Assembly: GCF_029379315.1 (NCBI RefSeq)
Contig: NZ_JAQYWQ010000008.1
Coordinates: forward strand, 1 to 64,000
DNA: 64,000 nucleotides
Reading direction: 5' to 3'
Origin: Nostoc sp. S13
Lineage (GTDB): Bacteria > Cyanobacteriota > Cyanobacteriia > Cyanobacteriales > Nostocaceae
Shown: piece by piece, positions 1 through 64,000 of the stretch
How the letters are laid out: each line of letters starts with the position of its first letter
How positions within the stretch are numbered: the stretch's first letter is position 1
Notes under the pieces: model-generated
What the model saw: only the letters and a program-made list of their open reading frames with translations
The model's database searches: none
Told to the model about the DNA's origin: nothing
Program-made: the position numbers and the translations under genes

Positions 1-387
1 TTTGACTTTGCCACTCTTCAGATGTACGGAGCTTGTTCAAAACTCAAATAGGATTCCTATAGATATCGCCAGTAGTTTTTATACTGAGATACTACATATA
101 GTCCTATACACATTTATATTGAGCATCAATTCGGTAGTGCCGAGTCTTATTTCTAAATAGACAATTAATGCCTCTAAACAAAACTCTGGAAAGGGGCATT
201 GGGCATTGGGCACTTGTACTGAGCGTTCGCGTAGCGTCTCGTAGAGAAGCCGAAGTATTGGGCATTGGGCATTGGGCATTGGGCATGGGGCATAAGTTAT
301 TTCTTCCCTACTCCCCCTGCCCAAAATCGTTTTTAGGAGTTTTGGATTGATTGCGGCGTTACTTGTAACGCCTCTGTCATCGCAAAA
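1..387. other. Non-coding stretch with GGGCATT-type short repeats
   Basis: I see no convincing gene here. From about 190 to 297 the DNA consists of repeated GGGCATT/GGGCATG heptamers, interrupted at about 222-250 by a GCGTAGCGTCTCGTAGAGAAG-like block that recurs in variants elsewhere in the window (for example near 21,200 and 53,270). Short ORFs across this part are made of repeats in several frames and are not genes. Repeats of this kind are common between genes in Nostoc-type genomes. Confidence 0.6.
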
Positions 388-642
388 CTACAGACGACCG
401 ATGTTAGTCAATCCTAAAACGATGCCAACGCCGATAATATGACCAAAAGCCATCGCTGCAACGAATGTTGGAATACTAATCGGCAGGATCGGGAACTTGG
501 GGCCAACTAGGGGTTTTTCAATCTTAGTACTTAGCAAAACCACTACTAAGCTGCTGACGCTGATGATGATCGCCACTGTGGGATTCCACACAGGTGTTGC
601 GGGAACAGATGCAGCTGCTGCTAGAAAAATAGAGGAAATCAA
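388..642 (-). CDS. psaK: Photosystem I reaction center subunit PsaK
   Basis: Small integral membrane subunit at the edge of photosystem I in the thylakoid, where it helps bind antenna chlorophyll and in cyanobacteria is involved in phycobilisome-photosystem I coupling. The 84-residue product has the family length, two hydrophobic segments (about residues 20-40 and 58-80), a short loop between them, and the family-typical C-terminal motif AFGHIIGVGIVLGL followed by N-I-G-R. The ATG at 642 is the natural start. It lies divergently from trpF with about 120 bp between them. Identification is from family resemblance by eye; PsaK is the clear best fit. Confidence 0.9.
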   Translation of the reverse strand: MISSIFLAAAASVPATPVWNPTVAIIISVSSLVVVLLSTKIEKPLVGPKFPILPISIPTFVAAMAFGHIIGVGIVLGLTNIGRL

Positions 643-764
643 GCTTTTGTCTCCTAAATGGAAAAGTTAATCTAGACCTACAAGATTATAAAATTACAAG
701 GTCGCAAAAGTTTTTTAGATAGTTTAGACTTTTCAGATGATTATTTTAAATTTGCCAGATTTTC

Positions 765-1409
765 ATGCGCGTTAAAATTTGCGGCATCACTCAACCACAG
801 CAGTCTATAGCGATCGCCTCTCTGGGCGCAACTGCACTAGGATTTATTTGTGTGCCAACCTCACCTCGCTACGTGACTACATCCCAAATTCGGGCAGCAG
901 TCGCAGAACTCCCGGCAAATATTGACACAATTGGTGTTTTTGCCAACGCGAGTATTCCCGAAATCAGTCAGATAGTTGTTGATTCTGGGTTGAATGGCAT
1001 CCAGTTACACGGAGATGAATCACTAGATTTTTGCTCCCAATTACGTCAAACTTTACCCAAGGTCGAAATTATTAAAGCACTTAGAATTCGTAGTCTTGAG
1101 CATCTTGACACCGCGATTGATTACACAAAATACGTAGATACTTTACTACTTGATGCCTACCATCCGCAACAACTGGGTGGTACAGGCAAAACTTTAGATT
1201 GGACAATGCTAGAACAATTTAGCCCCGCTTGCCCTTGGTTTTTAGCAGGAGGATTAACAGCCGATAATATTGTGGAAGCCCTGAGTCAGATTAATCCTAG
1301 CGGCATTGATTTATCTAGTGGTGTGGAACGTTCACCTGGAGATAAGGATTTAGATAAAGTAGCACTCCTATTTCAGAGCCTAAAGAACATTGAGTTACTT
1401 AGAAGTTAG
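765..1409 (+). CDS. trpF: Phosphoribosylanthranilate isomerase (TrpF)
   Basis: Catalyses the Amadori isomerisation of N-(5-phosphoribosyl)anthranilate to CdRP in tryptophan synthesis, in the cytosol. The 214-residue protein starts with the family signature VKICGIT (catalytic Cys at residue 5) and carries the (beta/alpha)8 phosphate-binding segments LAGGLTADN near residue 160 and GIDLSSGVE near residue 178. The ATG at 765 gives the usual length. It stands alone on the plus strand between psaK and folE, so it is not in a trp operon; dispersed trp genes are usual in cyanobacteria. Confidence 0.95.
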
Positions 1410-1483
1410 GAGTGATCAGTTGTGAATTAAATCCTAACTCCTAACTCAGCACAGGCTAAACCCTAGCTATCCGCTAGCAGCAC

Positions 1484-2191
1484 TTAAAAAAATGCTGAAT
1501 GGTGGCGAATCAAGTTAAAAAATTCTTCGCGGGTTTTATGATCCTCTTGGAACACACCAACCATTGCGCTAGTGACAGTCCAAGAACCTGGTTTCTGGAC
1601 ACCCCGCATCACCATGCACATATGGCTAGCTTCCATCACTACTGCAACCCCTTGAGGTTCCAGAATGGTCTGAATTGCTTCGGCAATTTGACGGGTTAAC
1701 CTCTCCTGCACTTGCAAACGACGGGAATACATCTCAACAATGCGGGCCAGCTTACTCAGTCCCACAACTTTTTGGTTGGGGATATAAGCAACGTGTGCTC
1801 TACCCATAAATGGCAGCATATGGTGTTCGCACAGACTAAAGAAATTAATATCTCGGACTAGTACCATCTCGTTATGCCCTTCATCAAAGATGGCATCGTT
1901 AACCAGTTCTTCAAGGGATTGGTTGTAGCCACTGGTAAGAAACCGCATTGCCTCGGCCACTCGCTTGGGTGTTTTGAGGAGTCCTTCGCGTTCGGGGTCT
2001 TCGCCAACTCCCAATATTAGTGTCCGCACGGCATCCTTCATTTCCTCCATCTGTTCCTCTGTTGGCGGGAACACATCCACTTGTCGCCCGTTATGAGTAT
2101 TGCGATCGGGTCTAGGAGTTATGGCTTCTGCCAAGTCGGGAATCAGAGGCGATTGAGAGCAATTGGAACCGTTTGAACTAGCGATAGTCAT
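1484..2191 (-). CDS. folE: GTP cyclohydrolase I (FolE)
   Basis: Converts GTP to 7,8-dihydroneopterin triphosphate, the first step of folate and pterin synthesis. The 235-residue protein shows the zinc-site motif [10 protein letters not shown] (Cys and two His, about residues 119-128) and the second zinc Cys in SHMCMVMRG (about residues 189-197), plus the GTP-binding segment near [25 protein letters not shown] roughly 40-residue N-terminal extension before the catalytic domain is poorly conserved in the family. It lies downstream of the SDR gene and in the same direction as accA and the alkane genes, separated by about 90 bp of AT-rich short repeats. Confidence 0.95.
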
Positions 2192-2284
2192 GATTCAGTC
2201 TTGGTTATGGTTTGAATTTAGTTATGAGTTATAAGTTAAAAATTCTAACTTCTAACTTTTAATTCCTAACTCCTAACTTCGCAA

Positions 2285-3010
2285 TTAGAGTGCGCCAGCA
2301 CTGGGCATTAGGGTCAATTCGTCAATAACTGCCTGTTGTGGTAACAGAACTGTGTAGAGAATTGACTGAGCCACAATTTCCGGAGTTAACATTTTGGAAC
2401 GGTCTAAGTTGGCATGGACTGTTTCTGTGTCCCAAAGTTCGGTATTGACTGCGCCTGGACAGATAGCTGTGACACGAATACCGTGGGTGCGTTCTTCTTG
2501 TGCCAGGGTTTGAGAGAGGGCAATCAAACCAGCTTTGCTGACGCTGTATGCTCCCCAACCGGGAAACGGTTGCTTGGCGGCAATTGAGGCGACGTTAATA
2601 ATTGTGCCTGTACCCCGATCGCGCATTGAAGGTAAAATCCCCACAATGCACTGAAATACGCCAGTCAGATTCAAGTCAATTACCTGCTGCCAGTTTTCTA
2701 GGGGAGTTTCGCTCAAAGTATCTGTATAGGCTATGCCAGCACTATTTACCAGAATGTCTATATCACCAAAGTCAAGGGCGATCGCTTGGATCTTTTCTTT
2801 TACTTCCCAGAGCCGCGCTAAATCTACAGCGTAAGCTTTCGCTTCCACCCCAGTATGCTCGACTGCTTCTCTTACCGCCTCCAACTTATCTAGAGAACGG
2901 CTGACTAAGGCGACATCTATTCCCACTTTCGCAAAGGCTAAAGCCGTTGCTTTCCCAATTCCGCTACTTGCCCCAGTAATCAGGGCGCGTCGTTTTTGCT
3001 CAACACTCAT
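2285..3010 (-). CDS. SDR family NAD(P)-dependent oxidoreductase
   Basis: Short-chain dehydrogenase/reductase with a Rossmann fold. Visible motifs are the nucleotide-binding TGASSGIG near the N terminus, the NSAG structural motif, the catalytic Ser in NVASIAA and the YSVSK catalytic Tyr/Lys pair. I placed the start at the ATG at 3010 because GGGAG lies six bases upstream; a TTG four codons earlier would overlap that Shine-Dalgarno-like sequence. The substrate cannot be read from sequence. It sits between folE and accA on the same strand, and I recall this gene neighbourhood next to the alkane genes from other cyanobacteria, so a lipid-related role is possible but is inference. Confidence 0.85.
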   Translation of the reverse strand: MSVEQKRRALITGASSGIGKATALAFAKVGIDVALVSRSLDKLEAVREAVEHTGVEAKAYAVDLARLWEVKEKIQAIALDFGDIDILVNSAGIAYTDTLSETPLENWQQVIDLNLTGVFQCIVGILPSMRDRGTGTIINVASIAAKQPFPGWGAYSVSKAGLIALSQTLAQEERTHGIRVTAICPGAVNTELWDTETVHANLDRSKMLTPEIVAQSILYTVLLPQQAVIDELTLMPSAGAL

Positions 3011-3367
3011 AGTGTCTCCCAATTTTTTGGCAGTTCCTAAAGCCTATTACCATCCAATTATTTACACTTCTCAGTTTGGATAGATTAAAGGAATCTAAAA
3101 ATCTGATGATTTGCATTAAGCAACTGCTATAATTCAGTGCAATACTCGGCATATTGTGGGTTATTATCCAGTAAAGACAACAAATCATCGCCTGGAAAAC
3201 CACGCCGCACACTCCAATTAGATTACTTAAAAATACAAAACCCACTCAATTAAATTGAGTAGATTTACTGAACATGCAAATGCCTATGGCTAGATTGTTA
3301 AAAATCTTTAAGCACATAGGCAATTATAGCATTGCTGCTTTGCTAATCAATAGATTATGCAGTGCCG
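3011..3367. other. Intergenic region between SDR gene and accA
   Basis: About 350 AT-rich bases. The part just 3' of accA (3245-3365) has no strong hairpin, and the part just 5' of the SDR gene should hold its promoter. I recognise no gene, repeat family or structured RNA here. A short minus-strand ORF of 81 codons overlaps it but has no recognisable features. Confidence 0.4.
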
Positions 3368-4348
3368 TTAGTGGGCAACTTCTGTAAAAACACCAATTTT
3401 GCGGAATTTTTCATAACGCAGTTGGCGGCGTTCTGGAGCGGTTAAACGATTGAGCTCGTCCAAATTTTCTAGCAGAACTTGCTTGAGAGTGGTGGCGGCT
3501 TTTAATGGGTCGGAATGAGCGCCACCAGTGGGTTCAGGTAGTATTTGGTCGATAATTCCCAACTTTTTCAAGTCGTGGGAAATAATTTTCAGAGCCACGG
3601 CGGCTTGGGGAGCCTTGCCAGCATCTTTCCACAAAATAGCGGCACAGGCTTCTGGGGTGGCGACGGTATAAACGGAGTGTTCAAACATGAGTAGGCGATC
3701 GCCTACGCCAATACCGAGTGCGCCACCGGAACCACCTTCACCAATGACTGTGCAGATAATTGGCACATCTAAGCAGAACATTTCCCGCAAGTTGTAAGCG
3801 ATCGCTTCTCCTTGACCTTGGTGTTCTGCTTCCACCCCAGACCAAGCTCCCGGCGTATCGATAAAAGTTAGTATCGGCATACTAAACTTGTTGGCATGTT
3901 CCATCAACCGCATCGCCTTACGGTAGCCGCCAGGGTAAGGCATTCCAAAGTTACGGGCAATATTGTCTTTAGTATCGCGACCTTTTTGATGACCCAACAT
4001 CACCACAGGTTGCCCACTCAGACGACCGACACCACCAACTAAAGCCGGATCGTCACCACCACAGCGATCGCCATGCAATTCCATCCATTCATCACTAATA
4101 GCCTGAATGTAATCGAGAGTACTGGGACGACGTGGATGACGAGCGACTTGCAATCGCTGGGACGGGGATAGACTAGTGAAAATTTCCTCACGCAGTTGCA
4201 TGGCGCGTGCTTCAAGTTGACGAATTTGACCAGAAACATCGACGCCATTTTCTTCTGCAAGTTGCCGAATTTGATCAATTCTGGTTGCAAGTTCTGCTAA
4301 GGGTTTTTCAAAATCTAACAGTAGCGGTTTACGCTCGGTAGTTGCCAT
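3368..4348 (-). CDS. accA: Acetyl-CoA carboxylase carboxyltransferase subunit alpha
   Basis: Alpha half of the carboxyltransferase that transfers CO2 from carboxybiotin to acetyl-CoA, making malonyl-CoA for fatty-acid synthesis. The 326-residue length matches the family. Motifs include [11 protein letters not shown], the [14 protein letters not shown] segment, GHQKGRDT, the FIDTPGA oxyanion segment and [14 protein letters not shown]. The ATG at 4348 is clear. It lies directly downstream of the acyl-ACP reductase gene, separated by a repeat tract (4377-4482); the neighbourhood couples malonyl-CoA supply to hydrocarbon synthesis. Confidence 0.96.
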
Positions 4349-4376
4349 CGTAGGGGTTATGAATTACGAGTTATAA

Positions 4377-4482
4377 GTTATCTATCCTTTGTCCTTTGTC
4401 TTTTGTCAGTTGTCCTTTGTCCTTTGCAAATAACAAATGACCAATGACCAATGACTAATGACCAATGACCAATGACTAAACC
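4377..4482. repeat. Heptanucleotide short tandem repeats between accA and aar
   Basis: Runs of TCCTTTG (four or more copies, partly degenerate) are followed by runs of ACCAATG (about six copies). Both are heptamers with an exact seven-base period, the hallmark of the STRR sequences of Nostoc-type cyanobacteria. A similar short tract lies near 13,790-13,910. They fill the accA-aar gap and contain no gene. Confidence 0.8.
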
Positions 4483-5495
4483 AGCAGTGGTCTAAATCCA
4501 TGTTTTACTGATACCCGACCAATCTGCTCCATTTTGTCTACGGTAATCTGATTCCGTCCCCACGAAAAGTTCGTGTATAACTTCTCAAATTCCAGCAGCA
4601 TTGATTCGGCAAAACAAGCAAACAACTGGCGGGCTGGCACGTCCATATTGACGATTTTCATAATTTTCCAGTCAATATCCAGGGAATGCTCTACAATTCC
4701 ACCATTTAACACATGTACACCAGGATGCTGAATTTTTGTTGCTAAGTTTTTAGGATAGCCACCATCTATCAACAAACAGGGTTGTTTCAAAGTGGTAGCG
4801 TCAATTTCTATGCCTTTGGGCATACTGGCAACCCAAACTACAACATCAGCTAGGGGCAGTGCTTCTGTCAAACCGATGATTTTTCCTCGCCCCAGTTCGC
4901 CTTGCAACTCTTTGAGACGTTCTTGGTCACGGGCTATCAACAAAAGTTCTTTAACATCTGTTCTTGCATCTAGCCAGCGTGTAACTGCACTACCAATATC
5001 CCCTGTTGCTCCACATATAGCAACAGTTGCGTTTGACAGATCAATTCCCAGTTGTTTTGAGGCTTCTTCCACCTGCTTACAAATAATGTAGGCAGTATGC
5101 GTGTTTCCTGTGGTGAAGCGTTCAAACTCTAGTTTAATGTTGCGGACTTGGCTAAACTGCTCTAACTTAAAGTTTTCAAAAATAATCGAGGAAAATCCGC
5201 CTAAAGCTGTGATGTTAATGCCATGCTTCTGTGCATGGGCCATAGCGTTGAGGACTTTGCGCGTTGCGGCTTTGATGCGACGACTCGCTAGCATCTCCGG
5301 CAAAAAGCAAGATTCTACATACCGTCCTTCAATTTTTTGCCCAGTTATACTGGTGACAATAATGGTATCGACAATTTGCGGCGGGGCGCTGCACCAAAAG
5401 TCTAGCCCTTGATCGGCATATTCTGGGTATCCCAATTCTTGAGCTACCGCTTGAGCGTGTTCTAAACTAGCGAGATGTCCAATTAGACCAAACAT
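4476..5495 (-). CDS. aar: Long-chain acyl-[acyl-carrier-protein] reductase (AAR)
   Basis: Reduces fatty acyl-ACP with NADPH to the fatty aldehyde used for alkane formation. The 339-residue length fits the family (341 in Synechococcus elongatus). The NADPH-binding GATGDIGSA lies at residues 162-170, and Cys294 in QLFACFAES matches the catalytic Cys known from the S. elongatus enzyme. The start [14 protein letters not shown] is typical. The gene lies downstream of the aldehyde deformylating oxygenase gene on the same strand with about 317 bp between them, mostly a tandem repeat. Co-transcription is likely but cannot be shown from sequence. Confidence 0.95.
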
Positions 5496-5642
5496 GTAGT
5501 GATTATTAAGCTTATGCTGTCTTGAGCGCGTGGAATATTAAGTGGTTGAGCAGTCCTGAGTCCTAAGTCCTGAGTTCTGAGGTTCTGAATTTAAATTTGA
5601 ACTCCTCAGTAACGCCAGTTGCTTGGCTGTCGGCACCGATGC

Positions 5643-5772
5643 CAGTCGCTGATGGGGGAAACCCCCCTGTTCCCGCGCTGGCTACGCCAGTCTCTTATGG
5701 GGGAAACCCCCAAGACCGCGCTGGCTACGCCAGTCTCTTATGGGGGAAACCCCCAAGACCGCGCTGGCTCCC
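5643..5772. repeat. Three tandem 43-45 bp repeats between aar and ado
   Basis: Three head-to-tail units start with CAGTC at about 5643, 5688 and 5731. Each contains the small palindrome TGGGGGAAACCCCC and ends in CGCGCTGGCTACGC; the last unit runs out into GGCTCCCC. Units two and three are nearly identical, the first differs by two inserted bases and several substitutions. No gene is supported here. The repeat lies in the spacer between the two alkane genes, and each GGGGG/CCCCC stem could form a hairpin in the transcript. Confidence 0.8.
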
Positions 5773-5812
5773 CAAAGCACTGGCTTCTCAGCACTTATTA
5801 CTCAGCACTTTT

Positions 5813-6511
5813 TTAAGCGGCTATGAGTCCATAGGCTGACAATCGCATAATATCGCGAGTTGTGAAACCTATATTACTTAATGCTTCACCGTACTGAATC
5901 ATAAAGGCTTCTACCAAAGCATCTTTTTCCATTGCCATTGTGTGGGCATCTCTCTCTACTTGGTTGAGCATTCTCCAAACGATAGGTAGGTTTTGGCGGT
6001 TTGCTTCTTCTAGTTCAGCTTTGGATTCTGTAAAATGTTCTTTCAACCAAACTTCTCCAAAGTTGAGGTGGCTATATTCTTCTTTTACTACTCCCTCAGT
6101 GATTTTGCGGGCGAAATCGTCGGCGACGTTGATATAATTTTCGTATGCTGCGATCGCAAAACATTCAATAATTAAAGACTGAATCAACAAGCAAGTAACG
6201 ACCTTGCCGGATGCCGCTGCTGTTTGGAAATTTTGGTGTAGTCCAGAGAAAAACTCCTTGGCAAATTGCAAATCTGGGGTTACTTGCAAATTGCGCCCAC
6301 AAGCTTCAAATCCTTTTTTGTGGCGGCTTTCCATCTTAGAAAGGCGAAGCAATTCATCATGAGATTCCGGCAGCAGTTGGGCTAGTGTGATGTAATTCTC
6401 ATGGGCTTCTTGTTCCCCTTCAATCACGATCGCATTAATCCGGCTATAAGCATCTTTGTATGTTTCGCTCTGGAAATCTAATTGTTTAAATTGGTCTGCA
6501 AGCTGCTGCAT
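5813..6511 (-). CDS. ado: Aldehyde deformylating oxygenase (ADO)
   Basis: Ferritin-like di-iron enzyme that converts fatty aldehydes to alkanes plus formate. The 232-residue product has the expected length. The di-iron ligands can be placed as E33, E61/H64 (motif MESRHKK), E116 and E145/H148 ([11 protein letters not shown]), each one position after the known residues of the S. elongatus enzyme. The ATG at 6511 gives the typical start [13 protein letters not shown]. It lies upstream of aar on the same strand, the standard cyanobacterial alkane arrangement. Heptadecane is the usual product in Nostoc relatives; that is family knowledge, not visible here. Confidence 0.96.
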
Positions 6512-6686
6512 GGTATGTTTACTCCTGTAAACCTGAATTATTTTGACACCGGATTTAATTTACCCTATGAACTGAGGGTAATAATCACTGTGCTTTAATT
6601 TAACTTAACAAGTAACTATGTTTATAGATTAACTGTTGCTGGGGACGATGCTCTACTAGTGAAACAAATACTTTGCATCTCAAATA

Positions 6687-7514
6687 ATGTCCAAACCGAA
6701 CCCTAATCTGAAATCTGGTGATTTTTTGAGCCTGGTAGTCTTACTGCTAGGGGCATTGCTCGTTCTACTACCTCTGTTTGTGGTCTTTCTCACCTCCTTT
6801 GCATCAACCGCCGCCAGCCCAGAAAATTTGTCCAAAAATCACTGGTCTTTAGCTAATTACCGCGTTGCATGGCAACAGGGAAAATTTTTGCTGGCGTTTG
6901 CTAATTCTACCTTGGTAGCGATCGCTGTGACGGCGTTTCAGATTGTCACTTCCGCTTTAGCGGGTTACGCCCTCGCACGGCTGAAGTTTCGGGGACGCCA
7001 AGCACTGCTATTGGTTGTTTTAGCAACTTTGGTGATTCCCTTTCAGTTATTGGTGATTCCGATCTTTTTGGTTTTGAAGTGGGGACACTTGATAAATACC
7101 TATGGGGCGCTGATTTTACCCACTGCTGTCAACGGATTTGGGATTTTCTTATTACGTCAATATTTCCAGACAATTCCCGTGGAATTAGAGGAAGCCGCAG
7201 CCATAGACGGAGCGAACAGACTGCAAATTTTGTGGCGAGTGATGTTACCTTTAGCCCGTCCGGCCTTGCTGACGCTGTTTTTGTTCACTTTCATCGGCGA
7301 ATGGAATGATTTGTTTAAGCCTCTGGTGTTTACGACACGACCAGAATTAAGGACGGTGCAGCTGGCGTTGGCAGAGTTTCAAGAACAATTTACGAATAAT
7401 TGGCCCTTAATGATGGCAGCAGTGACAATCGCGACAGTTCCAGTGATGGTACTATTTCTCATCGGTCAGCGCCAGTTTATTCAGGGTATTGCCACCACGG
7501 GGATTAAGAATTAG
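6687..7514 (+). CDS. Carbohydrate ABC transporter permease (MalG-type)
   Basis: Inner-membrane subunit of a binding-protein-dependent sugar importer. The 275-residue protein has about six hydrophobic segments and the EAA loop EEAAAIDGANRLQILWRVMLPLARP (about residues 168-192), which contacts the ATPase. Length and motif fit the MalG/UgpE-like group. No binding protein, second permease or ATPase lies beside it, so the rest of the transporter must be encoded elsewhere, as is common in cyanobacteria. The substrate cannot be assigned. A small inverted-repeat element starts 52 bp after its stop codon. Confidence 0.9.
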   Translation: MSKPNPNLKSGDFLSLVVLLLGALLVLLPLFVVFLTSFASTAASPENLSKNHWSLANYRVAWQQGKFLLAFANSTLVAIAVTAFQIVTSALAGYALARLKFRGRQALLLVVLATLVIPFQLLVIPIFLVLKWGHLINTYGALILPTAVNGFGIFLLRQYFQTIPVELEEAAAIDGANRLQILWRVMLPLARPALLTLFLFTFIGEWNDLFKPLVFTTRPELRTVQLALAEFQEQFTNNWPLMMAAVTIATVPVMVLFLIGQRQFIQGIATTGIKN

Positions 7515-7565
7515 CCGGGAGGCTGGCGGTGAGTCAAAGCCCCCCTGAGATTTCAATCTCAGCAT

Positions 7566-7656
7566 TAGACATCTGGTGAAATTAAATATGCCTTATCTAG
7601 AACCCTTGTAGAGACGCGAAATTTCGCGTCTCTACATTCTTTTTCGGAGATGTCTA
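7566..7656. mobile_element. MITE-like element, family A copy 1 (TAGACATCT ends)
   Basis: A 91-bp element bounded by perfect inverted TAGACATCT/AGATGTCTA. Its middle is a 28-bp perfect palindrome built from GTAGAGACGCGAAA and its reverse complement. Two more copies lie at 42785-42876 and 58129-58219, in the opposite orientation. The outer TA could be a duplicated TA target, as made by IS630/Tc1-type transposases, but I cannot prove insertion. It has no coding capacity. Confidence 0.8.
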
Positions 7657-7735
7657 TTGAATTTTGTGAAACTATGCGAAATTCTTCCTAGCCAAGCTGA
7701 ATCCATAATTGTACACATTGGAAATGGAAACAGTT

Positions 7736-8023
7736 ATGAACTCTGAAACATTACAACAGTTACAAGACGAGATTCAACATAAACTGCTTGAAAGCGTTAA
7801 GAATGCTGACTTATACGCAGTACTTGAGAAATACGGAGTATTAGAAGATCGAGCTCTAATAGTTCAGTGGCAGTGCAATCTTGACCTAAATAAAATCAAA
7901 TCTGGTGATGCAGTTAATGAACAGCAAACCCCAAAAGACACAGAAGAGAGAATTGTGCTAATGCAAAGATCATGGTGTGTCCCTTGCCCTTCAAATCACA
8001 ACCCTCTTGGCTGTAACTGCTAA
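7736..8023 (+). CDS. Small protein with Cys-rich C-terminal peptide, copy 1
   Basis: A 95-residue protein of unknown family. The N-terminal part is hydrophilic and predicted helical (LQQLQDEIQHKLLESVKNAD and onward) with no signal peptide. The last 15 residues, CVPCPSNHNPLGCNC, are identical to the end of the gene at 8455-8706, although the rest is unrelated. I chose the ATG at 7736 because GGAAA precedes it; an in-frame ATG at 7724 and a TTG at 7709 exist. The layout (helical leader plus short Cys-rich tail) resembles precursors of modified peptides, but no modifying enzyme lies nearby and this is inference. It could also be a metal-binding or disulphide-bonded tail. Confidence 0.6.
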   Translation: MNSETLQQLQDEIQHKLLESVKNADLYAVLEKYGVLEDRALIVQWQCNLDLNKIKSGDAVNEQQTPKDTEERIVLMQRSWCVPCPSNHNPLGCNC

Positions 8024-8045
8024 ATAATTTAGTCTTCGGACTGTA
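7971..8045 (+). repeat. 75-bp duplicated cassette, copy 1 (Cys-rich tail plus 3' flank)
   Basis: This segment matches 8654-8728 with only about four or five mismatches. It covers the 15 tail codons, the TAA stop and 22 bases beyond it, ending in a tiny hairpin AGTC-TTCG-GACT. The only difference inside the tail codons is a synonymous TGC/TGT. The homology begins at CAT just before the first Cys codon and stops after CTGTA. Confidence 0.85.
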
Positions 8046-8070
8046 TTTATAAACAAGAGGGCGAAAGGGT

Positions 8071-8200
8071 AACAGGACTTACGCAAAGATCAGGTTTCTC
8101 CCTGATTGCAAGCGAAGCAATCCCAGTCCCAACGAGATTGCTTCGCTACATTGCATTCCGCTTATAATCAATGACCAATCATCGCTGCGTAAGTCCTGTT
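8071..8200. mobile_element. MITE-like element, family B copy 1 (GGACTTACGCA ends)
   Basis: A 130-bp non-coding element with perfect 15-bp terminal inverted repeats, AACAGGACTTACGCA at 8071-8085 and its reverse complement at 8186-8200. Related ends occur at 38947-39174 and 59043-59130. It lies between the two Cys-tail ORFs. No transposase is encoded. Confidence 0.8.
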
Positions 8201-8454
8201 AGAGGCTGTTTATAAAAAAATGTAAAGGGTATGAATGCGGTAATTGGCTCATAAGGAAATATGCTTCATGTGATTTTAAAACACCTCAGAACACCTCAAC
8301 CAGACCTTCATAATAGTTTACAAATAGGTTCTTAAATTTTCATAAAGAACGAAACGTAGATTACTGATTCCAATATATATTACTGTGGTTTACTAAAGCT
8401 TTGGTACTAGGTAGCAATTGTTGTTTTATTACTGAAAGAGCTGCAATATTAAGT

Positions 8455-8706
8455 ATGAATAATCTTTCGGATTGCGTTAAATATTTAGGAATTGCAATAG
8501 GTGGTGCAGTAGTTTTGTCTAGAAACTCTGCTATTGCTCAAATTGGCCAGAACGGGAATCTACCTAATAATTATAGCGTTACAGCACAAGACAATATCGA
8601 AATAATTCCAGCTAGCACCCAATATGAAACTAATCTGTCTCAAAGTTTAAATTCATTGTGTGTCCCTTGTCCTTCAAATCACAACCCTCTTGGCTGTAAC
8701 TGCTAA
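8455..8706 (+). CDS. Exported TPS-stub protein with Cys-rich C-terminal peptide, copy 2
   Basis: An 83-residue protein. Residues 1-29 look like a signal peptide (hydrophobic YLGIAIGGAVVL, then SAIAQ). The following IGQNGNLPNNYSVT and TQYETNLSQSLNSL resemble, at reduced length, the start of the two-partner-secretion domain of cyanobacterial exoproteins such as the one at 9005, where ALAQ and GTNLFHSFEQF occupy the same places. The TPS similarity then breaks off and the protein ends in CVPCPSNHNPLGCNC, identical to the tail of the gene at 7736-8023. I prefer the ATG at 8455 because it gives a sensible signal peptide. It is either a decayed exoprotein gene that acquired the tail or a real secreted peptide. 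Confidence 0.6.
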   Translation: MNNLSDCVKYLGIAIGGAVVLSRNSAIAQIGQNGNLPNNYSVTAQDNIEIIPASTQYETNLSQSLNSLCVPCPSNHNPLGCNC

Positions 8707-8728
8707 AGAATTTAGTCTTGGGACTGTA
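8654..8728 (+). repeat. 75-bp duplicated cassette, copy 2
   Basis: Second copy of the segment at 7971-8045 (offset 683 bp). Tail codons, stop codon and about 22 bp of 3' flank are kept. The small AGTC/GACT stem is preserved while one loop base differs (TTGG against TTCG). Confidence 0.85.
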
Positions 8729-9004
8729 AGAAACAATTTATAAAGTAAATCTAAAGAAACCAACTTGGGTGCGCTGGTTCACCAGTTTCTACAACTCTTT
8801 TGACTACAGCAACGCACTGGCTCCCCAAAAGTAATTTTATTTTTACTTTATTAATGACCTCTAAAGAGTTTATTCTAGTGAGTATAAAAATGCTGAACTT
8901 TGCATTTACTAGTTAGGCTACAGAGATAATCTCAAGTATCACTATACCTAACTAGCAAGGAGCAGTATTTAAATATACTTTTATTTTTTGGGTGCAAGTT
9001 AGTC
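8707..9004. promoter_or_regulatory. Upstream region of the TPS exoprotein gene
   Basis: About 300 bp without a gene after the cassette. It contains a perfect nine-base inverted repeat, CTAGTTAGG at 8909-8917 and CCTAACTAG at 8947-8955, around a 29-bp spacer, followed by a GGAG-like sequence. The inverted repeat could be an operator or a transcript hairpin; the exact promoter cannot be read. Confidence 0.3.
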
Positions 9005-11446
9005 ATGTCTCAATACCGAAGCAGTTGGTGCTGGGAGTTAGGGATTGTGAGTACCTTAGCAATTGCTGGAGTGCTGACTTTCTTTGAGAGTTTTGCCTTA
9101 GCCCAAATACAAAAGGATGGCACACTTGGATCTGAAAGTTCAATCATTACACCAAAGCTAATCGATGGTCAGCCTACAGACCAGATTGATGGTGGGGCAG
9201 TTCGTGGTACAAATTTGTTCCACAGCTTTGAACAGTTTTCTGTCTCTGCGGGAAGGACAGCCTACTTTAACAATGCAATAGATATTCAAAACATCATCAG
9301 TCGAGTGACAGGCAATTCTATTTCCAATATAAATGGCATTCTGAAAGCTAACGGCGCAGCCAACCTGTTTCTGATTAATCCTAACGGCATTGTTTTTGGG
9401 TCAAATGCTTCTTTAAATATCGGCGGTTCATTTGTGGGCAGTACGGCGAGTAGCTTGAACTTTGCTGATGGTACAAAATTTAGTGCTACATCTGCTCAAA
9501 GTACACCCCTGCTGACAGTAAGTGTTCCCATTGGTTTACAATTCGGAACAACTGCGGCTCCCATCCGCAATCAATCCCAAGCACAACCAGATGGCGCAGT
9601 TAATATCTTTGGACAAGGCGTTGGTCTACAGGTGCAGCAAGGCAAAACCTTGGCACTCATCGGCGGTGATATCACGCTAGATGGAGGAAATATCACAGCA
9701 AAGGACGGAAGCGTTGAGTTAGGAAGCGTCGCTGGTAATAGTCTGGTCAGTTTGAGTCCAACGAACCTAGGTTGGGCATTTGGATATGAAGGTGTTCCAA
9801 ATTTCCAGAACATCGAATTAATCAAATCGCAGGAAACCTCATCTACCATCGATACTCATGGAGACACTGGGGGCAATATCCAGATGCAAGGCAGGAATAT
9901 ACGGATAGCTGGGAGTTTCCTAATTCTAGTTTATCCCTTGCAAGAGCAGTCAGGGGGGAATGTGACACTGAACGCCTCAGAGTCTGTAGTAGTTGAGCAA
10001 GATGCACAACTGTTTACTCAGAATTTCTCCAGCGGAAACTCTGGGAACATAAATGTCACTACTAAAAAGTTGGTCGTTAGAGGTGGAGGACAATTGCAGG
10101 GGCAATTGACCATAAAGGCCTCTGATTCCGTGGAACTAATCGGCGGCACCTCCGTTCGTCAGCAAGATGGTAGTGATTTAATATCCAGTGGATTATTTAG
10201 TGCAACTTATGGCGAGAAAAACGCTGGCAACATCACAATTAACACTGGAAAGTTGCGTATCGAAGGAGGGGCAAAAATATCAACAACCTCTGAGAGCATA
10301 TATGGTTATTTTTCTAACGAACTTATACCAGCTACAGGAAATGCCGGAAATTTAACTGTGAACGCCTCTGATTCCGTAGAACTAATTGGAACCTCACCAA
10401 ATGGTTCTAACGTCAGTGGCTTGTTTTCTGGAACTCAAGGGCCTGGAAATGGCGGTAACTTAAACCTAACGACAGGGGAATTGATTATCAAGAATGGGGC
10501 TGCAATATCTGTGAGCAGCCAAGCTCGAAAAAATGTCATCTCTAACGGAGATCCAAATAATTTAGGGAAAGCAGGCGATTTAAATATAACCACTCGCTCC
10601 CTACTTCTGGATAAAGGAACACTCACATCTAATAGTGAGTCAGGTGGAGGGGGGGATATTATGCTACAGGTGCAGGACTTATTACTGATGACCCACGAAA
10701 GTCAGATAACCACTAACGCAGGTACGACAGGGCTTAGTGGAGATGGCGGTAATATTACCATCAAAGCACCTAATGGCTTCCTCGTCGCCGCTCCCTTAGA
10801 AAATAGCGATATCACCGCCAACGCCTTCTCTGGCTCTGGTGGTAAAATCACAATCACTACTAAGAACATCTTTGGGTTTGTGCCCCGCACTCGTACACAG
10901 GTAGAGAGACTTGATGCAAAGCAAATCAACCCAAATAACCTGCCAACAAATGACATTAGCGCATTTTCTCAACAAAACCCTTCATTAAGTGGCACTGTAC
11001 AAATCAACTCACCAGATGTTGACCCCAGCAAAGGATTAGTGCAATTACCCGTAAATATTGTTGATGCCTCACAGCAAATTGTTGCTGGTTGTAATTCTGG
11101 TGGAAAAATAGCCAGAAGTTCATTTATTGCAACTGGGCGTGGAGGACTAGCGCCTGATCCCACAGAGCCATTGATCGCTGATAATGCGGTGCTGGCAGAT
11201 TGGATTACACTGGAGCCAGATAGTAAGAATCGTGCTGGCGGTATTCAGAAAAGAGTGGTTGTTCCCAAGCAGCGAAACAGAGAAGAAAAATTACGGAAAG
11301 TTAATTCTGTCAATGAACCTACTCAAATTGTGGAAGCCCAAGGATGGGTAATGGATGCCAATGGTAACGTGGTTCTGGTTGCTCAAGTACCTACTGCGTC
11401 GCCCCATAACTCCTCACTCGTTGCTACATCTTGCGATGCTAATTAG
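9005..11446 (+). CDS. Filamentous-hemagglutinin-type exoprotein (two-partner secretion)
   Basis: Predicted large surface or secreted protein of 813 residues exported by a TpsB/FhaC-type outer-membrane pore. Residues 1-35 form a signal peptide (hydrophobic IVSTLAIAGVLTFF, cut near ALAQ). Residues about 36-160 are the TPS domain, with GTNLFHSFEQFSV, ANLFLINPNGIVFG and GGSFVGSTASS. The middle is a beta-helix-like series of GNI/GGNI/VELIG strands. The end (VDASQQIVAGCNSGG and EAQGWVMDANGNVVLVAQ) is typical of cyanobacterial members of this family. No TpsB partner lies in the window. A function in adhesion or competition is family-level inference. Confidence 0.9.
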   Translation: MSQYRSSWCWELGIVSTLAIAGVLTFFESFALAQIQKDGTLGSESSIITPKLIDGQPTDQIDGGAVRGTNLFHSFEQFSVSAGRTAYFNNAIDIQNIISRVTGNSISNINGILKANGAANLFLINPNGIVFGSNASLNIGGSFVGSTASSLNFADGTKFSATSAQSTPLLTVSVPIGLQFGTTAAPIRNQSQAQPDGAVNIFGQGVGLQVQQGKTLALIGGDITLDGGNITAKDGSVELGSVAGNSLVSLSPTNLGWAFGYEGVPNFQNIELIKSQETSSTIDTHGDTGGNIQMQGRNIRIAGSFLILVYPLQEQSGGNVTLNASESVVVEQDAQLFTQNFSSGNSGNINVTTKKLVVRGGGQLQGQLTIKASDSVELIGGTSVRQQDGSDLISSGLFSATYGEKNAGNITINTGKLRIEGGAKISTTSESIYGYFSNELIPATGNAGNLTVNASDSVELIGTSPNGSNVSGLFSGTQGPGNGGNLNLTTGELIIKNGAAISVSSQARKNVISNGDPNNLGKAGDLNITTRSLLLDKGTLTSNSESGGGGDIMLQVQDLLLMTHESQITTNAGTTGLSGDGGNITIKAPNGFLVAAPLENSDITANAFSGSGGKITITTKNIFGFVPRTRTQVERLDAKQINPNNLPTNDISAFSQQNPSLSGTVQINSPDVDPSKGLVQLPVNIVDASQQIVAGCNSGGKIARSSFIATGRGGLAPDPTEPLIADNAVLADWITLEPDSKNRAGGIQKRVVVPKQRNREEKLRKVNSVNEPTQIVEAQGWVMDANGNVVLVAQVPTASPHNSSLVATSCDAN

Positions 11447-11593
11447 AATTTGAGACATGGCGGTTTTAACATGGATGAGCAGTAGAGGCAATGGAATTCG
11501 CGGCTACATAAACAATTTTATCCGCAGTCAGGGGAAAGAGGAGAATAGGGGAAGCAGGGGGAGAATAATTCTTGACTCCGCACTCCCCACTCC

Positions 11594-12625
11594 CTAACTC
11601 GTCTCCTGAATTTGCAAACGAATAGTGTGTTCAGTCGCACCACTCAGTTGCAATTCCATGATTTCACCACCCAGAGGTTCCAAGCAAGTGAGGAGCGATC
11701 GCAAGTTGGGTGTACTTGCGCCAGTATCTACATATAATCGATCTGCTAAATTACCGATCCGTTTCCAAGTCATGTAAAGTTTAGCGATCGTTTGTTCAAT
11801 TTGCGATGCTTGATTTACCAAATCAGCAGCAATGCTCAAACAGCCGACTCTTTGGGCTTCTTCTAAGGCTGTTTCAATATCAACATCTTCTTGGGTCAGC
11901 GCTTGCACTTGAGCCGCCCCTTTGAGATATTTCGCCAAGTTACGCGCTTCGGTAGTTACTTGTTTCAGGGTATCTACATCAGGATTAGCAGCAATTTCCT
12001 TTTGGATAAACTTTTGGTGCGATTCTGGCAGTTTTTCCATTTCCTTCACCAGTGGGGCGATGTAGCGTGGGGGAAGGGTGTTATCTGCGGCTTTTTCCTT
12101 AACTGCTTCGGGTAATAAATCTGAGGACATGGCTGTCCATTCATCGCTGAGTTGACGCACTTCGCGCCTAGTGATGCGATCGCCTTTTTGTGCGGCTTCA
12201 CTCACCATCTGTTGCACTTCTGGGACTGCTTTGGAGGTTTCGATAAAAGCCCGTTTGCTGAAGTTGTTCACAGAACCTGGGTCAAGTTTCCCGTCTTCAA
12301 TGAGAGTATCAGCACTATTCGCCAGTTGAATCCAGGCATAAGCTTGACTTTTGCTGATTTCCCGCTCTTTTAGCCATCGCAGAAAGCCAGTACCGCGTCC
12401 GTCACCACCAATTTTCTCTCTGTCGCGGATCGCCCGTAAAATTCGCCCCCGCCAGATTTCAGTTTGCAAATCAAAGCGATCGCATACCTGCCAAGCTATT
12501 TCTAGCTGCTGTTGAAAATCTGACTCTAGAATCTGTTCATCTTCTGGATCGGGCAGTTCAAAGGTAATATCTGCTGGCTGTTGCAAAGCAGCAGCAAGGT
12601 CGTTGATGGAGTCGGTATCTTGCAC
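11594..12625 (-). CDS. Conserved hypothetical protein with ParB-like HTH region
   Basis: A 343-residue soluble acidic protein. Residues about 85-180 (FLRWLKEREISKSQAYAWIQ, then repeated helices and GDRITRREVRQLSDEW) read like the helix-turn-helix linker region of ParB/KorB-type proteins, but I see no ParB nuclease/CTPase motif such as GERRxR. The C-terminal half is helical without a recognised domain. The start is GTG at 12625. It is transcribed divergently from moaA with about 160 bp between them. I do not know its function; DNA binding is an inference from the HTH-like segment. Confidence 0.6.
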   Translation of the reverse strand: MQDTDSINDLAAALQQPADITFELPDPEDEQILESDFQQQLEIAWQVCDRFDLQTEIWRGRILRAIRDREKIGGDGRGTGFLRWLKEREISKSQAYAWIQLANSADTLIEDGKLDPGSVNNFSKRAFIETSKAVPEVQQMVSEAAQKGDRITRREVRQLSDEWTAMSSDLLPEAVKEKAADNTLPPRYIAPLVKEMEKLPESHQKFIQKEIAANPDVDTLKQVTTEARNLAKYLKGAAQVQALTQEDVDIETALEEAQRVGCLSIAADLVNQASQIEQTIAKLYMTWKRIGNLADRLYVDTGASTPNLRSLLTCLEPLGGEIMELQLSGATEHTIRLQIQETS

Positions 12626-12787
12626 GATTGATGACTAATTAGTGGATGCGATCGGCTTATTATGCCACAATCTGTGAACTCTGACTTAAGGGGGAGTACG
12701 GTATTTTGGGTTACAACAAATATAGTAGGAAAGGGTAAACCACCTTTGTCAAGTCTTTTATTTATCAGAGACAATAAAAATAAAACG

Positions 12788-13774
12788 ATGAATCAGGTAG
12801 ACTACCTCCGCATTAGCTTAATTGATCGCTGCAATTTTCGTTGTCAGTACTGTATGCCAGAGGGAGTAGAACTGGACTATATTCTCAAGCAACAGCTGTT
12901 GACTGATCAGGAACTACTCACCTTAATTCAAGAGGTATTTATTCCAGTAGGGTTTAATCGGTTTCGCTTGACTGGGGGTGAACCCTTATTGCGTCCCCGT
13001 GTGGTGGATTTGGTAGGTGCGATCGCAACTCTCCCCCAAACTCAAGATATCTCAATGACCACCAACGGTTTTTTGCTGGCTCCGATGGCGCAAAACCTCT
13101 ACAATGCTGGTCTGCGACGAATTAATATTAGTCTGGACTCTCTTGATTCCGACATTTTTGACCAAATTATCGGTAATCAGGGTCGTTCTCGTTGGCAACA
13201 AGTTTGGCAAGGGATTCAAGCTGCTCATCATGTCGGATTCAACCCACTGAAGCTGAATGTGGTGGTGATTCCTGGTGTCAACGACCACGAAGTTCTCGAT
13301 TTAGCTGCCCTGACAATTGACAAACAGTGGCATGTTCGATTTATTGAATTTATGCCTATTGGTAATGTGCATTTGTTTGGCGATCGCGGTTGGGTATCTT
13401 CAGCCGAGTTACGAAAACGTATTTGCGATCGCTGGGGCTTGACAGAATCTCAAGTTCGTGGTGCTGGCCCGGCTGATGTCTTTCAAATTCCCGGTGCGAA
13501 GGGGACACTGGGATTTATTAGTCAGATGTCAGAATGTTTTTGCGATCGTTGTAATCGGATGCGCCTTAGTGCCGATGGCTGGCTGCGTCCTTGTTTATTG
13601 AATGAAACTGGTCAAATAGATTTAAAAACTGCTTTGCGTTCTGGTACTAGCACGACTCAATTACAAGAGCAAGTCAGGCATTTATTAGGAATCAAGCCAG
13701 AAATTAACTTTAAAGGGCGCGATTCGGGAATTTTAGGTACATATACTCGCACGATGTCGCAAATTGGCGGTTAG
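12788..13774 (+). CDS. moaA: GTP 3',8-cyclase MoaA (molybdenum cofactor synthesis)
   Basis: Radical SAM enzyme that, with MoaC, turns GTP into cyclic pyranopterin monophosphate. The start at ATG 12788 gives a 328-residue protein beginning [22 protein letters not shown], with the Cx3Cx2C cluster ligands of the radical SAM site. SAM-contact motif LTGGEPLLR follows. The C-terminal cluster Cys residues appear in [21 protein letters not shown]. An upstream in-frame start would add 42 residues before the conserved N terminus and is unlikely. A missing canonical double-Gly C terminus is partly kept as QIGG. It stands alone between the ParB-like gene and rpsD. Confidence 0.95.
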
Positions 13775-13789
13775 TCATTAGTTATTGGT

Positions 13790-13905
13790 CATTTGTCCTT
13801 TGCAAATGACTACGAGAGAAGTCTGAGCGGAGGCTTCCTCCGATCAGACTTCTCCTAAGGGAGACGCTGCGCGAACGGAGACAAATGACTAAGGACAAAT
13901 GACTA
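13790..13905. repeat. Short repeats and hairpin between moaA and rpsD
   Basis: Contains two blocks of the CAAATGACTA/ATTTGTCCTTTG type, matching the heptamer repeats near 4,400, on either side of a stem formed by GAAGTCTGA(T/G)CGGAGG and its near complement around 13,817-13,855 and a GGAGACGCTGCGCGAACGGAGAC block. It may act as a weak terminator between two convergent genes, but this is inference. Confidence 0.55.
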
Positions 13906-14514
13906 TTATGCTTGTCGTGAGTAGTATTCCACCACAAGTAGTTCATTAACTTGTAGTGCCACCCATTCCCGCTCAATAACGCTGTTAACTTTACCAACCA
14001 ACTTAGTTTTGTCAAACTCCAAATGACTGGGAAGGTTAGCCAAACCGGGATATTGTAAGTTAGTTTCCACGATTTTCCGTGATTGTACCCGATCCCTGAC
14101 CGCAATCACTTCACCAGGACGGCATTGGTAACTGGCAATATTCACCACACGACCATTAACAGTGATGTGACTGTGATTAACCAGTTGACGAGCTGCTGGA
14201 ATAGTCGGGGCAATACCCAAGCGGAAAACGGTATTATCCAAGCGCATTTCTAGGAATTGCAGCAACACTTGTCCGGTAGAACCAGTAACACGTCTGGCTT
14301 TCCGCACATAGCGCAGCAATTGCTTTTCAGTCAAACCGTAGTTGAAGCGGAGCTTTTGTTTTTCCTCTAGACGGATAGCATACTCAGAGCGCTTCTTGCG
14401 GTTCTGACCATGCATCCCAGGCGGGTAAGCGCGTCTGGCGCTTTTGCGAGTCAATCCTGGTAAATCGCCTAAGCGGCGGACAATTCTGAGGCGTGGCCCT
14501 CTATATCGGGACAT
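13906..14514 (-). CDS. rpsD: 30S ribosomal protein S4
   Basis: Primary 16S rRNA-binding protein that nucleates assembly of the small ribosomal subunit body. The 202-residue length matches bacterial and plastid S4. The N terminus [20 protein letters not shown] is typical for cyanobacteria and chloroplasts, and the S4 RNA-binding domain is seen at about 90-150 ([30 protein letters not shown]). As in other cyanobacteria it is a stand-alone gene and not in an alpha operon. Confidence 0.97.
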
Positions 14515-14563
14515 GAGTTTCCTTAATCTAATCCTGTTTAAACTTTACCCAAACATTCTATTT

Positions 14564-14760
14564 TGACATTCCCCTAATGACAAATCAGGGGATTCTTGAT
14601 TTTTTGAGGCTGCTTGCCTTGGTATGACGTATCATACCAACGTAGAGGCATCCTCTTTACGCCAGTTGCTTTAAGTCGGTAGAGCCGACCCCTGGCTTCC
14701 AAGCCTGAATTCCGACGTGCCCCGTCGTACTCTTGCCAATAAGTTTTTTGTGTTTATTTA
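14564..14760 (-). mobile_element. Orphan IS200/IS605-type right end with structured-RNA-like region
   Basis: Read on the minus strand, this region ends in a GGGG/CCCC hairpin followed by ATGTCA, the layout of the right end of IS200/IS605-family (tnpB) elements in cyanobacteria. Upstream of it are several small perfect hairpins: TTGGTATGA/TCATACCAA at 14619-14640, GTCGG/CCGAC at 14675-14689 and GGCTT/AAGCC at 14694-14705. Such a hairpin series fits an omega-RNA (reRNA) scaffold. No tnpA or tnpB is present. A similar end lies at 37391. The outer boundary at about 14760 is approximate, and the identification rests on shape and recalled family features. Confidence 0.45.
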
Positions 14761-14983
14761 GTTTTCTAGGCTACTCAATCATCAGATTGGTTTACGCAGC
14801 ATTCTTACTCTGAAATACTTTTTACGTTGCCTACTTATCTTTCAAACAGTTATATTAGCACAATTTTCGACATAATTAATTATGTCTAGACTTTACTCCT
14901 GCCGAAATTCTTTGATTGCAGAGGATTTTTAAAATAATATTTGAGTTAGCATAGCCTTGGGTGTTTGGAGAATGGCAATATCA

Positions 14984-15658
14984 ATGAGCAAAAAAGTGGT
15001 TAGCAGAGCTAAGAACAAACAAGGCAGTTCCACCTCCAGGATTTTAATAGTACCAGTTTTGGCTATAGCTGGATGGTTGACAACGATCTTCCCTAATGTG
15101 GCTGTTGCTGCCTCCTACAGCAATGATTATAGTGTCTGTGCGGGTCGCCTTCTGAGCGTAGGTGTCACAGCAGAAGCAGCATCACAAGGTTGTGCAAAGG
15201 CACTGCATCCAAGAGATTTGGCTGCTTGCGTCACTAAAATTGAGAAGCAGACCCAAATTGCCGCGACAGATGCGCTTTCTTCTTGTGGGAAAGCTAGGCG
15301 TCCTGAGGAGTTATCTACCTGTGTAGTCGGTGTCAGTTCAAGTACTCAGGAGGCAGTTAATCCAGCAGCTTTAGATTACTGTGGTCGCAGTTTGCTACCC
15401 GTGCGCTTTGGTCAGTGTGTGGTGGGATTACGTAGTAGTAAAGTTGACCTTCAAGCTACTCAGATATTGGAAACTTGTATCGATGCTGGTGACAGCGTTA
15501 TCGGGGCTTCATCTTCCTCTACACCGCAGAATATAATTCCTGCGGGATCAAGTCCAAGTCCCGAGATTACCCCAATTCCAACGCCGCAACCGCTTATTCC
15601 GGCGCAGCCGGTTGTTCCAACACAACCAATTGTTCCAACGCAACCTGGCACTAATTAA
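14984..15658 (+). CDS. Secreted protein with Cys-containing repeats and Pro-rich tail
   Basis: Unknown function, about 224 residues. A signal peptide with hydrophobic ILIVPVLAIAGWL ends near AVAASY. The mature part has roughly 35-residue repeats, each with paired Cys (SVCAGRL...QGCAKAL...AACV; SSCGKARRPEELSTCV; DYCGRSLLPVRFGQCV; ETCIDAGD), suggesting a small disulphide-bonded helical repeat. The last 50 residues are rich in Pro, Thr and Gln (PTQP repeats) and probably disordered. Start is uncertain: ATG 14984 has GGAG 13 bases upstream, ATG 14972 would give four more residues but with GGAG only one base away. It lies convergent to hetR. Confidence 0.65.
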   Translation: MSKKVVSRAKNKQGSSTSRILIVPVLAIAGWLTTIFPNVAVAASYSNDYSVCAGRLLSVGVTAEAASQGCAKALHPRDLAACVTKIEKQTQIAATDALSSCGKARRPEELSTCVVGVSSSTQEAVNPAALDYCGRSLLPVRFGQCVVGLRSSKVDLQATQILETCIDAGDSVIGASSSSTPQNIIPAGSSPSPEITPIPTPQPLIPAQPVVPTQPIVPTQPGTN

Positions 15659-15751
15659 ATTACGAGTCGTGATGCGTAAAGCCCTCGTCATTCATGCGGG
15701 GGAGTGCGTCAAAGTGCTTTGTAATTGGCTGAAAATACAGGTTAATTTTTT

Positions 15752-15782
15752 GTAGGGTGGGCATTACGATGCCTACCCTACT
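15752..15782. terminator. Hairpin with GTAGGGTGGGC stem
   Basis: GTAGGGTGGGCAT and a near-perfect complement ending CCTACCCTAC form a stem of about 13 bp around a short loop. The same GTAGGGTGGGC sequence forms the hairpins at 37343 and 39811. It lies 94 bp after the stop of the secreted Cys-repeat gene and may terminate its transcript. Confidence 0.5.
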
Positions 15783-15864
15783 ATGATTGGAACGACAATA
15801 TTTATATAAAACCCGCCATAATTGTCCTCTGCTGGCAAATTATCCAAACTAAATACTTAACAAG

Positions 15865-15896
15865 ACAAAAGTCACAAAATTGCTTGTGACTTTTGT
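15865..15896. terminator. 13-bp perfect hairpin downstream of hetR
   Basis: ACAAAAGTCACAA at 15865-15877 and TTGTGACTTTTGT at 15884-15896 make a perfect 13-bp stem with a six-base loop. It lies between the convergent genes at 14984 and 16017, and either or both could use it as terminator. Confidence 0.5.
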
Positions 15897-16016
15897 ACTA
15901 CTAGTACAGTATTAAAATGTAAATACACCAACCACGCCCTTACTCTTAAGCAAGGGACAAAATCAGTAAAAGCTTACTTTATCAGCTTTTTGAATTTTGA
16001 ATTTATGCTAATGGCG

Positions 16017-18569
<2,553 letters not shown>

Positions 18570-18598
18570 GTGGTGGGAGGTAAAGTAGCTCCCACCAC
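18570..18598. terminator. Hairpin downstream of the EamA fusion gene
   Basis: GTGGTGGGAG and CTCCCACCAC form a 10-bp GC-rich stem with a nine-base loop, 25 bp after the stop codon (at 18623) of the minus-strand EamA gene. Position and stability fit a terminator, although a U-run is weak. Confidence 0.55.
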
Positions 18599-18622
18599 AT
18601 CTAAACTGATTGAACTCGCCAT

Positions 18623-20956
18623 TTAATTCGTGGGATTAGAAGGTTTAACCTGATTTCGTATTGTTTCCAAGCTGAAAGCAGCGGCACCAAAGGTTACTAA
18701 CAATACTCCCAGAATTTGCACAAGATCCAAATTTTCTTGAATGATTAGCCCAGCGAAAATCACGGTTAAAACTGGAATGCTACCACCGATGATCGCCGAT
18801 CGTGAGGCACCTAGTTTACTAATACCAACATTGTTGAGCAAATAGCCCGCCAGAGTCAGCACACCCAAAATAAATGCGCTTAAAACTAGTTCCAGTATCT
18901 TAGAAGGGTCAACTACCAAGTTCCAACTGCTTGGTAAAGGTAGCATCAAGCAGATAAAGCTCAACACCAACATGGTAGCGAAGTTTATTAAAGTAAAAGT
19001 CACCGGATGCAGTTTGCTAGCACAAACCCGTGTCAGAATTATGTAGGCTGCAAAAGCCACACCCGAAAGAATGGCGGCGCTGCTTCCCATTGAAGTATTA
19101 CCCATACCTATGCTGGGAGAACCCCCTAAAACTAACAATTCACCGCAGCAAATCGCGGCGATCGCACTGATGCGGAATATGGTCGGGCGATCGCGAAACA
19201 GAAACCACGACAATAGACCACTAACCATTGGATAGACAAAGAACAGTGCGATCGCCATTCCAGTCGTGACTTGAGCGATCGCAATGTATATCAGCACCTG
19301 AGACAAAAACAAAAAGCCCCCACTCACAATCGACAACAGCAAAATCTGCTTGTTAGCTGCATTAGCACCTGTGGGCTTTCCTCGGACTGAAGCGCCCAAG
19401 TTTTCCAGGTCTTGCCACAATTGAGGATGCAGTATTGGAGATAACAGTAACATCAATGGAACTACTACCATAAACCGTAGGGTCAAAATTAACAGAGTAT
19501 TGCCCAAAGTCGGCGGTAGCAAGCGCTCTACCTCTAATACTCCAAAAATCTGGGAACCTTCATGGAAAATCACCTTGATGGCTACGTTATAAAGCGACGA
19601 TACCACTGCCGATAAGACAATCAACAAGAAGCCAATTTGGAGCGGCGATAAGCCAGAGGAATTAGGCGATCGTGATTGTGGGGGTTTTGCTTCCGGCTGC
19701 GGCTCTAGGGCAGTGGTCGATGAGGATTTAGCTTTGCTCTGTGATCCGTTCCTGCGGAGGACAGAAATTGGTTCAGCAGCGTTTCTCCTTCGTGAAGGTG
19801 GCATTGCTCCAGGCTGGGGTACAGATGCAGTCGGAGGCTCTGATGTCGTTTTGTTTTCCGGCAAGTCCTGATTGAGGACAGAAATCGGTTCGGTGGCATT
19901 GTCTTTTGGCGGCGGAACTACAGCCACCGGAGGCTCTGATGTCGTTTCCCTTTGGGATAAGTCCTTGCTGGGTAAAGAAATTGGGTTCGCGGCGTTTTCT
20001 CTAACAATGGTTGGCTCTGATGTCGTTTCCCTTTGGAACAAGTCCTTGCTGGGGACAGAAATTGGGTTCGCGGTGTTTTCTCTAACAATGGTTGGCTCTG
20101 ATGTTGTTTCCCTTTGGGACAAGTCCTTGCTGGGTAAAGAAATTGGGTTCGCGGCGTTTTCCCTAACAATGGTTGCCTCTGATGTCGTTTCCCTTTGTGA
20201 AAATTTATTCGGGATCAGGGAAATTGGCTCAGGGGAATTTCTGGCTACTTCGCCAGACTGTGGCGGGGATGTCTCAAAAGAAGTGTTTTTCTCTGGCTCC
20301 CTAAACTGCAAAACAGTAGGTTTACCTGCTGTTTCTGGTTTACGCAAAGTTTCTTCTATAGTTTTTTCTAGTTCTCCATGCAGGCGATTAACAAACTCCG
20401 CCAAAATCGTTTCCCCTTGCTGCTGCTGGCTGTACATCCGTGACAACTGTTGGGAAAGATTACTTTGATAATTCTTCAGCTCCTGTTGCAGGGAGTTAAA
20501 AGTAACAGTAACGGTGTCATCCAGGCTGTCAAACATGTGTTCGACTTTTTCATTGATTTCACCTACTACATTGCTGCTCACTTCAGCGGACTTCAGCGCA
20601 GCTTGTTCGTAAGACTTGCCCTCGCTGCTTTGGTTAGCTAAAGTTGCTAGAGAGGATTGCAGTTGTGAAGATATATGCTTTGCCAGAACTTCTGCCAGTT
20701 GACGAATCAACACTTGCTGCTCAGTGATTTGGCGCACTTGCTGTAAATGCTCTTTTTCCTCTACCAAGCTTTGAATTTCATCAGATAACCGATTTTTTTC
20801 GGACTGAAGCCGCTTTACGTCTTCCTGCAACGCTCTGAGGACATTCTGCTGAAGATTTTCTAAGTCTTCAACTACAGCCCAAAGAGCATTTTCTGCTGCT
20901 CTGGATAGCTCGCCTCTGACTCGCGGGTTTTCTGGTTGCTTCTCGAATCGCCCCAT
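18623..20956 (-). CDS. Coiled-coil / repeat / EamA-type (DMT) membrane transporter fusion
   Basis: A 777-residue protein of three parts. Residues about 1-210 are a long coiled coil (LENLQQNVLRALQEDVKRLQ onward, rich in Gln, Leu and Lys). Residues about 215-430 are low-complexity Pro/Ser/Thr/Glu-rich and contain 27-residue repeats with REN-A/T-ANPIS and QRETTSE. Residues about 435-770 hold two EamA halves with about ten membrane segments, as in drug/metabolite transporters. The transported substrate is unknown. I recall extended EamA proteins of this kind from cyanobacteria; the coiled-coil part may attach the transporter to a cytoplasmic partner, which is inference. The ATG at 20956 opens with MGRFEKQPENPRVRGELSRA. 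Confidence 0.8.
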   Translation of the reverse strand: MGRFEKQPENPRVRGELSRAAENALWAVVEDLENLQQNVLRALQEDVKRLQSEKNRLSDEIQSLVEEKEHLQQVRQITEQQVLIRQLAEVLAKHISSQLQSSLATLANQSSEGKSYEQAALKSAEVSSNVVGEINEKVEHMFDSLDDTVTVTFNSLQQELKNYQSNLSQQLSRMYSQQQQGETILAEFVNRLHGELEKTIEETLRKPETAGKPTVLQFREPEKNTSFETSPPQSGEVARNSPEPISLIPNKFSQRETTSEATIVRENAANPISLPSKDLSQRETTSEPTIVRENTANPISVPSKDLFQRETTSEPTIVRENAANPISLPSKDLSQRETTSEPPVAVVPPPKDNATEPISVLNQDLPENKTTSEPPTASVPQPGAMPPSRRRNAAEPISVLRRNGSQSKAKSSSTTALEPQPEAKPPQSRSPNSSGLSPLQIGFLLIVLSAVVSSLYNVAIKVIFHEGSQIFGVLEVERLLPPTLGNTLLILTLRFMVVVPLMLLLSPILHPQLWQDLENLGASVRGKPTGANAANKQILLLSIVSGGFLFLSQVLIYIAIAQVTTGMAIALFFVYPMVSGLLSWFLFRDRPTIFRISAIAAICCGELLVLGGSPSIGMGNTSMGSSAAILSGVAFAAYIILTRVCASKLHPVTFTLINFATMLVLSFICLMLPLPSSWNLVVDPSKILELVLSAFILGVLTLAGYLLNNVGISKLGASRSAIIGGSIPVLTVIFAGLIIQENLDLVQILGVLLVTFGAAAFSLETIRNQVKPSNPTN
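19934..20190 (-). repeat. 81-bp in-frame repeats inside the EamA fusion gene
   Basis: The block starting CTCTGATGTCG (plus strand) recurs at 19934, 20015, 20096 and 20177, an exact 81-bp period equal to 27 codons. Units differ by a few substitutions; a diverged further unit lies near 19836. The repeat encodes the Ser/Thr/Glu-rich linker before the membrane domain and is a likely site of length variation between strains. Confidence 0.85.
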
Positions 20957-21600
20957 TAGCTTCTAACCTCTAATACCTTGACGATAAAGCTGCTTCCCGT
21001 ACGCTTGCTTGGCGTTCATAGTAATTTCCTGTATTTTGTCAGATAAATTAAAAATTTTAACAGCACTTCCGCATTTCAACGTAATTCTGTCATACTAGAC
21101 ACAGGTTGGCAAAGCATCAAATTTGCTCCACTCCTTACTACACGGTTTTCTCTTCAGCATTAACAAATATTTGACCATTCGATTTTGGACTTCGACTTCT
21201 CTCGGAGACGCTCTACGAACGCTTAGTCGAACGATTTTGGAATTATCGCCACGACTGGAAGTCGCTTGAACTGAGACTTTTTTGTTTTTGGTCAGTTTTA
21301 ATTTCCATCAATTATTTGCCAATGAGATTTTTACTTTTAAATAAATCTCACTCCAAATAACTATTTATTGTTTTGCTACCAATAGTAATTGTCAAAGACT
21401 TGCAGATGGGTGCGCGTAGGCGCAAACTGACTTCTTGCCAGACATCGCCACAAAATTGTCTGACTTGCGAAACTAGCTGGAAATTCGTGTGGAATGTAAC
21501 TTGTGTGACAGTTTACATCTCTAAATAGAGATTAAAGTATCTTTCTGTGGAAATTCCAAGTTACGCTATCCCCTGTACAACATTCTAAATGAATGAGTAG
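20957..21600. other. Non-coding region between EamA fusion and phosphate permease genes
   Basis: About 640 bp. It includes a CTTCTCTCGGAGACGCTCTACGAACGC block near 21195-21225, related to the short repeats near 230 and 53,270. The EamA-proximal part should hold that gene's promoter. I see no gene or structured RNA. Confidence 0.45.
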
Positions 21601-21634
21601 CAATTCTGCAAAAACACGCTTTTTTGCAGAATTG
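21601..21634. terminator. Perfect 14-bp hairpin downstream of the phosphate permease gene
   Basis: CAATTCTGCAAAAA at 21601-21614 and TTTTTGCAGAATTG at 21621-21634 form a perfect 14-bp stem with a six-base loop. It lies 64 bp past the stop codon (at 21698) of the minus-strand permease gene, and the T/A runs make it a plausible bidirectional intrinsic terminator. Confidence 0.6.
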
Positions 21635-21697
21635 CAGTCTAGGTTTTACTTTGAGTAAATGCAGTAGAGAAAAAAGTTAGGAAAATATTAATAATTC

Positions 21698-22996
21698 TTA
21701 GAAGAATAAAATCCGGGCGATGCTAAAGATGGCAGCGCTAAGGATAGCACTCACGGGGATTGTAATTAGCCATGCGGCGGCAATGCCTTTTAGTGTTTGG
21801 AACTTAATCGACTTGATATTTTGCACTAGTCCAATACCCACTACACCACCGACGAGAGCGTGGGAGGTGGAGACTGGTAAACCTAGCCGAGAGGCGATGA
21901 GGATGGTAGTAGCAGTAGCCAGTTCGGCACAAAATCCACTACTAGGTTGCAAGGAAATAATGTTTTCGCCAATAGTGGCGATGACTTTTTTACCCCAGAC
22001 AGCTAAACCACCAACAATACCAGCACCACCAAGGATTAAAATCCAAATGGGGATAGTGATACCATCTATAGGTACGCTACCAGTGCGATTGATGTAAACG
22101 ATCGCAGCTAAAGGAGCGATCGCATTTCCCACATCATTAGAACCATGAGCAAAGGCTACAAAGCAAGCACTCAGCAGTTGGAATCGACCGAATAATCTTT
22201 CTACGGGATTGGGCATGGGGCATGGGGCATGGGGCATGGGGGATTGGGTAGACTCTTCTGTTTGCCCGGTTGTCCCCTTGTCTCCCAATTGTCGCCAACT
22301 AATGATTGTGAGTCCAACTGCTGCTACTGCACCGGTTAACAGTGGAATGTCGTAAGCAGGGATTGTAAAACCAAGCTCAATTACAAAATTGGTTAGCGGT
22401 TCAGTCAGCGATGGTAATACAATGACTCCGAATACACCTAGCAGTAGAGTACTCAACCAGGGAATCCATTCTTGTAACTGCACTACTTGATTGGGTTGAT
22501 CCAAAATCCAGTGCTTGATTTGACTGTAGAATAAAGCAGCGATCGCACCACTAATTAATGGCGTTAAAATCCAGCCAATGGTGATTAAGCCAATTGATGA
22601 CCAATCAATTGCATCTACTCCCAAAGCTACCCAACTAAATCCAGCGATCGCACCAACAACCGCATGAGAAGAGGATACAGGTAAACCGCGTGATGTGGCA
22701 ATTTGCAACCACACACCACACGATATTAGTACCGTTACCATCCCAACAACGAATATTTGGGGTGTAGCGGCGAATAAGGCGGGATTAGCAATTTTCGTCG
22801 CTAGGGTTTCCGTTACCTGATGTCCAAATAATACAGCACCCGTAAACTCTAATACCCCAGCAATAATAAGTGCCTGTTTGAGGGTGACAGCTTTGGAACC
22901 TACAGAGGTTCCCATTGCGTTAGCAACATCGTTTGCTCCGAGATTCCAGGCGACGTAGAAAGCTAGTAGAGCGACTGCAACTTGAGTAATAAGCAT
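21698..22996 (-). CDS. PiT-family inorganic phosphate transporter
   Basis: Low-affinity phosphate (or sulfate) permease of the inner membrane, driven by H+ or Na+. The 432-residue protein has about ten hydrophobic segments and two copies of the family signature: GANDVANAMGTSVGSKAVT near residue 20 and HGSNDVGNAIAPLAAI near residue 285, plus SSHAVVGA and STSHALVGG. The central cytoplasmic loop (about residues 249-265) contains QSPMPHAPCPMPNPVE, which is a translated run of the GGGCATG short repeat found between genes elsewhere. The repeat insertion keeps the frame. No pho regulon genes lie nearby. Confidence 0.92.
   Translation of the reverse strand: MLITQVAVALLAFYVAWNLGANDVANAMGTSVGSKAVTLKQALIIAGVLEFTGAVLFGHQVTETLATKIANPALFAATPQIFVVGMVTVLISCGVWLQIATSRGLPVSSSHAVVGAIAGFSWVALGVDAIDWSSIGLITIGWILTPLISGAIAALFYSQIKHWILDQPNQVVQLQEWIPWLSTLLLGVFGVIVLPSLTEPLTNFVIELGFTIPAYDIPLLTGAVAAVGLTIISWRQLGDKGTTGQTEESTQSPMPHAPCPMPNPVERLFGRFQLLSACFVAFAHGSNDVGNAIAPLAAIVYINRTGSVPIDGITIPIWILILGGAGIVGGLAVWGKKVIATIGENIISLQPSSGFCAELATATTILIASRLGLPVSTSHALVGGVVGIGLVQNIKSIKFQTLKGIAAAWLITIPVSAILSAAIFSIARILFF
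22203..22250. repeat. GGGCATG short-repeat tract inside the permease gene
   Basis: About six heptamer units of GGGCATGG/GGCATTG type interrupt the coding sequence, encoding the PMPHAPCPMPN loop. The same unit forms the intergenic tracts at 190-297 and 35203-35248. Its in-frame presence shows either insertion into, or expansion within, a tolerant loop. Confidence 0.75.
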
Positions 22997-23067
22997 TTTT
23001 TTAGGCTGATGGGGAAGCAGGGAAAGAAGGGGGAGAAAAATTGCTTCCTCATGCCCCTCATCTCTTT

Positions 23068-24114
23068 TTACGGATAAATTAAGATTTTATAAGTATCCGG
23101 TGTGGGTGCGATCGCAACTTCCACAGCTGCTGATAAATCTTTTAATGAATAGCGATCGCTAATTAACGCTTTTACATCAATCTGCTGATTAAATACAATA
23201 TCAGTTGATAGATTCTGAAGCCGATAAGATGAGCTATAACTGCCGATCAAATCAATTTCCCGACGGTAGAGGATGTTAGGGTTGATGGGAATTTCTACCT
23301 CATCAGGGAATTCCGCGAAAAACAAGATTTTGCCACCTTTGCGGGTACAATCAAGTGCTTGAAAGAAGGCTTTCTCACTAGGAACAGCCAGCAAAGTAAC
23401 ATCAACGCCTAATCCACCAGTCAGAGTATGAATTTTGGCGGCTAAATCGGGATCACGAGCATCAAAAGCCGCCTCTGCACCCACACTCAAAGCTTTTTCA
23501 ATTCTAGAGGGTAGTAAATCGGTAGCGATCGCTTTTGCTCCGAAATACTTCACCAACATGATAAACATTAACCCAATTGGCCCAGCACCAGTAACTAACA
23601 CAGTTTGTCCTGGGGCAATTTGAGCTTTTTTTACCGCTTTCAAACAGCAGTTAGTCGGTTCTACAAAACTCGCTTCTTCAAAACTGATGTTATCAGGGAT
23701 GGGAATTAGCCCACCATTTTCCACAATATGACCCGGAACTTTGACATAATCAGCAAAACCGCCGCCACTGGCGTTAAAGCCTGCGGTAGTGGAGATGTTT
23801 TTGTAGACATCGCACATGGAGAAATTATCATTTAGGCAGTAGGCGCAACGCATACAGGGGATGTGGTGCATTACCGCTACCCGTTGTCCAACTTGCCAAC
23901 CTTTGACATTATTACCTACGGCTGCGATCGTGCCGGCAGTTTCATGTCCAAAAATGCGCGGCGGTTCATACAGTGGATAACGAATTTTTTTAATATCTGA
24001 CTGACACAACCCCACAACCCGCACCTGTACCAGCACTTCATCTGGTTCTAGGGTTGGAACTGGGATATCTTCGTAAGACAGTTGATTGACGCCTCTAAAT
24101 ACTTGTGCTTTCAC
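23068..24114 (-). CDS. Zinc-dependent medium-chain dehydrogenase
   Basis: 348-residue alcohol/polyol dehydrogenase of the MDR superfamily (sorbitol/threonine dehydrogenase group). Catalytic zinc ligands are likely Cys in LCQSD and His-Glu in FGHE, the structural zinc site is CMRCAYCLNDNFSMC, and VTGAGPIGLM is the NAD(P)-binding loop. Start is GTG at 24114, giving MKAQVFRGVNQLSYEDIPVP. The substrate cannot be assigned by eye. It lies downstream of the phosphate permease's neighbourhood in the same direction with about 70 bp separation, but no functional link is obvious. Confidence 0.88.
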   Translation of the reverse strand: MKAQVFRGVNQLSYEDIPVPTLEPDEVLVQVRVVGLCQSDIKKIRYPLYEPPRIFGHETAGTIAAVGNNVKGWQVGQRVAVMHHIPCMRCAYCLNDNFSMCDVYKNISTTAGFNASGGGFADYVKVPGHIVENGGLIPIPDNISFEEASFVEPTNCCLKAVKKAQIAPGQTVLVTGAGPIGLMFIMLVKYFGAKAIATDLLPSRIEKALSVGAEAAFDARDPDLAAKIHTLTGGLGVDVTLLAVPSEKAFFQALDCTRKGGKILFFAEFPDEVEIPINPNILYRREIDLIGSYSSSYRLQNLSTDIVFNQQIDVKALISDRYSLKDLSAAVEVAIAPTPDTYKILIYP

Positions 24115-24172
24115 GTTAGTTTTTCACCGCTCAACGATACTAGATGTAACATTAGCAGTCAACGTTAGGCTA

Positions 24173-25012
24173 TCAGATTTGAGATTTCTGTGTTTTAGTT
24201 TGTCCTAGTTCTTGTTCTAAGCTTTGTTCAAATATTTGGAATGCCTTAATGTCCTGTGATAAAAGACTTCCCTGAATTTTCCCATTCTCAACTCGCAGGA
24301 TTTCCCCTCGGTTGTCTTTAGCCGTAATTGTTAAAATTCCCGCTTTTTGCCAAAGTCGATACTGTTCACCCTCAAGGTATCGACCACCCTTTGGTGCTAT
24401 TCTTGCAAACTTACTCTTCAAGGTTGTTTTGGCAATTTGCACGATTACATTAGAATATTCATGGAAGCGAATGCTACCAGCAAATTTTGTAACATTATTC
24501 TTTTTTTCTAACTTATCCAGCAATTCAACAACGGTCAGCGGAGGATTCTTGAGATCCCCTGATTGCTGCCGAATTACTTCAATCATTTTTCCTGGAAATT
24601 GCTCATTAAGATAAACCAAAAAATCATCTGGATGCCAAGCCTCAATATCCCAAGGCTTTAAAGCCTCTGCTGGAAAGTCATCTAGGTCAGCAGTAACAAT
24701 TACCTCTGCCTTGGCAACTACAGCAGCGGCGACAACATGGTGATCGCCTGGATGATTTGTCATTGATGCAACTAGCTGTTCTGGTACTTCCACTATTGCT
24801 TCAGGAAAATGCATCTTGAGCATTTCTTGAAAGCGTGCTGCCTTGGCATCTGTCATCTTTCCGTTCTTTACAAGGTTGCGAGTAGCACCTTCTAGAATTT
24901 CTTGTGAAAAATGAATTTGGTAAAGTTCTGCCTCAGCAGCACGGAATAAAGTATCACACAGAGGCATGGGGTAGATAACGCAGGAGTCCAGAACAACAGA
25001 GAAAGAAAGCAT
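24173..25012 (-). CDS. PIN-domain protein (probable toxin) with C-terminal extension
   Basis: Probable ribonuclease toxin of a type II toxin-antitoxin pair. The PIN fold is seen in residues 1-140: VVLDSCVIYPMPL (first acidic residue Asp8), the central Glu region EILEGATRNLV, and the later acidic residues in HPGDHHVVAAAVVAKAEVIVTADLDDFP. At 279 residues it is clearly longer than a plain PIN toxin (about 130-190). The extra C-terminal part (about 190-279, FHEYSNVIVQIAKTTLKSKF to the end) is unrecognised. The gene starts four bases after the antitoxin stop codon, so the two are translated together. Confidence 0.78.
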   Translation of the reverse strand: MLSFSVVLDSCVIYPMPLCDTLFRAAEAELYQIHFSQEILEGATRNLVKNGKMTDAKAARFQEMLKMHFPEAIVEVPEQLVASMTNHPGDHHVVAAAVVAKAEVIVTADLDDFPAEALKPWDIEAWHPDDFLVYLNEQFPGKMIEVIRQQSGDLKNPPLTVVELLDKLEKKNNVTKFAGSIRFHEYSNVIVQIAKTTLKSKFARIAPKGGRYLEGEQYRLWQKAGILTITAKDNRGEILRVENGKIQGSLLSQDIKAFQIFEQSLEQELGQTKTQKSQI

Positions 25013-25016
25013 CTTA

Positions 25017-25484
25017 TTAGTCTAATTTGCTACTCTCCTCATCATAGAACCCCTCATCTTGCAGAAATTGAGTCAATTCCTTCAAACCTTCTCGGCGCTT
25101 GGTGTCCCGCTGTTGTTTATATTTCATTAAATCATCAAAACGAACCCGGCGATGTGAACCCACCTTGATATAATCAATGTCGCCTTGTTTTAATAACTTG
25201 ATCAAGTAAGGACGTGATACATTAAGGAGTTCAGCCGCTTGTTGTGTCGTCAGTTCCTGTTGTTGAGGAATTATAGATATAGCTTTACCTGATGCCATTG
25301 CATGGACAACTTGAAGCAACATCTGATAAATCGGCTCAGGAATGTTAATTTTTTCTCCGTTAGCTCCTACCAGTTTCGCCTGAAAATCTTTAACGCTCAG
25401 TATGCGATCCAGTTCTTTGATAGATTGAGCTTCTAACTGTGGAGATATTACAGAATCTAAAGACATGTTCTGTCTTAACATCAT
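25017..25484 (-). CDS. HTH excisionase-family antitoxin
   Basis: 155-residue DNA-binding protein. The MerR/excisionase-type helix-turn-helix is clear at about residues 78-125: ELTTQQAAELLNVSRPYLIKLLKQGDIDYIKVGSHRRVRFDDLMKYK. An N-terminal region (about 1-75) probably contributes dimerisation or toxin contact. It directly precedes the PIN gene, and HTH-PIN pairs of this type are known toxin-antitoxin modules where the first protein represses the operon. Two adjacent ATG codons (25484, 25481) and a later one (25466) are possible starts. Confidence 0.8.
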   Translation of the reverse strand: MMLRQNMSLDSVISPQLEAQSIKELDRILSVKDFQAKLVGANGEKINIPEPIYQMLLQVVHAMASGKAISIIPQQQELTTQQAAELLNVSRPYLIKLLKQGDIDYIKVGSHRRVRFDDLMKYKQQRDTKRREGLKELTQFLQDEGFYDEESSKLD

Positions 25485-25662
25485 ATTAGTCTCCTACTAT
25501 GTTGCAGGCTTTGTCATTAGCAATGCAATTTACACTGACAATTTTATTCACTATCTTAATCATACACACTACATAAACGAAATATCCGAAAAAAAAATAA
25601 ATTATCTTGTCTGAGTCCAAGCTATCTGGAGAAAATATGTCGAAAACTCAAGAGGTTAAGCA

Positions 25663-25776
25663 ATGGTTGATCATACATATACATCTGATGTCTTAGCTGT
25701 CGGTGGAGGAACCGGAGGAACTGCGGCTGCTATCCAAGCGGCACAACGGGGAGCCAAAACTATTCTGGTGAGATAG
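25663..25776 (+). pseudogene. 5' stub of an FAD-dependent oxidoreductase gene
   Basis: A 37-codon reading frame starts at ATG 25663 and ends at TAG 25774-25776. Its product has the FAD/NAD-binding beta-alpha-beta start of a flavoprotein: VLAVGGGTGGTAAAIQAAQR-G-AKTILV. An SD-like AGAGG lies upstream. The similarity ends at the stop, and what follows is unrelated DNA including a hairpin-type repeat. It is the first 37 codons of a larger gene whose rest is deleted. Confidence 0.75.
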
Positions 25777-25806
25777 TGTAGTAATGTGTCAAGTTTAATT
25801 TGATCG

Positions 25807-25849
25807 GTTCGTAGTTGGCGCTGTCTTCACTAAAGCGCAAACTACGAAC
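25807..25849. repeat. Inverted repeat GTTCGTAGTTGGCGC
   Basis: GTTCGTAGTTGGCGC at 25807-25821 pairs with GCGCAAACTACGAAC at 25835-25849 with one or two mismatches, around a 13-base loop. It follows the flavoprotein stub directly, so it may mark the deletion or insertion point. I recall similar repeats from Nostoc intergenic DNA. Confidence 0.6.
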
Positions 25850-25967
25850 AATCCGCACCCCTCAATTATTTATTGACAGACTACTAGGGTGTGTTACGGC
25901 TTTCGGAACGCTGTTAACGCTGTATTATTTTTGAATATTTTCTCAGATTTTCTCCAAGACGCCAGCA

Positions 25968-26471
25968 ATGACTATTCGCCATGCGACTGAAACTGACTTG
26001 CCTGCAATTGTGGTAATTTATAATGCTGCAATTCCTAGCTGCATGGCAACTGCTGATTTAGAGCCAGTATCTGTGGAAAGTCGCCTTTCTTGGTTTAAGG
26101 AGCGATCGCCTTCACAACGCCCAATTTGGGTAATCGAAGTAGAGGGAGTAATTGCTGGATGGCTGAGTTTTCAATCCTTTTATGGGCGGCCCGCCTATAG
26201 TACGACTGCCGAAATTAGTATTTACATAGCCCCTAGCTTTCATCGGTGTGGTTTGGGACGACAATTATTAGCACAAGCAATTAGCGAAAGTCCTAGTTTG
26301 GGTTTAAAGACCCTAGTTTGCTTCATTTTTGGCCACAATCAACCCAGTTTAAAACTTTTTGAAACATTTGGTTTTCAACATTGGGGACATTTACCTAAAG
26401 TTGCCGAAATTGACAGCGTTGAACGGGACTTAGTAATCATGGGACTCCGAATTAATAAACCTGTTGTTTAA
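25968..26471 (+). CDS. GNAT-family N-acetyltransferase (phosphinothricin acetyltransferase-like)
   Basis: 167-residue acetyl-CoA-dependent N-acetyltransferase. The start MTIRHATETDLPAIVVIYNAAI and the middle WLSFQSFYGRPAYSTTAEISIYIAPSFHRCGLGRQLL (acetyl-CoA-binding motif RCGLGRQLL at about residues 97-105) are typical of the PAT/YncA group, as is FGFQHWGHLPKVAEID near the end. The ATG at 25968 is the natural start. Family members acetylate amino-acid-like substrates; the actual substrate is unknown. Confidence 0.88.
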   Translation: MTIRHATETDLPAIVVIYNAAIPSCMATADLEPVSVESRLSWFKERSPSQRPIWVIEVEGVIAGWLSFQSFYGRPAYSTTAEISIYIAPSFHRCGLGRQLLAQAISESPSLGLKTLVCFIFGHNQPSLKLFETFGFQHWGHLPKVAEIDSVERDLVIMGLRINKPVV

Positions 26472-26661
26472 GCTGCTCTACTTAGTCAGAATACAAACCT
26501 AAAAAGGGACAGAGCAACTAAATTTAATTTATGGGGTATTCTGAATTCTGAATTCTGACCGAAAACGAAAAGGGTACAAGCCCCTAAATTGATTTATGGG
26601 GATTATTAATTTTTAATTTTTAATTTTTAATTCCCCGAAGGGGTTGACTCCTGAATTCTTC

Positions 26662-28125
26662 TTAACAATGCTGCAACTGTGTTAACAACACAACAATTTC
26701 ATCAATTGCCTGCCGTACAACTGTTGTCGGTTGTTCCGATTGATTCACGATAATACTAAAAACCAACGGCTCATATTTAGGCGCATTCAGATATCCAGAT
26801 AGAGAAACTACACCTGTTAATGTACCTGTTTTTGCTTGGACAATGCCCTCAGCAGATGTATTTTGAAAGCGGCCTTTCAAGGTTCCACTTTTACCCGCTA
26901 CAGGTAAAGATGCGCGATATATATATGCTGTTGGTGTTCTTGCTATTCCTCGCAAAGTTTGTACAAAAGCTTCTGGTGTCACTAAGTCACGACGTGATAA
27001 ACCCGAACCATCCACTAAAACATAATTGGCTGGATTAACTCCCAATTGAGTTAAACTCGCTTTCACAACTTCCAAACCTACATCAGCGCTAGTTTGATTT
27101 TTGACTCTGAGTTTTTTCACAGCTAATGCTCTCAAGATTGCTTCAGCATAAAGATTATTACTATTCTGAAGAGTTTCCATTAATAATTCAGATAAAGGTG
27201 GCGACTCTACAAATGCTATTTCCTTTTGATTAAGACCACCACTTACTACTAATGTTTGCCCCAAGGTAATTTTTTGTGTTGCCAAAGCACTACGGAAGCG
27301 CCGTAAGAAGTAATAATTAGGGTCAACTACAGGTAAATCTATTAAAGACGGTTCAGAATTTGTTGTCAGTTGTCCTTGAATTCGTAATACTGTTCCTGAT
27401 AATTCGTGGGTAACGTTGACGTAGATTGGTTGATTTTGGGCAACGGTTACTGACTGATTAATTATCCGCCATTGTTTCGCCTCGCCAGCATCAATCCATA
27501 GCACTTGTAAAGATTTACCTACAGCCTGCGGTACAAGTTTTAAGCTAAAAATATTTTGATTCAGAATAAAGCTGCTGACTGGTGCGCCATAGTCTGACTG
27601 CACATCTTCCCATTGCCAGGTGGGGTTAACAATATCCCCTTGAATATAACTATCATCAGCTATCAATCGCTGAATTTGAGTAATACCTTTCTGTTTTAAT
27701 TGCTGTGCTAATATTTGCAGTTGAGTATCACTTAAACTGGGATCTCCCCTACCCACAACACGTAAAACACCATTGCCATTCTGATAAATTGAGGTGCGAA
27801 TCCGAAAATTAGCACCCAACTGCTGCAATGCAGCTGCTGTTGTCAGCAACTTCAGGTTAGACGCGGGAGTAAAATATTTCTGAGCATCCCGACTGTAAAG
27901 AGTTTGCCCGGTTGACAGGGGTTGCACCAAAATTCCCCAGCGCCCCCGACTGAATAAGGGACGATTGATTACAGCATCTATAGCTGTTCCCAGTTGGGTA
28001 GAGCAAATTGATTTTGTGGTAGTTGTTGGTGCAACTGGGGTTTGTGCTTTAGCTGCTGGCTGGGTAAGACCAATTTGAGTACCCAGAAACAGCAGCATCA
28101 AGCTAAAAGAAATTTTTTTGGTCAT
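26662..28125 (-). CDS. dacB: D-alanyl-D-alanine carboxypeptidase/endopeptidase (PBP4, DacB-type)
   Basis: Periplasmic low-molecular-weight penicillin-binding protein that trims or cleaves peptidoglycan cross-links. A signal peptide covers about residues 1-27 (ISFSLMLLFLGTQIGL, then KAQ). The three active-site motifs are present: SNLK (residues 89-92), SNN in QNSNNLYAE and KSGT in AGKSGTLKGR. The 487-residue length fits class C PBPs with the inserted domains between the first two motifs. I use the ATG at 28125; a GTG one codon earlier is possible. It is preceded on the same strand by the TerB-like gene. Confidence 0.92.
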   Translation of the reverse strand: MTKKISFSLMLLFLGTQIGLTQPAAKAQTPVAPTTTTKSICSTQLGTAIDAVINRPLFSRGRWGILVQPLSTGQTLYSRDAQKYFTPASNLKLLTTAAALQQLGANFRIRTSIYQNGNGVLRVVGRGDPSLSDTQLQILAQQLKQKGITQIQRLIADDSYIQGDIVNPTWQWEDVQSDYGAPVSSFILNQNIFSLKLVPQAVGKSLQVLWIDAGEAKQWRIINQSVTVAQNQPIYVNVTHELSGTVLRIQGQLTTNSEPSLIDLPVVDPNYYFLRRFRSALATQKITLGQTLVVSGGLNQKEIAFVESPPLSELLMETLQNSNNLYAEAILRALAVKKLRVKNQTSADVGLEVVKASLTQLGVNPANYVLVDGSGLSRRDLVTPEAFVQTLRGIARTPTAYIYRASLPVAGKSGTLKGRFQNTSAEGIVQAKTGTLTGVVSLSGYLNAPKYEPLVFSIIVNQSEQPTTVVRQAIDEIVVLLTQLQHC

Positions 28126-28197
28126 CACATAGTTATTAAAACTACTTGATAATACCTTGGTGTGGCATTTTTTTAACGTCAGTTCGACAGGAGGAAA

Positions 28198-28716
28198 TTA
28201 ACGCTTTGCTTTTCCTTTTCCTTTTTCTTCTTCCTCTTCTTCTTCCTCTTCCTCCTCTTCTTCGTCGTCTTCCTCGTCTGCCCCGAATACTTCGTCTATA
28301 AGTTCTTGTGCTCGCTTATCTGAAATTTTCAAGGCTTCCTGAAGCTCAGAGATATAATCCTGTTCTGCTTCCGGTACTTCCTCATCAATCCCGACCACTA
28401 AGATAGCGGTGATGTATGCAGCTTCTCGATAATCTTTATTCGGTAAGGATTCGATCGCCTGCTTGATTAGAACTTCAGCTTCTTCTTCTTCTAGTAAGCT
28501 GAGGACTTTCTCGGTCAATTCTTCATAGTCTTCATCAGAGAAATCTTCAAATTGGGAAACGGCACCCAGCATTTCACTCAAACCGTATTGTTCTTCTATG
28601 GTTATACCTTCACCATCAGCAGCTGCGGAAAAAATTCCAATAACTGCGATCGCAACTTCTGGTTCTAGAGCAACTGAATTAGCGCTACGGCCTTTGGGCA
28701 ACTTGCGTTTAGACAT
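28198..28716 (-). CDS. TerB-like protein with poly-Glu tail
   Basis: 172-residue soluble acidic protein. Residues about 18-140 read as an all-helical TerB-type domain (AIAVIGIFSAAADGEGITIEE, then ITAILVVGIDEEVPEAEQDYI, with Asp/Glu where TerB proteins bind metal). The tail is a run of Asp/Glu (about 150-164) followed by basic KGKGKAKR. The function is unknown; TerB domains are linked to tellurite resistance and stress signalling in other bacteria, but no ter genes lie near. Assignment to TerB is by resemblance only. Confidence 0.6.
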   Translation of the reverse strand: MSKRKLPKGRSANSVALEPEVAIAVIGIFSAAADGEGITIEEQYGLSEMLGAVSQFEDFSDEDYEELTEKVLSLLEEEEAEVLIKQAIESLPNKDYREAAYITAILVVGIDEEVPEAEQDYISELQEALKISDKRAQELIDEVFGADEEDDEEEEEEEEEEEEEKGKGKAKR

Positions 28717-28970
28717 AATTATCCTTTAAAGGTTACGTGATATTTCAGGAAGTAATGCGTTGTGATCTATAATGCTTCCTCGATTTATGATTCCCAAAAG
28801 AATGGGGAAAAATACATTGAGATAAATATTTATTTTCATGAAAAATACGCAGAGAATATATTATCTGCGTATAAAAAGAGTTAAGTTGCCTTGAGCGATC
28901 GAGATTTTTAGTACTTGTATACGCCACCGCAACCTAAAGGGAGAGGTAGGGAAGGCTGTATTGGACTCAA

Positions 28971-29169
28971 TGTACAGTGACTTTTTATTTGTCGCTTTAC
29001 CAAATTAGTGTCATCGAGGGTGTGGAGCTTGAATTGTGTAGCGTTAAGCTTAGAACCAGCAGAGAGAACTTACAAATTGTATCAATACAAATTGTTACAA
29101 GCCTAACGTGGTAAGGCTTAACTTGATGACACGAATTTGTTTCAACGCCATTTAATTTGTCACTGTACA
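28971..29169. mobile_element. 199-bp element with Tn7-like/CAST-type ends, copy 1
   Basis: Starts TGTACAGTGAC and ends GTCACTGTACA, an 11-bp perfect terminal inverted repeat. Inside the left end TGTCG and ATTAGTGTCAT follow at spacings close to those I recall for the left end of the Scytonema type V-K CAST (TGTACAGTGAC, eight bases, TGTCG, then ATTAATGTCAT). The right end, read inward, shows AAATTAAATGGCG and TCGTGTCATC, again TnsB-site-like. There is no coding capacity. The second copy is 30382-30580 in direct orientation. No five-base target duplication is evident (CTCAA left, AAATG right). Confidence 0.7.
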
Positions 29170-29171
29170 AA

Positions 29172-30368
29172 ATGAGATTTATAGAACTTATGGATGAAGT
29201 CGTAGCTAAGTTGATACAAAATAAACAAATCGCTATAGTTGGTGGCGGTCCCGGTGGACTAACCTTAGCACGACTTTTACAACTGAAAGGTGCAAACGTA
29301 AAAGTGTATGAACGAGATTTTAATAAACATGCTCGGATGGTAGGCTCGCCGCTTGATATGCATGAAGGGTCGGGAATGGCAGCTTTACGCAAAGCAAATT
29401 TATTAAGCGAGTTTAAAAAGAATTTTCGTCCCGGTGCCGATAAAATGGTTATCGTGAATGAACGTGCAGAAATATTTTTTAGCGACCACGAAACCAAACC
29501 TGATGAAGATTTTGACAGTGAACATTTTCGTCCTGAAATAGACCGTGGTCCATTACGAAATATGTTGCTGGAATCTTTACAACTGAAAACAGTTGTGTGG
29601 GACAGCCATTTTATTTCAATGGAAAAACAAAATGTGGGCTGGTTGTTGCATTTCAAAAGCGGTTCATCTGCTTACGCAGATATTGTCATTGCTGCTGATG
29701 GCGCCAATTCTAAAATCCGTCCATACATCACAGACATCAAAGCTTTTTATTCAGGCATTACAATGCTTGAAGGCAATATTTCTGATGCAGAAAAAGCAAC
29801 GCCTCATATTTATACATTGCTGAATGGCGGAAAAATAATGGCTTTCGGAAATACAAAGAATTTATTGATGGGTCTGAAAGGCAATGGTGACCTAACTTTT
29901 TACGCAAGTTTCAAAACAGATGAAAACTGGGCAGCAAATAGTGGCTTAGATTATTATGATAAAACACAAATGCTGGCATGGTTCAAAGAAGAATATTCCG
30001 AATGGAGCAGTATCTGGTACGAACTGTTTGAAGATGCAGTCACACCTTTTATTCCGCGACCCATTTATTGTATGCCTTTGAATCAAAACTGGGAAGCCCT
30101 GCCCAACTTAACCATGCTCGGCGATGCCGCACATGTAATGCCGCCCTTTGCAGGAGAAGGCGCAAACATGGCTATGCTTGATGCTTTAGAATTGAGCCAG
30201 TGTTTGTGCAAGGAAAATTTTAGTGAGATACAAACTGCTATTGCTTCTTACGAAAACCAAATGAGAAAAAGAGCGGCAGAGGCAGCGCAGGAGTCTTTAG
30301 AAAATGGAGATCGGATGCACAGCGCAGGCGCGCTCGAAAAAATGCTGGCGTTTTTTGGCGCGAAGTAA
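29172..30368 (+). CDS. TetX-like FAD-dependent monooxygenase
   Basis: Flavin-dependent hydroxylase resembling the tetracycline-inactivating TetX group. FAD motif IAIVGGGPGGLTLARLLQ lies near residue 17, the DG-type motif is IVIAADGANSKIR near 180, and the second FAD motif is LGDAAHVMPPFAGEGANMA near 315. About 399 residues, close to TetX (388). Start is ATG 29172 or 29190; neither has a good Shine-Dalgarno sequence, and 29172 lies two bases after the end of the upstream 199-bp element. The gene contains no HIP1 octamer and its closest recalled relatives are in Bacteroidetes, so transfer is likely. The actual substrate is unknown; tetracycline activity must not be assumed. Confidence 0.85.
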   Translation: MRFIELMDEVVAKLIQNKQIAIVGGGPGGLTLARLLQLKGANVKVYERDFNKHARMVGSPLDMHEGSGMAALRKANLLSEFKKNFRPGADKMVIVNERAEIFFSDHETKPDEDFDSEHFRPEIDRGPLRNMLLESLQLKTVVWDSHFISMEKQNVGWLLHFKSGSSAYADIVIAADGANSKIRPYITDIKAFYSGITMLEGNISDAEKATPHIYTLLNGGKIMAFGNTKNLLMGLKGNGDLTFYASFKTDENWAANSGLDYYDKTQMLAWFKEEYSEWSSIWYELFEDAVTPFIPRPIYCMPLNQNWEALPNLTMLGDAAHVMPPFAGEGANMAMLDALELSQCLCKENFSEIQTAIASYENQMRKRAAEAAQESLENGDRMHSAGALEKMLAFFGAK

Positions 30369-30381
30369 TTTCTAATCCTGA

Positions 30382-30580
30382 TGTAAAGTGACTTTTTATT
30401 TGTCGCTTCACCAAATTAGTGTTATCAAGGGTGTGAAGCTTGAATTGTCTAGCGTTAAGTTTAGAACCAGCAGAGAGAACTTACAAATTGTATCAATACA
30501 AATTGTTACAAGCCTAACGTGGTAAGCCTTAACTTGATGACACGAATTTGTCTCAACGCCATTTAATTTGTCACTGTACA
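30382..30580. mobile_element. 199-bp element with Tn7-like/CAST-type ends, copy 2
   Basis: Second direct copy, same length as 28971-29169, with about 10 substitutions by eye. Its left tip is TGTAAAGTGAC (one mismatch), its right tip GTCACTGTACA. It starts 13 bp after the stop codon of the TetX-like gene. Flanks are CCTGA and AAAAT, so there is no visible five-base duplication here or across the pair. Confidence 0.7.
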
Positions 30581-30776
30581 AAAATCTCTGGCCAGGCAAG
30601 GAAAAATGAAGCTTTTGCGCTTGTAATCGATAAAACCTGCATTATCTTACTTATTCGGGATCACAGCGTCACCAGTCATGAAAGTCGCCGGGAACGGATA
30701 AGCCAAAATACAGCCCTCAGAAAATCTGGTTTCTTAGAAGAGGGTTAACGGAGCGCACCTTCTTTGAAGCCTTCAG

Positions 30777-31397
30777 TTAGTAAATGCTTCGCCAAGCTTT
30801 CACCGTCTGTGTTCCAATTTTGCTATCAACAGTTTGACCTTCTTCCAAGACTAGCCTGATGTCTAAGTTCTCATCTGGAGCATTTTTCAAAGCAGTAGCT
30901 AACTCTTTACTGACAGCAAACTTATTGTTTGAACCGTCTAATTGAAAAACTTGTTCCCTAACTTTGAGCAAAAGTTTATCTACTTTTTTGGTGGTGACAA
31001 ACTTTAAATAATCAGGTCTGGGATACACACGACCTGCGACGTAGAAAAAAGATCCTGCCTGATCCGTATTCAATGTCGCCAGTACTCGAATGCTTTGGGG
31101 AGTCCACAAGCTGATAACTTGCTTTGAACCCTCACGGTACAAATACCCTCCCAAGGAGTTACGATCAAAGACACCGAGAAATTCTCCTTCAAAAGGGTCA
31201 ATGATTCTCACGATTTTCGACCAAGGCACATTCATATCGGGGGAAAGTCCTGCTGATTTGACCACTGGCAAATCACTTGATGATTGGGCTTGGGTAGCTA
31301 CCTGTTGAACGGTAATGGCAGCACACATTTGAGACGAAACTATAGCCAAACTAGCCCCCAAAACAAGAACTGGAATCATCTTTTGTAAGTTGTTCAT
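30777..31397 (-). CDS. Exported hypothetical protein
   Basis: 206 residues, no family recognised. A signal peptide is clear (MIPVLVLGASLAIVSSQMCAA, residues 7-27). The mature part is soluble and mixed alpha/beta (VPWSKIVRIIDPFEGEFLGVFDRNSLGGYLYREGSKQ near 80-115). It seems complete, with start and length plausible. I recall similar proteins only from cyanobacteria. It lies convergent to the 199-bp element region and upstream of a 470-bp non-coding gap. Confidence 0.6.
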   Translation of the reverse strand: MNNLQKMIPVLVLGASLAIVSSQMCAAITVQQVATQAQSSSDLPVVKSAGLSPDMNVPWSKIVRIIDPFEGEFLGVFDRNSLGGYLYREGSKQVISLWTPQSIRVLATLNTDQAGSFFYVAGRVYPRPDYLKFVTTKKVDKLLLKVREQVFQLDGSNNKFAVSKELATALKNAPDENLDIRLVLEEGQTVDSKIGTQTVKAWRSIY

Positions 31398-31869
31398 CAG
31401 TCAGGAGTTCAATTTTCAAAAATGATAATTGGATAACTTTTATTAGTCATCCCCCGTAAGACGCTAACCTTTGAGTGCAGTAACTCCTGATCTGCGTTGC
31501 ATACGAACACTGACTGTACAGCAGTTCTCTGCAACATCAAATTTTTGCAATGCTATCGCCTGACTTGCACGAAGGAAAGCGACCGCACATAGTCAACCAA
31601 GTTTGAGAGAGCGCATTTTCACTATCCCTTAGGGACTTCCAGAGAATAAAATACACAGTTAATTCAAATGATAATTCCTTTACCTCGATAATTATCGATA
31701 CAAGTAATCCCACTGGCTACGGCTGGCTTTGCCTACGCAAGAGGAAAGGGGGGAGAACCGCATAAATCAAATTTATTTGCTCTTAAACCCTTGATTGCTG
31801 GCGAATTCCAGCATCTTTCTCCCCTTTTCCCTGCTTCCCTGCCTCTCTAGTCAGAATTATCAAAAAGCG
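31398..31869. other. Non-coding region between exported protein and ilvB
   Basis: About 470 bp. It includes the promoter region of the exported-protein gene and, near 31,705-31,760, a GGCTACGGCTGGCTTTGCC-type short repeat. I see no gene or stable long hairpin. Confidence 0.4.
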
Positions 31870-33783
31870 TTACAACTTTGTCCCACACTCAGCGCAAAAG
31901 TTGTGGGTGGGAGCATTTTTTGCACTACAGTGGCTACAATACACTGGCTCTGCTGCTACTTTCGGCGGTTGCTTCTGCAAGCCAACCATTTGAGCGTTGC
32001 TTTTGCCAGGGATTACCATTGGATAGCAGTTTTCATCTCTGGTGACGTGGACATTCACGATCACGGGGCCGTTGTGTGCCAGCATTTCGGCGATCGCATC
32101 TTTCAATTCACTGCGATCGCGGATTACCATACCTTTAATCCCATAGGCTTTTGCTAACAACTCTACGTCTGGCATTCCTACTTCCATGTTCGAGCAGGAA
32201 TAACGCTCACCATAGAAAGCTTGCTGCCACTGGCGCACCATCCCTTGCCAGCCGTTATTGATAATTAGTGTCTTGACATTTATCCCATACTGTGCAAGTG
32301 TACCAAGTTCCTGCAAACACATTTGGAAACTGGCATCACCGCTAATACAGATGACTTCTTCATCAGGAAACGCCACTTTAGCGCCCATTGCCGCAGGTAA
32401 ACCAAAACCCATCGTTCCCAAACCAGCACTAGAAATCCAGCGTCTTGGGCCATTCTTCAGGAATTGTGCTGCCCACATTTGATGTTGTCCGACATCTGTG
32501 GTGTAGAAAGCGTGGGGTGCTTGGCGACTGACTTCTACGATCACTTCTTGGGGTGAAATGCTGTCGGGATGATGCGGCACTATTAGAGGATACTCTTCGC
32601 GCCAACGGTTAACTAAATTTAACCACTCTTGGTTTTGATTCGGTGTAGCCTTGACCCCTATTTCTTTGCATCGACGCAACAAGTCTATTAACACGTTCCG
32701 CACATCGCCGACGATGGGCACTTCGGGAACACGGTTTTTGCCGACTTCTGCCGGATCGATGTCGATGTGAATTACTTTGGCGCGGGAGGCGAATTCGTCT
32801 AACTTGCCTGTAACGCGATCGTCAAATCTAGCACCAACGCAAATCAGCAAGTCACAATCACTAACGGCAAAGTTAGCGTAAGCAGTGCCGTGCATCCCCA
32901 ACATTCCCAAAGCTAGGGGATGATGTTCGTCAAATGCACCGATCCCCATTAATGTTGTGGTGACAGGGATATCGAATAATTCAGCTAGTTCTTTGACTTC
33001 TTCATGGGCACTAGCTGCGATCGCACCACCACCGACATACAATAGCGGACGGCGACTTTCAGTAATCAACTGGATCGCGGCATTAATTTGCCGAGGATTT
33101 CCCTTGACTGTGGGACGATAACCGCGTAACTTCACTGAACCTGGTTTCACAGGTACATAGTCAAATTCTTCTAAAGCTACATCTTTGGGGACATCAATCA
33201 AAACTGGCCCCGGACGCCCAGTGCTAGCGATGTGGAAGGCTTCGGCGACAATTCGCGCCATATCTTTGGGGTCACGCACTACATAGGAGTGCTTGACGAT
33301 TGGTAGGGTAATCCCGTAAATATCGGTTTCCTGAAACGCATCAGTACCAATCGACGGACGTGCTACCTGTCCTGTAACCACAATCATCGGGATCGAATCC
33401 ATGTAAGCTGTGGCGATACCTGTCACCAAGTTAGTTGCTCCTGGGCCAGAAGTGCCAAAGCATACTCCTACTTTCCCTGTGGCACGGGCGTACCCATCAG
33501 CTGCGTGGGCTGCACCTTGCTCGTGTCTCACGAGAATGTGCTTCATAGCACCAGTTGCTTGCACCTTATACAGGTCGTCGTAAATTGGGAGAATTGCTCC
33601 ACCAGGATAACCAAAAATATAATCAACGCCGTGGCGATGAAGACTGTCAAGGAGAGCAAAACCGCCAGATACACGTTTGGGCACGACTGGCGGGCTAGAA
33701 GTACGAGACTGTTTGTGAATCTCGATTTGTGGGAGAGTAAATTGGTTAGGCGATTCTCCTGCGGAGACACTTTGTGAACGCAC
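31870..33783 (-). CDS. ilvB: Acetolactate synthase large subunit with C-terminal zinc ribbon
   Basis: ThDP-dependent enzyme making acetolactate or acetohydroxybutyrate in branched-chain amino-acid synthesis. The three ThDP-enzyme domains are complete: [18 protein letters not shown] (catalytic Glu), the FAD-type central domain ([17 protein letters not shown]), and the ThDP-binding [19 protein letters not shown] with IINN. The last 25 residues, after [12 protein letters not shown], contain [19 protein letters not shown], a four-Cys zinc-ribbon not part of the enzyme core. I choose GTG 33783 because GAGG lies seven bases upstream; a TTG two codons earlier is possible. The small subunit gene (ilvH/N) is not in the window. 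Confidence 0.93.
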
Positions 33784-33915
33784 GGTCAAACCTCAGACTA
33801 TAGCTAAACTTAATGCCGAATTCTGTAGTTAATATTTCATTTTAATTGAAAAGTTCAATCAAAATCTGATAAATTTTTATATTAAATATAAAGCTAGATT
33901 ATTAGCCTACATTAA

Positions 33916-35178
33916 TTAAATTATGTCTTGCAAGACTTTGCGGGTATTTTTCCAAGCCCAAACACCCACAACTACGACAACAATACTCATTCCTACAAGC
34001 ACAAATCGCAAGCCCAGAGCATCAGTTAATGGCCCAGTAATCGCCAGAGGTAACGCCAGAGCGATGTTGACGGCATGATTTTGAAAGCCAAATACTTTAC
34101 CGTGCATGGTAGGTGGTGTTTGCTGTTGAATTAAAGTTTGCATGGGTACACCAATTAAGGCAGCACCTATACCCAAAAATGCACATAATCCTAGCGCCAG
34201 CAACAAGTTGTGCGTAAAAGTGAAGACTCCTAAAACTAGTGCAATCATCAAAAATCCAACTAGAGGTAGGGGCTTGTGATGAAATTTCTCACCCCAGTGA
34301 CCTAAAATCGCCGCACCAAATACCATACCCACCCCTGCTGCTGCCAAGAAAAAGCCAAACTGTTTTTCTTTAAGACCAAACTCCTCGGCTAATCGAATCG
34401 TCAGCACTGTTAAGGCTGCAAACACACAATATAAAGTTGTCAGTTGCAGCATGGCGTTCAAGATCAAAGGGTTTTTCTTGAGATAGCGCAGGCTGTCGGT
34501 GAATTCAGCCCAAGGGTTATTTGATGCCCGATTTTCCTTCGGTCGTTTGGGTTCTTTAAACTTAATCGGCTGGATGATCGCAGCCGATAATATGTATAAT
34601 CCACCAACCACAAGCTCTTGACCGTATTCTTCTCCCATCAAGCTTTTCGCCAAACTCAAAATCGGCTCTCCGATCGCAAAGCCAACAATTAAAGCTCCCA
34701 TCATCGTACTGGTAAACAGCGCATTGGCTGCCAACAAATTCTCTCGCTTCACCAATAAGGGAATCGCTGCTTGTTCAGCTGGTGCAAAAAACTGCGTCAC
34801 CGTGGAAATAGCAAAAGTCAGGATTAACAGAATCACGAACTCTCGTGGTAATAAAGGAAGACACAGCGTTAATATGCCCCGCACGACATCTGAGCCGACC
34901 ATAATCAGCTTTTTTGGCAAGCGGTCAACAAAGATACCACCGGCAGAACCGAACAAAATTGCTGGTATTGTAAACGACAGCATCAAAGTTGAATACATCG
35001 AGTTTTGTGCCAACCCAGGAAGCGGTGGGTAGTTTTCCAACAGAGCAATCAGCAAAACGAAGAAAACCTTATCTGCTAACTGGGACAGCAGTTGCCCAAT
35101 CCACAGGAGCATAAAACCACGGTTTTTTAGCAGTGCGCCAAACCCGTTATTAACGGCAGCAGGTTCAGTTGGAAACAT
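33916..35178 (-). CDS. MFS transporter (DHA3-like)
   Basis: 420-residue major facilitator protein with about twelve membrane segments. The start (GALLKNRGFMLLWIGQLLSQLADKVFFVLLIALL) and the loop GGIFVDRLPKKLIMVGSDVVRG are typical of the DHA3 drug/macrolide exporter group. The substrate cannot be told. The ATG at 35178 is clear. It lies between ilvB and the hydrolase-like gene on the same strand, with GGGCATG repeats just upstream of the start. Confidence 0.85.
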   Translation of the reverse strand: MFPTEPAAVNNGFGALLKNRGFMLLWIGQLLSQLADKVFFVLLIALLENYPPLPGLAQNSMYSTLMLSFTIPAILFGSAGGIFVDRLPKKLIMVGSDVVRGILTLCLPLLPREFVILLILTFAISTVTQFFAPAEQAAIPLLVKRENLLAANALFTSTMMGALIVGFAIGEPILSLAKSLMGEEYGQELVVGGLYILSAAIIQPIKFKEPKRPKENRASNNPWAEFTDSLRYLKKNPLILNAMLQLTTLYCVFAALTVLTIRLAEEFGLKEKQFGFFLAAAGVGMVFGAAILGHWGEKFHHKPLPLVGFLMIALVLGVFTFTHNLLLALGLCAFLGIGAALIGVPMQTLIQQQTPPTMHGKVFGFQNHAVNIALALPLAITGPLTDALGLRFVLVGMSIVVVVVGVWAWKNTRKVLQDII

Positions 35179-35202
35179 TAGATACTTTCTTTAGGTAGAT
35201 GG

Positions 35203-35248
35203 GCATTGGGCATGGGGCATTGGGCATGGGGCATGGGGCATGGGGCAG
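35203..35248. repeat. GGGCATG short-repeat tract
   Basis: Six to seven heptamer units of GGGCATTG/GGGCATGG just upstream of the MFS gene, the same unit as at 190-297 and 22203-22250. It lies within the 140-bp gap to the next gene and could affect the MFS promoter. Confidence 0.75.
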
Positions 35249-35316
35249 AGGGAAGAATAACTCCTCACTCCTGTTTACTTACTCCTCACTCCTGTTTACT
35301 TACTCCATTGTCCGGA

Positions 35317-35889
35317 TTAATTTGCTTCATAGCGCTTTAACAGCATAAGCAAAAACTCAGCTGCTGTCAGACGACCTTTGGGTGGAGAAATTCCTATGGA
35401 TGAATCTACCCAGCATCCTTGTACAATTTGGGGGGATTTCCAAATTGACAAATGATCAACTGCTGGCTCTGCATAAAAGTTATTTTGCCCACTACCTAGC
35501 AAACAGGAACTCCAATGAGTGAAATAATCATGACTCATCCGATGAATAGGGAAATTACCTTGTAGTGGTACTCCCCATCCATCTATAGCAATAAACGCTT
35601 TGACATGACCACCTAAGAGTTGCCACAAACACGCCGCTCCTATTGCCCCAACTACGCCAGCACTATAGCTAATGAATATAATTGGTGATTTTAGCTGATC
35701 GACTAAGCGAGCGTGCAAAAACTGCAAGATGTGAAATGCTGATAAAACCAACAAATCTTCACCTGCATAAATAAGTATATTTGCGGCGTTAGGAGCGATC
35801 GCGCTATGAGAAACTAAATCTAACAATCCGACTCTAAAGCTTTCAGTTAATTCTGGCTCATGGATTCCAGGGCAAATAATTATACTCAT
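35317..35889 (-). CDS. Alpha/beta-hydrolase-like protein
   Basis: 190 residues. The N-terminal strand MSIIICPGIHEPELT, a possible nucleophile elbow ISYSAGVVG (Ser in S-x-S-x-G, about residue 97) and a later DHLSIWKSPQ (His) suggest a compact alpha/beta-hydrolase fold, but the usual GxSxG is not exact. Function unknown. It lies upstream of the MFS gene on the same strand. Confidence 0.55.
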   Translation of the reverse strand: MSIIICPGIHEPELTESFRVGLLDLVSHSAIAPNAANILIYAGEDLLVLSAFHILQFLHARLVDQLKSPIIFISYSAGVVGAIGAACLWQLLGGHVKAFIAIDGWGVPLQGNFPIHRMSHDYFTHWSSCLLGSGQNNFYAEPAVDHLSIWKSPQIVQGCWVDSSIGISPPKGRLTAAEFLLMLLKRYEAN

Positions 35890-36224
35890 CTGTCTATCGT
35901 GTTAGCAGCTTTCACAATTATTAATAACTTAAACTTAGTACAGGGATTTATGAATTGGTAGCGAATTAAATTTGGCAAGACTCTGCGTACCTGGAGCGTT
36001 TAAAAACGCTACGATTTCACCGAAAGTGGTACTTAGTAGAACGGTCTATTAGCTGTTCACCGTATATGCAGTAATAACCGCACTATGTCTTTTGATGTAT
36101 TCTTTTGATTTTTGCACCTATCCTATCCCCCTGGATGGGATAATATGTTACTAGTAGGGGAAATGTGCAAGCTATTCCCTAACTTCATATCTCTCTGCAC
36201 TTTGGTTATATTGAGGAACTCATT

Positions 36225-37337
36225 GTGGTTGCCACGCCGGAAAAAGTACAACACACTCACGAGCAATTATCAGGTAAAGACCGTGTAGCCGTACTGCTCA
36301 TGGGCTACGGCGAAGTCGAAAGCTACGAAGATTTCGCCAACTATAACGAACAGGCTTTAAATCTACTGACAGCAAAATTCGCACCGGTGCCAACCTGGAT
36401 TTATCCCCCCCTAGCAAAGCTTTTGGCACTATTTGACCGCCATGAGTGGGGACACACACACCACGATTTTATTTCTCCACACAATGCCATCTTTGAACAG
36501 CAGCGTGCTGGGATTGAGAAGCATTTACAAGAAAAATGGGGTGATAATGTTCAAGTTTTCAAGGCTTTCAACTTCTGCGCCCCTTTCTTACCTAATCAAG
36601 TCTTGGCAGAAATCAAAAACCAAGGCTTTGATAAACTGCTAATCTACCCACTGCTGGTTGTTGATTCTATCTTTACCAGTGGGATTGCGATCGAGCAAGT
36701 TAACAATGCTCTGGTTGAGTTAACTGATGGTGAAGAACACTGGGTTAAAGGACAGCGCTACATTCCTTCTTTTTTCAACGAACCAGCCTACATCGATTTA
36801 ATGGCTCATCTGGTTGAGGAGAAAATTGCTGAGTTAGCAGCAGCTTATCTACCTTCTCAAATCGGCATTGTGTTAATGAATCACGGCTGTCCCCATAAAG
36901 CTAAAGGGTTTACTTCTGGGATTGCCGAAAGTGAAGCGATGTATGATTTGGTTCGAGATAAGTTGATTAATCGTTATCCCTTAATCTCAGTGGGTTGGCT
37001 AAATCACGATACACCTTTAATTGATTGGACACAGCCAAATGCCGAGCAAGCTGCGAATAACCTGATTCAATTAGGTGCGAAAGTAGTGATATTTATGCCA
37101 ATTGGCTTTGCTACAGAAAACCACGAAACTTTATTGGATGTACACCATATCATCCATACTTTGGAAAAACAGCATCCTGGTACGAACTACGTGCAAATGG
37201 CTTGCGTCAACGACCATCCAGAATTTTTGGCAATGGCGGCCCAATGGGCTGATGCTCATATTGCACAACTGTTGTCAGACCAAACTTTGGCAGTTAATCC
37301 CCAACTAGCTGGGCATCATCATCACCACCATCATTAA
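36225..37337 (+). CDS. Ferrochelatase-family protein with C-terminal poly-His tail
   Basis: 370 residues related to class II chelatases. The segment MPIGFATENHETLLDVHH matches the ferrochelatase active-site region (Glu and His), and NHGCPHKAKGF and the N-terminal VLLMGYGEVES also fit. It lacks the chlorophyll-a/b-binding C-terminal segment of the main cyanobacterial HemH, so it may be a second, divergent chelatase-like protein rather than the essential ferrochelatase. It ends PQLAGHHHHHHH, a natural seven-His tail that could bind metal. Start is GTG 36225 with GAGGA upstream. A stem of the GTAGGGTGGGC type follows the stop. Confidence 0.75.
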   Translation: MVATPEKVQHTHEQLSGKDRVAVLLMGYGEVESYEDFANYNEQALNLLTAKFAPVPTWIYPPLAKLLALFDRHEWGHTHHDFISPHNAIFEQQRAGIEKHLQEKWGDNVQVFKAFNFCAPFLPNQVLAEIKNQGFDKLLIYPLLVVDSIFTSGIAIEQVNNALVELTDGEEHWVKGQRYIPSFFNEPAYIDLMAHLVEEKIAELAAAYLPSQIGIVLMNHGCPHKAKGFTSGIAESEAMYDLVRDKLINRYPLISVGWLNHDTPLIDWTQPNAEQAANNLIQLGAKVVIFMPIGFATENHETLLDVHHIIHTLEKQHPGTNYVQMACVNDHPEFLAMAAQWADAHIAQLLSDQTLAVNPQLAGHHHHHHH

Positions 37338-37342
37338 GTTCT

Positions 37343-37372
37343 GTAGGGTGGGCAAAGGTTTACCCACCCTAC
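37343..37372 (+). terminator. GTAGGGTGGGC hairpin after the ferrochelatase-like gene
   Basis: GTAGGGTGGGCAAAG and its near-perfect complement make a roughly 15-bp stem five bases after the stop codon. The same sequence, fully palindromic, recurs at 39811-39840 behind a second copy of this gene's last codons. Confidence 0.65.
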
Positions 37373-37390
37373 ATTTATGGTGTACTCAGT

Positions 37391-37545
37391 TGACACTCCC
37401 ACGCTTTGAAACGTGGGATTTTTGATTTAAAACTGTGCTTTCTCTTTGCCTTGCTTACGTCTTACATCTTCATATGGCACCGTTGCGACGCCTCCTGAAG
37501 CTGAAATTTCCGTCTGTCCTCCGGTACTGACATATAATTATTTTT
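37391..37545 (-). mobile_element. Second orphan IS200/IS605-type right end
   Basis: Begins TGACACTCCCACG and pairs TCCCACG (37397-37403) with CGTGGGA (37412-37418), followed by TTTTTGATTT. This has the same layout as 14564-14600 (TGACATTCCCC ... GGGGATTCTTG). The rest of the region lacks any ORF. On the minus strand it would be the right end, after a lost tnpB. Boundaries at the far side are approximate. Confidence 0.4.
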
Positions 37546-37546
37546 T

Positions 37547-38893
37547 TTAATACTGCTGTAGTAACAATCGTTCATCAGTATCCAACGCTGCTAGGGGATT
37601 TTCTGTGTCTATCCATGAAACCTGTTCTTCTAGCTTGTCACAACAAGAGCGCACTAAATGCAAACCGGCATCTAATGGAAGTTGAGCAGTTGTCTGTGTA
37701 AACTCTTGCAATATCCCAGCTTCTATCGTCTGATAGTGATCAAGGTGTTTGCTCAGTTTTGCTAGAAAATTTGCTCCTTCACCACCCTCTGCGCTGGCAA
37801 ACTGCAAAATTGAATTGACGTAAGCCTTAACTTTGGGATTTTTAACTCCCTCTGTAGCTGAAGTATAGAGCAGTTCACCATTTAGATATTCAAAATCTGG
37901 TACATACAGGTTAGAGCCAACTAGTTCAAATATCTGCGTTTCTTTAGCTGGTCTAACCGTTAACTTCTCCCGCCTGACTCGATTAGCCGCCTTCTCAAGC
38001 AATGTAATTACAGCTAAAGTTATTGATGGATAGTTACTATCTATACATCTAATTTCAACAGTGCCGAGTTTGTTGAGTCTAACTGGATTCCAAGCTGACT
38101 TGAGTAAGCTGACTTCTGCTTCTAATATCAGGTTAGGTTCAATTCCGGCTTTTTCCATCGCTTGCAACCAAGCATAGTAACGAGCAAAGTGCTGTTCAAC
38201 TAAACCCTCCACACTTAATGCATAAGGCATGAGTCCGCCGACAGGCTGTAAATGAGTGTAAACTCCTTCCCAGCCAAAGGTTTCACTACCTCGATAACGA
38301 ATTGTATGCGCGGCTAGCCCGATCGCCTGTCCTTCATAATAGGGACACGCCCGCGTCAGGGAAATGAGTGCTGAGTCGCAAGCTGTAGCTAAATTATAGA
38401 TATTTAGTAGTTCTTCTCGCTCTGCTGATGTCGAGTTGTAGGAGACTGCAACACTAGGGTCAATTACCCCAGGCGGGACTTCTAAATGCAGGTGTGTACC
38501 TGTACATTTGGCGGCGTGCAAGAATTTCTCATAGCCGACAGTCCGCGCTTGGATATGGTAATTAGGGTGATCCCGCATAACTGGTGTAATATGCAAAGGG
38601 TAGCTAGACAGAGGGTAAAGGCGTAAACCCATCTGTTGCGCCACACGAAGCGCCAATTTGAGATTTTTGAGATAAACTTTTGCTAGTTCTGTACCAGTGT
38701 CCGCAGGAGGTGTGTTAATTTCTACCATGCTTTTGACGAACTCTGGCACAAAGTACTTTGGGTCTAAACCTTGTGTTTGGGCCATTAAGTGACAATCTTT
38801 CAAAAACTCATCGGCGCGATCGCTTAAGTTACCAGCCTCATCTACCAGAAAAAATTCTTGCTCAAGACCGATACGACGCTTTACTACATTCAT
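37547..38893 (-). CDS. Glutamate-cysteine ligase family 2 (GCS2) protein
   Basis: 448-residue ATP-dependent carboxylate-amine ligase of the GCS2/YbdK-like group. Start MNVVKRRIGLEQEFFLVDEAG carries the family's metal/substrate Glu motif (GLEQEFF); GTHLHLEVP near residue 130 and LGTVEIRCIDSNYP near 285 are further family features. It could be the gamma-glutamylcysteine synthetase for glutathione or a relative with a different substrate; length and motifs alone do not decide. It lies between the ferrochelatase-like gene and a family B element. Confidence 0.75.
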   Translation of the reverse strand: MNVVKRRIGLEQEFFLVDEAGNLSDRADEFLKDCHLMAQTQGLDPKYFVPEFVKSMVEINTPPADTGTELAKVYLKNLKLALRVAQQMGLRLYPLSSYPLHITPVMRDHPNYHIQARTVGYEKFLHAAKCTGTHLHLEVPPGVIDPSVAVSYNSTSAEREELLNIYNLATACDSALISLTRACPYYEGQAIGLAAHTIRYRGSETFGWEGVYTHLQPVGGLMPYALSVEGLVEQHFARYYAWLQAMEKAGIEPNLILEAEVSLLKSAWNPVRLNKLGTVEIRCIDSNYPSITLAVITLLEKAANRVRREKLTVRPAKETQIFELVGSNLYVPDFEYLNGELLYTSATEGVKNPKVKAYVNSILQFASAEGGEGANFLAKLSKHLDHYQTIEAGILQEFTQTTAQLPLDAGLHLVRSCCDKLEEQVSWIDTENPLAALDTDERLLLQQY

Positions 38894-38946
38894 CTAAACC
38901 TCCGCAAGGGTAATCCCGCCACTATCCCTACACATACAACCAATTA

Positions 38947-39174
38947 GGACTTACGCATTGACAGACACATAACCAAATGTGCATTACCTCTCGTTACAAG
39001 GCAGAGCCTTGTAATGCTCTTGTGGAGGGCTGCTGCCTCCTGTCAAACTGGGAGGCAGCAGCCCTCCCAGTGATCACATTCCCAGGCAGCAGCCCAGGAA
39101 CGAGGCAGGGCAAGACTTTTATCTTAATCAGCTTGATATGCACATGATACTCAATTTGTAAAGTGCGTAAGTCC
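38947..39174. mobile_element. MITE-like element, family B copy 2 (GGACTTACGCA ends)
   Basis: A 228-bp segment with perfect 11-bp terminal inverted repeats GGACTTACGCA. Inside is a further inverted pair around GGAGGCAGCAGCCCTCCC. It shares its tips with 8071-8200 and 59043-59130 but the interior differs. No coding capacity. Confidence 0.7.
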
Positions 39175-39641
39175 GACAAATTTAGACTCGCCCACAAACT
39201 GAATAGAAACCATCTAGTTACCTAGATATCCGTTGCATACTGGCTCTGTTTGAGGCAAGCCGATTGCATTACCGTCAATAAGAAGCTATCAGGCGTAGAC
39301 CTTGCAGCAACAAAACCGCCTCAATCCTTTCTCGGTTTGGGGGATTGACTGTGGTGGTGTGTCCAGAATTTCTTGTAATTAAATCTATATTAGTAGTGGA
39401 GACACAATCAAATTGTGTTTCCTGCGGATTTAACCAAGAAGAGAAAATCATATCACGTCCCTCCTCAGGTTCACAAACTGATAAACCGGCTCTCGGTTTT
39501 TCTTTGTTTCAAATCTACCAATGTGAGTAATTTAGATGAGTTGCGTCAAATTTACCAATTAGCACTACCTGAGACACAGCCATTCATGTAGATCCACTTA
39601 CACGATCTCAGAGAGCCATATTAAAGGTTTGCGCTTTACAT
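39175..39641. other. Non-coding stretch before the fragment mosaic
   Basis: About 465 bp with no recognisable gene or repeat. One 61-codon ORF (39345-39530) has no features. The mosaic of gene fragments begins at about 39642. Confidence 0.4.
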
Positions 39642-39766
39642 AGCTTACCTTCAGGACTGAAAACACCTCAAGCTTGCTTGTCCGATCGCAATTTGTTCTG
39701 GAATCACCTAACTATGTACCCAACAAATAATTAGTCGTAGCTCATTTAAAGCATTACTATTAGACT
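39642..39766 (-). pseudogene. Fragment of the FMN reductase gene
   Basis: Closely matches 39931-40048 inside the intact reductase gene just downstream (about 85% by eye), in the same orientation. A four-base insertion (CTTGCTTGTCCG against CTTGTCCG) breaks the frame. It covers part of the C-terminal half only. Confidence 0.75.
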
Positions 39767-39767
39767 A

Positions 39768-39840
39768 TTAATCCCCAACTAGCTGGGGATCACCACCACA
39801 ATTAAGTTGAGTCGGGTGGGCAAAGCTTTGCCCACCCGAC
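39768..39840 (+). pseudogene. Fragment of the ferrochelatase-like gene 3' end
   Basis: Begins TTAATCCCCAACTAGCTGGG, identical to the intact gene at 37294, and continues to a TAA and the GGGTGGGCAAAG hairpin. In this copy the tail reads G-D-H-H-H-N before the stop rather than the seven-His tail. It is fused to the reductase fragment on its left and lies just before the intact reductase gene. Confidence 0.75.
39811..39840. terminator. Perfect 30-bp palindrome GTCGGGTGGGCAAAG
   Basis: GTCGGGTGGGCAAAG directly followed by its complement. It ends two bases before the 3' end of the reductase gene, a plausible terminator for it, and matches the hairpin behind the ferrochelatase-like gene. Confidence 0.65.
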
Positions 39841-39842
39841 AA

Positions 39843-40388
39843 CTAATTTACGCCCCGCAGCTTACGAGTGTTATCAACTAAACTCTGAGCAAATTGATCA
39901 AATCTTTGAGAGAGTTTCTCATCTAGCAGCTTGCCTTCAGGACTGAAAGCACCCCAAGCTTGTCCGATCGCAATTTGTTCGGGAATCACCCAACCATGCA
40001 CCCATCGGATAATTAGCCGTAGCTCATTTAAAGCATTACTATTAGACTGACCCCCCAATACGCTGATTAATCCTGTCACTTTATCTGACAGTTGCTCAAA
40101 GCTCATCAAATCTAAAGCATTTTTCAGGACACCACTAACCCCACCATGATACTCAGGTGTCGCTAAAATTAACCCATCGGCGCGACTGACTGTATCTTGC
40201 AACCTCTGAACATCTGGATACTCTGAATACTCCTTTGCACCAGTGCAAAACGGTAGCTGCAACTGCCGTAAATCGAGAATTTCTACCTCTGCACCCACAG
40301 CTTCAACCCTTTGCACTGCTACTTCTAAAGCAAGCTGGGTATAGGAGTTGGGTCTTAAACTACCACCAATGCCAACAATTCTTACCAT
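39843..40388 (-). CDS. NAD(P)H-dependent FMN reductase family protein
   Basis: 181-residue flavodoxin-fold reductase of the ChrR/ArsH/NQO type. GGSLRPNSYTQLAL (FMN phosphate-binding loop, residues 8-21), LATPEYHGGVSGVLKNALD (ring-contact loop, residues 76-94) and SVLGGQ are typical. It likely reduces quinones, chromate or azo compounds; the physiological substrate is unknown. Starts at ATG 40388. A broken partial copy lies next to its 3' end. Confidence 0.85.
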   Translation of the reverse strand: MVRIVGIGGSLRPNSYTQLALEVAVQRVEAVGAEVEILDLRQLQLPFCTGAKEYSEYPDVQRLQDTVSRADGLILATPEYHGGVSGVLKNALDLMSFEQLSDKVTGLISVLGGQSNSNALNELRLIIRWVHGWVIPEQIAIGQAWGAFSPEGKLLDEKLSQRFDQFAQSLVDNTRKLRGVN

Positions 40389-40897
40389 AATTAACTCACA
40401 AAGTATTAACTAGCTACTATCATCAGATTTATTTAAAAAGCGGAATCGTTATGACTATGTTTATCTTAGCGATTTGTGTCGGAATGTGTCAAATTAAAAT
40501 TTACCTACTGGAAAATTAAAAAAAGCCAGGAGTTAGAATAATTATCCAGGTTGCTCAACTTTATCAAACAGAATAAAAGTGCCAGTCGCCAGAATTCACT
40601 TGGGTATTTTGTGCGACTGGTGGATGAATAAACGGGTTTAAGACCCCCACAAAACAAGAAAATTTGGTGGTCAACAATAAAGTGGCGGGTCTGAATCCCT
40701 CACTGATTGCATTCTGACTCCTGAATTCTGACTTCTGAATTCTTCTTCAAGTAATAGCCGGAAGAAACTTGGGAATGGTTTTGTGTGGAAGTTAGACTAG
40801 ATAAGAAAAGTGTAATTTCCAGTTATGACAATTTTTGCTAGAAAAATAGGCATAAAAGCATAGCTCAACTTGTGGCAGCAGACAAAGGGTAGTTATT
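40389..40897. promoter_or_regulatory. Intergenic region between FMN reductase and ftsH
   Basis: About 510 bp holding both divergent promoters. The middle has short-repeat DNA (ATTCTGACTCCTGAATTC tract near 40,705-40,745) and a CGGGTTTAAGACCCCC mini-palindrome near 40,633, which recurs in variants near 46,650, 54,898 and 63,585. A precise promoter cannot be read. Confidence 0.4.
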
Positions 40898-42787
40898 ATG
40901 ACAAATTTGGTCAAAAAAGCATTGATAAAAAGGCAGTCGTCAAAGCGTGTTGCTTGGGTTGGTGCGCTCGCTGCTAGTTTGATTATGTTGCCAGCAACTT
41001 TCGGGAGTACTCCCGTTTTGGCACAAAAAGCAGAGAGTACCGCTCTAAATTATGGCGACTTGCTCAAGAAAGCAAAGGCGGGAGAAATCCAAAAACTAGA
41101 GCTGGACGAAACCGAACAGTTAGCAAAGGTTTATCTCAAGGGGCAAAAAGATGATACACCACCGCAACAGGTGAGACTTCTGGCACAAAACACAGAGTTG
41201 ATTAACATACTCAAAGATAAGAATGTTGATTTTGGCGAAGTTTCCTCTGCTAACAGTCGAGCTGCTGTTGGGCTGTTGATCAATCTCATGTGGATTTTGC
41301 CCCTATTGGCTTTAATGCTATTGTTCCTCCGTCGCTCTACTAATGCTTCTAGCCAAGCGATGAATTTCGGCAAATCCAGAGCTCGCTTCCAAATGGAGGC
41401 AAAAACGGGAGTGAAATTTGAAGATGTTGCTGGGGTTGAAGAAGCTAAAGAAGAACTCGAAGAAGTTGTTACTTTCCTCAAACAGCCTGAAAGATTTACT
41501 GCTGTAGGCGCACGTATTCCGAAAGGAGTGCTGTTAATTGGCCCTCCTGGTACTGGTAAAACTCTACTAGCAAAAGCGATCGCCGGGGAAGCAGGTGTAC
41601 CATTCTTCAGTATTTCTGGTTCAGAATTCGTGGAAATGTTCGTTGGTGTGGGTGCATCTCGTGTGCGCGATCTCTTCAAAAAAGCTAAAGATAATGCTCC
41701 TTGCCTAATATTTATCGATGAAATTGACGCAGTAGGTAGACAACGGGGCGCTGGTATCGGTGGCGGTAACGACGAGCGCGAACAAACCCTCAACCAACTG
41801 CTCACCGAAATGGATGGTTTTGAAGGTAACACAGGCATCATTATTATTGCTGCCACTAACCGCCCAGATGTCTTAGATTCAGCGTTGCTCAGACCGGGAC
41901 GCTTTGACAGACAAGTGATGGTCGATCCACCTGATCTGAAAGGGCGATTGGAAATCTTGCAAGTCCACGCGCGGAATAAAAAAATTGATCCTAGCGTATC
42001 ATTAGAAGCGATCGCTCGCCGCACTCCTGGTTTTACTGGCGCAGACTTAGCCAACTTACTCAACGAAGCCGCCATTCTCACTGCTAGGAGGCGCAAAGAT
42101 GCTGTCACCATTTTAGAAGTTGATGCTGCTATAGATCGAGTTGTCGCAGGTATGGAAGGTACTGCCTTAGTAGACAGCAAGAGCAAGCGCTTGATTGCCT
42201 ATCATGAAGTTGGACATGCTTTAGTGGGCACATTACTCAAAGAGCATGACCCTGTGCAGAAAGTTACACTCATCCCACGCGGACAAGCGCTAGGATTAAC
42301 TTGGTTTACTCCCAACGAAGAACAGGGGTTAATTTCCCGTTCCCAACTCAAAGCCCGGATTACCGCAACTTTGGGTGGTCGCGCCGCCGAGGAAATCGTT
42401 TTTGGTAAGCCAGAAGTGACTACAGGTGCAGGCAATGACTTGCAACATGTGACAGGGATGGCGCGGCAGATGGTGACACGTTTCGGGATGTCAGAATTAG
42501 GCCCATTATCCTTGGAAAATCAGAGTTCAGAGGTCTTTTTGGGACGTGACTGGATGAATAAATCAGACTATTCGGAAGAAATTGCTGCCAAGATTGATGC
42601 ACAAGTACGCGAAATTGTCAACAGTTGTTATATCAAGTCCAAAGAACTGTTAGAACTCAACCGGATAGTTTTGGAGCGTTTAGTAGATTTGCTAGCAGAA
42701 CAGGAGACTATTGAAGGCGATTTATTCCGCAAAATTGTTGCTGACAATGCTCAGGTAGCCGATGCAAAATTGGCTGTACCTCATTAG
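40898..42787 (+). CDS. ftsH: ATP-dependent zinc metalloprotease FtsH
   Basis: Membrane-anchored AAA+ protease that removes damaged thylakoid and plasma-membrane proteins (for example D1 in photosystem II repair). 629 residues. An N-terminal hydrophobic segment ([14 protein letters not shown]) and a second ([17 protein letters not shown], about 127-143) flank a lumenal/periplasmic domain. The AAA module has GPPGTGKT and IFIDEID, and the protease zinc motif is HEVGH in [10 protein letters not shown]. The cyanobacterial paralogue cannot be fixed by eye. The TAG stop lies in the first three bases of a family A inverted-repeat element. Confidence 0.95.
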
Positions 42788-42876
42788 ACATCTCCGAAAA
42801 AGAATGTAGAGACGCGAAATTTCGCGTCTCTACAAGGGTTCTAGATAAGGCATATTTAATTTCTGGAGATGTCTAT
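42785..42876. mobile_element. MITE-like element, family A copy 2
   Basis: 92 bp between TAGACATCT (42785-42793) and AGATGTCTA (42868-42876), with the same GTAGAGACGCGAAA palindrome in the middle. It overlaps the stop codon of ftsH and is inverted relative to copy 1. Confidence 0.8.
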
Positions 42877-42910
42877 TAGAGAATAGGTAAAAGTCAATAG
42901 TCTATCAAGT

Positions 42911-43377
42911 ATGAATGCACAACTAACTCTAGACGAAATTAAATCAGCACGCGAATTACTCAAGGAATATTAACCAGCAAACAAAGCCATTGATGCTGTA
43001 GAACGTCACAACGGTAATCTCGATATCTCCTTTGAAGAACTGTGGAGCGAGAAAAACGGAAACCCGACGATGGGAGTAAAAAAAATCTGACAAACTACAT
43101 TAGATGTGTTGCGGGATGAACTTTGCCCAAATGAAGGTTTTCGGGCGGCTTTGAGCGATTATACCAAAAGTCCAGAAAATGCTGTGTTACTTACAGCAGC
43201 GATTACATCCCTCATGGCTTTAACTGCAATTCCTCTCGATCCATCGATCCATCGTAGGCGTAGCCCGTCGTAGACATCGCTACTATTGTTATTCTCTACA
43301 TCCTCAAAATCGGCTTGAATGTCTATTGCAAGTATACCGATGTCGGTGACGGGGGAACTTTACCACCAGCGAAATAA
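42911..43377 (+). pseudogene. Degraded conserved gene (two in-frame stops and a frameshift)
   Basis: A single frame from ATG 42911 (MNAQLTLDEIKSARELLKEY) continues through TAA after codon 20 and TGA further on, still giving sensible protein (DVLRDELCPNEGFRAALSDY, then a hydrophobic segment AVLLTAAITSLMALTAIPL). A GTAGGCGTAGCCCGTCGTAGAC short-repeat block then interrupts it, and the end continues in another frame (VILYILKIGLNVYCKYTD) to TAA at 43375. A former protein of about 150 residues with a membrane segment; function unknown. Confidence 0.7.
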
Positions 43378-43474
43378 AATACAGATGCAATAACTTTTTT
43401 GTCTGCGCGATCGCACAATAATTACTGAAACCATTTTAGATTAATATAATCATAAGATTAGGTCTGTTAATATT

Positions 43475-44188
43475 GTGAGTTTTGATAATGTTTGTAAGCT
43501 GCTGGCAGAAAAATATCCAGCAGATTTTGTTCGGTGGTTAATTGCTGAGGAATCGGTAAATATAAAGGTGCTAAAAACTGAATTAAGCTTGGAACCAATT
43601 CGTGCAGATTCTGTGACTTTTATTCAAACTAAAAACAGGATTCTGCATATTGAGTTTCAGACTTTAACACAGTCTAACCCGACAATTCCCTTCCGAATGC
43701 TAGATTACTCCGTGAGATTAAAGCGTCAGTATAAGTGTCCAGTTGTGCAGATAGTCATCTTTTTGCAAGAAACAAACGATGAAATTGCTTTTACCCAAGA
43801 ATATGTGGATGATACGACTATACACCGCTATCAAGTAATACGGATGTGGGAGCAAGATTCGAGTTTATTCTTAAATAATGTAAATTTATTACCTCTGGCT
43901 ACTCTGAGTCGTACTGATTCCCCACAAGGTTTATTATCCCAGGTTGCCGAAAAAGTGGCTACAATTTCAGATAGGGAGACAAAACAAAATATTGCCGGGT
44001 ATACAGAAATTTTAGCTGGTTTGCGATTCGACAAAACTTTGATTCGTCAATTGTTAAGTGAGGATATTATGCAAGAATCAGTGATTTATCAAGATATTTT
44101 GCAAAAAGGAAAACAACAAGAAGCTTTTTCTTTATCTATTGGTTTAACGCTCACTGTGGAGACTCATCAAGTAGAGGTTACAGCATAA
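43475..44188 (+). CDS. Rpn-family (PD-(D/E)XK) nuclease / putative transposase
   Basis: 237 residues, GTG start. Resembles the Rpn/YhgA-like recombination-promoting nuclease group: KLLAEKYPADFVRWL start, the nuclease core ELSLEPIRADSV (Asp) and ILHIEFQT (E-x-Q), and the later DYSVRLKRQYKCPVVQIVIFL. The end after GKQQEAFSLSIGLT is short and unlike the longer C terminus I remember in this family, so truncation is possible. Such genes occur in many copies in cyanobacteria and may promote recombination or act against foreign DNA. Confidence 0.78.
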   Translation: MSFDNVCKLLAEKYPADFVRWLIAEESVNIKVLKTELSLEPIRADSVTFIQTKNRILHIEFQTLTQSNPTIPFRMLDYSVRLKRQYKCPVVQIVIFLQETNDEIAFTQEYVDDTTIHRYQVIRMWEQDSSLFLNNVNLLPLATLSRTDSPQGLLSQVAEKVATISDRETKQNIAGYTEILAGLRFDKTLIRQLLSEDIMQESVIYQDILQKGKQQEAFSLSIGLTLTVETHQVEVTA

Positions 44189-44388
44189 TCATGGCATCTG
44201 CCCTTCCGGTTCTCAGTGGAGCATTGGGATGATTTACCTCTAAACTGAGTTGAGCAATTTTCAAAGCTTTTTGGTACAGTATTCTAGAAAATCCACATGA
44301 CGAGAATAGGCGATCGCCTTTGGCGTTGGCGCAGCCATCGCTGATTGCAATTGCCAGTTTATTGTTCAAAATCGAGAATGCAGTTGCT

Positions 44389-46578
44389 ATGATCAAACGC
44401 CTGCTTGTGGTGGAATCTCCCGGAAAAGTCAAAAAACTCAGTCAAATTCTGGGTGCAGATTGGAAAGTTCTCGCCAGTTGTGGTCACATCCGAGAACTCA
44501 GCAATGAAGGAGACGATTCCTTGGGCTTCGTCATGGATGGCAGTAATGTGCGGTGCAATTACGTCCCGCGTGACCAACGAGCGAAAGAAACAATCCAGAA
44601 GCTCAAGTCTGCGGTGAGGCAGGTTGATGAAGTTGTCTTAGCAACTGACCCAGACCGGGAAGGCGAAACCATCGCTTGGCATCTCAAAGAAACGCTGGGT
44701 CTAAGGGAACCGAAACGAGTAATTTATACTGAGATTACAGCATCGGCGGTGCAGAGTGCGATCGCTAATCCCAGAAAACTAGACCAAAACTTGATTGGTG
44801 CTGGGCTGTGTCGAGATTGCCTAGATAAGTTGGTGGGTTATAAAGGTAGCCCTTTAGTTTGGGCATTAAATAACGGCGCTAAGAGTGTTGGCAGAGTCCA
44901 GAGTGCCACGTTGCACCTGATTTGTCAGCGAGAAAACGAAATTCTGGCTTTTGTGCCCCAAGATTATTGGAGTGTCTGGGTAGATTATGCTGAAGGATTT
45001 CGGGCTTTTTACAAAGGGACGGTCAATTCTACAACAGATGCAGCAGACCAAGAAACTGAAACTCACGATGACGCAAAGGTAGGTAATAGTACAGAAACAC
45101 CGGAGTCTAAGCGTGTTCTTTCAGAAGCAGAGGCTACACGTTTAGTTGAAGAAGCACGGCGACATCCTCATCAGGTGACTCATTTTGAAGGAAAAGTTGT
45201 TAACCGCCAGCCACCTCCACCATTTACAACTTCCAGTCTTCAGCAAGCAGCCGGTTCAAAGCTGAGGTTTGCTCCTGACAAAACCATGATTGTTGCTCAA
45301 AAGCTTTATGAGGCAGGGCTAATAACATATATGCGAACAGACTCAGTGATGCTGAGTCCAGAATTTTGTGCCAGCGCCCGCCAATGGTTGGAGCAAAATG
45401 ATCCGCAAAATGTACCGCAGCAAGTCGCCAAGCATCGTAGTAGCAAATCGGCTCAAGAAGCACATGAAGCGATTCGTCCAACGGATGTGTTCCGTCCCTC
45501 AGTTCAATTGCGCTCTGAACTTCCTGATGATGAGTTTAATTTGTATGTGATGATCTGGAAACGGTCAATTGCCTCTCAGTGTCGTGCTGCCCAATTGCGT
45601 AAAACTCTAGTGATTACTCAGTCTGGTTCTCTACTGTGGTCAGCTAGAGGGCAAGTGATTGAATTTTACGGTTATGCCCGGTACTGGAACAATCTCAGCA
45701 AGGATAGTATTTTACCTTCATTACAACAGGGACAGGCATTGAAGTTAGAAAATGCTGGACATGAGCAGAAGCAGACTCAGCCACCACCACGTTATAGTGA
45801 ACCAAAATTGGTGCAACTGATGGAACGTAAAGGTATTGGTCGCCCAAGTACTTATGCTCCTACTGTTGCTACCTTAAAAAAACGAAATTATGTTGAGTTG
45901 AAAAAAGACCATCTGCAACCGACAGCGTTAGGGTTAGAAGTTGATGCGTTTTTGCTCAAAGCACTGCCGGATTTACTAGAGGCGGAATTCACCGCGAAAA
46001 TGGAGGATGCTCTTGATGCAATTTCCGAAGGAAAAAACTCTTGGCAGCATTATTTAACTAGTTGGAATCAGAATTACTTTTTACCAGCGCTCTCCAAAGC
46101 TAAAACTGTAGTTGCAAGTTCCTCAACAGGTAAAGCTAATGTGATAAGCGATGTCTACGACGGGCTACGCCAACGCAAATATGAAACTTCCAAGACTCGA
46201 TGCCCTGAATGCAAAAATTTTCTCGCCAAAATTCCGAGTACTAAGGTCAAAAAGAAATATTTCCTCAAATGCACAAAAAGCTGTGAAAATGTCGTGCTAT
46301 TTTGGAGCGACTTTAACAAAGCTTGGCAGCCACCACAAACTAAAACAGTTCAGGCTGAGAATCACCAAAAACCTCCCGTGAAGATTACGGCATATACCTG
46401 CCCGGTATGCAAGAAAGCTTTAGAGGAGTACAGTTACATCAAAGAGGGAGAGAGTAAGAAAATGTTACGATGTTCTGACCCACAAGCGCGTAAGGATACT
46501 AAACATAAAGATGTGGCTTATTTCAGTACGCAAAAAGGGTGGTGGAGTCCTAAGTTTGGGGAGATATCAAAAACTTAA
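44389..46578 (+). CDS. topA: Type IA DNA topoisomerase (TopA-like)
   Basis: Relaxes negative supercoils by single-strand passage. The start at ATG 44389 gives 729 residues beginning MIKRLLVVESPGKVKKLSQILG (Toprim, with the DxDxE region ATDPDREGETIAWHL near residue 85). The catalytic Tyr is in LITYMRTDSVML (about residue 310). Two C-terminal zinc-finger-like regions follow: CPECKNFLAKI...CTKSC and CPVCKKALEEY...CSDPQ. The length is below that of typical full TopA (about 870 in cyanobacteria), so it may be the second, shorter cyanobacterial paralogue; the symbol is therefore tentative. Confidence 0.85.
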   Translation: MIKRLLVVESPGKVKKLSQILGADWKVLASCGHIRELSNEGDDSLGFVMDGSNVRCNYVPRDQRAKETIQKLKSAVRQVDEVVLATDPDREGETIAWHLKETLGLREPKRVIYTEITASAVQSAIANPRKLDQNLIGAGLCRDCLDKLVGYKGSPLVWALNNGAKSVGRVQSATLHLICQRENEILAFVPQDYWSVWVDYAEGFRAFYKGTVNSTTDAADQETETHDDAKVGNSTETPESKRVLSEAEATRLVEEARRHPHQVTHFEGKVVNRQPPPPFTTSSLQQAAGSKLRFAPDKTMIVAQKLYEAGLITYMRTDSVMLSPEFCASARQWLEQNDPQNVPQQVAKHRSSKSAQEAHEAIRPTDVFRPSVQLRSELPDDEFNLYVMIWKRSIASQCRAAQLRKTLVITQSGSLLWSARGQVIEFYGYARYWNNLSKDSILPSLQQGQALKLENAGHEQKQTQPPPRYSEPKLVQLMERKGIGRPSTYAPTVATLKKRNYVELKKDHLQPTALGLEVDAFLLKALPDLLEAEFTAKMEDALDAISEGKNSWQHYLTSWNQNYFLPALSKAKTVVASSSTGKANVISDVYDGLRQRKYETSKTRCPECKNFLAKIPSTKVKKKYFLKCTKSCENVVLFWSDFNKAWQPPQTKTVQAENHQKPPVKITAYTCPVCKKALEEYSYIKEGESKKMLRCSDPQARKDTKHKDVAYFSTQKGWWSPKFGEISKT

Positions 46579-46694
46579 CTAAAGCTATCCTATTCATTTC
46601 ACCCCTAGACAAAGAATTTGAGTTTTACCTGATAACGCCTTTAACAAATTCTGGGGGTTTAAGTCCCCTATGCAAAACTTAATTACGAATTATT

Positions 46695-47069
46695 TTAAGT
46701 ACCAAATTTAATACCCTGTTGCTTGAGTAGATTTATCAACAAGTTTTTAAATATGCCACTCAAAATACCAATAAGAGGAGTAGGCACTGTTAGAAGATAT
46801 CGGCGGAAAGTTTTGACATCGAGGGGCCAAACGGGCAACTCATCAGTCATCGTGTATAAAGTGCGTAGCTGCTGAATTTTTTCAGATTTTTTCTTGAAAG
46901 CTTCTGTGTCTTCAGCCAGACTAGTATAAATCTCCGAATACTCTGCTCGGAACTGTAGAGCAATTTTATGTAAAGACTTTTCTAATGAGTCAGGTAAATA
47001 ACACCATACATATTTAAGGATGAATGTGCCAATCTTTGGCAAAATATAGTAATAAATCTGGTGAGCCAA
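46695..47069 (-). CDS. Small hypothetical protein, possible C-terminal fragment
   Basis: 124 residues from a TTG start right after an in-frame stop, without an ATG. The sequence (DELPVWPLDVKTFRRYLLTVPTPLIGILSGIFKNLLINLLKQQG) reads like the end of a longer cyanobacterial protein with a hydrophobic C terminus. The absence of a proper start suggests a 5'-truncated remnant. I do not recognise the family. Confidence 0.4.
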   Translation of the reverse strand: MAHQIYYYILPKIGTFILKYVWCYLPDSLEKSLHKIALQFRAEYSEIYTSLAEDTEAFKKKSEKIQQLRTLYTMTDELPVWPLDVKTFRRYLLTVPTPLIGILSGIFKNLLINLLKQQGIKFGT

Positions 47070-47274
47070 AAAAGCTTACTCCATAACCTTTTTGAATTCT
47101 TAATTTTGAATTCTGCGTAGCTGTACTAAGTATTTATCAACACGGATTCACCTGAGTGGCAATTTTTGCGGGCTTCATCTCTTTAGCTCAATTTCGGGCA
47201 AGCGAAAGTCCGAAAATCCTAAGTACTTTTTCCTAACTGGCCTCAGTTTTACCTGGTGTGAGCAGTTGCTTCAT

Positions 47275-47640
47275 TTAGTGAGCCAATAATTCTAGTCCTG
47301 CATCCTTGGCAAAAAATCCGTCTGCCTCTGGACACATTTGTTTGCCATGCACCTCTAACTCATTCATGCTCATGTAAGCCGTGACGAGGATGACTACAAG
47401 AGAACGAGGCAAGCTGTGCTTGAGAGTGGTAACGATTTCCATGCCATCTGTATTTAGCTCATGCCGAGCCGTAGGCAGCACAAAATCGACCAGAAAGATA
47501 TCGTACTGGTTTAGTTCCTCTAACTCCCATAAGAAAGTAGACACGGACTTGTAGCTTACTACAGCATATTCTTGCTTCAGAAAGCGTTGGACGATCCGAC
47601 ACCAGTGTTCGTCATCATCCAAAATCGCCAGCTTGTACAT
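47275..47640 (-). CDS. Response regulator receiver protein
   Basis: 121-residue single-domain receiver. LAILDDDEHWCRIVQRFL (acidic pocket), IFLVDFVLPTA (phosphorylated Asp54 in VDF) and VILVTAYMS (Thr/Ser switch) are present; a final KDAG supplies the conserved Lys. No output domain is present, so it acts through a partner. It is the last gene of a four-gene two-component cluster on this strand. Confidence 0.85.
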   Translation of the reverse strand: MYKLAILDDDEHWCRIVQRFLKQEYAVVSYKSVSTFLWELEELNQYDIFLVDFVLPTARHELNTDGMEIVTTLKHSLPRSLVVILVTAYMSMNELEVHGKQMCPEADGFFAKDAGLELLAH

Positions 47641-47646
47641 GGGGAT

Positions 47647-48047
47647 TCAATTCCTCCTTTGACCGAGTAGAGTAATCATATCCAAAAAGGCATCGTAGTC
47701 AGTGATCGGTTTGGTATAGCAACTGTCAGCCCCAGATTGGGACAACAACAGATGTTGCTCGGCGGGCATGGTGTAAGCCGTCACCAAGATAATTGGTATC
47801 TGTTTCCACTGTGTCTTTAGATGACACGACAGCATGGAACCATCGACTTTTTGTCCTTCCCATCTAGCTCCCGGCAAATTGATATCCATAATCACCAGTT
47901 CTACTGCCCCCGCTTCGCATAGGTGGAATATCTCTTTTGGTTCGGCAGTAATAAACACCTGATGACCCCCAAGCGTTCGATTAGTTTGGCGGTTCCCTTA
48001 GCCAGGAGTTCGTTATCTTCAACCAGTAGGATCTTCAAGATTGTCAC
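47647..48047 (-). pseudogene. Response regulator with a -1 frameshift in a G run
   Basis: The receiver begins at GTG 48047 inside the end of the kinase gene and reads VTILKILLVEDNELLAKGTA and LIERLG, then at a run of five C (47966-47970, G on the coding strand) the frame breaks. The rest (FITAEPKEIF, LVIMDINLPGA, phospho-Asp, IILVTAYTMPAE, CYTKPITDYD) continues in another frame to 47647. Six G would restore a complete receiver of about 133 residues. It could be a true mutation, a phase-variable tract or a sequencing error. Confidence 0.75.
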
Positions 48048-50142
48048 CTTTGATCTGACTTGGTACGTTTAGGGGCAGGGTAAATGTTACCGTGCTTCCC
48101 TGCCCTAGTCCAGGGCTTTCAAGCCAGATATTACCACCCATCAGTTCCACCAATCGCTTGCAGATAGTCAGCCCTAAGCCGGTGCCCCCGTAGGAGCGCT
48201 GGGCAGAACCATCAGCTTGCACAAATGGGGAAAACAGTTGCTCTGAGTTTTCCATCTCAATACCGATACCCGTGTCGCGCACCGAGATTTGAGCCATTGT
48301 CCCAGTACTATCGACGACAGCCCGAACATCTATTTGGCCCTCATCTGTGAATTTGAAGGCATTATCCAGCAGGTTTGTCATCACCTGGCGGACTTTGATC
48401 TTGTCGGCGAAAACAGTCTCAATTTCACAGTGGAGTGTTAAAGGAATTGCCTTGTAGCGGCTTTCGGCACCTGAGAGAAAACATTGCTCTTGTAAAAGCT
48501 TTTCCAGATAAACTGTCTCCAACTCTAAGGCTATGCGTCCGTCTTCAATCTTGGCAATGTCCAGCACATCGTTAATGATAGTAACGAGATTTTGCGTCGA
48601 TTGGTAAGCGCCGTCGATATATTGGCGTAACTCCTCTTCGTCTTCATAAAGGCGCTCTTTGAGCAACTTTAAGTAGTTTAAGGTCGAGGCCAGAGGGGTT
48701 CGCAGTTCGTGGCTGGTAGAAGCCAAGAAATTGCTCTTGAGGCGACTCACCTCTTCGGCGGCAGCTCGGGCATGAGAGAGAGCTTCGTTGTGCATCTCAA
48801 CTACCAGGCGTTGCTGCCGTTCACGCTGATAGAGGCGGTTTTGGAGCACGGCCAGCGATAGGTGAATGTTCAAAGACTGGATGAGTTCCATCTCTTCGAT
48901 GCTCCAGGGGTGAGCTTTATCTTGTTTGAGCGCCTGCCATTGCGCCATTGACTGGCGGGGTCGCTGTTGGCGCTCATCAACGTCCTCATAACCCGGCCAA
49001 AGATTTTGTGTGCCGATTTGGTCACGAAAGAAGGTGAGATAGCCCAAGAATTCTTTACCATAATACAACGGTTGAACAATCAAACCCTGAATCGGTGTGG
49101 TCTGGAAAGATTCAATCAGTTGGTGCAGACGCGGTTCTTGCTGAAGATTAATTACGACTCGCAGGGCAGGTTTATCCTCTTGGGTTAAGGCAGTGTCGAT
49201 AGGAGCAGGAGTTATGCCTACCTCTTGCCAAAGGGGATGATTTTCTAGTAAGTGTGGTTGCTCAAGCTCTGATGGGGCCGGCTGATTTCCGTAAGTATAA
49301 AGATGGGCTGGTAAAGCCTCATCTGGGGAAGTGAGGTACAACCTTCCTCCAGAACTGCCAGAAGCTTTTACTGCTTGCTCCAGAACGTTATGCAAAATCT
49401 GCTCAGGCGCTAGAGGTGCGTGCAGCAGAGTGGCAATTTGATTAATAATCGCTTCGCGCTGATGCTGCTCCTGTACCTGACTCAGCAGACTTGCCTGGGT
49501 AATTGCCAGTGAAACCTGGTCAGCAAGCAATTGGATGACCTGCAAATTCTCAGATGTAATCTCTCTGGGTTCGGCATGATGAGAGATCAACAGTCCCCAG
49601 AGTTCCTGTTGATAAATTATTGGTACCACCAGAGAAGATTGCACACCCATCTGGGTGAGATAGTCCACATGGCAAGGGTCTACTGGACGGCTTAAGATAT
49701 CTTCAAGGGGTTGCTCTTGCACTTCTTCAACGGTCAAGTCCCCGGTTGCTGTAGTTTTGGGGGTCGGCAGCGAGTTAAGGATAATGCGCTGCTCGCTGAC
49801 ATTGACAATGGAGCGGGTACGTGCTTTAACAAACAAGGCCCGCGCTTGGGGGGGAATGTCATCAGCTGGATAGTGTAATCCCAGCAAAGAAGGCAGACGA
49901 TTGGGAGCACTCGCTTCGGCAACGACATGCCCATGCCCGTCGCGATCAAAGCGGTAGACCTTAGTCCGGTCGGTTTGCAAAAATGCCCGCAGTTCGATCA
50001 CAGTTGCATCTAAAATCTCTTGGAGGTTCAGGGATTGCCGGATGCGGTTCGCCATGCGAGCGAGCAGAGCTTCTTTACGTTCAGGAAGTAACTGATCTTT
50101 TAGGATTCTAAAATCGGAATTTGTAGCCAACTGGTACTCCAA
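48019..50142 (-). CDS. GAF-GAF sensor histidine kinase with phytochrome-like GAF
   Basis: 707 residues. The first GAF (about 25-215) has the phytochrome motif YPADDIP (91-97) and Cys157-His158 followed by VDYLTQMGVQSSLVVPI, the position that binds bilin in phytochromes. No PAS precedes it and no PHY follows; a second GAF-like domain spans about 230-440. A HisKA with His478 (STSHELRTPL) and a full HATPase (DNAFKFTDEG, DTGIGI, GGTGLGL) follow. It starts with TTG 50142, with ATG at codon 30 as alternative. It is co-oriented with two receivers and a second kinase, likely one operon. Confidence 0.88.
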   Translation of the reverse strand: MEYQLATNSDFRILKDQLLPERKEALLARMANRIRQSLNLQEILDATVIELRAFLQTDRTKVYRFDRDGHGHVVAEASAPNRLPSLLGLHYPADDIPPQARALFVKARTRSIVNVSEQRIILNSLPTPKTTATGDLTVEEVQEQPLEDILSRPVDPCHVDYLTQMGVQSSLVVPIIYQQELWGLLISHHAEPREITSENLQVIQLLADQVSLAITQASLLSQVQEQHQREAIINQIATLLHAPLAPEQILHNVLEQAVKASGSSGGRLYLTSPDEALPAHLYTYGNQPAPSELEQPHLLENHPLWQEVGITPAPIDTALTQEDKPALRVVINLQQEPRLHQLIESFQTTPIQGLIVQPLYYGKEFLGYLTFFRDQIGTQNLWPGYEDVDERQQRPRQSMAQWQALKQDKAHPWSIEEMELIQSLNIHLSLAVLQNRLYQRERQQRLVVEMHNEALSHARAAAEEVSRLKSNFLASTSHELRTPLASTLNYLKLLKERLYEDEEELRQYIDGAYQSTQNLVTIINDVLDIAKIEDGRIALELETVYLEKLLQEQCFLSGAESRYKAIPLTLHCEIETVFADKIKVRQVMTNLLDNAFKFTDEGQIDVRAVVDSTGTMAQISVRDTGIGIEMENSEQLFSPFVQADGSAQRSYGGTGLGLTICKRLVELMGGNIWLESPGLGQGSTVTFTLPLNVPSQIKGDNLEDPTG

Positions 50143-50162
50143 TTTTTGAGAATAATTATTTA

Positions 50163-51923
50163 TTATTTAACTAGGCTAGCAATTGCGATCGCTAATTTGA
50201 CTGGTTCTATTGGCTTAGTCAAATGTTTTTGGAATCCGGCTTCGAGAATTTGTTGCTGGTTAATCTCTCCAGCATAGGCTGTCAGTGCGATCGCTCGAAT
50301 ATCTCCCCCTTGCTCAGGCGGTAGCGATCGAATTTGCTGAATCAGCATATAGCCATCCATTTCTGGCATCCCAATATCACTTAAGAGAATATCTGGTTTC
50401 TCAAGTGCAAAGGCTTCTAGTGCTTGCGAAGCTGAGGCGAAGGCACGCACAGAGGCACCATACTCTTCGAGGATGAAAACTATTAGGTCGCGGGTGTCAA
50501 CTTCATCGTCCACGACTAGCACATTTACCCCCTGAAGATTAGGGGAACTATCAGGCAAAACCTTGTCTTCACTTATTTGAGGCTCGACACTCCTGATAGG
50601 TAACAACACAGTAAAGGTGGCACCTTTTTCATCTCCCTCACTTTCTGCGTGGACTGTTCCACCGTGCAGTTCAACGATTTGACGAACGATCGCCAGACCA
50701 AGCCCCAAGCCGCCAAAGGTTCTTGTTGTGGTATTGTCAGCTTGCCGGAAGTAATCAAACACGTGAGGCAAAAATTCTGGGTTGATGCCCTTACCCGTGT
50801 CACTCACCTGGATTTGCGCTTGTGTACCCACGGACTCAAGTGCTATTTCCACCTGACCCCCAGATGGTGTGAACTTAAGGGCGTTAGATAGCAAATTCCA
50901 GACGACTTGCTGCAAACGACTGGGATCGCCCAAAACTTGGCCGACATTCCGTTCAAATTTCGTCTTGAGTTGAACTGACTTGGCTTGAGCCGCTAGACTC
51001 ACAGTATCAAGGGCTACTTCAATGACAGCAGATAGGTCAACACAGGAGATATTTAAGCTGAGTTTGCTTTGAAGAATGCGGGAAACATCCAGTAAATCTT
51101 CCATTAGCTGAGACTGCAACTTGGCATTGCGCTCAATAGTTGCTAGGGCATAAGCCGTCTTTGCTTCATCAAATTTGCGGGTTTGCAGGAGTTTTACCCA
51201 GCCCAAGATCGGGTTGAGGGGGGAACGCAGTTCGTGAGATAGAACAGCGAGGAACTCATCTTTGAGACGATTGGCTTGTTCAGCTGCATTTTGTGCCGCT
51301 TCGCTAACGGCACGAGCGGCTTGCTCACGCCGTGCAGATTCTTCGGCTGCTTGACGGGCATTGCTACTGTAAAGAGCGGCGGCGGTAAAATTTGCGAGGC
51401 TTTTCATTAATCGCAAGTCTTCTGCATCAAACTGCCGATGCTGATCATGGGATACAATCCAAATCGTGCCAAGTGGTTGATTAGCAATCAATAAAGGAAC
51501 CACTAGGATCTCGACGATTGTTGGCTTAAACTCTTGCAAGTAGGTGAAATAGCGTTCTGGATAGGAATAAAGCAGAGGGGTTTGACGTTCTAGGCAGATG
51601 CCGCAGAAACTAGAGGTGTAAAGAGTGGGAGTTTGTTCATACGCTTCTAACATCCCGGCTAGTGCGAACCAGCGACACGTATCTTCCCCGCTCGGAGTCA
51701 CCTCAAGTAAGCTGACACCTGCTGATTCTGCCCGACACAGTTGAGTAGTGATTGTTACAAGCTTTTTGAGTAGAATTTGAGGCTGCTCAACTAGTTGCCG
51801 TACTAGGGTATGAAGTGCATCGTTCTCTTCTTTGAGGTCAGTGGTTCTGGGTACTCGACGGGACAACTCTTCAGTGATCAGAATATCATCTAAACATATT
51901 TGCTCCACTTCCTCGTTCGTCAT
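50163..51923 (-). CDS. GAF hybrid histidine kinase with C-terminal receiver
   Basis: 586 residues: a GAF domain (about 40-195), a short helical linker (190-215), HisKA with His230 (VLSHELRSPL), HATPase (NALKFTPSGG, DTGKGI, GGLGLGLAI) and a receiver at about 465-580 with the phospho-Asp in LLSDIGMPEMDG. The gene starts at ATG 51923 and ends 20 bp before the next kinase. The pair plus two receivers suggests a phosphorelay, with the kinase at 48019 as the probable light- or ligand-sensing partner (inference). Confidence 0.9.
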   Translation of the reverse strand: MTNEEVEQICLDDILITEELSRRVPRTTDLKEENDALHTLVRQLVEQPQILLKKLVTITTQLCRAESAGVSLLEVTPSGEDTCRWFALAGMLEAYEQTPTLYTSSFCGICLERQTPLLYSYPERYFTYLQEFKPTIVEILVVPLLIANQPLGTIWIVSHDQHRQFDAEDLRLMKSLANFTAAALYSSNARQAAEESARREQAARAVSEAAQNAAEQANRLKDEFLAVLSHELRSPLNPILGWVKLLQTRKFDEAKTAYALATIERNAKLQSQLMEDLLDVSRILQSKLSLNISCVDLSAVIEVALDTVSLAAQAKSVQLKTKFERNVGQVLGDPSRLQQVVWNLLSNALKFTPSGGQVEIALESVGTQAQIQVSDTGKGINPEFLPHVFDYFRQADNTTTRTFGGLGLGLAIVRQIVELHGGTVHAESEGDEKGATFTVLLPIRSVEPQISEDKVLPDSSPNLQGVNVLVVDDEVDTRDLIVFILEEYGASVRAFASASQALEAFALEKPDILLSDIGMPEMDGYMLIQQIRSLPPEQGGDIRAIALTAYAGEINQQQILEAGFQKHLTKPIEPVKLAIAIASLVK

Positions 51924-52669
51924 TACACTACTCCGCTTCTAAGAAATATTGCCTCAGCAGTTCCTGTCCAGATTGACCCAAGTTTCGTAACATTTCTTCA
52001 ATTTTTTTTAAAAAAATTTATAATGAATTTTGAATTCTGAATAAAAAGGTCTTATACACCCGCCTAATAAGGGCAGTCTACAATTTGGTGGTAGTATAAA
52101 ACCCATTTATTCATTTTCAGTTCTGGATTTTGACCAAGCCCTCCGGGCAAGGCAGGAAACAGGAGAAAAGAAAAAGTTTCTGAGAAAGCCTTTTGCCAAA
52201 AACTGGTTGGATTCAGGCCACCATACCTCCGGTATGGTGGCCTGAAATTTTATTACGGGACTCGCTACCCTACGCTATCAGTTATGGTTATAAGCCCCGA
52301 TAGATTGTTGCCTGTAGCATAAATGCCCCCTGCGTTCTTTTTTGGCTTCGTTTTATTCGCATAAAAAAAAGACTACGACAAAATTATTTGCCGTTGGTAC
52401 TTCCTGAGGGAAGATTTTGAAAGTTACTTCCAATACCAGCACGGCTTTTTCGGATGAGCGCTAGTACAGCACGGCGGAAATAAGCCATCCATTTAGAATA
52501 TATAAAACCCTTACGTAAGACTAATTACCAATTACGTTAGCGAGTCCGTTTCGCGTCATTACGAATTACACAAAGCGGTACTAGTTGCATTTACCATCTT
52601 GGGGAAATTGTCCGTTAATGAATTTGGTGAACATCAGGGAGTATGAAATTAATTTTGTATAGGTATTAA
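51924..52669. other. Non-coding region with a 16-bp perfect hairpin
   Basis: About 745 bp without a supportable gene. Beside AT-rich DNA it contains a very stable hairpin at 52212-52246. The kinase-proximal part should hold the promoter of the two-component operon. Confidence 0.45.
52212..52246. terminator. 16-bp perfect hairpin
   Basis: TTCAGGCCACCATACC and GGTATGGTGGCCTGAA form a perfect 16-bp stem around a TCC loop, followed on the plus strand by ATTTTATT. It lies 424 bp past the phosphoribosyltransferase stop, so it may be a terminator or part of a small repeat. Confidence 0.4.
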
Positions 52670-53188
52670 TCACCACAGTTGACTTACCTTAGCCGCAAGT
52701 TCTGCCGGGTTCATCTGCTCGTAGTGTTCAAAAGGTTGATGAATCCAGGGGTTGTCAGGCAGATAATCAACATAATAATTGGGTGCTATAACTGAACAGG
52801 CTTTATACCAAAGAACGGCGGTGCAAATTTCCTCAATGGGAAAATCAGTATTTTGCTTGAGCCAAGGTATACTCTGCTGGAGTGTGATCCCAGAGTCTAC
52901 CAAATCATCCACTAGGAGAATACGCGAACCTAACTTTTCGGTAGTCATTGTTAAGTGGCGCGAGAAAATTAAATTACCTCTTTCTTGCTTTCCAGTGTCA
53001 CTGTAAGATGAGGTTGCTAAAATTGCCAGGGGCTGCTGATATATACGGGAGAGAATATCTCCAACTCGCAGTCCTCCTCTAGCAAGACAGATAATCTGGT
53101 TAAATTCCCAACCGGATTCATAAATCTGAATAGCCAGTTGTTCAATTTTTTGGTGATAATCTGACCAAGAAACATAAATATCTGGCAT
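52670..53188 (-). CDS. Phosphoribosyltransferase
   Basis: 172-residue type I PRTase. Motifs are IICLARGGLRVGD (about 32-44) and the PRPP-binding ILLVDDLVDSGITLQ (about 91-105). The length and the tail (YLPDNPWIHQPFEHYEQM) resemble xanthine/hypoxanthine-type PRTases (Gpt/Hpt-like), so a purine base salvage role is likely, but the base cannot be fixed. Start ATG 53188. It stands alone on this strand. Confidence 0.85.
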   Translation of the reverse strand: MPDIYVSWSDYHQKIEQLAIQIYESGWEFNQIICLARGGLRVGDILSRIYQQPLAILATSSYSDTGKQERGNLIFSRHLTMTTEKLGSRILLVDDLVDSGITLQQSIPWLKQNTDFPIEEICTAVLWYKACSVIAPNYYVDYLPDNPWIHQPFEHYEQMNPAELAAKVSQLW

Positions 53189-53216
53189 AACTCTAACGGG
53201 AGTGGTAGATAGCTAG

Positions 53217-53400
53217 TATTGAAGGCGATGTCTAGGATGGTGGTCACTGAGCTTGCCGTTGACGCAGCCTCTCGTAGAGAAGTGCGGACTGTGACGCTCG
53301 TTCGCGTAACGTCTCCCCGAATCCCAAAGGGAGAGGAGAGGCTACAGCAAGGGAGAAGATTCGCTCTCCGTGGCGCTATGGGTGACGCAAACTTTTTATT
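53217..53400. repeat. Short-repeat block GCGTAACGTCTCCC/CTCGTAGAGAAG type
   Basis: Contains CCTCTCGTAGAGAAGTGCGGACTGTGACGCTCGTTCGCGTAACGTCTCCC and related inverted pieces, related to the repeats near 230, 13,860 and 21,200. It lies in the divergent gap between the PRTase and the MFS symporter; no gene is supported. Confidence 0.5.
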
Positions 53401-53421
53401 TGAGTATGAGTGCAAGTTATT

Positions 53422-54873
53422 ATGAACGATTCTGCTGCTGATGGCGATGCCCAACGAGATATTCTCAGTGAAAAACTCGACTTTAAAACAAAACTGGCTT
53501 ACGGTGCAGGAGATTTAGGCCCAGCAATTACTGCAAATATCTCTGTCTTTTATCTGCTGTTTTTCTTTACCAATATCGCTGGTATTCCTGCGGGTTTAGC
53601 TGGCGCTATTTTGATGATTGGCAAAATCTGGGATGGCATAAATGATCCGGTTATCGGGTTCCTGAGTGATAAAACAAAATCTCTGCGCTGGGGCCGTCGT
53701 CTTCCTTGGATGTTTTATGGAGCAATTCCCTTTGGAATTTTCTTTTTCTTGCAGTGGATTGTACCGCAATTTAGGGCAAATCAGAGTGATAATATTTGGC
53801 CGATGTTCTGGTATTACGTAGTGATTGGGGTACTATCTCAGTCCTTTTTCACGGTTGTGAATTTGCCTTATACGGCAATGACTCCAGAACTAACTCAAGA
53901 TTACGACGAACGCACCAGCCTTAACAGCTTTCGATTTACATTTTCCATTGGTGGTAGCATTCTGTCGTTGATTTTAGCGCAAATTGTTTTTTCCCAAATT
54001 GCCGATCGCCAACAACGATATCTCGTTTTAGCAGCAATTTGTACGGTAATTTCGATTTTGGCATTATATTGGTGCGTTTTTGGAGTCCGCGATCGCATCC
54101 TGGCTTTTGAGACTAAACGCATCCAGTCCGAGGAACCTGCATCTCTCTCCTTCTTGGAACAGCTAAAAATTGTCTTTAGCAACCGACCTTTTTTATTTGT
54201 TATTGGTATATATCTTTTTTCTTGGCTAGGTGTGCAGATTACAGCCAGCATCATTCCCTATTTTGTAGTCTATTGTATGGGTCTTAAAGAATCAGATGTG
54301 CCCACACTGTTGATTGCAGTTCAAGGAACCGCCCTGCTGATGCTATTTGTCTGGGGGGCGCTGAGTAAAAAAATCGGGAAAAAAGTTGTTTATTTTCTGG
54401 GAATGAGTTTATGGATAATAGCAGCCACCGGACTATTTTTCTTACAACCTGGTCAAATAGTTTTGATGTATTTGATGGCTGTGATGGCAGGTGTTGGTGT
54501 ATCTACAGCTTATCTAATTCCCTGGTCGATGATTCCAGATGTGATTGAATTAGATGAACTCCAAACCGGACAACGCAGAGAAGGCATTTTTTATGGGTTC
54601 ATGGTTTTGCTACAAAAATTTGGTTTAGCTTTCGGGCTGTTTTTGGTAGGAAATGCTTTGCAAGTATCGGGTTTCAAAGCATCTGTAGCCGGAAGTATAA
54701 TCCCTACCCAACCGGAATCGGCACTGTTTGCGATTCGCGTTGCTGTTGGCCCCATACCTACAGTTTGTGTGATTCTTGGCTTAGTTTTAACGTATTTTTA
54801 CCCGATTACCCGCGAGATGCACGCAGAAATTATGCTGAAACTCAAAGAACGGCAAGAGAAGAAGGGGAGTTAA
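53422..54873 (+). CDS. MFS transporter, GPH (glycoside/pentoside/hexuronide) family
   Basis: About 483 residues with twelve membrane segments. The start region (LDFKTKLAYGAGDLGPAI), the loop IGFLSDKTKSLRWGRRLPWM and the motif near GGSILSLILAQ fit the GPH cation-sugar symporter group (MelB/XylP-like). The substrate is not readable. The ATG at 53422 follows a GTG four codons earlier that is unlikely to be used. It is transcribed divergently from the phosphoribosyltransferase. Confidence 0.88.
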   Translation: MNDSAADGDAQRDILSEKLDFKTKLAYGAGDLGPAITANISVFYLLFFFTNIAGIPAGLAGAILMIGKIWDGINDPVIGFLSDKTKSLRWGRRLPWMFYGAIPFGIFFFLQWIVPQFRANQSDNIWPMFWYYVVIGVLSQSFFTVVNLPYTAMTPELTQDYDERTSLNSFRFTFSIGGSILSLILAQIVFSQIADRQQRYLVLAAICTVISILALYWCVFGVRDRILAFETKRIQSEEPASLSFLEQLKIVFSNRPFLFVIGIYLFSWLGVQITASIIPYFVVYCMGLKESDVPTLLIAVQGTALLMLFVWGALSKKIGKKVVYFLGMSLWIIAATGLFFLQPGQIVLMYLMAVMAGVGVSTAYLIPWSMIPDVIELDELQTGQRREGIFYGFMVLLQKFGLAFGLFLVGNALQVSGFKASVAGSIIPTQPESALFAIRVAVGPIPTVCVILGLVLTYFYPITREMHAEIMLKLKERQEKKGS

Positions 54874-54981
54874 AGAAGTTTTTTAACTAATTCCGTGGGT
54901 TTAAGTCCCCCGCTTCTATAACCGGCAAGTTTTCTGTTGACTTAAATCCTATTACAAAACTTTACTTCCGACTTCCGACTT

Positions 54982-56586
54982 CTATGAACTAGATTCATCC
55001 CAAACCACAGGAAAGGAATAATCTGAAAACGCCGATAAATCTTGATTTTTACTGCGGGTTTCTTCATCCAGAACTTTGACAACTTTGTTATAAATATCTT
55101 GTGCTTGTTGCGGGGAATCACCGATGCTGGTTAATCCCAACTTGCCAAACTGCGAAAGGCAACCCATAAGATGAAACACTGTGCCCGTTTCAGTCCCGCT
55201 ATCGAAGTGTAGTCTCTGGTCAGCGATGATATCCATCAAATCATTCGGCAATAATCCCTGATAGCGCTCTTTTTGAAGATTATCAGTAGCAATGTAGTAT
55301 TTTGGACGACCTTGCTGACTATAAAATAAGCCCGTCGAAAGGTCATAGCGACCGTTTGTTAATAGTTTCAGGGTCATGAATGGATGAGTTGTGCCGCCTT
55401 TACGTAGGTTAATTTCGATCGCCTGAATATCCCACTCTTTATTACCCTTGTCAACGGCGATAAAATCTAATCCAAATCGCTCTAAAGTGCCTTTTTCTGC
55501 TAGCTTTTTGCCAACTTGTAGTCCCAATTGCTGTAATTGCAACCGATAGCTTTCATCAGCCGGAAAGCGACAACCAAGATAAATCTGACCGTCTGGGCCT
55601 CCGAGAATTTGGTCGTGCGTTGAAAGGATTTCGACTTCGCCATTAGGTGTAATCCGTCCTTGGACACTGGGCGAACGCTTAATTTTTCCTTCCACAAAAG
55701 CTTCGGCGATTCCCCCTAATTCCGGAAGTCTTCCAGAAAAATTGTCCCAAGTCTCTTGTTTTGCTTGAAAGCGCATTATTGAAAAGCGATCGCTAATTGC
55801 TGCTACCCTTTCGGCATGAGTACCTTTACCGGGTGCTAAATTCTCAATCGGTCTCAGATCGAGCAAGGCATTCCCCTCTCCAGAAATACCTTCGTTGAGT
55901 TTTATCACTACCCGTTGTAATGTTGGTTGTCGTTCCCACAAATCACTAGTAGCTTCTGCCAAATCTGTGTGGTTCCAAATTTTTTCGCTGCCATCTGGAT
56001 ATGGTACTCCGCTTTCCTTGAAGATTTGCCGACTACCACTTTTTGTTCCCCAAATCTGTAAATCTGGTGCAGCAGCATACAGGGGTACACCTAATTTTAA
56101 AGACAATTCGCCTTCCCAGTGCGAAGAGTTGTAACAAATCATAAATGATTTGTCTAGCCTCAAAGCTTGATGAATCCGCTCTAGCAGGCGGGGACGTTCT
56201 AAAATCTTTTGGCTTAGAGGCTTAAGGGAGGAATCGTAAGTAGAAAGTAGCAGCAAGCGATTGCGAGCATGAGAAAAGGGAATTCCTGGCAATAGTTGCA
56301 GATAATAATCAATGATACTAGGATGCAACGGTACTGATGTTACATAAACCAGCCGAGTCCGGGGATTTTGCAACCGAATTAAGGAAAATAGTAATCTTTC
56401 TTCATAATGTTCGCAGCCTTCGATCTTTTGGAGTTCGCGCTGGTCGATACTCAGGGAGGGAATAATTAAAATATCCGCTTCACTATTATCAAATAGCTCG
56501 GTCGTTTTCCAGCGATCGCGCAGGGTTAATTGTAAGTGTCGAAACTTTTCAACCTGCTCTAACTCGGAAATATTTAGTGTTGCCAT
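54982..56586 (-). CDS. PGM1-like peptide ligase (ATP-grasp type)
   Basis: 534 residues related to PGM1, the ATP-grasp peptide ligase of pheganomycin synthesis. A pre-ATP-grasp part (about 1-200) precedes the ATP-grasp core (VVIKLNEGISGEGNALLDL, and EINLRKGGTTHPFMTLKLLTNG with Glu and Asn for Mg-ATP). The family joins a carboxylate to an amine or peptide; its cyanobacterial substrate is unknown. No other natural-product gene lies beside it. ATG 56586, an upstream 630-bp gap to the next gene. Confidence 0.8.
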   Translation of the reverse strand: MATLNISELEQVEKFRHLQLTLRDRWKTTELFDNSEADILIIPSLSIDQRELQKIEGCEHYEERLLFSLIRLQNPRTRLVYVTSVPLHPSIIDYYLQLLPGIPFSHARNRLLLLSTYDSSLKPLSQKILERPRLLERIHQALRLDKSFMICYNSSHWEGELSLKLGVPLYAAAPDLQIWGTKSGSRQIFKESGVPYPDGSEKIWNHTDLAEATSDLWERQPTLQRVVIKLNEGISGEGNALLDLRPIENLAPGKGTHAERVAAISDRFSIMRFQAKQETWDNFSGRLPELGGIAEAFVEGKIKRSPSVQGRITPNGEVEILSTHDQILGGPDGQIYLGCRFPADESYRLQLQQLGLQVGKKLAEKGTLERFGLDFIAVDKGNKEWDIQAIEINLRKGGTTHPFMTLKLLTNGRYDLSTGLFYSQQGRPKYYIATDNLQKERYQGLLPNDLMDIIADQRLHFDSGTETGTVFHLMGCLSQFGKLGLTSIGDSPQQAQDIYNKVVKVLDEETRSKNQDLSAFSDYSFPVVWDESSS

Positions 56587-57217
56587 AACCCTTGCTCTCT
56601 AATGATCCAAATGTAGCGTACCACGCGGCTTTTAGACAATTAGTGTGGAGGTATAGCCGCAGCGTCAAGATTCAGGATTGCTATATGTGTTTTGTAATGT
56701 TAAATATTGACATTTCCTCCTAGTAAACGGCTTTAACGCTCCAAAGCTAGAGCCGCTTACTACAAACCTTTAATTATTTAAGCAATAACAGATGATTATA
56801 AACCTAATTTAGTAACTCTTATCTCCTTAATTTATTTTCCCTCTTAAGGGTGAGCAAATTCCAGGTTAGTTTACCTCTAGGGAGCGATAAAGTACAACAA
56901 CATAATAGTTAACTTAAAAGTAGATGAAAAGGAGAAATTTTTGATCACATGAGAGTTGTGCACTTGTTTTTGCTGATCAAATGAATAGCGTGTGTCAGAT
57001 GCGAGGAAAAATAATCTAAGTCGCATACAGTTACCCGCAAGAAGTAAGTTTGGCAAGCATCTGGGGTATAAACACCTAAAATTGCAAATGGCGAGTGAGA
57101 GCCAAAGCAAAAAAGAAACCTTGGGTTAAGTTTTCGATCCAAGGTTTGGTTTTGGAACGGGGAGCAAGGCGAAATAACCAATGTCCAATTCAATATATAA
57201 TTACCAAGACAAAACCT
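56587..57217. other. Non-coding region upstream of PGM1-like and SDR genes
   Basis: About 630 bp of AT-rich DNA between two divergent genes. An imperfect stem (GTAAACGGCTTTAA / TAGAGCCGCTTAC) lies near 56,725-56,760. I see no further gene; promoters of both genes should be here. Confidence 0.4.
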
Positions 57218-58090
57218 ATGGCTAAATCAAAAGAGCAGAAAGAAAAAAAATTACAACCGCCACAGCAACAAGAAGCACCAGGTGTTGAATCAGAAATGAC
57301 ACCAAAACCGAAAGCAGATGATGCCGAGTATCGGGGTAGTGGCAAGTTACAAGATAAAGTAGCATTAATTACGGGTGCCGATAGTGGTATTGGTCGTGCT
57401 GTAGCGATCGCATTTGCTAAAGAAGGTGCAGATGTAGCGATCCTTTACCTCAATGAACACGACGATGCCAAAGAAACAAAACATTTGGTAGAAAAACAAG
57501 GGCGTCGGGCAGTAACCATTGCAGGCGATATTGGCGATGAAACTTTTTGTCAGCAAGCTATACAACAAACAGTTGGTGAGTTTGGCAAACTCGATATTCT
57601 GATCAATAACGCTGCCGAACAACATCCAAAAGAAAGTATCGAGGAAATCACCAAAGAACAATTAGAGCGCACTTTTCGCACTAATATATTCTCGATGTTT
57701 TTCATGACTAAAGCTGCACTCAAGCATTTACAAGCAGGCAGTTCTATCATCAATACTACATCGGTAACAGCTTATAAAGGCAATCCACAACTACTAGATT
57801 ACTCATCTACAAAAGGTGCGATCGTTGCCTTTACTCGCTCCTTATCACAGAATTTGGTGTCCAAAGGAATTCGCGTTAATGCTGTCGCGCCAGGGCCAAT
57901 TTGGACACCTTTAATTCCCTCAACTTTTCCCGAAGATAAGGTTGAAAGTTTTGGCAAACAAGTACCAATGGAACGACCCGGACAACCAGAAGAAGTTGCT
58001 CCTAGTTACGTATTTTTAGCCTCCGATGATGCTTCTTATATGTCTGGACAAGTCTTACATGTCAATGGTGGAGAAGTTATTAACGGGTAA
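57218..58090 (+). CDS. SDR family oxidoreductase (general-stress/glucose-dehydrogenase-like)
   Basis: About 290 residues. A charged N-terminal extension (AKSKEQKEKKLQPPQQQ, 2-18) precedes the Rossmann domain: LITGADSGIGRAVAIAFAKEGADVAILYLNEHDDAK, NNAA, catalytic Ser in NTTSV, YSSTKGAI (Tyr-x-x-x-Lys). It resembles the YhdG/YhxC group of SDRs. I use ATG 57218; an upstream in-frame GTG/ATG at 57095 would add 41 residues of low-complexity sequence. The stop is 39 bp before a family A element. Confidence 0.82.
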   Translation: MAKSKEQKEKKLQPPQQQEAPGVESEMTPKPKADDAEYRGSGKLQDKVALITGADSGIGRAVAIAFAKEGADVAILYLNEHDDAKETKHLVEKQGRRAVTIAGDIGDETFCQQAIQQTVGEFGKLDILINNAAEQHPKESIEEITKEQLERTFRTNIFSMFFMTKAALKHLQAGSSIINTTSVTAYKGNPQLLDYSSTKGAIVAFTRSLSQNLVSKGIRVNAVAPGPIWTPLIPSTFPEDKVESFGKQVPMERPGQPEEVAPSYVFLASDDASYMSGQVLHVNGGEVING

Positions 58091-58128
58091 GTAAAATAGT
58101 TAGGAGTTAGGAATTATAAACGATATGT

Positions 58129-58219
58129 TAGACATCTCCGAAAAAGAATGTAGAGACGCAAAATTTCGCGTCTCTACAAGGGTTATAGATAACGCATATT
58201 TAATTTCACCAGATGTCTA
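58129..58219. mobile_element. MITE-like element, family A copy 3
   Basis: 91 bp between TAGACATCT (58129-58137) and AGATGTCTA (58211-58219) with the GTAGAGACGC palindrome, here with one mismatch. Same orientation as copy 2. It lies just 3' of the SDR gene, followed by a short-repeat tract of TAACTC(T/C)TAACT type up to about 58,272. Confidence 0.8.
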
Positions 58220-58364
58220 TTATGAATTTATAACTCTTAACTTTTAACTCATAACTCTTAACTCATAACTCCACCCTAATTGTCTTCCATTGGAGGGATG
58301 AGTGAATATTCAAATATTGATAATCTATCTAGAAGGAAACATTTAAGAAATAATAACTACATCT

Positions 58365-58622
58365 ATGGCATCTCCTACACCACTGCATGGCACGGAACTA
58401 GTAGATTGTGCTAGAGCAAATGCCAAGGAAGGCATTGAAACTGCTGCGTATCAGTGTGGCTATGGTCAAGACCTCAACAAATTTGCACAAGAACTCAGAC
58501 AAGCTTGTGAAGACATGAATTTGCAAGTGAAGGAACTCAGCGGATTGATTACTGAGCAGGACTTGATACTACAATTGGGTACTGGCGAAATTATTGCTCC
58601 AGACACGGCATCAGAATTGTAA
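58365..58622 (+). CDS. Small conserved cyanobacterial protein
   Basis: 85 residues, no signal peptide, two or three helices (ELVDCARANAKEGIETAAYQCGYGQDLNKFAQELRQACEDM). I recall similar proteins from cyanobacteria only and do not know the function. ATG 58365 and a clear stop; the sequence has normal codon use. A regulatory or structural role cannot be told. Confidence 0.6.
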   Translation: MASPTPLHGTELVDCARANAKEGIETAAYQCGYGQDLNKFAQELRQACEDMNLQVKELSGLITEQDLILQLGTGEIIAPDTASEL

Positions 58623-60303
58623 AAGTTAGTCATTTGTCATAGTAGATTAGTGCCTATAGCGATCGCTACTTCTAATCATCGTTACAGAAAATAAGCCCAG
58701 ACAATAGCGATCGCACCTAATATTCCTCCCAATAATGCTCTAGCCTAGACGCTTCTTCGGCTTGTCGTCAGACATCGCCTCGTATCCGATTACCTACAAC
58801 ACTCTAGGCTATATTTGATCGAAATATCGCGGACTTCTTGGCTTTGTTTCTCGATTAACCGTTCTTGAACCCTGTAGTCGAGATATTAAACCTCCATCGC
58901 CTCATCCTTAGAAAGCAAACAAAAAGCCAAAGTGTGCATTGTTTCTGGGAAACCCTAGTCTAGGCAAAAGTGGGAATGTGCAACGCCACATTTGTAATAC
59001 GCTTGTAATATTTCCTACTTTCAGTAAATTGAAAACTTTCAAGACTTACGCAAAAAGGCAGTGAAAGCCATGATTTGCCGTAGGGGCAATTCATGAGTTG
59101 CTCCTAAATTTTGTACTTGATGCGTAAGTCCTAACTTTGTAAATTAACAAAATAGTAAGGGTTTCGGAGGCTGAGAATTCCTGGTGATTCGCTGGATAGT
59201 CCACCTACAACAGGTTTACTCGAAAAATACAATAATTTATTAATTCCAGCAGATTGTGTTTCCTAGCTTAAAGGCATGACTGGTGAGGCTTTTGCAAAAC
59301 TTTTCGCTCCACTGACTTGAGGTTAGTACTATATCACTGCTGGCTCTTGTAATAAAGATATGAATTGATAATCAAAATGAAGCATAGATAAAGAATACTT
59401 TTTAAAATCTTTAAATATCACAAGTTTTATTTATACAAATTTTATACAATTAATATCTAGGCAGAGAAAAAGCATGAGATCATTTATAGCCGTGGACAGA
59501 TAGTTTAGGACATTTGCAAATCCTAAGAGAGCGGCTGTCACAGCTATCTATAGCAGACTTGTCCTAACCATTATGGCAGCCGCTATATATGTGAGCAATT
59601 TTTATTTAAAGCTCATCAAAACTTTGAGATTTCTTTAAAAAGAATATATCAATGTGAATATTTAAACAAAGTTTCACAAAAAAGATAGACACAATACCAT
59701 GATCTAGTGTCAAATGTGTAGTTGTGTAGTTGATTGATCTCAGCATAATACTTAGGTAAAGTATGTAAAAATTATTACGTTTAGTAGACTTGCTTGCTTA
59801 AGTATGTATCTGCCCCGACTGGGCGTTGGTTGGCATCAACTTCATGCATTTGCACATCAGTGAGATTAAAAGCTCTCAATCAATGGTGATTTATAATTTT
59901 TTATTAAATTCACCAAACTGAATTTGCATGCATTAAAAATTGAGAAATTTGTAGGAAGAAAACAAAGATTAAGAAGGACTTATACGCCCTTCAACTAATC
60001 TTCAGTATTTTTTGCCATACATATTTTTCTATATATCCGCTTTCAGAAAAGATATAGGAGGATATATCACGTCATACTCTTTTATTTTAATGTTGATGCG
60101 AATAGGCAGCAGATTAGCAAAAGGGTATACATAAAAAAAAGAATTTGTATCAGCAATTGAGTGAAATAGGATCAGCATTAATAAATATGTTAATAGGCAA
60201 ACAATAATAGCTTATTAATATGTTGAAAATATTCAACATAAAACTAATCCAGAAGCATTGATTATGGTTTTAGTTTTAGCACTATTGCGAGGCATATATC
60301 TGA
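58623..60303. other. 1.7-kb non-coding region with decayed fragments
   Basis: No intact gene. A family B element lies at 59043-59130. On the minus strand about 58,670-58,920 gives broken protein-like pieces (YRVQERLIEKQSQEVRDISI, then LLGGILGAIAIVWAYFL) with stops, a likely dead small membrane protein. About 59,160-59,330 has another short frame (GDSLDSPPTTGLLEKYNNLL) with in-frame stops. 59,480-59,590 holds an imperfect long inverted repeat with TTTAGGACA/TGTCCTAA. The last 700 bp are AT-rich and should hold the promoter of the PA14 gene. Confidence 0.45.
59043..59130. mobile_element. MITE-like element, family B copy 3
   Basis: 88 bp between perfect 10-bp inverted GACTTACGCA ends. The tips match 8071-8200 and 38947-39174; the interior is short and different. 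No coding capacity. Confidence 0.55.
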
Positions 60304-63300
60304 ATGATTGAACAAAATAAAAGTCTTAATCAAGAGTTGTCAACATCTGCAAGTCCAGTAATTGGTACTCAATCACCTCTAGAAAACATTGGTCAGGGAC
60401 AATCCAGTATTTCTGGTTCGGCTAGCAGCGTGCTCTCTCAGGGAGATGGACTCAAAGCAGAGTACTACGACAACATCGACTTTACAAACCTGAAGCTAAG
60501 TCGCACAGATCCGACGGTGAACTTTATCTGGGGCACTAATTCTCCAGATCAGTCTATCGGTGCAGATACCTTCTCAGTGCGTTGGACAGGTCAAGTGCAA
60601 GCCGAGTACAGCGAAACTTACAAGTTCTACACCACTAGTGATGATGGTGTACGACTGTCGGTAAATGGTCAACAAATCATCAATCAGTTTAACGATCACT
60701 CGGCTACAGAATACAGTGGCTCGATCGCACTGGTTGCAGGTCAGAAGTACGATATTAAACTTGAGTATTACGAAAATACTTACTCTGCCGTTTCTCAACT
60801 GTCTTGGTCAAGCGCCTCTCAGGCAAAGGAAATCATTCCCCAGTCCCAACTGTATAGTAGTAATGGCAACGTACCTGGTAATGGTAACGGACTCAAAGCA
60901 GAGTACTACGACAACATCGACTTCACAAACCTGAAGCTAAGTCGCACAGATCCGACGGTGAACTTTATCTGGGGCACTAATTCTCCAGATCAGTCTATCG
61001 GTGCAGATACCTTCTCAGTGCGTTGGACAGGTCAAGTGCAAGCCGAGTACAGCGAAACTTACAAGTTCTACACCACTAGTGATGATGGTGTACGACTGTC
61101 GGTAAATGGTCAACAAATCATCAATCAGTTTAACGATCACTCGGCTACAGAATACAGTGGCTCGATCGCACTGGTTGCAGGTCAGAAGTACGATATTAAA
61201 CTTGAGTATTACGAAAATACTTACTCTGCCGTTTCTCAACTATCTTGGTCAAGCGCCTCTCAGCCAAAGGAAATCATTCCCCAGTCCCAACTGTATTCAC
61301 CATATCTTCAGTCCACTATCACCTTAGGATCATCTTCCACGACTGTAAACGAAGGCGATGGTAATGTATCCGTTACTTTACTGAGGAATGGCGATTTAAG
61401 CGGCACATCATCAATCAAGTATGCCACCTTCTCTGGTACTGCCACAGCAGGAGTTGACTACGGAAGTGAAGGCATTGAAAGCGCTGGAACAGTTATTTTT
61501 GCGCCGGGAGAAAGCAGCAAACAGGTATCCATTCCAATCAATGACGATTCCTTAGCAGAAGCTGATGAAACCTTTAATTTTGTCATTGATCAGTCACAGG
61601 GGGCAACACTAGGACTCCAAAGAACTCTCGCAATTACGATTCAAGATAACGATAGCTCTGCACTCGACTTCACTAACCCAACAGTTAATGAGGGTGACGG
61701 TTCTGCGACGGTGACAGTTACACGAGGTAACGCTTTGGGGGCTGCTAGTCTGAACTATATAACCGTGGATGGGACTGCGAAAGCGGGATCTGACTATAAG
61801 GCTGCATCTGGAACCTTGAATTTTGCAGCCGGAGAAAGCAGCAAGACCATTGTTATCCCGATTATTAATGACACCGTTGATGAGTCAGATGAAACATTTA
61901 CTTTGAAGTTCAGTAACGCAGTTGGAGTGAAACTAACAACTCAACAGGCAACTATCACTATTCTCGATAATGACTCTGGTAACTTTGCTTTAGATACGGT
62001 AGCTTCTGGTTTGACTCAACCCACAGCTTTTGACTGGACATCTGACGGTAAGACCATGTTCATTGCCCAGAAAAATGGGGTAGTGCGAGTCTTGAAAAAC
62101 GGCAGCTTATTATCAACACCATTTGTCGATATTTCTGGAGAGGTAAATAGTGCGCACGATCGCGGTCTGTTAGGCATTGCCGTAAATCCAGATTTTGGCA
62201 AAAGTCCAAACGGCAATAACTATGTTTACTTGTTGTATGCTTACGATCCACCAGAAACTAATCCAAACAATTCTAAGAACAATCCCAATCAGTTCTTAGA
62301 CAATCCCGATCAGAGTGGGAATCGTACTTCACGGCTAACTCGCATCACAGCTGACCCCAACACTAATTACACTACTGCTATTGCTGGCAGCGAAGTTGTG
62401 CTGATCGGCACAAATGGCACTTGGGACAATATCAGCCACCCAGATGGAAATAGCACAGATATTACACTTGGCTATGCACCATCAGGAATTATCAACAAAG
62501 ATACTGGTAAACGGTTTACCAGTTTGCAGGATTATCTGAATAATCTCGATAAAGTCGAAAATATCCAGAATTTTGTAGCTGGCGATAGTGAATCTCACTC
62601 AGTTGGTGCTGTGCACTTTGGTACTGATGGTTCTCTGTTTGTTAGCTTCGGAGATGGCACTTCCTACAATGGGATAGACCCGCGAGCAATTCGCGCTCAG
62701 GATGTGGATAATCTGTCCGGTAAGCTCCTGCGGATTAATGCGATTACTGGTCAAGGCTTTTCAAATAATCCTTTCTACAACGGTGATCCCAATAGCAATA
62801 GTTCCAAAGTTTATAGCTTCGGTCTGCGTAACCCCTTCCGTTTCACAATTGATAAAAAAACCAATACCCCCTATATTGGTGATGTTGGCTTCAGTCATTA
62901 CGAAGAAATAAATATCGCAAAACCAGGAGCTAACTTTGGCTGGCCATTCTTTGAAGGCGGCCTTGATGCGAATAATAATATCGTCAGCCTCAAACAACCA
63001 CAATATTCTACCCTAGATGCAGCCCAAAACTTTTATAGTAGTGGCAAAACTGTTACAGCACCAGCTTACACTTACAAGCATTTTGGTTCCAATTCGATTA
63101 CTATGGGTGACTTTTACACAGGCAAGACTTTCCCATCAATCTATCAAGGTGCCTTATTCGTTGGTGATTTCAGTCAAGGAACCATCGATGCTTTGACATT
63201 CAATAGCCAGGGTAAAGTTGTCTCAATTAAGCGGTTTGCTTCCGATGCAGACACACCTAATCTAGGAGTACCTGTACAAATTACTACTGGACTGGATGGT

Positions 63301-63357
63301 AATCTCTACTACGCAAACTACACTGACGGCGAAATTGATCGCTTCCGACCTGTTTAG
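60304..63357 (+). CDS. PA14 / Calx-beta / sorbosone-dehydrogenase-like exoprotein
   Basis: 1017 residues. Two PA14 domains (about 49-184 and 196-331) are almost identical, followed by two Calx-beta domains (about 335-445 and 450-560, TVNEGDGNVSVTLLRNG and DNDSG ends), then a PQQ-dependent glucose/sorbosone dehydrogenase-type beta-propeller (about 560-1016; DRGLLGIAVNPDFGK, HSVGAVHFGTDGSLFVSFGDG, YSFGLRNPFRFTID, YEEINIAKPGANFGWP). There is no classical signal peptide, which suggests type I secretion (inference). Function is probably extracellular carbohydrate oxidation or binding. ATG 60304. Confidence 0.88.
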   Translation: MIEQNKSLNQELSTSASPVIGTQSPLENIGQGQSSISGSASSVLSQGDGLKAEYYDNIDFTNLKLSRTDPTVNFIWGTNSPDQSIGADTFSVRWTGQVQAEYSETYKFYTTSDDGVRLSVNGQQIINQFNDHSATEYSGSIALVAGQKYDIKLEYYENTYSAVSQLSWSSASQAKEIIPQSQLYSSNGNVPGNGNGLKAEYYDNIDFTNLKLSRTDPTVNFIWGTNSPDQSIGADTFSVRWTGQVQAEYSETYKFYTTSDDGVRLSVNGQQIINQFNDHSATEYSGSIALVAGQKYDIKLEYYENTYSAVSQLSWSSASQPKEIIPQSQLYSPYLQSTITLGSSSTTVNEGDGNVSVTLLRNGDLSGTSSIKYATFSGTATAGVDYGSEGIESAGTVIFAPGESSKQVSIPINDDSLAEADETFNFVIDQSQGATLGLQRTLAITIQDNDSSALDFTNPTVNEGDGSATVTVTRGNALGAASLNYITVDGTAKAGSDYKAASGTLNFAAGESSKTIVIPIINDTVDESDETFTLKFSNAVGVKLTTQQATITILDNDSGNFALDTVASGLTQPTAFDWTSDGKTMFIAQKNGVVRVLKNGSLLSTPFVDISGEVNSAHDRGLLGIAVNPDFGKSPNGNNYVYLLYAYDPPETNPNNSKNNPNQFLDNPDQSGNRTSRLTRITADPNTNYTTAIAGSEVVLIGTNGTWDNISHPDGNSTDITLGYAPSGIINKDTGKRFTSLQDYLNNLDKVENIQNFVAGDSESHSVGAVHFGTDGSLFVSFGDGTSYNGIDPRAIRAQDVDNLSGKLLRINAITGQGFSNNPFYNGDPNSNSSKVYSFGLRNPFRFTIDKKTNTPYIGDVGFSHYEEINIAKPGANFGWPFFEGGLDANNNIVSLKQPQYSTLDAAQNFYSSGKTVTAPAYTYKHFGSNSITMGDFYTGKTFPSIYQGALFVGDFSQGTIDALTFNSQGKVVSIKRFASDADTPNLGVPVQITTGLDGNLYYANYTDGEIDRFRPV
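60448..60855 (+). repeat. PA14-coding repeat, copy 1
   Basis: 408-bp segment that recurs at 60889-61296 (offset 441 bp) with only about three differences by eye: TTT/TTC after GAC, CAACTG/CAACTA, and CAGG/CAGC. Both copies encode the PA14 domain. Confidence 0.9.
60889..61296 (+). repeat. PA14-coding repeat, copy 2
   Basis: Second copy of 60448-60855. The near identity of synonymous sites points to recent duplication or gene conversion. The 33-bp spacer (GNVPGNGN linker) differs. Confidence 0.9.
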
Positions 63358-63653
63358 AGATGACTTGAAGGAGGTAAGAGGAGCAAACTCCAAGGAAATT
63401 CTACACTTCGGCAAAGCTACAGTGACCACCTTGGATGATTTGGAGCCACGTAAAGAGCCGTACCCTACGGTAAGCTTAGTACAGTATTTCACAAGTTCGT
63501 AGCGTTATTAAATCTCGCAAAGCCTTACTAGTCGGTCGCTCAATTCGTCACGGATTTATGAAATGCTGTACTTAGACAACAGTGGGGGTTTAAAACCCTT
63601 ACTGAAGGCAGTTTCCTCCTGCCTGCTGCCTTTATTGATCAAAGTTATTAGTT
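63358..63653. other. Non-coding gap after the PA14 exoprotein
   Basis: About 300 bp. It includes a GGGGGTTTAAAACCC mini-palindrome near 63,584, one of four related motifs in the window, and no gene. Confidence 0.4.
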
Positions 63654-63685
63654 ATCAGTGAACAGTCAGATAAATGTTCACTGAT
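63654..63685. terminator. Hairpin after the partial flavoprotein gene
   Basis: ATCAGTGAACA at 63654-63664 and TGTTCACTGAT at 63675-63685 form a perfect 11-bp stem with a 10-base loop, six bases past the stop codon of the minus-strand gene ending at 63691. Confidence 0.5.
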
Positions 63686-63690
63686 TTTGG

Positions 63691-64000
63691 TCAAGAAAAC
63701 TTGGTCAGAAATCCCAATAATTTTTTAGTATTTGATGTCAGGAGTGTACGACGATAAGCATCAGCTGCTTTTTTAATAGCTTCGGCTTGAGTCGGATAAG
63801 GATGAATTACACTGCTTAACTTACTCAAACCGATCTGATTCACCATTGCCGTAGTCACTTCTGATATCATCTCACCCGCGTGACTGGCGACAATAGTTGC
63901 ACCGATAATTTTATCAGACCCTTTTTTATGGTGAATTTTAAGAAATCCTGACTCTTCACCATCTGCGATCGCTCGATCTACACTATTAAAAGCTATCTTG
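63691..64000 (-). CDS. C-terminal part of a mercuric-reductase/lipoamide-dehydrogenase-like flavoprotein
   Basis: Only the last 103 codons lie in the window; the start is beyond 64000. The frame (AFNSVDRAIADGEESGFLKI, KIIGATIVASHAGEMISE, MVNQIGLSKLSSVIHPYPTQAEAIKKAADAYRR) is the dimerisation domain of class I pyridine nucleotide-disulfide oxidoreductases, with the HPYPTQAE motif containing the catalytic His-Glu region. Cyanobacterial members are often annotated mercuric reductase. The stop TGA is at 63691-63693. Confidence 0.88.
   Translation of the reverse strand, partial: KIAFNSVDRAIADGEESGFLKIHHKKGSDKIIGATIVASHAGEMISEVTTAMVNQIGLSKLSSVIHPYPTQAEAIKKAADAYRRTLLTSNTKKLLGFLTKFS

Follow-up and report, generated by a model that had tools for sequence, protein, structure and literature searches.

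Small TPS-linked proteins with an exchangeable cysteine-rich tail in heterocyst-forming cyanobacteria

Two-partner-secretion (TPS) exoproteins are common in the filamentous cyanobacteria considered here, and to our knowledge little is known about their role in these organisms. Modular leader–core proteins and variable TPS accessories are already known in principle. The NHLP and Nif11 precursors of cyanobacteria combine a conserved leader with a variable core, and several precursors are found per locus. In the bcpAIOB contact-dependent inhibition loci of Burkholderia, the small ORF bcpO lies beside the TPS exoprotein gene; according to the available part of the account, it has a signal sequence in some alleles, has none and is allele-variable in others, and is required for exoprotein function (PMC3415462). 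Recombination exchanges 3'-end modules, the tpsC cassettes, at a meningococcal TPS locus (PMC3848433, in excerpt). HMW1, HxuA, and CdrA carry a C-terminal disulphide anchor, a short Cys loop linked to the TPS system (PMC5422565 and PMC7616799, both in excerpt). In a phage-resistant substrain of Nostoc 7120 a TPS-type haemagglutinin was mutated (PMC10811720, in excerpt), which is likened to the present exoproteins by type only.

In this study, two small genes of Nostoc sp. S13, A and B, were assigned to a family of small TPS-linked proteins with Cys tails that occurs in heterocyst-forming cyanobacteria and has apparently not been described before. The likeness to bcpO is by description only: bcpO lies 5' of tpsB in an operon with an immunity gene, and no exchange of a Cys core is described for it in the available part of the account (PMC3415462). 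In the tpsC system the exoprotein's own C-terminus is exchanged, as far as the excerpt goes, whereas here small neighbours swap short tails (PMC3848433). In contrast to the anchors of HMW1, HxuA, and CdrA as excerpted, the present proteins are separate, small, variable, and mostly without a signal peptide. The family differs from the NHLP and Nif11 precursors in having no detectable homology to them, no GG site (by eye), a TPS partner, and a second N-terminal kind with a signal peptide.

Searches of sequence libraries left the family unmatched, with weak and scattered matches only. None of 19 A-type proteins matched the NHLP or Nif11 leaders of NCBIfam (TIGR03793 and TIGR03798) at E ≤ 1. In profile–profile comparison by hhalign, these leaders gave E-values of 0.32 and 0.19 and were rejected as relatives, while the control comparison of NHLP with Nif11 gave 7.9e-7. 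The best PHROGs match (E 0.0061, one A2-type protein) was to a family of unknown function, and the best PADLOC match had an E-value of 0.039. A fold search with the model of an A2-type protein against PDB and viral models gave no significant match. The best PDB sequence match, a ribosomal protein (E 0.0055), was taken as chance. No description of the family was found in the PMC literature searched, which is mostly without subscription papers. The family and its two-sided exchange were thus not found in the libraries or literature searched.

The window is the whole stretch of 64,000 nucleotides that was analysed. Its relevant features are as follows:

6687–7514, + strand: ABC-transporter permease gene (BPD_transp_1), upstream flank of gene A
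7736–8023, + strand: gene A, small protein of 95 aa with a hydrophilic helical leader and a Cys tail (family profile E 2.2e-33; orthologues)
7970–8045, + strand: shared 76-bp segment, copy 1
7976–8023, + strand: gene A core (tail), CVPCPSNHNPLGCNC, and stop codon
8455–8706, + strand: gene B, secreted twin of 83 aa with a signal peptide (by eye), a TPS-like stub, and the gene A core
8653–8728, + strand: shared 76-bp segment, copy 2
8659–8706, + strand: gene B core (tail) and stop codon
9005–11446, + strand: TPS exoprotein gene, filamentous-haemagglutinin type, 813 aa (Pfam TPS E 3.6e-65; TIGR01901)

The initial annotation had proposed that the two genes end in the same Cys-rich peptide below unrelated N-terminal parts, and this was confirmed. 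A repeat search of the window returned the 76-nt pair at 7970–8045 and 8653–8728, with 72 of 76 positions identical (95%). A blastn comparison of 600 bp with 600 bp gave a sole block from −53 to +22 around the stop codon (72/76, E 2e-31), and this identity ruled out a chance origin of the repeat. The 15-residue tails were identical. Their 15 codons differed once, by the synonymous TGC/TGT change that had been pointed out before. No third copy of the tail was found in the window's genome, which is 93% complete. Gene A starts at ATG 7736, with alternative starts possible at 7727 or TTG 7709, and its stop ends at 8023; gene B starts at ATG 8455 and its stop ends at 8706. By eye, the gene A form has neither a signal peptide nor a double-glycine site. 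The Pfam TPS domain (PF05860) matched neither gene A nor gene B, while it matched the neighbour at 9005–11446. The flanks are the ABC permease and the TPS exoprotein genes, in agreement with the earlier statement that no modification enzyme adjoins.

A terminator-like hairpin had also been suggested to travel with the tail. In the 3' flank of copy 1, a 4-bp stem is capped by a UUCG loop; in copy 2 the loop reads UUGG. The folding of the flanks was not better than that of shuffled sequences (z −0.44 and 0.28) and a terminator scan found no site there, which excluded such a hairpin. No known RNA element was found in 7400–9100. Three further elements were observed in the region. A strong terminator-like hairpin of 13 pairs with a T-rich tail lies between the permease gene and gene A (7607–7636). 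A MITE-like element of 130 bp with 15-bp perfect terminal inverted repeats (AACAGGACTTACGCA / TGCGTAAGTCCTGTT) lies between genes A and B (8071–8200); it has one full copy in the genome, and the four other matches are of 27–39 bp. Three tandem repeats of about 43 bp containing GGGGGAAACCCCC palindromes lie at 5628–5758.

The 15-residue tail gave a match at E ≤ 10 in 40 of 53 genus genomes, the weakest of which are probably chance. In 28 of 29 inspected loci the tail ended a frame of 92–123 aa with the gene A leader, and the 29th was cut by a contig end. The tail thus reaches in frame beyond one strain, contrary to the finding that the initial annotation had named as a refutation. Among 35 distinct gene A orthologues, no change was seen in any of the four cysteines, in the first two prolines, or in the glycine that precedes the third cysteine. 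The pN/pS ratio in these was 0.28 for the tail and 0.47 for the leader, indicating purifying selection. Start-less copies of the tail were limited to two, in two relatives, one behind gene A (L104) and one before it (L103); they are probably remnants of lost B genes. Gene A lies between the ABC permease and TPS exoprotein genes in many strains of the genus, as in the window. Many strains of the genus also have another A-type gene, A2, in front of a second TPS gene.

The A-type profile found members in 49 of the 53 genus genomes and in 111 of 217 genomes of the family Nostocaceae (the 53 included), from 24 of 56 genera. Among 388 genomes of the class, 9 matched, 7 of them in the family; the other two matches (L251 and L252) were weak, were without the family's tail, and were rejected as members. 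Tail matches outside the genus in the order search were read in frame at 28 loci; none of these had the leader or ended in the tail, and they were rejected too. A tblastn search found no gene A copies on plasmids or phages, and a degenerate tail pattern was not found in viral contigs. For comparison of loci, 100 stretches were taken from hand-chosen matches, including 40 of the 62 family genomes outside the genus with a match. The member set comprised 139 proteins: 143 short ORFs less three non-members (L103|-1, L120|1918, and L129) and one same-genome repeat. For composition they were counted as 108 A and 31 B, with signal peptides judged by eye and the signal-bearing twins L173|7895 and L190|8274 counted as B.

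Members combine a conserved helical leader with an exchangeable, Cys-rich core that is 4–23 residues long (median 15), and 113 distinct cores were collected. At least two cysteines occurred within the last 22 residues of 138 of the 139 members; the frequency per residue was 0.179 there versus 0.009 elsewhere. Outside the gene A orthologue group, 81 of 96 distinct cores had an even number of cysteines, a count made less independent by relatedness among the cores; by clusters, the number was even in 24 of 29. Four-Cys tails were the commonest, and 2-Cys and 6-Cys cores were also common. Many two-Cys cores had a turn-like NG or similar between the cysteines. The even numbers and the turn-like residues suggest that the cores may be disulphide-bonded hairpins. 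A stretch resembling IPGxxLVLxxC recurred before the core. AlphaFold2 predicted two leader helices (pLDDT about 75–84 there) in models of low confidence as a whole (means of 61 and 67). B-type genes with a very short CxxxC core and no TPS gene in the fetched stretch were observed at L115, L117, L118, L119, and L126.

A-type genes nearly always lie just upstream of a gene for a TPS exoprotein of about 800 aa. Over all fetched loci, a downstream TPS gene on the same strand within 1.5 kb was found for 105 of 110 A-type genes and 14 of 29 B-type genes, where the profile rule placed L173|7895 and L190|8274 in type A. Window gene A showed the family profile (E 2.2e-33), the Cys core, and a TPS gene within this distance. 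At 40 loci outside the genus, TPS genes of one cluster were present in 38; the runner-up neighbour cluster was present in 12 and several clusters in 10, which is partly explained by ten loci that share their chromosomal position with Nostoc. The ABC permease lies upstream of gene A at many genus loci and at 10 of the 40 loci outside the genus, and is probably a position marker outside the unit. As for genes of maturation enzymes, immunity proteins, or TpsB, no non-TPS cluster exceeded 12 of the 40 loci, where neighbours were partly identified. Genes of one cluster for a TPR protein were observed near the unit in 10 of these loci (L169, L170, L171, L173, L175, L192, L193, L194, L197, and L198), and a CHAT domain was confirmed in the three TPR proteins tested (L170, L173, and L197). 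That a CHAT protease might cut the leader is speculation. The 29 inspected exoproteins keep similar C-termini, and tail cores were absent from their own ends. TPS protein similarity was 0.78 for same-core pairs versus 0.67 for others, a difference confounded with relatedness, and co-variation of core and TPS protein was rejected on this ground.

The initial annotation had described a fixed core below a changing leader. The exchange of the leader was upheld, but the core is also exchanged and varies greatly at the A2 locus. There the leader is conserved and the core differs between strains, with unrelated cores at one locus: CTCWS...CPCH, CCEDW..C..C, DWCPP.G.CSSP, KPCP...P.GCW, CIITNQGMICG, and others. 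The leader DNA of L203 and L213, for example, was 82% identical, and their cores were unrelated. Some strains have a second gene, of type B, in which a signal peptide precedes the same core or a different one. At one score cut-off, 10 of the 29 core clusters occurred under both N-terminal kinds, a soft count since cluster 2 is partly joined by the pre-core stretch. Of 23 genomes with both kinds, 10 shared a core cluster between them versus 3.4 expected, and none of 20,000 permutations was as high; tandem duplication contributes to this sharing. No third N-terminal context was seen for the CTCWS core, the eight places in seven genomes at E < 1e-5 being A or B genes. A few weaker matches were also members (G472, G466, and G413), and most others up to E 1 were chance-like. 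The modular idea of the initial annotation was right.

The limits of the shared DNA were compared for A–B pairs. In four cross-strain pairs it started at or somewhat before the core and ended at the stop codon: L092/L102 (−69 to −4, 92%), L217/L127 (−95 to +1, 92%), L105/L091 (−42 to 0, 91%), and L107/L099 (−53 to 0, 91%). Three further comparisons of the L105/L091 and L107/L099 cores had the same limits at 80–87%. Other pairs shared more, such as A2 and B1 of L094 (−117 to +79, 71%) and the pair of L096 (−85 to +1, 72%). The pairs of L094 and L095 and the tandem twins of L173, L176, L179, and L190 had longer shared stretches including the 3' flank. Descent by duplication explains part of the A–B sharing, and the right edge of the shared blocks may look sharper because non-coding DNA diverges faster. 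A mobile cassette, as proposed before, is not required; the DNA agrees with partial duplication, gene conversion, and the acquisition of new 5' ends.

In the window, the copying appears recent. Both tails read NHN, while at the middle position G occurs in 29 and N in 5 of the other 34 distinct gene A tails. The His codon is CAC in both genes, two bases from the GGC of near relatives. This strain-specific His in both cores points to a recent copying of one core onto the other, and the simplest reading of the sequence is that gene conversion copied or homogenised them. The lichen strain 210A has an orthologue of gene B with its own core version (L090, on the same contig as L235). Window B matched it at 83% over 424 bp, upstream included, and was constrained relative to it (pS 0.274, pN 0.120).

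B genes were found in at least 24 of the 83 genomes of the set. In several cases the B signal peptide matches the 5' end of a TPS gene. For this comparison a rough pattern was used to select the TPS genes. The 5' ends of 7 of 31 B genes tested aligned with that of the same-locus TPS gene at 68–82% DNA identity (one each in L092, L095, L096, L108, and L176, and two in L094). The alignment began at the start codon for L092, L095, and one L094 gene. The other 24, window B included, showed no DNA match to a TPS 5' end at the start codon. At the protein level, the B leader (query L037/L102) matched TPS N-termini over about the first 65 residues at E ≤ 1 in all 53 genus genomes, and window B matched this leader at 51% (E 1e-18). 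The Nostoc twins had TPS2-like N-termini. By eye, the L173 twin had another signal-type N-terminus and the L190 twin resembled another TPS type, TPS1-like. In L173, L176, L179, and L190 the 3' half of the twin and part of the downstream flank were a tandem copy of A (85–90%). Secreted twins arose repeatedly.

Amino-acid-changing versus synonymous changes numbered 18.5 versus 1.5 between the twins of L190 and 34.5 versus 4.5 between those of L179, small numbers that hint at diversification. The L173 and L176 twins had no such signal (ratios of 0.62 and 0.41). Seven B–B pairs had pN/pS ratios of 0.44 to 1.13; at 0.83 and 1.13 the constraint was weak, and decay fits such pairs as well as diversification, so that some may be relaxed. 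At L162 (8218–15037), an array of eight family genes, seven of them with signal peptides (by eye), was observed upstream of one TPS gene; its Cys cores were related yet different.

The reading preferred here, with a probability of about 0.5, is that the small protein is a partner of the TPS surface exoprotein with an exchangeable, probably disulphide-bonded head that serves strain-specific recognition, competition, or phage escape. The functional end would be the core, a disulphide-clamped hairpin that works with the neighbouring surface exoprotein outside the cytoplasm. The core's variability would spread through recombination in the conserved flanks and would give each strain its own head, which might be used in recognition, in competition, or in escape from phages. 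The main rival is a cytosolic metal-binding role of A. As the A form lacks both a signal peptide and a double-glycine site by eye, metal binding in the cytosol could be all that its Cys tail does. A would then be a cytosolic metal- or redox-sensing TPS accessory with a tail that binds zinc or iron, and B and the secreted copies would be decaying by-products of local duplication. The resemblance of the start-less tails L103 and L104 to decayed copies, the weak constraint on several B pairs, and the prevalence of four-Cys tails agree with this role. However, twins with differently derived N-termini keep the Cys core in frame, 2-Cys and 6-Cys cores are common, and window B is constrained relative to its 210A orthologue; strain-to-strain replacement of a whole metal site would also be odd. 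This role was considered rather unlikely.

A lower probability was given to precursors of ribosomal natural products or bacteriocins. In this view the leader would be cleaved off, enzymes with genes at other places would modify the Cys core, and the product would be exported. At most 12 of 40 loci share a non-TPS neighbour cluster among the partly identified neighbours, the NHLP and Nif11 leaders were unmatched by both NCBIfam and profile–profile comparison, and a twin with a signal peptide does not suit a cytosolic maturase. These points speak against precursors; the conserved leader with its variable core, the eight-member array of L162, and the recurrent pre-core stretch speak for them. The explanation is unlikely. 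It is very improbable that the B-type proteins are free-standing cysteine hooks, that is, mini-TpsA proteins with a Cys hairpin that plugs or regulates the TpsB pore, as in HMW1, HxuA, and CdrA. They do combine a signal peptide, a TPS-start stub, and a C-terminal Cys loop, and hooks are described for TPS exoproteins in the excerpted accounts (PMC5422565, PMC7616799). But Pfam does not recognise a TPS domain in the window stub, which is of only about 65 aa, the common A form lacks a signal peptide, and such variability is not expected of hooks.

The preferred reading, an exoprotein partner with an exchangeable head, can be extended tentatively, at less than even odds. The genes may form a previously unrecognised polymorphic peptide system of heterocyst-forming cyanobacteria, in which a TPS exoprotein is combined with a disulphide head that is recombined across strains and across signal-less and secreted versions, giving a peptide for recognition, competition, or phage escape. 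Half of the family genomes searched carry this small partner gene with its exchangeable head, which would offer a direct handle on the role of TPS surface proteins. Within one family both leader and core have changed and secreted twins have been gained repeatedly, an unusual natural experiment in how modular peptides evolve.
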